Assembly: GCF_020740795.1 (NCBI RefSeq)
Contig: NC_067289.1
Location: 22,092,608 to 22,156,607, forward strand
Source: Apus apus
Taxonomy: Eukaryota; Chordata; Aves; Apodiformes; Apodidae
Length of the DNA stretch: 64,000 nucleotides
Reading direction: 5' to 3'
Positions 1 through 64,000 of the stretch are shown here, piece by piece (the first letter of the stretch is position 1; each line of letters starts with the position of its first letter). The notes below the pieces were generated by a model. It did no database searches and was not told the origin of the DNA. It saw nothing but the letters and a program-made list of their open reading frames with translations. The position numbers were made by a program, and so were the translations under genes.

Positions 1-3000
1 AGTATTCCCAGATGACAGATGGTCCCTGAGAGCACACTTCAGATGGAGGTTCTATCATAGAATTCCCTTCCAAATGGAGCTGCTCCAGCTGTTGAAGACG
101 GTCCAAATGCTTGGGCAGCTGGGACAGCTGATTGTTCTGAAGGAGCAGTTTTTGCAAACCTGAACACACAAAAGCAAACAGCTGCAGCACAAAGAACAAA
201 GGATGTGGAGCATTCCTGCATACTCCCCGTAGATAGCACATGGATGAGGCACAAACAGCTCAATCTGCACATAAAATGAATGTGTGTCTTGAACATGTCA
301 CCGAAGCATTTAAAATTCAAATTATCTGCTCCCAGATAGAGAAGGATGGGACTCAGGCTCTCCTAGCAAAGCATTTACTTCACCAGGTGAAGACTATTCA
401 CCTGGTAGCCAGGTGGCCAAATTCACCTTTCAAAAGTCCTGCTCATGGGCACAAAAACACAAAGCTAGAGAAGATGGAAAGACTGGGGAGCATACCAAGA
501 GAGCCAGTTCCTCACCCTGCCCTTGGAGTCACTGGTGCTGACCCTCTTGCATCAGGAGATCTGCCTTGAGCTGAGCTTTGGGAAGCACCTTTTTCCCTGG
601 ACTCTGAGGTTGAGGTAGGTCATGGGTGAGGACCTCCTGTCTGCATGGCTTGGGTACAGCACTTCCATCACCCTCCCTGTTCCTAATTTTTATCCTGTTT
701 GGCTCCCCTGCAATTAAGGGTGAGGCCCAACTGATGTACTGTATTCCTTCCTTCCCTTCTTTCCCTCCTTTTTTCAGAATGCTTACAGGTACTTGTGTCC
801 TTAAGGCCACAAGCACTAAGACTATTTTTCACCTTGTATTCGGCATACGGAGTTTGGGAGCTTTTTAAGCAGATTGTTTTGACAGTCAAGTATTTTCAAG
901 CAGGTCAATGAGCCGATGGCTTCAGGCAGGTACTCCAGACAATTATTGTCCACATACAGTTCTTTCAGATTCTGAAAAATAGAATTAAAAATGTAATTTA
1001 ATAATTCAAGGATTTTTCCTTAGCTTGATACATATTCAATGGACAGAGAATATCAGTAAGGGCAGAGGTAAGGTTTATAAACTGAGATACCACTGGGATG
1101 ACTACTGAACACATGAGTTTCAAATACTGAGTTCTGATACCATTCCTGTTCTGAGCCCTGGCGTGATGCTGCACCATGTACCTGAAGAGATGAGGAGAAC
1201 CTTCAGTCCTGCATTTGGGAGCAGCTGAAGTCCACAGAAGTGCCATGCTGCAGCAGACCAAGATCTTCCCCTTTCTATTGCTCCTACCTGCAATTTCCTG
1301 ATGTCCTCTGGCAGACTTGTGAATTTAATTCCTTTCTCTTGTCCCAGGTGTAATCTCTCTAATGACTTCAGAAGAAAGATTTCCTTTGGAAAGGCACTGA
1401 ATTGGTTTTCAGACAGGCTAATGCACTTCAAATTTGTCAGTTCTTCCACCTCCACGGGTATCTAGACATGGTCATTAAAAAGATACGTTACATCAACCAA
1501 ACAGCATTGTTTGGGGTTTTGTTTGTAGGGAAAAATCTCCAAGGAAATACTGTGGAGATGCATTACTATTGAGGAATGAACACAGAATATTGTGCTCATT
1601 AATATAACAATATACCTCTCAGCAGGAGGGAAACTTTTGGCAAAAAAAAAAAATCCATGTTTCCTCTGTTGGAAAGAGGTTTTTTTTTTATTATTGTGTT
1701 AATTTTTTTCAGCATAAACATTAGTCTGCTTCTTCATTTCCTTTGTATGCACAGTGCAGGGAGAGCAATTTAAAGGAATGAAATCTGAAAGTGATTCTTT
1801 TGCATAAATTACTACTTCTGTAAATGTAACCTTCAAGAAGAAAATTGGATGAGTTAAAATCTCTTTGGAAAAGAATGTTGCATTATATGAAAAGTAAGGT
1901 GTATTCTGAGCACTAAAATAAGTATATCCATGAATACTGTTACACTTATCATGGCACAGCTTTAGAGTACATAATTGTTCATTATCAAATGAACAGCAAA
2001 TGTTAATGGTGTTAAAGGCATTAACAATATTACACCCATTTTTAAATTGCTTTCTGCTCTGTTTCAGTTTGTGACACTGATTCTATGCAAATGCAGCTTC
2101 TGTTTTCCAGTGCACACTGAAAAAAAGATGCAAAAAGACTGAAGCAGTCCTTCCAGTCAGTGCTCATCCTTAAGATTCGAACACAAAGGTCAGTTCTTTG
2201 TTCTTGCTTTCCTCCCTGCCTGAATGCTCAGATGTCAGTGATAATGAGTAGTGCACAACAAGTGGAACATGCCTTCTCCCTGTAGTCATGAAGAACTTAG
2301 ATTTTGCAAAAGGGAGGTATCAGTAAAATAAAACAAAGGAACAAATACCTCTTGTATCTGGTTGCCATCCAGGGCCAGCACTTCCAGATTCTTCATACTG
2401 CATATTCCTTGAGGAATCTCGTCAAAATGGTTTTCACTCAGATCTAGTACCCTGACACCAGTTAACTTGGTGAAGGGCCTGGGCACTCTGCGCAGCCCAG
2501 TGTTCTTCAGGTTAACGTGGGTCAGGGACGTCCAGCAGCAGATCTGGCGTGGGAACTTCTTCAGGGGGTTTCCAGACAGGCTGACTACTCTCATTTCAGT
2601 GAGGTTCTCCAAACCTGGGGGAAGCTTGCCCAGGAGATTATGAGACAGATCCAGCACAACCAGCTTCTGGCAGTGTTGCAGCGTATGAGGAATGGAGGAT
2701 AGCTTATTAAAAGCTAAAAACAGCTTAACTAAGTTTGTCAAAAGGCCTATCTCTTCTGGGATGAAACTGATTAGGTTTTGTTCCAGATCTATTATTTCTA
2801 AATTAGTAATATGACAGAGCTCCTTGGGAAAACTTTCAAGTCTATTTTTCTGGAGGTAAATTTCCTTGAGATTTTTCAGGTTCACTGTTTCTTTAGGCAG
2901 ATACTTGATATTATTGTCAGAAAGGCCAAGCAGTTCAAGATGATGCAGGTTTTTACATATCTGCACTGGGATTTCATGTAGGTTTGTTTTATGGAGCCTG

Positions 3001-3428
3001 AGCTTACGAAGGGACTGCAAGTTGCTGATAACTGGCAGTGAAGTACAAGAGAGGGGATTGTTACTTAGATCTAAGCTCAGAAGACTTTGCAGCTCTCCCA
3101 GTTCCTGTATGTCCTGTATGCAATTCTGATTCAAGTAGAGGACCTTTATGTGCCTCAGCTTAATGATGTGTCTGGGGATGCTTACAATCAGGTTATTTTC
3201 CATGTGCAGCTCTTCCAGATATTCTTGACTCGAGACCTCTGGTGAGATGGTTTGCAGTTGCTTGTTGGCTAAATCAATGAAATGCACCTTGTGTGTGACA
3301 TGTGTGAGAGAAATACCAGAGGATGAAGCTCTTTCTTGGGCAGTCTCAACATGGTCATCCTCCAAGATAGCTCTGAGGAAGTGAGTGCCTCCTGTGCTGT
3401 CCCCCTGGCTCTGCTGAGACTCAGCCAT
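1..3428 (-). CDS. LRRIQ4: LRRIQ4, leucine-rich repeats and IQ motif protein 4 (3' end off the window)
   Basis: Coding exons read on the minus strand are 3428-2349 (360 codons), 1461-1288 (58 codons), 971-833 and 159-<1. All have GT donors and AG acceptors, and the phases (0, 0, 1) join cleanly. The start ATG is at 3428. Residues 1 to about 47 are a polar leader. From about residue 48 onward there are tandem LRRs with the LxxLxLxxNxL pattern, about 23 residues each, continuing through every exon. About 517 residues are visible, against about 560 in the human protein, so the C-terminal IQ (calmodulin-binding) motif should lie just left of base 1 and is not seen. The identification rests on the LRR register and on the head-to-head arrangement with LRRC34, the same as in human. 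The family's biochemical function is poorly known; no catalytic domain is present. Exon 1 carries most of the LRR array as one uninterrupted 1,080-bp block. Confidence 0.9.
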
Positions 3429-4667
3429 CTCTGCTCCTGATTTTTAATTCCAGAAGAGGGGAAAAAAAAATAAATCAACAGTACTCAAAGACTTCGTATA
3501 CTAAATAAATACTGAATGAATTAGCATTTAGGGACAGGTTCTAGTTTCAGTTGTATGCCTGTAAAAAGCTGCTTGTGTTCATTGAGATAAAATCCTGCAG
3601 TACTTACAGCAGGACCATATCTTTGAATCCCAGTGCATCCTGAAGTGTCCCAACAGCCAAATTTGGAAGATGACTTGGGAAGAAGTCAGGGGAACTAAAC
3701 AAAGCAACCTCCGTGAGTCTTTGAGGCCTGTATTTACAAGCACTGAAATGTGTCTTCATCTGTGCCAATTGTAAAACTGGAAGACTCCTATTTTAAAAAG
3801 GTGGCACCTTCTTCTGTAACTCTTAGTGGCTTCTAAGCCAGAGAGATGCCAGTGAAACTGACATTTTATAATCCTCAAGGCTGTACTGGTGCTGATTGCA
3901 ACAGAGATGTGGGAAGGGGTTACTACCTGAGAGACTGCTGATGTCTGGGTGGAAGAATAATTTCAGCTGGCATTTGTGGAGAGGTAGGAGAGAAAGAAGA
4001 GGTTGAGAGGCAGCTGTCAGTCATCTCCTACCCAGTGCCCTTTTCTCTGGTGCCATAACAGCCCTGGGAAGACATCACTTTGCCAGAGATGGGCAGTTTC
4101 CAGGTGCCATTGGGACAAGGAAGAACTGAGCAACCACCAAGGAAAGATCACATTTCTGGGCTTCCCAGTCTAATGTAGATGTTGCAAGAAGGTATTATCT
4201 CCTGGCTCTCAGTTCAGCACTCTGGCACAAGCCCTGCACACTGGGCTGGGAGACCCCAGCCCACCCTCTGAGTGCAAGGGCCACAGTGAAGCCAGTAGGA
4301 GGATTTATTTCGTGCATGGGACTGGCAGAGACCGAAGGAACTGCTGATCTGTGTAACCACGCAAGTTTTTGCAAAGGCTCCTCGGAGACACTGGGCAGAC
4401 CACTAAGTAAACAATCCAGGGTGAGCTGCAGACACTGCCCTCCCCACAGGCTGGGCTCCACCATGGGGAGACCCAGCACCCCACTGTGGTGGGACCTCCT
4501 GCCACAGCCCTGGGCTGGGCCTGGCCCCTTTGCTTGCTTCCCCTTGGTGGAGAGCTGGGGCTGCCTTCCATGGAAACCGCTCTGTTACCAAACATAACTC
4601 ACCTTGGAGCAGCCCGGCTGGGTCGCTGGTCACCGAGGGTTGAGGCGAGGAGAGAGAGCAGGCATTG
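3429..4667. promoter_or_regulatory. divergent LRRIQ4/LRRC34 intergenic promoter interval
   Basis: The two start codons face away from each other across about 1.24 kb, so both promoters must lie in or near this interval. An AG acceptor just upstream of the LRRIQ4 ATG (near 3436) leaves room for a noncoding first exon. The right-hand part (about 4200-4660) is richer in G+C than the surroundings. A GTTACC half-site similar to the RFX X-box lies near 4583 and a GTTGCTAGG half-site at 4919-4927 inside LRRC34 intron 1. No clear TATA box or dense CpG island is visible. Small open frames here show no family resemblance. Confidence 0.45.
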
Positions 4668-7600
4668 ATGGCCCAGGTAGGTCTGGGGGGGCTACTGCTT
4701 GCCGGGGAAAAAGGACCTGCCTGTGTGAATGTTAATTCAGATCCTACACAATGGCCGGTCAGAAACGCATCCGCATGTCCACGTTTTTTTCTTCGAGCTT
4801 TTCCTGTCTGTCTCTGTTGCTCTCGTGTTGCATACCAAGAGTTGTAACCCTTTTCAGGCCAAGCCCATTTTTATTGTTATGCAGAGCCCAGCACAGCAGT
4901 GCTTAGGTCCATGGTGATGTTGCTAGGCTGCCATAACATGCACTAACACTTTGTTTTGTTTTCCAGCAGGTCATGTCAGTTCGTCCAGAGCTTCACCAGC
5001 ACTATGTGCAGGCCTGCCAGAACTTAGGCCAACCTGAAAACCCTTTCATTGCTCATGTGCTTCAAGACGCTGATAAAAATGATAAAATGTAAGGAAATAA
5101 CAAACAGTGTGTTTCAGATGCTTCTGAAAGCCTTAAACAAGAGAGCAGGACAAGGAATTGAACTATGAGAAAGTTAATGCAGTTTTAGGCTTAAACATAA
5201 ATCATGTTTAGCATTTACTGCCGAAGTTCTGGTTTGACTCATCTTGACATCATCTTGGCAGAAGTGTGTAGCTATATATCCCTTCTGGGCAGCTTTACAA
5301 GCAGTGAAATTTAAAAAAAAAGTGAAAAATGTACAGGATTGTGCCTTTGTGTCCTTTAAATAAGCCAAACCCAGTGTTCAGTCATCCTAACTCCCTTCCT
5401 TTTGTCTTGCTCCTGTTTAAAAAGCCTCAGCTGCATCCAGTTAGCTTCCAGCTGGTAATGCTTCCCTGAACTGTCTCTGAATCTTGCCAAGGTATTAACT
5501 ACCCAAATTCTCTTTCATTATGCGGTTAGGCAGGGCTTCCTCTCAAGGATGCTCCTGGGGTCAAAGTTAATTGTCCTTTGGAGAGAAAACTGGAGAAAAT
5601 ACAGTGTAGTGAACTGATTTGTGTTAGATTTTGATTCTGAGTGCAGGACAGAGTAAATAAAGTGAACAAGTGAAAGATTATGAGGTAACCTCCAGGATAG
5701 TCTTTATTTCCATCTGCCTTTCCCTCATCTTGCTTCTTCCTGCTTTCTGTTCATGTGTGCTCAGTGTGGTCTTGCAGCTGTGCAGTGACTACAGACTATC
5801 AAAAAGGACAGTGCTGAGGTGCAGCTTGAATCACATTGTCTGTCATGGTGTTCCCACAGGTAGCAGCAGCAGCTAACAGCATGCGAACACATCAGTGAGG
5901 GTGGATATGGATACATCTCTTATCTGGAGACAGAATTAATTTTTCTGTGTCATTTTACTTCTCCCCATGTGCTCACAGTTTTATGTTACAGCAGCTGGAC
6001 AGAAGAGATCGCATTAAAAATAGATGGAAATAATAAACTGGTTCCTGTGCAGAGAGTTACTGATGATGATCTTCAAGTTCTTGCCTCTGTCTTATGCCAT
6101 ACTACATTTGTCACAGGTAAGCTTTTTTCATGTATGTTTTACATTGCTGTGCTAATATAAGAAAACATAAGCAGTCGTGATTTTATCCTTAATTACTCTT
6201 TATTTCTTTTTGCTTAGAGATCAGTTAATAGTAGATATGCATCTGTCACATTCTTCATTCCTCTTCTTTTTCAGGTTTGGATCTTAGGTGTAATGTATTG
6301 ACTGATGCTGGAGCAAAGCACATAGCAACAATCCTCCAGGTGCCAAAATAATGTTTTTCATTCAGCAGTGTATTGTTTATTTGTATATAATAATACTTCT
6401 CTGTGGAAAACTGGAGACAAGAATGCAGTGATTTGGCAAAATGCCCTTAATTTTGACTCTTGCATCCAAATCTGTCCCACTAGAAGCTCAGATTGTATTC
6501 TCTGGGGAGATCTTTAATTTCTGGTAGAAAAGCATTTAACTTTTGGCTAGGGTGTCATGAAGAAAGAACAGTGGGGTAAACTGGGGAGCTTTTAGGTTTG
6601 CAGCTCAATTTGACAAAGGAGATGGTGGTAGTGTCAAGTGTCCCAGAGCCTTTGTTTCAAATACTTTATCATCTCTGTTAGCTTTTTTTTATAGGTCTAA
6701 ACATAGGAAACTTTAATGCTGCCTTTTTGTCAGTGTAAGCAACAGAATACAGACAGAAAATGGTGAGCTGCTACTTGGTGCCTGTATTCCTGGAGTTCAG
6801 GGAGTGCCAGTGAGTTCATACAGTGCCTGAAGGTTTGAATCTGAGCCTGATCACCTCTCTTGTTTGGTCGTGCTGAACACTTTGGTTCCTTGGTAGTTTC
6901 TGTAAACCCCATGAGGACTTACACACAACATGTTTTTCAGCCTTTCTGTCATCATCTGATGAGCTTTCGCATCCTTTAACTACTTCTCCAAATCAGGGCT
7001 GCCTGAAATGCAGTGAAGGGCAGAAGTTTTAAGGATTGGTATGATGCATCTCCATTTTCAAAAAGGCAGGCGTGCTCTGAAAAAAAGTCTGACTGATTTC
7101 TATTTTCCTTGTTCCTAAGGAAAACTCCACTCTGCGTCACCTTAACCTGATGTTAAATGATATTGGCACAAGTGGAGCAGAGCTGATAGCCACAGCACTT
7201 CATGTGAGTATTTGTCTGGGAGGTTTAGACAATGGCATCTGGGTTGATATTTTTGCTGTTGATGAGCAGCACTCGCTGTCCTGCCAACATCAGTGCTGGC
7301 TGAAAGGGCCCTCTGTCTCCAGTCCAGTCAGAGTTTTGCTGTATCAGGGGGATTGCTTGTTTTCCCAAGGCAGCCTTCAGAAATCAGATTTCCCACAAGA
7401 GAAAGTCCCACTGTGCTGCCATTAACACTTAATTATCACAACTACCACAGCGGGATTTTTCAGTGTGAAAATGCTGTGCTATAGGGTATGTAATGCCATC
7501 AGAATGTATTACATTAGCCTGTAACTTGATGTCAATGTTTCTCTTGATTCATGATGCCCAAGACATGTTTTCAAAACCTTGCCTTACAGCAGCAACCTAA

Positions 7601-10600
7601 ACCCAACTTTGTTATTTTTAATGTGGTTTCCCAAGGAAATGAGGCTTGTGTGTAAGACTTGTTGTGTTTGTGAAATCCCTCAGGTGAGCTCGCTTTTCCT
7701 CCTTCATGGTTTTTGAACTCTGAACTGATTTCAGCTCAGTTTGACAGGCCTCTGAAATGCTCAGGTTGCACAGTAGTTTGCAAGTGATCCCCAAAGCTGT
7801 TTGTGCAGCCCCCCCCAGCAGAGTGTGCTGAGCAGGTGGGTGGCAGAACCCAACCAGCCTGGTAGGCCCTTGGCTGTGTGGGTTCCTGCTGCCAGGCCAG
7901 GCAGGGGGGGACCTGGGGGTAAAGGGTGGGGGTGTCATTGAGGATGGAAAGGGAAGGAGAGGCTGTAATGAGATGCTGCAGCAGGGAAGGGCTACCAGGA
8001 CATGTGGAAGACATAAAAGCCATATGAAACCAGGCTTCATTAGTTCTGCTGTTCTTAGAACTGGTTGCTTTGTAGTCACTTAATTACTCATAATCTCTGG
8101 TAATGAGTGACTATGGTGGTACCTGGTACCAAGGAGTTAAAAAACAAGACTACTCTGCATTGCATTTAGGGTTTTGACAGTGGATAGATGCTTCCTATCT
8201 ATTGAAATTCTGTGGAGGGTGAGGGGAATAGATGTTGACTCTGTCAGACCTCTGATCAGAGCTTTATCTTGCCAGAGGAGTCTCCAGTCCAGCTCAGACT
8301 GACACAGAGATTTGACTCTGCACCAAGTAGTCCTACCAAAGGCAACCAGCTTTGCTGTGCTTTGCCTGGTCATGTGAATTAAAGGACTATGAAAAATAAA
8401 ACAAATTCTATTCTTGTTTAAAATACACCTACTAGATTTAAATAATTTTTTGTATAATTTGCATTTCAGCTGCCAATTTAGGTAGAAATATATGACTGGG
8501 ATGTTTTAATGAGTGTGGCATTTATGAACTAGGGAGAAACAAAAGTTTTCAAACAATCAAGGTTTGCTTTCAGACTCTCATGCATTTGATTCCACAGAGG
8601 GGAGCCTGAGCTAACTGCTTAGTCAGTGTTATCACTTGGACAGAATTCTTCTGGAGGGATATTTTGTCTTTGTGTGGCAATCAGCAGGATTCACAAGAAA
8701 AAGGAGGGTGTTGTTTTTCAGGCCATTTAAAAGCATATTTTTTTAAATTATTTTGTCTAGAGGAATGAAACTCTTGTGTACTTGAGAATGACTGGAAACA
8801 AAATAGGAAACAAAGGTGGGATGTTTTTTGCTTCAATGCTAGAAATTAATTCAACCCTAGAGAAGCTGGATCTTGGAGACTGTGATATGGTGAGTAACAC
8901 AGTAAAATTATCAGCAACAACAAAAGTGTTTCAAGGGTATTACAGAGGTCCTGCAGTGCTTAATTAGGGGGAAATGCCATCTGTCATAATTTATTTTACT
9001 TTTTGTCATAGCTGGAGGTAACACAAGTTATATGTAATGTATGGAAAGGCATGTTGCATAAAACACCTGTGAAGCTGTAACTGATGATATATCAGAGCCA
9101 CTGTGTCCCTGGGAATTCAGGTGGTTGGCTTGCACATTTTCCAAGGTTTGCCTCTGACATCCATTTTTGTTATGCTCTCTAAGTTCTGTGTAATTCATGT
9201 TGGAGGAAGGACTAGTTACTCCTTGGAGGTTCTGTTCCTTCTAACAAGTGCAGTTCTGTAATGCCTGGAAGTCACCCAATCCTGTAGCTCTGTTGCTCCT
9301 GCCAGAGCTCCATCCCCAAAGACAAGCACAAGAGTGCTGAATTGGGTAGAAAGGCACCCAAATGGGGCTTAGATAACTTGCCACCTCCTAGAGCTGGGTG
9401 CTGAGACTTCTTACACAGTGTAGAGGGAAAGTCAGGAGGGTAGAAATGGGTCAGTGCACTAAGCAGGATGCTTCCCACTCTAGCCAGTGAAGCCTGTGGA
9501 GGGCTTTTAAAAACCTGTGGGGTACAGCAGGAGATAACAGTGGGAGCTGTGACCCTCCTCCTGGTGCAAGGTCCCAGCACCCGACTGATGGGGTGTCCTT
9601 GGGGGATCATGCCAGAGGGGCTGGAATGTGGAAGTGGTGGTTCTTCCTCTTTGGGAGAATTTGGTCCTGTATCTTGCCCTCCAGGAGAGAACTCTAACTG
9701 AACTAGAAGTGAAATGAAGAGGGGCCACTCTCAGCCTTCTTGTAAAGAATGTTCATCCTTTCAGGATATAGAGAACTGTGTGTTGGGCAGAAGGAGGCAG
9801 GGAAGGAGCTGGGGTCAAATGAAAATTTTATATTGTTTCCTGGAATTACAGAATTTGCTCCTAAATTAGAAGGGGAAATACTCCTCAGAAACTGTAAAAG
9901 GGTGTTATGAAAACAAACAAGGGAAGTCTAGCCAGTGTGGGATTTATTTGAAAGCTTAATATGTTTATGCTTGGTAGGGAGTTGATAGCAAACTGATTTA
10001 AAATGAAATAGCTTTGGGTGTAGTTCAGCCTAACTGGAAAATAACGTAAATATCAATTAGTAAGCAAATGAGAATACAGAAATCTGAACTGGCCTGTGGT
10101 CTAGACTCTCAGTGCTCTGCACCACATTAATTCACATTTAATATGAATTTACCTAGTGGGTAAATCTTACTTAAGGCTTTTACCAAAGACCTTAGGGAGC
10201 ACACAAGCTGATTTCAACTTGTAAATCAGGGACACTAAAATACAGGATCAATTAAATGGACAGTATTTTTGAGATGCATTGTTCTTTTTCTGAGTTGCCA
10301 AATTTCCTGGTCATTCATACTTTGTAGTCTAATTTGACTCTATTATTCCATAAGGATTTGGCAGGTATTCTCAGAGAATATATTGTGTCTGTAAGCACTT
10401 GCCTACTGCACTGGTGTCTCTCCAGAGCACATCGAGGCAGAAATAACAGTATTTCCAATCTGAGCCCATCTGGATGTTTTTTATCTTCTGACAATTCTAA
10501 GAAGTTGTACTAGCTTGGTAGCTTGATCTATGTGCTGGACAGGTTTCTTTAAGGAGTTTTTGTGGTTTTTTTCATTTCTAGGGTACACAGTGTCTAATAG

Positions 10601-13600
10601 CAATAGCAATAGCCCTGAATCAGAACAAATCACTCAAAGCAATAAACCTGAGTCGCCCTTTGCTGTACAGCCAAGAGGTAAGTAAGCAGAGCACAGTGTC
10701 ACCTCAGTCAGAGAGAGGAGCGCGAGTGAAGTCAGTACTGATGTATTCATAGACACTGAGCTACATGGTCTCTGGGTTTCCTTACAAAGTGAATTAAATC
10801 ATTGCAGAAATATTATTTTCCTCTTACTGTGCCAAGTTTTGTGCAGTCATGGGCTGCTCCTGTGGAAGGTTAATTTTAGAAAAATAAATTATTTCTTGGT
10901 ACGTGTTCACTTGTTAAGTACTGGGCTAGTGGTGAAGGCTTGATCTTGGAAAACCAAGTATTCCTGCTGTTACAGCATGGAGTGCATTGTTCTGCAAACT
11001 GAGGGAGAAATGCAGTTTATCAGGAAATGAAGAACAAAAGATTGCTGTTTTTCTGAGCAGGGGGATATATGGGCAAGTGCCAGAGCCCCAGCCTAGAGAA
11101 GAAAGGCAGACTTCAACAATTGCCATATTCACTGGGCTCCGGGGTTTTGTTCTTTCACTATGTGAACTTGAAGCATGAATTTAACAAGTGAATGGACCTC
11201 ATCAGTGTAGAACCTATGATGCTATCCAAAACAAAGACACCAACCCTCCCAAACAATGGAGCACTGACGGGAATCTGCAAGGCAGTGTTTGCTGCGGGCA
11301 GCCCCGCAGGCTACCGGGTGCAGAGCAGCTTCTGGTCCTGCTGGAGGCCTGGCTGCAGAGCTGCCTGCAGGGGCGGTTCCAGCAAAGTGGCAGCAGTTCT
11401 CAGACGTCTACCATAGGTACAGTATTTTCCTGACCACAGGATAACAACATTAAACTGTTATGAAGCTTAAACTATCATGGTCTTCCTAAATCCCCAAAGG
11501 TGAAGTTAATAGTTAAAACGGGGTTTAGTTGTTTCGTTTCTACCAAGGGCTTGATCTGCCTAAATCCAGTTTTAGAAGTCAATTTAAACTACTGCTATTG
11601 AAAATATAAGCCACTAAGGGCCTGGTCTGTAGCTGTGGGAGACTTTATTTGCCATTGTTTCCATCCTCTAGCACTTTTACGAGGCTCCTGTCTTGTTGCC
11701 TTATTTTTGACTCACAGTATTTACTAATTTTCTTCACTGAATGTGACAACTTCAAAATGAACTTACTTGGTGTTACAGTGATGGGACATATTGTTTTTTC
11801 CCATAGCAATACTGTTGGTTTTTTTTAATGAAATAATAGACTAGCATCATGGTAAAATACTTTTAGTGTTAGTGAAAACTAACTCAATATTCAGTTTTTT
11901 ACCTGAATCTATAAGGATTCAAACATTGATGCTCCTGATATTTACAGGGATGTAAATAGTAATGTAAATCTGCAAAGATCTGTCTGGTATTTTTATTATT
12001 TTTTTTATTTTCAGCATTATGATAATGTATTGTTTCTTGTCTATTTTTAATGCAATATACAAAATAGGACACTAATAGTGACCACATCTTGCTGTTAGTT
12101 GTGCATTTTCCTTTTACTGAAGCCAAACCATATCTCATCCTAAAGTACAGCTTAATAAAACTGAGTGTATGTTTTTAGGAAGAAACCACAGTTCATATAG
12201 CTCTGATGTTGAAAATTAACTCTTCTCTTGTGGAACTACATCTGTGCAAGCATGACATGAAAAACTTTGGTGTAGAGCGACTGTGTGAGGCCTTGTATAG
12301 AAACTCCACCCTGAGATACCTCGATCTTAGCTGGTAAGAGTTATGTCACATAGCCCTGACTATTGTTAGACACTCATTTTCTTAATTCCCCTTTAAAAAA
12401 ACCCCAACAAATATGTGCATCTCTTTCAGTAATAAAATAACCCGTGATGGTGCAAAATGTTTGCGAGAACTACTAAAACAGAACCAAACCCTGGAAATCC
12501 TAGATCTTCGGGCAAACAGAATAGAAGATGATGGAGCCACCTTCCTGAGTGAAGCCTTGGCTTTGTACAACACCACTCTTCGAGCGTTAGTACCCGTGGG
12601 GCTTCCCCAGAGACAACTCTTGAGTATAAGAAACTCAGACTTGGCACTGGCTGAACTGACATCATAGTTGTGTCCTTTGTTACCAATCCAAAGAGAAAAG
12701 TCAGGAAGTTCTGAAATTTTATTTCCATTTTTCTTAGGAGGAAAAAAAACAAAACACAACAGGAATGATGGCTTGGGATTCCTTTGCCTAAGCGTGGATG
12801 TTTCCCATTATTGGAGATGTCCCAAGACCTGTGAGACATCCTAGGGTGCTAGCAAGTGGCCCACAGGTCCTTTCAGAGCCCTGCAGCTTGGGGAGCCGGC
12901 AGGTCAGATGGCACAGGAGGCCTGTGCTTGGGTAACTGAATTAAGTCCCCTGTAGCTTCATGTGAGCTAGAGGAGTAGAAGACTAGGCCAAGAGATGCCA
13001 TCCAGTCCCATGTGCCAGTGCCTCACGTTCACCTTCCCACTGCCAGGCCGTCTCATAACTCATCCCCTTTTCCTTGTTCTTCCTCTTTTTCATCCTGTAT
13101 CCATTGCTGTGTGGCCTGATTTACACGGGTTCTTCTATTTCAGGTTTTTCTGGGGTTGATGCTCACATCCATTTTGTAGTGGTTCATCTTCCATGTGATT
13201 CACAGCTTTCTCAGCCATTCTAAAGAAGGAGGGGGAAGGCAATTAGACCTTACTAGTTCTTTTTGCATCTTTTAAAGCACAGGGCCCTGTGACACACAAA
13301 GGAAAACAAACCAAGAGGGTTACATCTTCAGAGTTTTAAGATAATCAGATTCCATGCAGGGAAAATGCACTGTGTTTGTTGATTCTGATCTTCCAACACT
13401 TAAGGAAATCCTCAGGTGAAGTTAGCTTCAGGTGAACCCAAAAGAGCTGTAATCTCTCCATCAGGGTGTATTTTGTAGCTGCCTTAAACCCTGCCCTGCA
13501 GGATGTAAAAGCTGATCAAAGGTGTTACCTGAAGCCATTAGTTTTAAGTAGTAGACTGAGGAGGTGGTGGCTCTTAGGTGCCTCTGAAAGCCTTCCAGGT

Positions 13601-14618
13601 CCACTAATATAAAAATAACTGACACTCCACAAAGATCAAAGCTTATCCTGGATAAATGCCAAGGCCTGGTCTTCAAAGCAGACTAGAGATGAGACCTGGT
13701 CACCGCACACAAGTCTGAAGAACTGAACAGTGAACAACCTGGCTGCACGATTCATGGAGGTGCCTTTAGAAATACTACAAGTCAATAGTCTAAACTGCCT
13801 TTAGTCACCTGAGAAAGATTTTTACAGTAGGACAGGACTTGGTACAAATAATTACATTATTGATAACAAATATAATTTTTAATATATAGTACAGGATATA
13901 CAGCAATATATAATGATAAAATATAATAATAAAGTCAAACAGTTTTAACTAAGAGATGGGAATTCTGTCATTTGGCACACTTTTGTATAACTATTTTCTC
14001 TGTTTCTTAGGTTGTCTGTAGTAAGCAACAATATAGGTGGGAAAGGGCTTGTAGCTCTTTCATGTGCAATGAAAACAAACATGGAACTTTCCAATATTTA
14101 CATCTGGGGGAACAAATTTGATGAAGCCACCTGTATAGTAAGTGTTTGCTTCTGAGCTCTTCTAAGAGCATTGGGGTTGGTTTGTTTGTTCTGATCTGGT
14201 TTTACCATCACTGAGAACACTACAGCAATTTGTGAACAAGATTCCTTTTTGGGTTTATTTAATAACTATAGCGTGGTGCTGCTGTAATGAGACTCACTGG
14301 GCAACAGCGTAACAAAATGATCCAGTACTTGCCTATCGTGTGTTGTATTCTAGAGCCTTCACTGCAGCTAGAGTGGGTTATTATACATCAGACTCTTGTT
14401 CTTACTCATTTCAGGCGTTTTCAGAACTAATTCAGACAGGCCGCTTGAGCCTGCGTTGCACAGACGTGGAACCCTATGAAGTGGACGGGCACGTTCACCT
14501 CGCAGAGCTCTCCCATGGCCTGCAGAAGCATTACTACTGGACACCAAGTTATGGGGAGGTGATGAACAAAGATGCCAATGCCAGTCTGGCAATTGTGGCA
14601 GTCTCAGAATACTTGTGA
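4668..14618 (+). CDS. LRRC34: LRRC34, leucine-rich repeat containing protein 34 (complete, 11 coding exons)
   Basis: Exons are 4668-4676, 4967-5088, 5992-6116, 6275-6339, 7120-7203, 8761-8889, 10582-10677, 12179-12333, 12430-12585, 14011-14137 and 14415-14618. They sum to 1,272 nt (423 residues plus TGA), every junction is GT-AG and all phases agree. From exon 3 on, the protein is a series of ribonuclease-inhibitor-type LRRs of about 28 residues (pattern LxxLDLxxNxIxxxGAxxLAxAL). Exon 5 is exactly 84 nt, one repeat. The last exon encodes the non-LRR tail ending in SEYL. Exon 1 supplies only Met-Ala-Gln. A second in-frame ATG five codons downstream in exon 2 is a possible alternative start, because the context of the first ATG is not strong (T at -3, G at +4). 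Exons 2 and 3 both begin at CAGCAG tandem acceptors. LRRC34 has been linked to pluripotent cells and ribosome biogenesis in mouse; nothing in this sequence tests that. Confidence 0.92.
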
Positions 14619-15470
14619 GTGAGGTAGCAGCTCAATGCTCTCCATTTGCTTGAAGTTTTCCTTTCTTGTTTCTAGTAAAACAGATTATACCGGCACCAAA
14701 CCTGCTGCATGATTTTTCTTCAGGGTCTTTAGTCTGGAGTTGTTTTGCTGCAGTCTTTTCTATTGCACACCATTTCCTTCACCGTGCCATGGCTAGCTGC
14801 AGTGCCAGGGTTCCCAGGTGACAGATGAATTTAGCATAATAACCTTTTCACCACAGCATAGTGCACCACGAGTGACACCAGGTATTCTTAGCAGTAACAG
14901 GGAGTAGAACAGTCACTGACTAGAGGCATGTGAAGAGTTCAGACTGCAGATGCATGAACTCCTAGCAGCTGAACTACTCTGCTCTATTTAGAAGACCTTA
15001 TCAGATCAGGATTTTTATCAAATGCTTCTTTTAAAAAAATATGCAGAGGCTGGTTGAGAGCAGCAGCAGAGCCTATGGATAGACTATCATGACCACAGAG
15101 TCTTCTTCTACATGGCAGCTGCAGAGAAAAGGCTGCCCAATTTGCCCTTCCTGGGCTGTGGCCTTTGCAGTCAGGTTTCCATGGAGTGGGTAGAGCCCAC
15201 AGGTAATGTTGCTGCACCTCTGCAGGCTGGAGTACAGCCAGGCAGATCAAACTGACTAAAACCCCCAGGACTGCTGCTGGGCAGCAGCTCTGCCTGACAG
15301 CAGATCAGAGCTGCTGCAGGACAAGTTTCCTGTTAAAGGTAAGCCAGGTTTGGGTAAACCTGCATGTTGCTACTGCCCTCTCTATACCCTCACCTTTTCC
15401 TTAGTAATGGCTTTGATCTTTATCCAAGAGGGACTTTTTGTTTTAAATAAATGAACTTCAGTGTTAAGCT
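14619..15470 (+). other. LRRC34: LRRC34 3' UTR with candidate poly(A) signal
   Basis: After the LRRC34 stop codon no further open frame with LRR character appears. AATAAA lies at 15446-15451, about 830 bp past the stop, and is the first good plus-strand poly(A) signal I noticed. The UTR end given is an estimate about 20 bp past this signal. Confidence 0.4.
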
Positions 15471-18000
15471 ACTATAATGCTGGAACTTTAAAGCTAGTGA
15501 ACCTAGTTTCCTGGTATATAAATGGTATTTTGATTAACTTGCAGTGTGTACTAGCTTCTTGTATTACAAATGAAAACCACCAAACTTGGTTTCATTATTC
15601 CATCCTGCCTCTTGAAAACTGTTTCAAAAGATTTATATCATATCCATGTGGCAACTCTTACATGTGAACAAGACAGCATTATTTGTATAATAGTAGTTAA
15701 AAATTGTTTAATGCATTGGATACACATTTAGAAGTTTGGGAATCACTCAGCTTGTTTCCTTTGCACACCCACTCTGCTCATACCTAAGATCTCTGCTTCT
15801 AAATAGCAAAAGTCACCAAATAGGACAACAGAGGTTTGCTCAAAGGCTTTCACTAGGGCAATCTTGCATGTATATAAATGTGCCTGTTAAAATTAGTATG
15901 GAACAAGTAATAGAATAATCCTTGAATGTAGGCATGCAGGCAAAAGACAGGAGATTGAAGTACAAGGGGGGAGGGAGGGGAAGATTAAGTAATTTCAACT
16001 ATAATAACTAAGCAGCCGTGATGTAACTGCTGATGTTCTCTTTCTGTATTATCACAGTGGTAGTGTAGAAACAGGGACATGTGGATTCCTCTCACCAGGC
16101 TGAAATGACCAAAGTTGTACATCCTGTTCTAAGTGTTGTGTTGGGTTTTTTTTCTTTCCTCCTTTCCCCGAAACACAAGTTAGTCAGGCTCTGATGATTC
16201 AAAGATGCACTCAGCATCAAAACAGGACTTAGAGGTAAGCCCACAGAGCAGGTATGTTTGTTCTACTACACACAAGTTGACAGGGAGTCTCTCTCTGCAC
16301 CTTCCACTTTCTTGCCTGCTAGAAACAGTATTTAAGACCTAATCAAGTTTTCTTCACCCTCCAGACCAGGATCTCACCTGTGTTCTCTTCACAGAACAGC
16401 TTAACAGATCTGACACCCAAAAGGTAAGGGCAGAGCAGGAGACCAGAAATGAAATATCCTTAACCTGTAGTCATCTTGTTAAGCACAAAGTCCATAGGTC
16501 ATGCTGTAAGAACCCTACTGTAGAGAGGAGCTTATATTTTAACCACTGTTGAACAGGAAGAAGAGAGCAATGAGAACAAAAGTTGACAATCCACTGGACA
16601 TTATTGTTTGAGAAGAAGCTGCATGCTCTGAAAATGTGTAAAGTTGAAAAAAAAATAGGCCTGTATTATCAGTGTTTGTATTTTTCTAAGTGTTGCTGCT
16701 CTGGAGCCTTGCAGGTTATACTGATGGTCTGAAGAGAGTTCTCTCAGTACTGAGACGTTGATTATATAGAATTTCTTGCCAGAAGGACCACTGCAAGATT
16801 CAGATCAAGGTATATTTTTTCCATATATCTTTCTTTCCCTTGTCCTGTATATGAAGTTCAGGTTAATTTCATTGTCAAGACAATTGACACTGAATTTGGG
16901 CATTCTTTAATCTACTGTGGTAACAGGGAACCAAATCTACTAAGCCAGTCCCAACTCTACCCACAGCAGTGTTTTATTTTTAGATGTGGTAAGATGGCAA
17001 CAATATCATACACAAAATATAACAGGAAAAATGGTAAAATATATCTACTTTCAAAATTGCCAGTACTTTAATACTTGTGTTCTATCTGAACCTTTGTTTA
17101 ACAGCCCATAAGAGAACTCTGCATTATTGACAATGTCCATAAAAATAGCTCATCTGCTATAGTTTATTTTGATATTCCTTTGTAAGAAAGGGCTGCAAAG
17201 TAATTCCTACTGAATTCCTGCCAACTGAAATAATTATTTTTGCAAAATCCTGTACTGCTTAAAGAGGCCTATATGAAAGACACTTATTTCTCTGAAAAGT
17301 GAATCTTGAAATGCTTAAAGGTGTATCTTGTGTTCTTTGGAATAAGAAAACTTACATAGGATAGAAATGTTTGTTTTTTCTGAGTTGGTTATTCCAGTAG
17401 CTAAAGCAAGAATAGTCCTGCCCTGTAAACCATTGTTTCAGCTTCCAGAACTCACAGTAATTTGCTGAAAAGCAGCATTTTTGCCCCAATTTAAAGGGCA
17501 GGAAAATGACTAACCATCAGACCAGTGGTACTGAGTGCTCAAGCCACCACACCACCTTCTGTAAATCAAACATTTTAGTAAGAATAAGATATAGATTCTG
17601 ATAAGGAAATTCACTGAGCATCTACTTCTGCATAAAAAGTACCTCTTCAAAGCACTCTGTAAAAACCCAACAAAGCCCCAAACCAAACAACCCCCCCAAA
17701 CACCTCAAAACAAGTTGAAAAAAAAAATTAACCAAAGAATCATTACACTACACTGTATTTGGAATATAGTTTTTGTTTTAATTTAGTTTGAACAGACTGG
17801 AAATATCTTCTATGAGAAAAATCAAGTGTGTTTACTGCCAAGAGGAAAATGTAACCATCCTTTCTGTGTTAGGGCTCTGTGTGTCCTCCTGAGAGGGTGC
17901 TTTGATGGTGGTTATTTGAGGCTGTTTCCCTCCTTCTTTGGTTGCTACCCCTTGCAGTTACAGACAGGAGACACAAGGTGAGGGAAAATTACAAAACAAG
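15471..18000. other. interval between the convergent LRRC34 and MYNN 3' ends
   Basis: AT-rich unique-looking sequence with short homopolymer runs. No exon, RNA gene or recognisable repeat was seen. Further minus-strand AATAAA copies (TTTATT on plus) occur near 16973 and 17162, so the MYNN 3' UTR could reach into this stretch. Confidence 0.4.
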
Positions 18001-21000
18001 TTTATTAAAGTCTAACATAAAACACTTCAGGCTAAGTATGTACAACTCCCTCCCTTCCCAGGGGTTTATAAAATTGAGAGTTGAGCTATATACAAATCAC
18101 AGAGGAAGAATTGTATTTACATGAAAAATATTTTTAAAATAATTTAACCAAAAAATCAGTTATTAGTCCTTATCTGAACTTAATTCTGCCAGGCTTACCA
18201 AAAGCCTCTCCAAGATCACAGCCCTGAAATCCTTAACATGGGACTTGTCCATACTTGAGAGCTTTTTGGAAACACATGATTTCAGAAAAGTTGTCATGTT
18301 TTGTGCCCACATTTAGGCACACACTTGGAAGTGTCATATGAGGAGCTATTCTCGCATAAATATTCCCAAACATCCAATTCAGAAATTTCTCAATACAGAA
18401 TAACAAAAAACTTGCACCAACTTCAGTATTAATTCACTGAAATGGTGTGATAAATCATGTCATTTTCTCTAAATTACTGTTAATGGAATTACTAAAATTT
18501 TCTCTTTCCTTTCACAGGTAGGTCTCAAGAAGGAGATGTTTGCCTAAAAAGATTCCATGTTTTCCAAAAATAATCCCTTACAGAAGCTACCAATACTGTT
18601 ACAAAGCTTGTAGCTCCAAAACAAACCTGGGATCCTTAAGCCTAGGAATTAAGATGTGCAGCTGATGTCCACTCATCTATGGACAAAAAGGTACAGTGCA
18701 GACCTGCTTCTTTAGGTCCTACAGCACCCAGCCTGAACACACCTACAAATATTTTTTTTTATATATATATATATATTTAAAATCTATATTCTAGTAAATG
18801 AATACATTTCATAGAGATCATACCTCAGCAGCTGAGATATCTTCATGAAAGATGAGGATAAAAATCAAGCCTCTTAGATGGGGACTCAAGAGTGCAGGTC
18901 TCTAAATTATTGCTCCAAGACAAGACTACAAGCTTGTGTATTCTATTAAGAAAGGTTAAAACTGTTGTCCTGTAAAAAATAATTATCTTCTTTTCTATAA
19001 AGAAAACTAAATGACTAATAAAGCAATTGTTACTGTTACAAGTATCTAAACAAATCCTTTATAAATCTAAGCACTGTATTATTTTAAAAAGTATGAAATC
19101 TAAGAATACAGTAATAAGCTATAATTTAGAAATACAAAAACAATCCAAACAAACATTGTTATGGAATGCATTTTCTGTGTAGGAATGTGATTGAAAAAGA
19201 AGTTTTTTCCAGAGCTAGTTCTCTCTTGTGGTCACTTATCCTGGGTGTGTTAAATCTTCAGATACGTTTCCTCAGGTAACAGCAGCATAGAACTACTTTA
19301 TCTTCCCAAGCTGTTTAAATATGACATCTATCCATTGTGTGGTATGGTTCTATTTTAGCATTCATGACTAAGCCTCTGTCTATCCCAAGACTTCTGCTCT
19401 ATTTTCAGAGACAGAAAGTAAAGAGGAGCCTTATGATAAACTACACAGAGTTTGCTTTTTTCATAGTCAAGATCCTGATCTTTGTAGTTCTTCTGTCTTA
19501 AGTGGCAAGGCTAAGGAATCCTTCAGGTGCTACATCAACAGCAGAAGCTAAAAAAAGAAAATGAGGAAGAAAGGAGGAAATACCAAACCAACAGAGAACT
19601 TAATCCATTGTCCTTTGCCAGCATTGTGAAGGACATCAGCTGTTCAGAAATACTGTAGCACAGATAAGCAAAGCAAACAAAAGTCAGGCAGCTGTGGCAG
19701 TAATTAGCTTCAGTGGACAGTGTTAGAGATGCCCACATTAACAATGATCCTGATAAACATGGCTGTGCTGTCTGTGGTAGACTTCATCAGCAAATTTGCC
19801 ATATATTAAAGCATAAAATATAATAAAGAAGCAGAGTTTTAAACATGCCACAAACTAAGATGATCAACAACACAAAGAGGTAAAAGGTCTATTACTTCAC
19901 AAGGACGAACAGGTAGGAAGAGGGGGGGAGGGGAGTCATATAGTCATGCTTTGGAGTCCTCCAAGAAGTGTGTTTAATTAAGGTGCAGATTAATTATTAC
20001 TCTATGTAGAACAGAATCAGTTAAGAGGTATCTCCTATGTTCTATTTATCAGTGTCTGGACACAAGGCATCAGTGGAAATAAAATGCTAGCACCAAGTAA
20101 ATAACCAACAAATAATATCTTTAAATGCATTGTTGGTACAGTATTATGACTGTTTCCTTACTATTTGATGATTACTTAAATAATGCTTACATTATGTTAA
20201 TGGCACAAACTGGCAAAACAGAGTATAAAAGTACTCCTATAGTCAACTAGTCTGTAACTAATGACCCTATCAAGACACTAAAAATGTTGCTTTTTAAGAA
20301 TTTACATTGCTAGTAATAAAACATACCTTTATATGAGTCTTGCTAGGTACCAGTTTTGTGCAGGTACTGTGGGCAAGTGACACGAGAGGTAAAGCAATTC
20401 ATAAATACTTCAGGTAAAACAAACCAGTCATACTCTAACAAAACCTTGCCTGGAAGAATATCCATCTGCTTTGTTGTGTTCTTCCTTAATGCCCCCTCAT
20501 GTAGTGTTCACTTACAATTTTCACAGTGAAGGGCAGGGTTCATTTCCTCTCTTGTACTTACAGTCTAGCACAAGCAGCAGCACTACTGCAAAAAAGGGAT
20601 TATGAAGCTGATTCATGCCTCACAATTGAGTCAATGCATCTTTTTCTCTCACCTACGACATGCATGTTTCACTCTCCTTTTGAGCAAATGTCGCTATTTG
20701 TGCCAAACCCAGGGCCTTTTAGGGATGTCAAAAATAAATCTGGGATGAGATATAACAATGCCGGATTCACTTTAAAAAAAAGAAGTGACTTGCTGGAAGA
20801 ACACCCAGTAGTATCTAAGCCATTAGAACTGTCTGACTTACCATGCTGCAGAAAAAAATTAACCTTCCTTTACTTGCCTTATCAGGAAAATAGACACAGA
20901 ACTCCTGGTCAGACCTCAACTAAAGATGGCTACTTCTGGCAGACAGCAGTAATTCTTTGCAAGCTCCTCACCAGAGCACTGTCTATGTTCTTCCATCATC

Positions 21001-21465
21001 TACCATTATACCACCTTGGAATGCAGGAGTGCAAACCTGTCAGGTACATCCAAATTATGATTTTCCTCTTAGACCTCTGGGTTAATATTCTTAAACTATC
21101 AAATATGGCTTAAAATGTCTGCTCTCAAATGACATTGTGACTCATCAGATCAGCAGGAACATGGGAGAAAATCTCTACAATACATTAACATATTTAACAA
21201 AAAATTCTTAAGGCAAGTGTTGCTGGAAAGAAATAGTCTCCTGAAAATGTGTTAATTGCAAATAGAAATTTGATTGTAGATTAGCACAACAAAAACCAAA
21301 AGACAGCACTGCACAATGGAAATGCCTGACAGGTGTCTTTATACAGAGGAAAAAAAACAAAACAAGTCCAGTTCAAGACGTTTGACTGCTTGCTTGATCA
21401 TGTTCACCTTACCAAAGGTGTGCAAGTTCACTACCAAATTACCTTGGTGGCTCTGTACTGCACTG
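18001..21465 (-). other. MYNN: probable MYNN 3' UTR
   Basis: The MYNN stop is at 21468-21466. Going downstream on the minus strand, the first AATAAA I found is at 18006-18001, followed within 40 bases by a TTGTGTCT-type GU-rich stretch, which suits a cleavage site near 17985. This would give a 3' UTR of about 3.4 kb. The interval is AT-rich and contains an (AT)n run near 18760-18777. The only long open frame, on the opposite strand at 20526-21113, has no family resemblance and looks like chance. Confidence 0.4.
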
Positions 21466-30060
<8,595 letters not shown>

Positions 30061-30087
30061 CCTGGCAGCGCGCTGCAGCCTCTTCGT

Positions 30088-30720
30088 TCTGACGGAAAAG
30101 CAAAACAACACGGATTCACACGCGAGGTTTAACTTTGTTTCTCCTCCCACACACACAGTGGAGCAACTTCGTGACTCAGAAGCCCCGGCGCGGAGCCCTC
30201 GCGGGGCGGTTTGTGCAGCAGCGCTTCTGCACGGGCACAGGGAGACGGGCGGCCCCGCGGAGCTCGGGGAGCAGCAGGAGGGGGAGAGGGCGCAGCCACG
30301 TCCTTCCCGGCCCTGACCAGAGGATTAGCTCGCCGAGCTCAGGAGCTCTCCTGTCAAACCCGCGCTCCGACGCCCGGGGCAGCCGCTGCCGGGGCACAGG
30401 GGCCGGGACGAGCGGGGCCGGGCTGCGGGGAGTCCCGCGCGGCCAGCGGGCCCGGAGGAAGGGCCGCCGGGCGCCAGGAGCAGCGGGGCTGCCGGCGGGC
30501 CCAGCAGCCGCGGCCCCGGAGCGGCCCCGCCGCGGGACGGGACGGGACGGAGCTCCGGACGCCCTCCCCTGCCGCGGCTCTCGCCCTGCCCGCCTCGCCC
30601 GGCCGGGCCGCCCGGCAGGAGGGCAGCGCCTCACGCACCTGCGGGCACGGGGGGAAGCGGCGCCTCCGCCTCAGGCCGCCATCTTGGGGTGACGCTGCCA
30701 GAGCCACTTCCGGGCTGCGA
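30088..30720 (-). other. MYNN: MYNN 5' noncoding exon and first intron
   Basis: An acceptor ending at 30089 precedes the coding exon, whose 5' edge is 30088, leaving 28 nt of leader before the ATG. A good donor (G then GTGCGTGA on the minus strand) lies at 30638-30631, so a noncoding first exon probably runs from about 30700 down to 30639. The intron between is a dense CpG-rich segment. The long open frames on both strands at 30176-31266 are products of GC-rich composition. Confidence 0.6.
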
Positions 30721-30960
30721 CTTCCGGTGTCCTCGGGGGCCCGCGCCGGCAGCGGCGGGACGGGGCGGGACGGGGCGGGGCCCGGGCTGCGGGGCCGGGC
30801 GGCTCCGGGCCTCGAGTCCCGCCGTGCGGCGCGGCAGGGCCCGTCGGGGGCTGAGCATCCCGGGAGATGTAGTAGCGGCCAGCGGGGAGGAGCGGGGCCG
30901 GGACGCTGCCGCCGCGTTAAACCGGCAGCGTGCGGGAGGGACTTAGCGCCGCTCCGTGCC
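30670..30960 (-). promoter_or_regulatory. MYNN CpG-island promoter with YY1-like and ETS-like sites
   Basis: Directly upstream of the inferred first exon are GCCGCCATCTTGG (30675-30687, matching the YY1 promoter motif) and two ACTTCCGG-type ETS sites (about 30705-30712 and 30719-30726). Next come repeated GGGACGGGGC/GGGGCGGGG blocks (about 30757-30785) resembling SP/KLF sites. No TATA box is seen. This is the usual layout of a housekeeping promoter, and it fits a minus-strand start near 30690-30710. Confidence 0.65.
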
Positions 30961-31028
30961 CTGCCCGCGGGGCTGGTGAGTCGTGATGCCGGCGGGGATC
31001 CGCTCTCATCACTGTCGAGAAAGGGGGG

Positions 31029-31041
31029 AAAAAAAAAAAAA
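31029..31041 (-). terminator. RNA polymerase III terminator of the tRNA-Val gene
   Basis: A run of 13 A on the plus strand (13 T in the tRNA transcript sense) begins 16 bp past the tRNA 3' end. A long oligo-T is the standard Pol III stop. Confidence 0.8.
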
Positions 31042-31057
31042 CAGCCATCCTGGCCGG

Positions 31058-31130
31058 TGTTTCCGCCCGGTTTCGAACCGGGGACCTTTCGCGTGTTAGG
31101 CGAACGTGATAACCACTACACTACGGAAAC
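31058..31130 (-). tRNA. tRNA-Val (anticodon AAC)
   Basis: A 73-nt intronless cloverleaf. The 7-bp acceptor stem GTTTCCG/CGGAAAC has discriminator A. The anticodon stem TTCGC/GCGAA has loop CTAACAC, with the anticodon AAC at 31097-31095. The T arm is CCCGG-TTCGAAA-CCGGG. Internal box A and box B (GGTTCGAA) are intact and no CCA is encoded, as in eukaryotes. As far as I recall it matches the major vertebrate tRNA-Val-AAC throughout. The first anticodon base would be read as inosine after editing. It stands alone between the MYNN promoter and a CR1 fragment. Confidence 0.97.
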
Positions 31131-31448
31131 GGCGCTGGGGAGGGGTTTGACACCCGCGTCCCTCACCGCGTCCCCGCGTCACCTGCCCCCGGCTCGGGGG
31201 CACCTGCTGCCCCTGCCCTCCCCACGCACCAGGACTGACCGCGCTGGGCTGGGTGGGAAACTGTGAGGCTGTGATCTTCCCTAGAGTGCTCTGATTGGTT
31301 TTCGTCTGTAGATGAAAAGCCGTACCCTCCCTCAGTTAAGATTTCACTCCGAAGTGCCGTTCTGAAACACAGCACCGCGTCTGCCTCCTGCTGCGGATAC
31401 GGCGGCTGGAAGGACAGCCTTGTTGGGAACAAGGAACAGACAAAGGAA

Positions 31449-31863
31449 AATCACAGAATGGTTTGGCTTGGGATGGATTTTAAAATCATCTAGTTCCAAT
31501 CCCTTTGCCGTGAGGGATCTACCTTCCACTAGACCGGGTTGCTCCAAGCCCCATCCAACCTGCCCTTGACCAATTCCAGGGATGGGACATCCACAGCTTC
31601 CCTGGGCAACCTGTGCTAGGGTCTCACCATCTTCATAGGAAAGAATTTCTTCCTCATATCTGATTTAAATCTCCCCTCTTTCAGTTTTAAACCATAACCC
31701 CTTGTCCTGTCACTCCATGCTCCAGTAAAAAGCCCCTCCTTAGCTTTTCTATAGCCCCTTCAGGTATGGGAAGGTGTTCTAAGGTCTCCCCACAGCCTTC
31801 TCTTCTCCAGGCTGAACAGCCCCAAATCCCTCAGGTTTTCTTCACAGGACAGGTGCTCCGGTT
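31449..31863 (-). mobile_element. CR1 LINE 3' fragment, about 415 bp
   Basis: This reads as the complement of an avian CR1 3' region. The left end has ATCACAGAATGG, the complement of the CR1 3' terminal octamer repeat. It is followed by the conserved phrases TTCCACTAGACC, CATCCAACCTGCCC, AAGAATTTCTTCCTCAT, CCTTGTCCTGTCACT and CTTCTCTTCTCCAGGCTGAA. It is 5'-truncated, as is usual for CR1. It occupies much of the interval between the tRNA gene and TERC. Confidence 0.92.
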
Positions 31864-33009
31864 GCCAAGGAGAGATGCACAGCACTGGGGCAGAACCTCA
31901 GTAAAGCAGCAGCTGGAGCACTTGGGCAAACTGGGAGCAGAGCACAGAACACATTACCTCAGATGGTGTCTCTTCTGCAGGCTTTTTGCTACAGCTGGAG
32001 CTTGGAAAATGAGGAATTGACAAATACTAGATTTTCTCATTCTCCGGGCACTGAAATGCCTGATCTTGGAAGAAGCTATGGAAGGGAACTTAGCTTTGCC
32101 ATCCTTTGTGAGGTGAAACACAAGCCAAACTCCAAGTGGTGGGAGGAGAAGTAAGAAAAGCCAAGAGAGTTGAAACAGAAAAGGCTCTAGAAGAAAGCAG
32201 TGATGGGGAAGGGACAGGGAAAAGACAAGGAAGTAAATAAAAGCAGTGACAGTATTCTCTGGAGTTTGGCAGTGGCAGCTGCAAGATTCCTTAACCCTAC
32301 TGCTGCCATCGTGCAGAGGTTTCCACCAGCTGCAAGGATATGTCTGTAAGAGGTGCCACAAAGGAGTGTTTGGGAAAAAGATCAGATTTCTTGTTCTTTT
32401 CACGCTTGCAACATGTCTCAGGTCTACATGGAAAAACACTTGTGGGAATGCAGTTGTGTTCTTAGCAGCACCACTGACAAGCTCTGCTCCAACTCTGTCA
32501 GGAACAAATCATGACGATGAGGTTGGCATATGGACAGAATTCCACCCCAGGCCTTTATGGTGGTTTCCGCCTCTCACCGGGTATTAAGCTGGATGGTTTA
32601 AGAAGGAGATGATCTGCATGGTCCCAAGTGGCATTAAGGTGAAGGTCAGTGCTCCTCCTGGTAGGAAGTTTTGGAGTTTGAACAGGAGGCTCCTTGCTTC
32701 CCTGCCTGCCTTGCAGCTGGTGTGGATTGCTGTGGCAGAGCACAGTGAGGCTGAGCGTGGTGAGGTGCACAGAAAACGTTTCTAAAATACATGTAATTTT
32801 ATAACATATTTGCTTCCAGCAGAGCAGAGGGAGCTGGTGCTCCCCTGCATCGGGGGCAGTTTCTGGGCCTAGGTCCTCACCCAGGGGCTCTCGAAGCGCT
32901 GGGGCAGGGCCTGGACGTGGGCCCTGAACCCCAATGCAGCGCCCAAGTCCCAGCTCCGAACCCCAGGCCTCAGCCCCCCAATCCCGCCTGCAATCCCGGC
33001 TGGGGGTGC
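31864..33009. other. intergenic interval left of the TERC promoter; no ACTRT3 seen
   Basis: About 1.1 kb of mixed-composition DNA. I translated the visible open frames and found none with actin-fold character, although ACTRT3 sits between TERC and MYNN in mammals. No RNA gene or other repeat was recognised. Confidence 0.5.
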
Positions 33010-33228
33010 GGGGTCCCGGGAGGGGGCGGGGGGGGCCCGGCCGGGGGAGCACGTGGTGCGGCGGGGGGACGAACGGCTCCAGCGTTCCAAACTCCCGCCA
33101 CTCTCCCTCGCTCCCGCCCCCTCGCCCGGCAGCAGCCAATGGCGGAGGAGGTGGGTGCCGCCTCTGGCCAATGGAGGCGCGGGGGGCGTGTCCGCCGAGG
33201 CTTTAAGAGGCGCGGCGCCCCGCGTCGC
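33010..33228 (+). promoter_or_regulatory. TERC promoter (GC boxes, two CCAAT boxes, TATA-like element)
   Basis: Two CCAAT boxes lie at 33136-33140 and 33168-33172 (both within GCCAATGG). A GGGGCGTG element is near 33183. A TTTAAG TATA-like box is at 33202-33207, about 25-30 bp before the probable start of TERC. G-rich SP-type blocks occur at about 33010-33032. A CCAAT box and a degenerate TATA are also present at the human TERC promoter, which is transcribed by Pol II. Confidence 0.75.
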
Positions 33229-33713
33229 GTGGCGGTGGGGAGGCCCGGGTGGAACTAACCCTAATGGCGGCCGCCGTGCTCCCCGGGCCCGCCCGCTGTT
33301 TTACTCGCTGACTTTCAGCGGACGCGGGGAGCAGCCCGGGGCTGGGGGAGGGAGGGAGGGAAGGGGGCGGCAGCGCCTGTGGGGGGGGACAAGGGTCCGC
33401 CAGAAAAAAAACGTCAGCGAGGGGGCTCCTCACCCGCCCCGCCCTGGGGTCCCCGCGTCCCTCCACAGCCGGGGGCCCGCCGCGGAGGCTCCCGCCGCCG
33501 CCTTTTCCCCCCTCGTCCCCGGGAGGCCGCGGTCGGCCGGCGCCCGCCACTGCCGCCGCGAAGAGCTCGCCTCTGTCAGCCTGTGGGGGCCGGGAGGAGC
33601 GGGGGGGCGCCCCGCGCCGGGGGGGCCCCAGCAGAGCAACGGGAGCGGCGCCGCCGGGACCAACCGCGCCTCCCTCAGCCGTGGGGCGCGCGGCCGGCGC
33701 CGCCCCGACACGC
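33229..33713 (+). ncRNA. TERC: TERC, telomerase RNA component
   Basis: Vertebrate telomerase RNA, about 485 nt, the template and scaffold of telomerase. In order: a G-rich 5' leader; the template CTAACCCTAA at 33255-33264; the CR2 side of the pseudoknot at 33295-33321 (GCTGTTTTACTCGCTGAC then TTTCAGCGG); the CR3 strand with an A8 run and GTCAGCG at 33404-33419; the CR4/CR5 TERT-binding domain at about 33518-33592 (GAGGCCGCGGTCGGCC ... CCGCGAAGAGCTCGCCTCTG); box H AGAGCA (ANANNA) at 33633-33638; the CR7 hairpin at 33672-33686; and box ACA at 33708-33710, three bases before the inferred 3' end. The order and the pseudoknot bases agree with human TERC. The 5' end is inferred from the TATA-like spacing and could be off by several bases. 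The RNA is larger than the human RNA (451 nt), partly through a G-rich expansion between CR2 and CR3. Confidence 0.94.
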
Positions 33714-34760
33714 GCGCGGCGGGCCCGCGCTTCCCGCCGCTGGGGGGCTCGCGCGGCGGCGGAGGGAGGGGGGCGCGGCGCGCGACCCTCCTCGCGCCCG
33801 GCCGTTGTTCCCCCCTGCCCTGAGGCGGCGGGTCCCGGCGGGTCCCGGCGGGGCGGGAGGCCCGGCCCGGGGAGCCCCCCGTGGAGACCGGACCCCCGGG
33901 GCAAACCCAGCCCACCGAGGGGGCCCGGGTGTCCGTCCCCGCCCAGGTCTGTGTCCCCCCCGCTGGCCGGAGGACGAGCGGTGGGAGGACTGGGCTTGAC
34001 TCCTCCGGCGTGATCTCATCTTCCAGAGCCCTGAGGTGACGGGGGACTTAAGAAACGTTGAATTTTACTCATCGAGTTTAAGAAAAGTTGAGTTTGACTC
34101 ATGGGTTATGAGAAGCACGGAGCCGGGAATTTTGCAGAACCGCGCCGGCCTCGGGGCGCGGGCAGCCGGCGGTGTGCGGGACGGGCGGTGAGGGGCGAGC
34201 TGCCGGGGCTGTCCTTGGCGCGGAGGCCTCTGCCCCCCCGCGCTGCAAACCCGCCCGGTGCCTGCCCAGCCACGCACACCTCCCGGCCGGAGCCGTGCCG
34301 GGAGCCCCTCACGGAAACAGGCTGCTCTGTTGGCTCTGCTGACCGCAGGTCAACCACGTTGCTGAAGCCCCTGCCAACCGCTTGCAGGAAACGTTACCGG
34401 GAGCGCCGGCAGGTGTGCGTGTTGTGTGCGGTGGAAGGAGCGCGCACCGTGCCCCGCCACGGGGCAGCAGGCATGGCCCTAGAAACCGGGCTTGGCCGTC
34501 AGGCAACATTTCACCAGCCCTTCAGTGATTCCCGGAGCGTTTGACCAGTGCCACCTCGTGGCCTTCTGTTTTTTCTTTTTTCCTCTTTGCACAGAAGGTG
34601 AGATCGAACTTCCGTTCAAAGGAACCCTTCTGTTGCCAAAATTAGTGGAAATGGGAGAGCCCGACATCACACAGTTGAAGATGGATAGGTGCTTTCTGGT
34701 AGTGGAATCTGAAAGTCATGTAATAAACCCCATCTAGACTTGTGCTGGCTCTGCCACAGG
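33714..34760 (+). other. GC-rich region after TERC with a possible two-exon transcript
   Basis: Very G+C-rich to about 34480, then AT-richer. A good donor (CAG then GTGTGCG) follows base 34412. A strong polypyrimidine tract with CTTTGCACAG ends at 34591-34594. An AATAAA at 34722-34727 is followed by a GT-rich stretch. Together these would fit a noncoding RNA with a 182-bp intron and a last exon of about 34595-34745. The open frames on both strands in the GC-rich part show no recognisable domain. I cannot tell a real transcript from chance signals. Confidence 0.25.
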
Positions 34761-37700
34761 CACTGCTCTATCTTGTTTCAAAGTACCTTCTGTTTTTTCC
34801 TTGTTTGAACTTGTTTCTGAGCAACAGTTTTCACTTAGCATCAAGTACTTCATTTCTGACTTGCCACTAAACATGCAAAGCCAAGATAGTTCATTTGCTT
34901 AGCACATTATTATTTTTTTTTTTTTTTCAAATGAAGCTCTCCTTGTCTTACAGGTGTCTTGTTTCCCTGATAAAAAGTCTTGTTTCCTGAATAGTTTTGT
35001 GGCATTTACAATGATTTTTTTTTTTTTTCCTGTTGCTACTGAAAGAGGTGAAATGCTGAAACTGCCAAATTTGCATTCACATGAAAACGTACCTTCTGCA
35101 AATCCATGTGTTGGAGGAAAAAAAAAAATTTAAAAAAGGAGGACTTGGTCTACTTTTGTTTTTACTTATTTACGGTAGCAAGAAAAACTTTGTGCAATAT
35201 GCGGAGACTGCAACAAATGTAGCTGTTGTCGCTACAAATTGCTACTGTTTCTAAACAGCCTTCCCTCCTAGCCACTGTGAAACAGTAAAAAAAAAGGTGG
35301 TACTGTAGCCTTGGAACAGAAGCTTTCTGCAATTTCTCCCCTGAAGAGTTTAAAGCCTCCCCGGTGTGACAAAGAACTCTTATTTGATGGCTCTCCTCTA
35401 AGCAGAACTTGACTGGCAGAGAGCAGTAGTTACCCAGGAGTCAGCCGCGCGGGAAACCTCAGCCCACCACAGTGCCATGCTGGCATCATTTGGCAGCAAG
35501 TGGATTTTCTTCCCTGCAGAGTGTAAGTGCTCTTGTTATTACCTCCAGATTTGTTTGGTTTTCAAAATCTAGTGGTTCGTTTGAAGCTTGTGCACACTGA
35601 GGTGTTTATCATCAATGCTAGCTCTGACACACAGTGATACAGAGGGAAGTGATGGTGTTTTGGGAGAAGAGGAGCATTTTTGCTCAACACAATTTTGAAA
35701 GCATGTTATTGAGGTTCACATTCTGGGCTGCTGTTCAGATGGTTTGGGAATTAAGACTGTACATCCTAGGTGGCTTGTTATCGCATGCCAGATGCTCAAA
35801 AATTAGCACCAAATTGTCAGGGGGGTCCGTAACATGATTAGATGGTGAGCTTTGAAGGAAGTTCTGCTCATCACTGCCTAGGGTGGATAATTTCACTGTG
35901 TGAGATCAGTCCTACAGCTGCCATGTCAGGATGGGCACACAGGAAGTGCTTTGGCCAAAGGTGACGTGGCACGGTCGATGGCCCTGGCGGTACAAAATGT
36001 CTTCACTGCTCTCTGCTAGTATGTGTGTGGGGTTGGTCATGTTTATGATCATCTTTCTAGTTTGCTACTTCTAAACACTCTGGAGTATTCTGTTACAGTT
36101 GGGAAATTGCTCCCTTTCTGTGGAGAACCTAGGAAAAAAAAAAATCAGCACACTGTGGATTAAATCCTTTAGGAGAGCCTATGGAATAGATGGGAGGTGT
36201 AATATTGCTGTGCTTGTGAAGACACTCCTCTTCTGAGGGTGTTTCAAAAATGCTTTTCCACTCTGCAGTACTTGCTGCATATGAAAGCAGCAGTATTTTC
36301 TCTTACATTGGTTTCATAATCTGTTTCCAGTATACATTTTAGCTTTCTTGCATTAATTTAAAATCAGTCACAATTCTTTGGCTGGTGTGTGATGTGTGGG
36401 CGCACTACAAACCAAGTCAGGGAAAGCTTAACCCAGTTCAAGGGGATTATATGCGAAGATGGACAAACTTAAGTAGCGTAGATTCACGTATTGGTCAGAC
36501 TTTGTGTGTAAACTTAAAATACAGTTTGCTGTGTGCTTGAAATGACCAACAGAAAAGCTGGAGTTTTTTCAGTTGCTGAGAATTCTGCTAAACTTTGCCA
36601 GAGGTTGTGCACAGAGGTGACAGTGTGTGCAGGCTTTGTAAGAGCAGTGCAAGCAGAGTTAATGTTGGGCTACGATACTGGGTCTAACAAAACAGTTCAA
36701 GTTGACCTTGATATGAGACAACAGAAAGTGTCTTAAGGAGAAATAATTATCAAAGAGTAAAGAATGGTTTAATTCAAAGGCTGTTTAACCTCCAACAGGT
36801 CTGGCAAACATTAATAGAACCCTACCATAATTCTATTTGTAGATTGCCTCAACAAGGGGTACTTTCAAAATGGAGTATCTAAGGATATTTATCAGCAAAG
36901 GGAATGGAAGAAGCATACATCTCAATCACTGCTGCATAAGTAACTGAATGGTAAAGTGAAGTCATGCAACCAAGTTTTTGTAACTGCTAAAAATACAGAC
37001 TGAAGATGGTTTAAGCATATAAGAACTTTCAGTGCCTTGCTTTGCCCAGTTCTCTGTATTCAGCTTCACACACCCAAGTGAGGAAGTGGTTTTATCCAAG
37101 AGAAGTTTGGAAAAATAATCCTAGGCAGTGTTAAACCTCTGACAGGAGAGCCTTGGAGAACAGAGCTGGGTCTTGGTCCTGTGCTGGGGGGACTTTGAGC
37201 TGCTTGATGGGTCAGATCAAGTCTTGTCTTCAAAGCAAGAGCTTTGCATTGCATGGCCTTTGCGTAGAGACCTGAGGATGGCTTTTGCCTGCTGCATTGA
37301 TAGTTTTCTGTTTATGAAGGCATGACTGTAACTTGGGCCTAATAGTATCTTAAAATTAAGCTTAATTAGTTAACGTTTTAGTTTGTGTGTATTCAACTCC
37401 AGCTGCAGTCAATGAAGCAGTCTTGCAATCCACACAAAAAGAGCAGCTGCCATTGTTTGGATTCATGCATAGCTGGCAATTTATTAGACCTAAAAATTAT
37501 AACAGTTTAGGAGCAGAAGAGACTTTTCTTACCTCTCTTTGTTGAATATTGTATTTCAAATATTTCAGCAGGGTAAGCTGCTCCCTTATGGTTGCTGCAG
37601 TCTTTGTTTTCTACATCTCTTCTGTGCTGGGAGAAGGTCTGTTGGATGTGCTCTTGCTGCTGATCATATTTTTTCCAACGGTAGATGGCAATAGCTGTTC

Positions 37701-38825
37701 GTTTGCAAAACATGAGGGCAGAACTCGGTGCATTACAGAATTTAATGGGCAAGCAAGTAGGCTCGTTCCTGGGAAGAACTGAAGGGAAACTCTTTGTAAA
37801 AACATTTTATTTTTTTCAAGTACAGGTAAACTGCTATTAAATAGAAATCTTTGCAATTTAAATGAATTTTTTATAGAATCCAGTTCAAGGAAAATTGTTT
37901 GAAAGATGGTGCTTAAGCTTCACTGGAAGGCACTATTAACGAGTTGTCATCCTGACATAAAGAAGTATTTTCAAATGCATTTTCCCGTGTACATTCTAGA
38001 TAAACTCAACTGATTAAGAAATATTAATTAACAATAGATTTTTATTCCTTTTCAAGTTTGCTCAAAATAGTAGAATTTTTCAGTTTAGATTTGGTGGAGA
38101 AACTAATTAAAACATATATTTACACAAATTGAAGAATTTTGTTTCCTGTCTGTAAACTTTAGGGTTCACCTTGACCCCATTGAAAATAGTGTCAAAGATC
38201 AGCATTTGCAGATCTTCTGTTTGATTTTTGCTTTAAACTTGCACTGCATAATCTGAAACTAGATGTACAAACTTTAGCAGTTCCAGTGCACAGCAATGAG
38301 CAGGATAAATTGCTCTCCGTATTTCTCATTTATTTAAATACATTTGCTGGGTGATTTTGTGCAATATATACTTTGTTTCCCAAAAGCAAATGCGGGAGGT
38401 ATGTCAGTGAGGAAGGTAATAATCTATAATAAAGTTACAACCGAGTCACAAGGCTTCTGGGAATTTTACAGCTGCAAACCGAAGTTGTGAGGCAGTATCA
38501 TAGCATTCTGTTTTGCAACGATAACGAGTTTAAAGGCTAACATTATTCTGTTTTTATTGAAAATAGAACCAGACTTTTGTACATTAATGATGGAATGTTG
38601 GCAGCTATGATAATTTCGTAGAAAACATTTTAGTGCTGCAATTAGTATTTTAATAAGTTTGTTTCTTATTACTGTATTGGCATTATCTGAATAGTACAGT
38701 TGGACTCTTCACTGTGCCCTGTGGGGGACAAAATAAGGCAGAAAGGATAGAGACTGACTGAAAAGAAGTGGGGAAGGTGGTTTGGTCCCAAGACTGCTGC
38801 TGACTCCAGAGGTGTCGTGCTGAGC

Positions 38826-38905
38826 TTTTCAGATTTTTCATCTATAAAATGGTGATAACGATGCTGACCTCCTTTTGCCGCTAGGGATGAGAAGTGCTAA
38901 ACGGT
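38826..38905 (+). repeat. MIR-like ancient SINE remnant
   Basis: The run TCATCTATAAAATGGTGATA and the following text to AGTGCTAAA resemble the 3' half of MIR/CORE-type SINEs (TCATCTGTAAAATGGGGATA ... ). It is diverged and lacks clear ends. Confidence 0.55.
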
Positions 38906-41900
38906 ACTGTCCTCTCCTCCTCGTGCCCGGGGCGATAGACCCATAGAGCTGTAATTGCTTCCTGAGCGGCCAGGCTCTTCACACATAAAACTGTCTTCTA
39001 GGTCGCAAACTTCCAAGATCAGAAAAATTTACCAAGTCTGCATGCTTAAACCTTTTCTCTCTGGTTCAGCCTCTGAGCCTCCTAAAGAGCAGAATTCCAT
39101 CACTTCTTTCATCACTCTAATATTCCTTTAAACAACTGTATCATGGGATCTATTGTACTTCGCTGTAGCATGTCTACCGTACAGTCCATGTTTTTCATCA
39201 CAGGAAGCAGCTTGAACTGCTTATAACACATGGAGTATACATTTGTCTTATTTTAGAACAGCTTTATATCGTTCAGCTGGCTTTACAGCCTCTTCTGTGT
39301 CTAAAGATAAGTATGTTTAAGTATAATCCTGAAGTTTTTATCTTCTGCATCATCCGACTGCACTTTAGTTACGATTTCACATTATGCTCCTCCAGGCAGC
39401 TTTGAACAACCTTAGCTCGACAGTTAAGGGAGTGAACTGGCAAAACTGCTAATTTCTCCCTTTCCTCTCTTATCTCGTATTCTCTAAAGTACATGTCTTT
39501 ATCTACGTGTTTCCAATAAGGTGTTCAATTAATAATTCAGACAAGACCTGATAGAATCTTTTAATGTATTAATTTAACTCTTCCTTTCAATCAGAGTGCC
39601 AGAAAATCACTGTTTTCATGTTTTTTTTCTATTTATTCTGGCTGGATTATTTTTAAATTGAAGTTGCATGCTGTGGTCCTTTGAATCTGCTCCCAAGAAA
39701 TTATCAGGGATTATAGTTGTGGCCTTACAGGTAACGGGGGTTCTCACTGTTGTGTTGAACAGCAGCTTTCTTCTGTCTTGATATTTAAATTTAGAGTGTT
39801 CATATTTATAGAGAAAAAAAAAAAAAAGTAGTAAACCTGCAGGCTTGACCACACGGTATCTAGAAATATTTGGTGCTTTGTAACTCAGTTTCTTGTGTGT
39901 GTTTGGGTTTTTTTTTCTGATGACAAGAATGACGAAACACAGCTGATGAGTATAAAAAAATCGATTTTCAGTGGAGACAATCACAAGACTTGCTCAAAGG
40001 CAGAGGTTTATTGGTCTGTACATGCTAGTTATTTAGCAGTTACAGAGAACAATGTTTAAAAGCTCCCTATTCTTGTATTAGATATGAACAACAATATGTT
40101 TAGTTTCCATCTGTGTTGGTCTTGAAGCAGGTTTAAACTTGCAATAAGAGCTAAGCTGAAGTGATGTTACAAAAAATCCCCCTGACTCCTGCTTGCAGTT
40201 TTAATGCGTCTGGCCCCCAGAAGAGTCTACATCACTGTCAGTGTGGGCAGGGAGATATGGGAAAGCCATGGTCATTCTTGGCTACAACTGGAGATGAGAC
40301 ATCCACCCATAGCAGATCTTTTAGTGGACATGGCATAGATGATTTTCACTGAGAAAACAGGTAACCAACAAGCTAACACATGAAGTCCTATACTGGAAAA
40401 AAATATCAAAACAAATCTTCCAAAGAATTTTTTTTTTAATTGGAGATGAAGACAATGATTCTTTATCAGTATTTTGTACTATAATATTACTGATAGTTGG
40501 TTTTTTTTTTTTAATGTTCTATTCCTGTGGCTTATAAATCAGTGTCTAAATGTTTTCAGAGAGAGCAGCCACTGTGAATTTGAAACTAACAACATGGATA
40601 GCAAACACTAGCAAATGACAAGTGGAGTGTTACTCCTGATTTTCCTTGTGAAAACACATGAACCTTTCAGTGAACAATTTGCCTGAAATAAACATATAGA
40701 ATGCAAAGGTAATGTTATCAAATACAGAAATTGTTATGAAGTACCAAAAAAGCCACCCCAAACCCCATTAATCAGCTTTTAAAATCCATCGGTTTTTCCA
40801 CAAAGTTGATTTTTCATCCTCTAGCCAGTGGACTTTCCATACTGATTTTTCCCTCAGGAATGCCATTTTTAACGTAGCAAACTTGTACCACCAGGACAAA
40901 AAGTTGGTTCACATCCAGTGAGGATCGTAAACAGATGTGGACTAATAGTTAGATAGCTGATTCTGTGATTAATATTGACCATTGTTTTAGTTGTCAATCT
41001 ATTTCATGGAAATCTTTTGAGTATAGAGTCCCAGTTTAATAAGCTTGGGGATACTGCAGTTCTGGAATATTTCCAGCCCCTTGCTTCTATTTTCTAGTTT
41101 ATCTCAGCAGCACCACTGAAGCAGATGACATGTGAAGCCGCAGGTGACTTGCTGGCTTGCAAGCCTGCTGTGTCACAGGGCTTGGCTACAGCAAAGTAAT
41201 GCTAGACGGCTTTAAAATACAGTTTAGTCTTGTAATATAAGCCAGTTCAAATCATGTTCTAAGTGTGTTTCTAAACTCCAAGTTCTGGCCAAATGTTTCA
41301 GATAGTTGAGGAATACAGTTTAAAGAGAAAACTACTGCAAGGAGGAACAATAGTTAAAAAGGTGAAAGTCTATCTTCTTGAAGCCAAGCCCTTCAACACC
41401 TTTTTTTTTAAAGTATAGATAGGCTTTCAAATGTTTTCCATCTTAATGCTGGTGCAAGGTAAAATATGCCTTTTAAACTAGCCCTTTCTAATAAAGAAAA
41501 GGTATGCAAGTCCATTGGATAAAGACTTGGGAACCAAATTTGAAATCCAAAGGGGATGTTAAAAATGCTCAGTGGTAGAAAGATCTTCATCTGTCTACGG
41601 ATTCCTGGGGACCATGTACTGCTTGACAAGGAAGAATCCATATTGACAGTGTTCCTTAAAGGCACGCTTCAAGGACAAAGTTAAAACATTTCCATAGGGT
41701 GCAGCCATCAATCACCAGAAGGATGTTCTTGTACACCAAGTACAACACAGTATAGCTTTCCAGTGACCTTAACACACTAGCCAGCATAGGAGCTGCTATA
41801 GTAATTACAGATTACATTAAGTATCGAGTAAAAGCCAACAGCCAACTACTAGGTAAACCTTTTATGTGTTATTAAAATAATATCCTTCCCAGAAGATTCA

Positions 41901-43741
41901 AGCTAATAAAATTGAATTTGATAATGCAATCAGTAAAAAGCAGGTTAAAAAAAAAATAATCTCCTTTGTTGATAATGTCCCAAGAAATCTTATGTTTTCT
42001 ATAATGCCTAATATACATAAGTATGGAAATAATCCCTCAGGTATATTAACAGTTTCAGTTGCACATTTTTTTGAGACTGCCTTGAATGTTTTTAATAATT
42101 ATATTTTATTAAGAAATAATTGTTATATATATCAAGTGTGCATTGCACGGAGTTTAAAGACTGCTGTTACCTAATATTTCAGCAATGAAAATATAGAACA
42201 TTTTAGAAAGTATAAAATTGGAAGGATGGTTCTTATGTATCAAGAAACTAGTTCTACTTCCTCAGCAACTGGCTGGGACGGTTTGTTACCTGCATGGAAG
42301 AAAAAAAAGTTAGAGGTTTGACATAAGAAAATGAGGAGGGAACAAAATTTTTGTAAGGACACCTATGTTCACTGATAATGTTTGCAATAAATCGTTTATG
42401 AGTGGATGTATCCTATATTTGGTCACAGGAAAGAAGCCCTAGAGGGCCTGACTTTCAGAACAAAAATTTCTAAAAGCTTGGCTTCTTGAGGGATTGTCAG
42501 AATAAGATTTTTTTTTCCATCTTGGCCATGGTAGTGTATTTTGTTATAGTAGAACCAGGGTTACCCATGTGGGAGAACTAGCATCGTACAACAGCTGCTT
42601 TTGTGAGGTTGTTGGTCCGTCTTTGAGCTCATGCAAATCTAACAATTTTAAAACATGGTAAATGCTAGCCCCATGTATCACATACAAAATTTAGAAAAAA
42701 GTTAATATTGAACCAAACTCTACAACTAGATTAGTGTTATGTTTCTCTGAGCCTAAAGACTCCAAGACCTGGCTATAAAGCTGTCAGTGAATGAGTTGAA
42801 TCTGCACCAGACTTCTAGAACATGGCTCAAAGCAGAATGTGGTGCACATTCTCTGAGTAGGTGGTGAAACAATTAAAAATAAATAAGGCCAAGATAAATC
42901 AGTTTCATGACAAAATATTTTACACACAGAACACTGTAGTTGCAAAAATCTAGCTCTTCAATCAATAGCTGACAGAGTGGTACAAGAGCCTAGCCCCAGC
43001 CATGCATAAATGGGGACCTACATGCATACATTTTATTTATTCTCCCAAACTGACAAGAAAAGTTACAACCTTTTGCATTAGATCTCTACTATCACCTAAA
43101 GCAAGAAGTAGTGTTGGGTCTGTTCCTCTTGAAGGGCATGGAAATGCTGCTGCCAGTAGGAGAGCTGACTGGGAGTTTGTCATTCTTAATTTAGGCAGTT
43201 TGTTAGCTATTCCAGATCTGGATATAGTCTTAGCTATGGCTTTTGGATCAAAGTTGCCCTAATAAATTCTATTTTTACTTTTTAAAGTCAGTTTGCTTAT
43301 TTAAAAACCAAAGCATCTGTTCCTATTTTTTTTAAAACAAAACCTTTCTCCCCTGGCCTGAGTCTTTATTGTTTGCTGTCTCAGAAAACTTTCCTGAAGC
43401 ATAAAATGCATCAAGGAGTAGTAGTACAGCAGGCCAAGGTCAGCCCTTGTGCGGGTCCAGTGCAATAGTTGGAGGTCTGCCTACTGAAACTGGGGCAGGT
43501 TTTGGTCCTCTGTTTTTGCTGTGTGAGTACAGATTCTGTTTCAGTACTTCAGAGGCGCCCAAGAAAACTTTGTAAATTATGTTTTCCACTCATTTTCTTT
43601 CTCTGCTGGTTCTGTATTTTGGTTGAGTCGCATTTCCCCAGCTTTCAGATGTATGCTTGAGCACTGGAAAAACTCACTCTCATGCATAATGAAAGAGGAA
43701 AACTTACAGAGGAGGAATTTATTGGCTAGAGTCTCCATTCC

Positions 43742-43852
43742 TGCTCTATATCTTGCTCTACAAGCTCCCACAGCAAGTGAGTGGTAGAGCCAAGAATAGA
43801 ACACCACTTCTCTGACACCCAGTCCTGTGTCTTAACCCCTGCCTCCTGTGAG
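43742..43852 (-). repeat. MIR-like SINE remnant (tRNA-related head)
   Basis: Read on the minus strand, GGACTGGGTGTCAGAGAAG, then a TTCTATTCTTGGCTCTACCA box and CTCACTTGCTGTGG resemble the tRNA-derived 5' part and core of MIR-type SINEs. It is strongly diverged. Confidence 0.55.
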
Positions 43853-46800
43853 AAATTTTGTTTCGGTTTTCCATACAGTACAAAGATAAAATCATACTTT
43901 ATTTTGGTGAATAAATTGATCTCTAGGGTGAATGAATAAGGTTGGGAAATAGCCAGAGAATATCACAACGTAAATAGTGAAACATGAGGAGGTTATATAT
44001 ATAACACTACAGCTTCTCAGACTGCTGTGTGTCTAGATATAATTAATTACAAATTATATTAATTATTTGAGTTCTTTCAAGTTTGTTTTGAGCACACAAA
44101 TTCTTCTTCAGAGAGAAAGCAGGACTTCTTTTTCTCAGCTTCATTTTCTTTAGACCAGCCAATGGAGGTGTTCTTTTGCCTGTAACACAGCGATGCTTTT
44201 CGTCTCTGGTAGTACTGGCTTTGCTGGGGATAACAGCAGGTGTTGTGTTGCCTGTTTGGGGATAGCAAAGGAATTTAGAAAAAGATGGAGCTGGTGTGGG
44301 TTCACTTCTGCATTCCAACTACGAAGCATTGCTGTTACTGTGGATTGAATATAATAAGGGGTAGCATGTGGAAACTTAGCATGGGGATGTTAATACGAAA
44401 TGTTTAACTGCATCCAGTATTCACAAGGGATAAAGAGGAGAGTGGTCTCTAGAAGTGCTGACTCAGCACCCTTGAACTTCTGAAACAGCCACTTCTCTAA
44501 GTTTGGTTAAGAAAAGTATACCCTCTCCAAAATACCCAGCTGTGCTCAGCTGACAGGGGGACTCACCCTGTCCTTTGCTTTGATATCCACAGAACCTTCC
44601 ATCAGATTAATGACTGCAGCTGTGCTATGTTAGCCAGCTCCTTTTCAGGATTTCTCCTCCAGAAAGATTTTGAGTTTTGACAAATCAGAGAGTTATCACC
44701 TTGCACTCAATTCCAGGCAACATAAGAGCTTCTCTTTTCTGGCCTTTCCCAGCATGTGAACAAGAGACAAGTGCTAAGTGCCACAGGTGAAAACTGGATC
44801 CCACCTCTCTTTTCAAAGCATATAGCTTTGAAGAGTAAATATTTGTGAAAGTTTTATTTCCAGAATCTATCCACACACCATGAATGGGTGTGTGTGTGAA
44901 TATGCAGAGAATAGAAGTTGCTGTAAAAGGATAGAAAAGGGGTGACATTAGTTTTCTGTCTGTGTTCCTTAGCTGTGACCATTGCTTTTTTATACAAGCA
45001 TTTAAAATACAAACTGTTCAAATGCATTTGAAAATGACCCTGCACTATTTTGGGCACCAAGCAGTGTGGATGCACAAACAGGTTGGTGGGGCTAAGCTGA
45101 GGCATGACCTTACAGCACCACTGGGACAGAGAGATCCTTTGCCACTGATGGTAAAACGACACATTAACTTGCTTGCTGGCTGGAAACGTTTGGGAATTTT
45201 TTGGCAGCACTTTACACTCGGGAATTCTTTATTTCTCACCACTGAAGCATTTTGTGGGAACATGCCAGTTTTAGTGAAACTTCTGTAATAAAAAGTTTAT
45301 TTTCAGGCTAGAACCTAGAGGGAGTGTGCTCTAACCCTGATCTGCCTGGCTGAGATGAAGGATTTAAACCCCCAAAGCCTTCACATTCCAGGAGAGCCCT
45401 AATTCTGGGTTATAATGTTGTTAGAGTACTCTTTTCCTGTGCTTTTGTAAAAACAAACAAAAAATCAAACAGCAAGCAAATCTGATTCCTAAATTAATTT
45501 TGTTGCAATTGCAAATGCTTCTGAAGTTTTGATATTATTTCTGGGATGGAAAAAACTATTTTTCTTGTCTTTCAACTTTGCACCTCAGCACTCCATCATG
45601 AACTTTGCATCTGAGATTTTGCTCTTGATGAATGAGTTCTCAGCCATAAAGACTGCTGTGAACTAGGCTTAAGGACTTTACTGAAAAATGAAAACCAAAA
45701 GGCTAAACCACAGTTACCTTAGGAAATGTGAGGAAGAAGAAAAATGAGGACTTTGCTCTCCTGCCTCTTCTGTAGGGTTTTGTCATTCAGTCTTCAGCCA
45801 GATTCTCCTACTGCAGACTCGGGCTGCTCTTAGGAAGGAAAGGACTGAATTTTGAGCTCAGATAAGCATGAGATGACTACTGTTTATATGCTGCCTTCTT
45901 CCAGGCAGCAGATACCAAGAGGCTGCTCCTTTAGGCTGCAAAGCTGTCAGAGAACTTGTGGTGAAATCTTTATATAGGTTGCATGAAAGTGAAAAATTTA
46001 AATCTTACAAATCACTACACAGTATATGCATCCCCCTCTGGGAAGATGCTGGGGAAATAAATGTTTAACAGCTGTTTAGTGTGCTATTAGAGTGTGCTCA
46101 TATTATGGTGATGAGTGCAGAATGAAAGAAACAATATAGAAAAGCAAATGGGAATATCTTAGAAAATTTTCCAAAGACAGTTTGAAAAAGACTACTTGGT
46201 AGTCTAAGTATAATGATACTGTGCTTGATGATTCCCATCTAAAACAGTGGGGCTTTGGTGTATGCGGGATTTAAGTGTGATTGAAATCTTTTGGGGTTCT
46301 GTATCTAGCAGAAAGGTCTGAGCAATAGTATCTGTACTTGTGTCTTAAGCAGAAGTAGCAGCATATAACATCCAAGAGAGTAATTCCTATCTGATGTGGA
46401 AGGAATTGAATACGCTCAACTTCTGTCAGCTGCAAGTGGTGTCTGTACTTGCCCTGTATTGATATAAGGTGTTGGTCGATATGTGCTTTCTTATAAGCCT
46501 CAACAAATTGAAATAGCAGTGCTCTGGTGGTATCTGCCTTCTTGAAGTCTCTTAGAAATAGCTGTCAAATCAACTATGAATATAGTCATATAAAGTTTGT
46601 CTGTGCATTCGTGCTTTAATACTAATGAGTCTTATGCAAAAAGTATTTTGAAAACACCTTTCAAAGATGACAAATGTGGTTTATCTCAACCAGTGTGGAA
46701 GTGTTGAACAAAACTCCTAGTGAAGGATTGCAACAGAACAGGGTGTTTGCTGGGCACTGGAAGGTAAAGGAAGAAAAAAAAAAAAAATCCTAGTTTTGCA

Positions 46801-49104
46801 GAATTGGTTTTCTGAGTACCTCGAATTTGCTTCTGACAAACTTTGAATTTTAATAGATTGAAAGCATTTTTCATTCATAGGTTGTTTTTACTCTGTCTTT
46901 CAACTTTAAACCTGGTAATTTTAATTCAGCATGATCTGGAGGCTTGGTTTCTTTGTTTTGGTACATTAAACATGTTACAACTAGCTACCATTTTCTGTTC
47001 CCTGCTCTTGTAACTTTTGTTTTTTGTGTGATGCATTTGCATGTTAGCTAAGCAGGCATCAAATAAGATGCTTAATTAAAAATGTTATCAGAGGTCCAAT
47101 TTAAGATCAAAGATCACTTGCTATCAGAGATTCAGTACTTTAGTACCATAATAATAGGTACCTTAGAAATAGTCAGATGGGTTAGATTAGATAGTAATTT
47201 ATTTTAGCTTGTTTCCTTTTTCTTAGTACTCATTCCAGATACCATAAACTACTAGAAGTTTTAAGAAGAAACAGTAATTTTTAAAGCAAAAAGTAAAAGA
47301 CTTCCAGTTTAAACAAACCTGATCAAAAAATTATGGAAGTAGGAAAATGAGACCTTTAGAATAAATATGACCAAAAGCATAATAAACATTGACTGGGAGC
47401 ATAATCCTGAATGTTAACATAAATCCGTTTGTTGTAACAAACATTTAGTCTAATTTAATCTTCGAATGTATTACTGCCAGAAAGAATAGAATTTACAGGC
47501 TCTAATGTGTTGGTTACTCTTAAAATTCTGCTTTAACTATTGATGCTGATGGTGTGTCCCACTGGAAGACCGCTTTAATTACCATTGTCATCCATCTCGA
47601 TGAAGTCTAGACATGTCTATTATTTACAGATAATTCCCTAAACTACTAAATAAGTTGTATACTGAGGCGGGAACAAGAGTTAAAATTGTGCTACTTTTCC
47701 ATCAGGGCACAACAATGGGGTGTGAATTTGAGCTCTTCTGAGTGATACAGAGCTGGTGATACACTACTCAGAGGAAAGCGAAGGCAGCGCTAGCTCGTCA
47801 CATGGCAGCGCATCTGCGCAACTAATGCTCAGATCTCGCAAAGGCTTAGTCACCTCTGAAAAGATGCAGGAACTCTCCACTTCTAACATAGCCTGTAGCA
47901 CTTAATGGAACCTGACAAAGTGTTTTTCCCTGTTTACTTTTGTTTTACTTCTGAATTACTTCGATTTTTAGATTAAGTAATCTAAATGTCTGTTTGGTGG
48001 AGAACAGTATTTTTTTTTTTAATTTTTTTTTATTCTTTCACACTTAGAAATTATTCTAACATCTCTTCCGGCTAATAAATCATGACTAAGTTTGTTTCTA
48101 ATGCATTTGAACTATCAGCCAGTATGTGCAGAATGTTATCAGTTTTCATGTGTTACAGATAGGGGAGGTGGAAAAGTGGTTTTAAAATGGTGTTGAGCTA
48201 CTGCAAAGATTTTCCATTTGCTTCTTAACCATTGCCTTTGTGCAACCTTGGGACGATTGCGTTTAAGTGGTAAGGGGTACAATCCTTCAGGAGAGATGCC
48301 CTGCTAAGCTTCCTTTAACACTGATGGAACCAAAAAAGCTCTTAACTGGGCAAACGGGGCACAGCACCTTGATTCTCCCATATTAACAATAGAGCAGGGC
48401 TCTGGCTCCTGCTTACCAACCCCAGCCATCTCTCTCCAAAAAGACTTTATATGACTTTCCATATTTTCTTCCCCTAAATTGGTTTTGGAAACACAGCAGG
48501 AATGCAAATGAATGAATAAAGGAGTCAGTCTAATAGGGTGTACAGTACTCAGAACTGCATTACTCTTTGCTGTCTGAAAAACTGCAAATAAGAAAGCAAA
48601 TGCCAGCAGGGGAGAGATGCTTTGTCACATTGGAAATTTCGTGATAGGAGATATATTTGTGAGTGCTAACAGAAAGCTTAGGATCAAAAATTTGGTACTT
48701 GGATTCAGTTTTGTGAATGAACACTATTTTTAGAAGTGAAGTCAGTTGAAAAATCCTTATTTTCCATGTAAATGGACATCTTGTTTAAATTCCGAGGCAA
48801 AAAACCCTGGGGTTAAGTGTAAGACCCACAATTCAATTTGCATGTTGAGTAATTCAGACTGTAATAGAAGCTTTGTCATGTTAAGGTTAGGTCTTTCCTG
48901 TGGCTGTTCAAGTGGGCTCTAAAGACTTTTTAACATGTTGCAGGATATTAAGGGGGGGGGAGGTTTGACCTACATCCATTTTTTTCAGACCCACTTCTGC
49001 AGGTTTCATCACACTTCCCTTGCCTCGCACGTGGGACATTGCTGAGGGCAGGATAGGTGCCCAATTGCCTACATACAATTTCATCAGGAAAGGTATAAGA
49101 TTTA

Positions 49105-49170
49105 TTGCCCTGTAAAGGGTTTTGACGTGAAGCCTGTGAAAAGCACTATATAAATGCCAATACAATATAA
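49105..49170 (+). repeat. ancient SINE/LINE tail remnant
   Basis: The phrase TGTAAAGGGTTTTG followed by TGAAAAGCACTATATAAATG resembles the 3' tail shared by CORE-SINEs and their LINE partners (GTAAAGCGCTTTG ... AAAGCGCTATATAAA). Only about 65 bp can be recognised. Confidence 0.4.
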
Positions 49171-51084
49171 AACGTCACACAAATACTTTAGTCATTAATT
49201 CCGACCCTGTGCTTTTGTACTGGAGAGAAATGGGAGTGAAATATGAATGTGTTCCTTATGCTTTAAAGGGAAAAATGAGTTTGTGGATTTTATAAAGGCT
49301 GATGCTTTAGCCTGCCTTCGTGGTTGTTTTAAAGGCAAGCAGAAAGAAGCTCACTCATAGTAACTGTGAATGAAAGCAGATAAAACACCAACAAAGCACC
49401 ATCACTTTTGTGATAACAGTTCTTGGTCATGATCCTGCTTTCATGATACAAATGAATGATTTCATTTTTTACTTCAAAATTTCATTTATTGCAGCACTGC
49501 TAGCTGGAAGCCTTTCTGCCATCACCCCTTTACATTTTTCCCCTTTATATTTTGTCATCTTATCCTCTCAATAACCAAGCTTCCCCAACCTTCATGATGT
49601 TGGACAGGGCTGCTTCAGAATGTGGCTTCAGTAAAAGAAAATGTTCTCCACAAGAGTGTTTTACTGACCCATGAGAGTCGAGCAGTGCTCACTGCACTGT
49701 TTCATTGCATTGCCCAAAGGGGACAACAGATCCTCAAAGCCTAACTCACCAGATCTCAGCTTCTTCCTTCTGGGAATCCACTGGGGGAGGCCAGGGAGGA
49801 AGGGAAAGGTCATGGGAGATACCAGAAAACCCCCTTTTGTCTTCTGCAGGACTTATCCAGCCTTGCCCAGTTCATTTGGTGTAGTGGGAGCCAGCCTGGC
49901 CCAGTTGATATAAATCACAAAGCCCTTGTGTCTATTCAGCTGGGGATTTCTCACTTGCTGACCTACCTGCCCAGTGGGGCTTCAAGTGTTTTTAAACCTT
50001 CATACATCAGCTTTAACTATTACTGAGAATCAAGTAAAATGTGCTCCATTCCTTTCTTTTAATTTCAGGTTGCTTTCCAAATTCCTCCCCCTTTCTGTGT
50101 TTCTCCGTGATTTTGATTATTTCTATTTTCGCTTTTAATAGGATGTTCACTTTCTGCTGATCTCTGCTGACATTTTTCCCTTTTGATTTGTAGTACTATT
50201 AATTCCTCTCTGCTCAGTGTTTTGTCTGCATTCAGAGCATGTTTGTTTTTCTCTAGTGGCCTGTAATTACTTTCCCCCTCCTCCTCTTTAATTTTTCCAA
50301 TTAAGTTTCCACTGATGCTTTTTTAAGAACAAGATGTACTGGAGGTAACCCCTTGAGGCCATGATATGACTTCTTTTTTTGCTAGAAAGTGCTGTAAGTC
50401 TTGGAAAAGAGCTTCGTTGAGGATATTGATTGCACCTCTCTTTGGTAAATTGAGTAAATTTTGTAAATTAGTGTTTTGCTTGCGGTCACTTAGTATGTGA
50501 GTCCTGTTACACATGTGGGGACAGTCCTGCATTGCTCCCTTCTCAAGGGACTGGGAACAGAAGCAAGCCAGCCCTGCTGTGGCACCTTAAAACAGAGACC
50601 TCCAGCTCTTGGATTTGGTAAATCTTCTTTCCATTTCAGGAGAGGGACAAAGGAATGCTGAGACCAATGGGCCAATACAAAGTAACCCAGGAAATCTGAG
50701 TAGAAGTACAGAATCAGATTCAGTTCTCTGGTGTCCTGGCTGACCATGCTGATCTCCACCCTGCTCTTTCCATCTAGCCTGTTCATATTTTCTCTGTTTT
50801 TCTTTCAGTCTCAGTGTTGTGGAAATCCAAGTCCTTCCTATAGGCAAAAACGAGATCTGCTTCACAGTTGACATCTTGTACCGTTTTCATGGGGAAGTTT
50901 TTCCAGAGGACTACTTTGTGTGCCGCCCTGGTGCTCTGTACATCTCTTAACCCAGGAATGCATTTCACTCTTCCCATCCCCAGCGTTCTCAGTGACACTT
51001 TCCCTGGGGACAGGATCATTCCAGGCCTGTTGGAAGTTCAGAGCGAGCCCTTGGCTTCCGGGCAAGCGCCCTTACCAGTCCCTG

Positions 51085-51400
51085 TACTTGTGCTCCATTA
51101 AAACCCGCTTTCGGCTTATTTTCCTCCTCCCTCCCGGCCGCTGTCGGCGCGGGGCGCTCACCCTCGCTCTCCCCCCGGCCCGCACCTGCGGTGCCGCTCT
51201 GCAGCCGCCAGGGGGCGCCGCAGACCGCGGGGTGCCGCGCAGGGGCCTGGGCGAGCCCTCCGCGGCTCCTCCGAGCGCAGCGCGCAGCGCCGGGCTGCGC
51301 GGGCTCGCAGTCGTTAGCCGCGGATTTCTTCTCAAAGACGGCTCCAGTAAACGCTACCGGGGAGCAGCGGGGGAGCTGGCGTTTGCTTCTCTCCGCAAAA
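51085..51400. promoter_or_regulatory. isolated CpG-rich segment with a CTCF-like motif
   Basis: A short CpG-dense island in otherwise AT-rich DNA. Within it 51201-51220 reads GCAGCCGCCAGGGGGCGCCG, close to the CTCF core consensus (CCASYAGRKGGC type), with the motif on the plus strand. Open frames here are compositional. Confidence 0.6.
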
Positions 51401-51899
51401 GTCGTTAAAAGGCACCAGCATTGGGAGCAAACAGAGCAGCATTGTGCAGGAGTGTTCGTGAAACACAGTGCAAAACAGGGAAAAAAAGAAAAGGAAAAAA
51501 AAAAAAGTGGTCATAGTAGTTTGTTAAGGAATCCGGTAAGTTATAGGCAGCAAAATTAAATGTCTGGTGCTTACACGACGGCATGTTTTACAAGAGAGAA
51601 GGAAACTGTGCAGAAAATGCATGGGCTTTTATTGTTGGTTTTCATTGCCTGTATTGTGGTGGATGCTTTATGCTACGGAGAGCAAGTTTAATTGAACCAG
51701 ATCGCTGATTTCGTATAGTAGGGGGCATAGGGTGGGTTTTTTTCTGTTGTTGCTTTTTTTTGGTTTGTTTTCGGAGTTAACCGTTTCGGGGACTAGAGGC
51801 AGACAGGACTGGGCTCCGCAGCCTCCGAGTTTCGAGCCAGCAAATAAAACCCCATTATATAAAAACAAACACCGAACCCGGTTATCGAAGCCTCACTCT

Positions 51900-51985
51900 C
51901 TCTATTATTTTCCCTTGTATTTGGTGCTTTTTCTTTTTTTTTCTTTTTTTTTTTTTCTTTCTCTTTTTTTTTTTTTTTTTAAATC
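51900..51985. repeat. T-rich low-complexity tract
   Basis: Runs of 8 to 18 T broken by single C residues between about 51925 and 51981. It is a probable degraded poly(A) tail or simple expansion, with no attached SINE/LINE body recognised. Confidence 0.7.
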
Positions 51986-52579
51986 ACATCTGTCGTTCCC
52001 AGCCTTTCCCAGGACTGCAAAGCAAAGTGGACAGCTTCCATGTGACCACCTAGTACAGGAGGCATTTTCTACTGCGAAACTTTGGAGTGGTTTTCTCTTT
52101 TCCTTTCCTTCTGAGAGCTCAAAAAAGAAAATGTGCAATCTTCCCAGTGATTAAAGTCCCCGCATTTGTCTTCAGACCTACCGGGTTTATCCAAACTTTT
52201 GTGTGTGTGTGTATGTACCGCCCCCCCCTTCTGTGCATTTGTAAAGTAGCCCCATCTAGCAATGATAAATATCCCTGTTGATCACTTGATTGATTACCTC
52301 TCGGAAAGGTCACGCGGGCTTGCAGTAATTTCCTTTTGCCTAAGGCTCCCTTTTCACTTTTACTCCCGCACGACAGCTCCAAGTATACAGGATCTTTATT
52401 TTTTATTTTTAACCCCTAAATAGCTACCCGAAAACAATGCGTTGGTGAAAAGAAGGAGGAAAATCAGCCGGCGGGTCCGCGCTGCCCCAACCCTCGCCGC
52501 GCTCTCCCGGGGCGGGTTTGGGGAGGGAGAGCCTCCCTCCTCTGCTCTCCTGTGGACTGAGAATTCGGATTTAAACAAC

Positions 52580-53120
52580 CAGACAAGCTATTAATTTACC
52601 CATGCTACCCAGGGTCCTGAACCCAATTAATTTCTAATAATTACAGCCCAAGGGGGCTGGACAGATCCCTCTGCCTCTTTCTAGCCTTGCCACTTCGCGG
52701 CACCGAGGTCAGCATATAATAATAAAGTGTATATTTTGAAAGTGATCAGCAGAACAGTGAGTTATTGCAATGAATGAAAATTGTTTCCATTTTGGCTAAT
52801 TGAACCCGTGGCTGAAAGCTGGAGTTCTGAGACTAAATAAAGAGGACTGTTTCATTTCAACATGGACTGGAAATCCCTGCATAGCTTTTCGGTCACCCAG
52901 CAAGAAGCTTAATTTCTTAACAGCAAACCTGAAATCAAGCGTTGGGTAAACAGTATCAATAATTGCATTACAATGATTAAATTAATCTTACTGGTAGCTA
53001 GGAGAATATAGATTGAGATTGAATAACACGATGTAAAGTTCAGTGCACAAAGACAATAGCACAACAAATACCTCGATGAAGAATTCCAACTTTTCTCCAA
53101 GTAGGCTGCGGGGCTTGTTC
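52580..53120. other. AT-rich, homeobox-site-rich stretch between CpG islands
   Basis: The interval has many TAATTA/ATTAAT-type elements (for example near 52593, 52626 and 52978) and little simple repeat. It lies between two GC-rich blocks, 2.5-3 kb before the MECOM start codon. Such composition is common in conserved developmental enhancers. No coding or RNA signal was recognised. Confidence 0.25.
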
Positions 53121-53239
53121 AATTATAATGTAAGGAAGAGAAAATTTCCTGTTACGGGGAATGCACTGAAACCTGTGTGTGAGGGGGTGCTTTTGGTCTC
53201 CCAGCCTGTATAACAAACAGATTTAATTCCACCCCTCCA

Positions 53240-53300
53240 CCTAAAAAAACCAAACCAACCAACCAACCAACAACCAAAAAACCCAAAACAAACGAAAACC
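53240..53300. repeat. (CCAA)n-like low-complexity repeat
   Basis: AACCAACCAACCAACCAAC and flanking A/C-rich sequence form a short imperfect tetranucleotide tract. Confidence 0.6.
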
Positions 53301-53329
53301 CGCACAACCCCCAAATTTAAATATTTATT

Positions 53330-54580
53330 TTCGGCCGTGGATCTTCTGAAAACGACCCCGCATCCCCGCAGCCGGCCACTTCCACCCGGCAGGGAGCGGA
53401 GGCTGCCGGCGCGGAGAAACCTCCCCGCGCGAACTAAACGGATTTCCCGGGGGGGTGGCCGGGACCTTTCGGGGAGGGGGGCGAACCTGGCAGGGCTGCG
53501 GCGGGGGACGCTGCCGGCCACAGGGCGGGCGGCGGGGGGCGGCCGGTGCCCAGGGAGGGCTGCGCGGCACCTGCCGGGCTCCGGGGCCGCTGGGACGGCG
53601 GTGGCAGGTGGCGGTGACAGGCAGGCGCGGCCGGGGTCAGGGCTACCGGCCCGGGAAACCCGCATCTGCGCGCCCGGCCCGGCCACGGGGCTCCTGCGCC
53701 TGCTCCCCGCCGCGTCGGGCTCGGCCTCCCGGGCGGCAGCGTGGTCCCCGGGCAGGGAAAAGGACGCGCACACCCCTGCCCGAGCTGCGGCTTCTCCGGG
53801 CTCTCCGTTCAGCAGGAGGAGAGGGGCGCTGGGGGAGTTTTGCAAACTTCCCGGGTGTTTTCGGCTCTCTCGAATGAGCCGGCACCGCAGGTCGGTGCGG
53901 AAACGCTGATTTGGGGACACCCATGTGCAGCACCGAGCCGAAAGGCAATGCCTGCGAGCGAGGTCTGTGGTCGGGTAGTTGTCCGTCCCCCGAGGACAAG
54001 TCCCGGGCCCTGTCCAGGCCCCGCGCATCCCCCGCGCAGCCGGGGGGCCGCCTCCCTGCAGCCGGGGCCCTGACTCCGCCCGGGCAGAGGGGCCCAGCTT
54101 CGCCCGGGACAGCCCGGGCTGGGGACCTCAAGGAGGACGGGGGGTCTGGAGCCAGGGGAGGTTGACCCCTGTGTGTGTGCTCGGCCGCGCAGCACCCTGC
54201 TTTCCTGCCCGTCCTGCTCGAGGGCCGTTAGATGCAACCCCTGCCCGGCTGCGGGGGGAGGGGTGGGGTGGGCACGGAGCAGCTGCGTGACCCTGAAAAA
54301 TGAGTAAATATAGTTTACAAATCAAAAATAACTGTGGGCATCAGGAACCACAGAGCAGGTTCAAGTGCTTGCGCCTATCTGCCGGGCGTCTGGGGGAGCA
54401 GCGGGGGATAAGAAGTGCCCCCGCCCCACTGCCCGAGTGCGGGGGGTGTCACCGGTGGGGTGCAGGGGAGAACCGGGCCCGAGGGAGGGCTCCACCGGTG
54501 GCCCCCATCTGCACCACCAGCAGCCGGGGGTTTGGAAGGCGAGGGGGAGGGTATAGAAGGGGAAAGGGGCGATGGTGAAG
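53330..54580. promoter_or_regulatory. CpG island upstream of MECOM
   Basis: About 1.2 kb of very CpG-dense DNA. Long open frames on both strands, up to 301 codons, have Arg/Pro/Ala/Gly-rich composition and no domain, as expected from GC-rich DNA. It lies 1-2 kb upstream of the first MECOM coding exon, so it may be part of its promoter domain or start a separate noncoding transcript. Confidence 0.5.
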
Positions 54581-55149
54581 ATTTTATTAGAACAAAAAGT
54601 TGAGCAGCGGGTATGTACTGGCGCAGTCCCGAAGTCTGAAAGATTGTAATTTTCTTTTATGCTGTCTGGCAGGATTTGCAACAGATATTAATGGGAACAT
54701 AAACAGCGCATGGAAGGTATTGAACAAAACTGTTTAATGCAAGGAGGTTGTACCAGGAGAAAATCTATATGTAGTTTGGATTGATTCATACCTCGGACAC
54801 AGCCATCCCCTAAAGGAGTTCCCAATTTCTGCCCGCTCCCTCTTTGACTGGCAAACCCTATAATTAAAACAGATTAGAGCGATCGGTGTTACTGTTTTAA
54901 AAGGGCTTTTTTCCTGCCCAACTGGTGGTGGCTGAGCCGAGTTCAAGGTGAGGAAAAAGTGTGTGCGCGGGGAAAGTGCACAATTTAATGGTACGCATAC
55001 ATAATAAAACACATAATCAAATTAATTCTCTCTGCCTGTATATGCGCAGAGATATACGAAAATTGCGGCTGGGTGAGAATAATCTATTTAAATGTTGAGC
55101 AGACTCCAGAACATAATTAATATCCCATAAAAAAAATTAAAAAGAAAAG

Positions 55150-56330
55150 GGTAGAAAAAGGTGTCATTTCTTCCTACCCCCCCCGCTTTCAGCCCCCGCT
55201 CCGGTGGGAGCGCAGATGTCCCCCGCTGTAACCCCTCCCGGCTGCCAGGCAGCGAAGCTGCGGCGGCTGCTGCCCGCCTCGTCCCGGCCCGTCCCGGCCC
55301 CGGTGCCGGCTGTCAGGGTCCCCACCGGCGGTGATGGATCGCTGCAAACTTTTTTTTGGCGGCGCTGAAATGTTGAAGAGCGGGGGGGAGCCGCCCGTGC
55401 GCATGTGCGAAGGTGTCCAAACTGACAATGCTGGAGAGATAGCGAGCCGGGATTGAGAGAAAGGGAGAGTGTGTGTGCGGGAGAGGGAGAGGAGAGAGGG
55501 AAAGGGGGAGCGAAAAAAGGAGGAAAAGCTCCGGGAGGAAAAAAAAAAAAAAGCCCCCCCGCCCCCCCCAACCCCACGCCAGCATCGGCCGCGGGACTGG
55601 CAGCATGCGATCCAAAGGCAGGGCGAGGAAGCTGGCCGCAAGTAGGTGCAATACCCCTTTCTCTTGGCTTTTCACCCTCCCTCTCTGCCATGTTGCATAG
55701 ACATGTCTGATGCGGCGCGGAGCTCGCAGGCAACCTGCAGCATCCCCCGTCCCCGCCGCCGCCCGCCGAGCCGAGCGGAGCCGGTCCCGGCTCGACTCGG
55801 CGGGCGACGGCAGGGAGCGGGGCGGGGGGGCGTTCGGCGACCGGAGCCGGTCTGGGGGAGGTGGGGAAGGAGTTGAGGAAAAGTTCAGTGGCGAGCGCTG
55901 GAAGTTGCTGCTGCCGGGGGCTGGAGTGTGTGGGGGGGCTGTCGGGAAAGGGGGGTGCGAGAGGCTCCGGGCCCTATAGTGGGCGCTGTGGGCTGTCGGC
56001 AGGGCTGGGGGCGGCGGGGGGGGATGAGTGTGTGAATGTGCGTGTGCACGGAGGGGCAGCGGCAGCCCTGCGGGGGAGGCAGCCAGACTCGGGCGCAGGT
56101 ACCGATGCGGTGCTACCGGGGATATCCTCCTCATCCCCCGGCCCTGCCCCGGCCACGAGCTTGTGCCAAAAAACACCCACTCCCTCCCGCAACCAAACCG
56201 CGCGTGGGAGCGGAGCGTGCGCGGGGGAAGCGGCGGAGGAGGATGGGAACGTGGCCGGGATGCCCGGGGCGGGGGTGGGGGGGCTGTTAACGAAGCGCTT
56301 CCCAACTTGCTGGAGTCACCCGCGAAAAGT
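55150..56330 (+). promoter_or_regulatory. MECOM promoter CpG island and 5' leader
   Basis: A CpG-dense block surrounding the first MECOM coding exon. The 200 bp before the ATG are purine-rich (GAGAGGGA and GGAGGAAAA blocks and an A14-type run). A conspicuous AT-rich segment with TTAATATCCC (about 55118-55127) precedes the island. No TATA box at a definite distance is seen, so the start site is not fixed. Confidence 0.6.
55605..55641 (+). CDS. MECOM: MECOM first coding exon (MDS1-EVI1 / PRDM3 long form); partial gene
   Basis: ATG at 55605 opens MRSKGRARKLAA and one further base, followed by a donor (A then GTAGGT, GT at 55642-55643). This is the N-terminus of the MDS1-EVI1 (PRDM3) isoform, which in human reads MRSKGRARKLAT and then Asn-Asn; the leftover A fits the split Asn codon. 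The start has A at -3. The basic peptide precedes the PR/SET region encoded by later exons, which lie beyond the window. MECOM is a zinc-finger regulator of haematopoietic stem cells. The PR-containing long form has been described as a histone H3K9 methyltransferase. The position downstream of TERC in the same direction agrees with the human order once the block is inverted. Only 37 coding bases are present, so identification rests on the exact peptide, the phase and the synteny. Confidence 0.87.
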
Positions 56331-58794
56331 CGATGTAAATGTTGTAATTTCAGGCGCTTTTCCAGCACTTTTTTTATACAGTTTGGCCGCCCGAAGGTCT
56401 CTGTTTCGCGAGGCGAGGGCTCGGCCGTCCACACGCAAAGCCCGACTTATTTAATTATTTGCCTTACGCTCATCCCATCTGTTTCTCCTTTATGATAGGG
56501 ATCTTTGCTTTTAACTGCTGCAGTGTTTGGTGGTTTTTTTTTTTTTTAGTTTTTTTTAGGATTTTTTTTTTTTTGAGGGAATGAACAACAAAACTTCTAC
56601 CCCTTTCGCGTCCTATTTTAAAAAGCAGCTGATGTCTTTATTTTCTCTGACACATCTGGGCAAGTTTCATTTGATATCCATAGCAATGGCAACTCACATT
56701 CCGGAGTGCAAAAAATAAATGGTTAGGCGAAAAAAAAAAGTCAGATGAAATGTTGCATAAGTTGCGTGACGTAAAAAGCAGATGCTTATTTACTCTTTAT
56801 TTGTGAAGGGGAAAAAAACATAGAGCGTGGAAAAGAGGAAGTGAAAGACCTCTCCGGATCATCATCAGCTTTTTTGTGAACCTTAACAATAACAGCAGCA
56901 ACCTGCATTTGTTTAGGTGATTTTAACGTGAATAATCCAGAGCCCGCAATGTGAAAACAAATATGTTGTTAAATCTTCAGGTTGCCATCCCTACTTTGGA
57001 GCTAATTACGGAAACAAAATCTCACGTCCCCGACCAAATCCGTCAGATTTCCTTGCCTTTCCCTTGCTTTTCTCGCAGCGCAGCGATGCAGGGCTGCTCC
57101 TGCTCCGCGGGCGAGATCCGACTGTGCAAAGTTTCTGAGCTGCGCGTCTTGGCTTTCGCTGCAGCAGCACTTCCCCCCACCCCCCACCCCAGATGAGTTG
57201 CATTAAATAATCCTTCGCTTACAATCCACTCATAAAAGAAATAATATTTTAAAAGCTGTTTTTTTTGGGGGGTGTATGTTTCGAAAAGCTTCCCCCCCCC
57301 CAGCAAGAGTGTCTCAATTTCATGGCAAGTGGAAGAAGGTTTGGAGGCGACCCTTGTAATTTAGTCGTTCGAGAGGAAAAGTTTTCAGCTTTTCAGTGCT
57401 TTCTGGCTGGGTTGGGAATAGAAAACATTTTGTAGCTTTCACCCTCTTACGTGGAAAACGGTATCGATCGGGATCAAACGCACTTCTTTCATTATTTCAC
57501 TTCTGCCTTGCGTGTGAAATAAAAGTCTCCCCGACTGTGTGACTGTCGCTAATACCCAGGAAAGCTTTTTCCTCTTAATTAAGGGAGAATACTCGAAGAG
57601 CGCATTCCCTTGACCTCAGTGTAAAACTGCTAAAAAATAATTCTGAGGCTTTGCCCCCACACCCCCCAAAAAAAAGTAAAAAGAAAAATAATAATCAGAA
57701 GAAACACAAAGTGCCACTCAGGGAATAGCTAGTGAATTTTTAAAACGTCCAGCTGTAAAAATATGGGAGAAGACATGCTGAAGTCTTTTTCCCTGACACG
57801 CTTTAGGGAGGCGGCTGGCGCGGAGCGGGCTGCGGGGAGAGGTGCGGAGTCCCGGGCTGCGGGCCCAGGGGGTGCGGGCCCGGCCGCCCGCAGCCGCGTT
57901 GCACCTGCGCGGGCATCCTCGCTCCGCGCAGCGCCGGACCAGGCCCCCGGCCCCCGGGGCGGCCACTTTTCCACTCGGGTGGGTTTGTGACCGCCTTGTG
58001 AAACCGTATCCCCGAATAACCCCCGCCCCAGCACGGGCCGCCGCAGTCCTGCAGCCGGCCCGGGGTAGCCCCCAGCCACCCAGTAGCCTCATAAAGAGAC
58101 AGAAGGTGATCAGATTAGGAGAACACACGTGAATAAGGAGGCACTTGTTACTTTTACACTTTATCACCACTTTTTTACAGGCAATTTAGTGCAGCCAAGG
58201 TAGATCCAGATCCCTCTAACCATCTGAGATAGTAAAATAACACTTTCCTAAGTTTCAGCAGGTTTTCCTGCGCCTGTAATTTGCCTCAGTCTAGTACTTA
58301 AAAGGCTTGATTGAAAAACAGAGCCGGCAAGTTTATTTGCCTGTTTAAGACTCTGTCCGGGAATTTGTTTTCGAGCAGGGAAATGTTTGCCATGTCCAGG
58401 CTCCCGGCCCTCTCGGCGCTGCTGTTTATTTGCCATCGCTTTACCATCACCTCTGCCTCACTGCGCCTTTACTGCCGCCGGTGCTCGGTGTCAAATCCCC
58501 CCCTGGCCCCCCGGGGGAGGCAGCGCGGGCGGCCGGCGGCAGCGGTCACACGCACCGCCCGGGCACCGCCACCGCCCCGCACCGGGACACCGAGGGCCAG
58601 CCCCGGCACGGCTTGGCCCGTCCGTCCCGGCGGCGTCCCCGGCGCTGTTCCCGGGTGGCTCCTGCGTGGCCAGTGCCGGCACGGTGGCTGCGAGACGGGC
58701 GAGACAATCCCATTATATGCCGGGCACATTTTCACCAGACACTTCATTAACCCTTTTCAGTGGGGAAAGCGGGCGAGGGGCTTTTCTCTTCCAC

Positions 58795-59072
58795 TTCCTC
58801 CCCCCCCTTTTTTTTTTTTTTTTTTTTCCTTTCCCCTTTCCTTTTCTCTTCACCTCTTCCTCTCTTCTTTTTCTTTTCTTCTTTTCTTTTCTTTTCTTTT
58901 CTTTTCTTTTCTTTTCTTTTCTTTTCTTTTCTTTTCTTTTCTTTTCTTTTCTTTTCTTTTCTTTTCTTTTCTTTTCTTTTCTTTTCTTTTCTTTTCTTTT
59001 CTTTTCTTTTCTTTTCTTTTCTTTTCTTTTCTCCTTCTTCTCCTTCCCTCCTTCCTCTCTCTCTCTCTCCCG
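58795..59072. repeat. polypyrimidine tract with perfect (CTTTT)30 microsatellite
   Basis: Bases 58881-59030 are 30 uninterrupted copies of CTTTT (AAAAG on the minus strand). They are flanked by a T21-type run and CCTTTCCCC blocks on the left and CCTTCTTCT, CTCTCTCT on the right, making about 275 bp of nearly pure pyrimidine on the plus strand. The long Phe/Leu/Ser and Lys/Glu open frames through it are products of the repeat. Confidence 0.97.
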
Positions 59073-60169
59073 CTGTCCCTTACTCAGAGCTAACAATCAG
59101 CACTGAATTTGGGACTAACTCTGCGGTGCTGTGGTAGGTGATGCTGCCCATGGCCAAGCTCCGCGGTGTCTCCCAGCTGCTCCCTGGCCACACCACGCCG
59201 GCCACGGTGTAAGACAGAGAAAGCACACAAAGGAAAAGGACAGTCCGAAAGGCGAGCTGATTATTAATACAGCCCTGCTTGTAAATGAAAAATGTAGCCC
59301 TTGTTAATTAACGCTGTTTACATGGGGTACAAGAAACTTAAGAAATGTTTCTACAAAGGGGAAGGAACTGTTTACAAAACTCTTTCAAAAGTGTGACATA
59401 TTGCTGCAGTTCCAGCACTAAAAAGCCAAACACACTTACATGCCTTTGAAGTTGGCTGGCTGAGGCAACATTATTTGACTCGGATTCAGATATTGCTTGT
59501 GGGTATAACTAATGGCTTTTACCTAGTTAGTGGGCTGGGAGGGGTGAGGGCCTGGGCGCCGTGGCCATTGGGTCCCTCTGGAGAGCTGGGGCTGGCTCCC
59601 TGCCAGCTCTGTACAATGTCAACATTGAATATTTGAATTCCCAGACTCTATTTAACAACTTTCTAAATAAATAAACTCATTGTGTGTCTGTGTTTAAAAT
59701 TATTTCACCTCTTTCATGAAAGCTACAGCATCTTATTACACTGGCCTCTCAGGCTGCTTTTCCCCTTTTTCTTTCCAAACAAACACAAATGGAGCTGAGC
59801 ATTTTTTAATTTTTTTTTTTCCTGCCTCGTATCTCTGCCTCTTTCCCTCTTTCCCTTTCTCACTTTCTGTCTGTCTCCTTGTGAAGCACAAGTGGAAGCT
59901 GCTCAGACAGTTCACAGTGTCCTTAGTGGAACAGCTCTGAGCACCCTGCTATCTAATCATAACTAAAACCAAAGCCAGGTTCACCAAGTGGGTTAAATAT
60001 TAATCATTTCTAAAAGGAGGCCCATGTGAGTGCCATTGCTGCAGCAGTGCCCTGTACATACTCAATCATTTTGGCTGCTGTACCATAGGCAGGCTCCAGG
60101 GACAGCTTTCATTGTTGTTGCCATAAATGGCTATTAGTGTTCATATTCACCTACTCACCTAGTTATTTA

Positions 60170-60310
60170 AGTGCATGTAAGTGCGTATGTGTCTGTGCTT
60201 ACCGTATATGTGTGCACATGTGTGCATTCATACATGCTTTTCTGTTTATGCTGTGGAGATATATATATGTATATATATACACCTCTATATATTTGTGCAC
60301 ATACAGAGAG
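60170..60310. repeat. TG/TA-rich simple-sequence stretch
   Basis: Alternating purine-pyrimidine sequence with GTGTGC and ATATATATATG/TATATATATAC blocks. It is imperfect and without a single repeat unit. Confidence 0.6.
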
Positions 60311-63300
60311 GAAAGCAGGTAAATGCATTTGATATCTGCAATTACAATGAATGTAGGTACTGGTTGAGAGAGGGAATGTGGTATGCATAGGCTCCTGGTG
60401 TCTTGTAGCCTGTGCACTCTGTCTATACATCCACACAGGCTCTGAAATGTTGTGGATGTGTATTGGGAACACAGACTATATGTCCTCTGGGATGCTTCCC
60501 AAAAGCACTAATTCTGTACTTCCGTGGTGGGACTATTAATTATAAAATATTTATTGACTTCACATGTAAGTAAAGGTGTCTGGACAGACAAGGTATTTCT
60601 GGCTTCCCTGGGGAGCACAGCTCTCTGATAAAGCTGTCTAAGTTGCTGAAGAGGAAAGTAGAATTAATTTTCTGCCAGGATAGGTATATGGTGTGGTAGG
60701 ATAACAGAAAACATTGGTACTTGCTCCAGCCCAGGGTGGATGAGGAAAGAAAAGTGGGGAAGGAGATGGAGTTTTATAAATCTCAGTTAATGAAGCCTTG
60801 TCCACAGAAATTGCCTTTCTTTGCAGTAAACAACTTTCTAAACAGAGGTACTTTGGAAGGCCTTGTTCAGACACTTAGGTTTCTGACAAAGAATTTGTAA
60901 TTTTCATTTATTTAAAATCTAACTGGGTTAACTGTCATTTTTTGGAGCAACTCAGTGCTCTTTTGCTGTAATTTAATACAATCAGTTTTACATAATTTCA
61001 TTTTAGTTAGGGAAGGAGTGGCTTATGAAGAGCAGAAGCAGGTTTAAGCACAGATGGCTTTTCAAACTAGCAAATATATGTGTTGTATTATCCAGGAGAC
61101 AGAACTATAACTGGACAAATGCAGATTAAAATACAGTTTATATTTTAAGTAGTGAAGGTACTTAACTAGTAAAACAATTTACTGAGATCTGGGTGGATTT
61201 CAACATCACTGGAATTCCTTTGTCTTAATTAATGTTGGCTGTTTTTCTAAAAAGATATGAGCTAATCCAAACAGGAATTAATTTAGGGAATTCCTGCAGC
61301 CTGTGTTATACAGGGGGGCAGACCAGACCACTCTTCCTGGTTTTATAATCTATGCACCTAGTTAAAGCAGTCCTGTTTCATATGGAGACCTAGACTCAAG
61401 GCTGGGATCACAAGAATGCACTTAAAAACCTAAATGGCCATTAAGAAAACTGAGTTGAGCTCAGGCAATGCAGAACCAATGTCTGGCTCAAAGTCTTTTC
61501 CATCCTTTCCATTGCTTACCCATACTGCAGGTGTCCCCAGAGCCCTGCTGGGCTCAGAGGTGCCCTGTCTTTGAATTTAAGAGCAAAGGCAAATATGGGA
61601 AGGAGAAATAGGATGTACATGCTGTGGTTAGGATACAGAGAAAGGGGTCTGGTGTCACACAGGCACAATTACTGCTCTGCGATGGCCTTCCAGTGAGTTC
61701 CTGCCATGTTAACATGCAATTGGCTACTGCTGCAGTTCTTAACACCCAGACCAGATCCCAGACATGACCAGTATAAATCGTTATATGAACCAATAAGCAT
61801 CAGAAAGCAACTCCAGTCCGCATTTTGCTGCAGGGGCTGCTGTTGGGAGGTGTTTGTTGATAGATAAACTCAGCTAAGAATCAGTGAGGTGGGGTAAGGG
61901 ACAGGTATAAAGGAGAAGCTAAGCAGAAGTGGGTGTTGTTATCCTGAGGACTCTCTGTTTGAATTGCCACTTTAAATCACAAAATTTAAAATGCTCAGGA
62001 TATAAAGCAATGCCTGATAATTCCTTGACTTTATGTTGCCTCCCTTTTGTTTGCATTTCCAGGTTATAGAGAGGTATTGCCTTCTCCAGGGCTACTGGAA
62101 GAAAAGGCAGCCACAGAGCTGAGTGGGAGGAGGGAAGCTAGTCTGCAATGAATATTGCATTTGGTGCTAAATATGTAACAAAGAGAAACAAATGTGAGCT
62201 AATCCAGCAATAGGATCTGGGAAGTGAAATACAATTAATTTTATTTCAGGGTTTAATATTGTGGTCAGTTGCAGTGAAGCATTATCTTTTAAACTAGGAT
62301 ATGTGCAACAACATAAAACTCTACTACCTTAAGGGAATGTCAAAGTTTGATCTACAAAATAAAGGAAATTCAAAGTTAAAGCTGAAATGTACCACATGGC
62401 CTCCATGTCCCAGAAACAACAGGAGGCAAGGAAGTAGCTGAAGGTATGGGCTGTGCTTGAAAAAGAGTCCTGCAACTACCAAACCGCCAGGGCTCGTTTG
62501 CAGATACACAGCATGGTTTGAGCTGGGATTTGTATTGACTAGAGAGAGGCTGGCTCAGCAAGATCTGTGATGACCTTGAGCCTTTTTGGAAATCTTGGCT
62601 GATGTGTGATGAGCATGAGAGTTTTATGGTGGAAGGATTGCAGGTCTGGGCTTAATACTTTCAATAGAAGTATGTTGCACTCTGTGACACCTACACCTTT
62701 TGTTTATAAAATTTTATATTTGAGCATTATTCTGGGTCAGAAAAGTTATATGCAGTTACAGATTTATTCCTTTTTTGAAGAATTGCTCATATGTCTGAAT
62801 GGGTGCACTACTTTTTAGCCTTGTTTAAACTCTAAACTAAATTTAAATTGCCTGTAAAATAATCTGCAGAATGGAAACTGCCACACAACCATTGCCCTTG
62901 CTTCCTGACCCAAACCCATATTCCATTGCAAAGCAGTGAGCTGCTCTCTTTTGTGATTACAGTAAGTTAGAAACCAGAAGAGCAAGACTTCGATGAATAG
63001 GTTATTTTTGGCAATTGTATCACCAATTATGTATAAAATTTCAAAAAATATGAGTTCTGCCAGTTTGATCTCTGAGAGGGCTACAGAAAATGAAAGCTTT
63101 GAGACTGTTGTAACATCATACTATTTTGTCTATTAGATATCATTAGATTACCAGAATACTGAGACCTTCGTATCAGCCAATCTAACAAAATTTTCCCAGG
63201 TGGTTTAAATAAAAAAATTAGCCCTAAATATATTTTGTATAATGCAATTTATTATGGATGTTTATTGTGTGCAGTGGGAAAATGTTTGGTTTCAGATGAT

Positions 63301-64000
63301 CTTACTGTATAACTTGTGCCCTGCTGAAACTGTTTATACTGTGGCGGCCTGCAAAGGCCCCAGCCTGATTCAGTTGGGCTACATGCTCCGACAGCCACAG
63401 GAAAGCAGAGCCCTTCCTCTGGAAATCCAACAGAGCAACAGCATCTTGTATGGGACATGTGCAATGAAAAACCTTGGCAGTAGGGGAAGAGCTGAATGGA
63501 AGCGAAAACTGGAGGATGGTTCAGGGCTGCATTGTTTACTAGGGAAAATGGAATAAAAATGATACCAGCTCCCAACAGGTCCTGTTACACTGGGATGGTG
63601 TGCTCACCTATATCCTAGGGATGTTTTGCCTCCTGCATCCCACACTTTATTAAGCCTCTTCTTTCAACTGGGTTTGGCAAGTGGGGCTCTGTGCTCACAT
63701 CCACCCACGTCTCCAGGTTTGCCCTTCTCCAGGGCAGAGCTGGGGCTAACCCAGCCTTATGGACCTAGGAGTCCCTGTGATGGACACATCCACCTTCCAC
63801 TGGGATGCTGCCACAGGGATCTGATGGCTTCAGAACAACATCTCCTGTCCCCTTTCCTGTTCTTTTGCACGATGACCATATGCTGGAAGGGGTGAAATCA
63901 TTCTTCAGTTTAAAAAAAACCCCTCAAAAACCTCCCCCACCTCAAGCTCCTTCACACATGTATTAACACCAAACTGGCAAAGCCAATGGAAAAGGATTTT

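Follow-up and report, generated by a model that had tools for sequence, protein, structure and literature searches.

An almost certainly intact telomerase RNA gene beside MYNN in Apus apus, with altered bases at positions studied in the human RNA

The window, as the whole stretch of 64,000 nucleotides analysed here is called, lies at 22.09–22.16 Mb of contig C9 of Apus apus. Near its middle, on the plus strand and in GC- and CpG-rich surroundings, a template, the P2b/P3 pseudoknot, CR4/5, an H box and an ACA box are all present, in the order that the earlier note had described (Table 1). To the left, on the minus strand, a BTB exon lies in the frame 29791–30324, and zinc-finger frames extend as far as about 24.1 kb. 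Compared with the PDB, the BTB frame matches myoneurin best (MYNN; 2vpk, 7.3e-48), which agrees with the claim that MYNN lies on this side, and MYNN is transcribed away from the telomerase RNA gene. Leucine-rich-repeat frames occur at 2.3–3.4 kb (strong), 1.1–1.5 kb (below the cut-off) and 7.1 kb (one repeat); judged by position, these would be LRRIQ4 and LRRC34. An actin-like frame corresponding to ACTRT3 was sought between MYNN and the gene and none was seen in the 19 of 78 listed frames that were scanned, although a fragment could be missed in this way. Seven short actin words gave no match in the six frames of the window, which is a weak test.

To the right of the gene, the peptide MRSKGRARKLA is encoded at 55605 (+). 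This peptide presumably belongs to the first exon of MECOM/MDS1, and the sequence makes a MECOM first exon at this place probable. The candidate exon is held by a GC-rich stretch at 53000–58000. Further to the right is a pyrimidine repeat (58836–59032), of which 58869–59032 consists of 33 copies of TTTTC with 97% matches.

Table 1. Coordinates of the telomerase RNA gene, its elements and nearby features, in positions of the window
Feature	Position	Strand	Basis and remarks
tRNA-Val gene (anticodon AAC)	31056–31130	-	Lies between MYNN and TERC
CCAAT box (putative)	33168–33172	+	Motif position; starts 57 nt before 33225
TATA-like TTTAA	33202–33206	+	Motif position; starts 23 nt before 33225
Telomerase RNA gene (TERC)	33225–33713	+	RF00024 match; ends predicted by model and chicken TR primers; RNA length about 489 nt
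P1, 5' strand	33231–33246	+	Pairs with 33423–33438; 15/15 chosen pairs standard
Template CUAACCCUAAU	33255–33265	+	Sequence; encodes TTAGGG
P2a	33277–33285/33325–33333	+	9/9 chosen pairs standard; present in free fold of 33270–33345
P2b	33290–33298/33316–33324 (or 33293–33298/33316–33321)	+	8/8 chosen pairs standard
U-rich loop 1, UUUUA	33299–33303 (or 33299–33302)	+	Sequence
P3 pseudoknot stem	33304–33315/33409–33421	+	12/12 chosen pairs Watson-Crick; bulged C33412
P4 helix	33444–33454/33622–33631	+	10/10 chosen pairs standard, one bulged U; closes 5' hairpin of H/ACA domain
CR4/5 three-way junction (P5 inner, P6a, P6b)	about 33515–33590	+	18/18 chosen pairs standard; Rfam alignment
P6.1 stem-loop, AGAG-CUCGC-CUCU	33562–33574	+	4/4 pairs; Rfam alignment
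H box AGAGCA (ANANNA)	33633–33638	+	Motif
3' hairpin P7/P8	33640–33707	+	22/22 chosen pairs standard
CAB box position, UCAG	33675–33678	+	P8 loop sequence
ACA box	33708–33710	+	Motif; followed by CGC, 3 nt before the 3' end predicted by model and primer

The helices of the RNA can be written down with standard pairs throughout. This holds for 98 of 98 pairs, which were picked by eye and from the Rfam alignment, so that the count shows that the helices can form and is no independent test. Within the pseudoknot domain, P2b and P3 together account for 20 of 20 chosen pairs, with a U-rich loop and an A-rich 3' strand, and P3 was also recovered blind, as an inverted repeat. CR4/5 is built from P5, P6a, P6b and P6.1. 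Free-energy folding of pieces of the gene, which cannot form a pseudoknot and is not taken as proof, returned some of these helices. In the fold of 33225–33440, positions 33231–33242 paired with 33426–33438, partly slipped by one; P6a and P6b appeared in the fold of 33520–33585, and in that of 33640–33707 P7 was recovered with the register of P8 shifted by three. P2b was absent from the fold of 33270–33345, P4 from that of 33425–33635 and the P6.1 stem from the folds of gene pieces.

The ends of the gene were placed by the covariance model and by the end primers for chicken telomerase RNA (TR) that are printed in a passage of PMC2929889. The 5' primer aligns to 33225–33243, with a different first base and one gap, and the 3' primer to 33696–33713. 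Model and primer agree on a predicted 3' end at 33713, as the earlier note had it. The 5' end, which had been given as 33229, appears better placed 4 nt before this, near 33225. Both model and cloning primers position the ends by sequence, and the transcript ends are predicted ones. A second CCAAT box is found at 33136.

Long open reading frames run across the gene. Here, a protein-coding reading is unlikely, as three of the eight overlapping frames were scanned and gave no Pfam family. The human peptide hTERP has 121 residues. Its AUG lies in the pseudoknot domain, according to a passage of PMC7355840. The only ATG inside the Apus apus gene, at 33264, opens a frame of 15 codons whose stop ends at 33311, and nothing like hTERP can therefore start at an ATG here.

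Identification as telomerase RNA comes from a cmscan search of the whole 64-kb window against 4,227 Rfam families, among them the vertebrate telomerase RNA model that the earlier note had proposed as a check. Positions 33225–33713 (+) match this model, RF00024, with a score of 124.1 bits (E = 2e-29) where the gathering score is 70, and the match spans the complete model, from 1 to 443 of 443 positions. The claim of a complete telomerase RNA gene at 33229–33713 is borne out by this full-length match, with ends near those predicted. The fit is poor at about 33455–33514 and 33591–33621, which are variable stretches. Ten matches were obtained in the window at a permissive E ≤ 5, with no second telomerase match among them. 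Eight of the ten were set aside, each being below the gathering score of its family, which leaves RF00024 and one tRNA (31058–31130, -); the same two matches were returned when a 10-kb part of the window was searched at E ≤ 1. The alignment header for RF00024 lists a bias of 107.0 bits, and the GC content of the gene is 79%. By Infernal convention, as we understand it, the score of 124.1 bits stands after bias correction, and GC richness is therefore no explanation of the match. In addition, a motif grammar consisting of the template, both P3 strands and the H and ACA boxes, with loose spacing, fits the plus strand of the window once and fits none of 20,000 sequences drawn from a first-order Markov model with the composition of the gene, the grammar having been composed with the gene sequence already in view.

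The template can be compared with the telomere repeats of the same genome. Five exact TTAGGG units (a 30-mer) occur at 3,503 overlapping places (1,370 and 2,133 on the two strands), whereas the reversed control has one match, and contig C23 starts within a TTAGGG array. The TTAGGG arrays of this genome and the template CUAACCCUAAU thus agree with each other. Among the places listed, a short array at C8:575863–575910 lies more than 575 kb into its contig and is perhaps interstitial.

Three sites differ from the human RNA. In the P6.1 loop, position 33566, which corresponds to human U306, is C, as is the position of human G308; U307 (33567) and G309 (33569) are kept, and so are the positions of A301, U314, G315 and U316 in CR4/5. 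The place of the human U177 bulge in P3, 33412, is also C. In the CAB box, UCAG stands in place of UGAG, so that the AG is kept and the G before it is replaced by C. In the Rfam match line, the change at U177 has a positive mark and those at U306 and in the CAB box are blank. We take a blank in the Infernal match line to denote no positive score at these two places.

Passages of PMC4705647 count U306 among the residues that are highly conserved in vertebrates. In human it is a reported pseudouridine; that study could not assign it, and a large-scale search confirmed U307 and not U306. The passages also report that a G308A mutant lost neither TERT binding nor activity. In the human structure, U307 together with U177 reaches into the TERT thumb (passage of PMC8648750). 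For the acorn worm telomerase RNA, part of PMC8480181 describes two conserved residues of the P6.1 loop at each of which replacement of U by C abolished activity, and one of which, we infer, corresponds to U306. A passage of PMC2929889 prints an oligonucleotide, labelled outside that passage, that was used for constructs of the RNA of Marek's disease virus; where human has U306, it carries the usual U. The consensus of the CAB box is given as ugAG for human in an excerpt of PMC10811338, and excerpts of this paper and of PMC8480181 place the box in the P8 loop of most vertebrates, not of teleosts.

The three substitutions could be fixed changes of the lineage, polymorphism or assembly errors. 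We consider it rather unlikely, though worth stating, that the telomerase RNA of Apus apus works with C306 and a UCAG CAB box. In that case the contact with TERT and the delivery to Cajal bodies would have changed in this lineage, perhaps together with corresponding changes in TERT or TCAB1.

The three substitutions just described might be read as signs of a decayed or retrotransposed TERC pseudogene, with the working gene elsewhere or missing from the assembly, and part of PMC8537989 describes TERC pseudogenes and TERC-derived insertions in vertebrates. This reading is very improbable, however. A single search of the 1.10-Gb assembly (110 contigs) with the gene returned one match, the gene itself, at 100% over 489 nt, in a search that short fragments could escape. 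The gene also adjoins MYNN and has promoter-like boxes, and all helices of the family can be drawn in it with standard pairs; in a decaying copy, preservation of P3, P7 and the two ends would presumably not be expected. A match produced by chance or by base composition within a GC-rich CpG island, as its 79% GC and the listed bias might suggest, has a negligible probability, being refuted by the E value of RF00024 and opposed by the lack of any other telomerase match in 64 kb at E ≤ 5 despite other GC-rich stretches, and by the ordered motifs, which none of the 20,000 random sequences reproduced. Instead, 33225–33713 is almost certainly an intact telomerase RNA gene (TERC), most likely that of a bird. 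The interpretation as TERC draws on the neighbourhood, the single genome match, the promoter-like boxes at fitting distances and the agreement with the chicken TR end primers.

As a TERC orthologue, the gene is ordinary in kind and is one more bird telomerase RNA. It shares with vertebrate and chicken TR the template, P1, P2a/P2b, P3, CR4/5 with P6.1, the H box, P7/P8 and the ACA box, in the same order and on the same strand, and its two ends align with the end primers of chicken TR. The RNA is longer than that of human, which has 451 nt according to a passage of PMC7355840, and relative to the RF00024 model it has a short P6b loop and GC-rich insertions. In human, as stated in part of PMC8533930, APRM (ACTRT3), LRRC31, LRRC34 and MYNN lie beside TERC, while mouse Terc lies further away. 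The Apus apus locus resembles the human one in that the gene is beside MYNN with leucine-rich-repeat genes beyond, and differs from it in the tRNA-Val gene, with no ACTRT3-like frame in the frames scanned, between MYNN and the gene. The vTR of Marek's disease virus is also a telomerase RNA, with 88% identity to that of chicken (passage of PMC5537665). It is viral, whereas the Apus apus gene is chromosomal with conserved neighbours.

Consistent with the family, RNA polymerase II would start at the CCAAT/TATA-like promoter and the transcript would be trimmed to 3 nt past the ACA box. Dyskerin, NOP10, NHP2 and GAR1 would protect the RNA. The pseudoknot and CR4/5 would bind TERT, and CUAACCCUAAU would serve as the template for the TTAGGG repeats added to the ends of chromosomes.

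Bird assemblies had been said often to lack this RNA, and a 2015 survey gives such a picture, with telomerase RNA in 6 of 48 bird genomes (PMC4378963). In that survey, missing data are named as the most likely explanation of seven patchy families, and a presumably divergent telomerase RNA is mentioned elsewhere. The TERC genes of chicken, barn swallow and hyacinth macaw have already been used, as a passage of PMC8537989 states, so that the RNA was known from birds before. In Apus apus, whose assembly is contiguous, the standard model easily finds a complete gene although the stretch has 79% GC; for this species, missing data are therefore favoured over divergence beyond detection. The locus supplies exact coordinates for annotation and for telomere work, and it flags three bases at which nature may have substituted positions studied in human telomerase.
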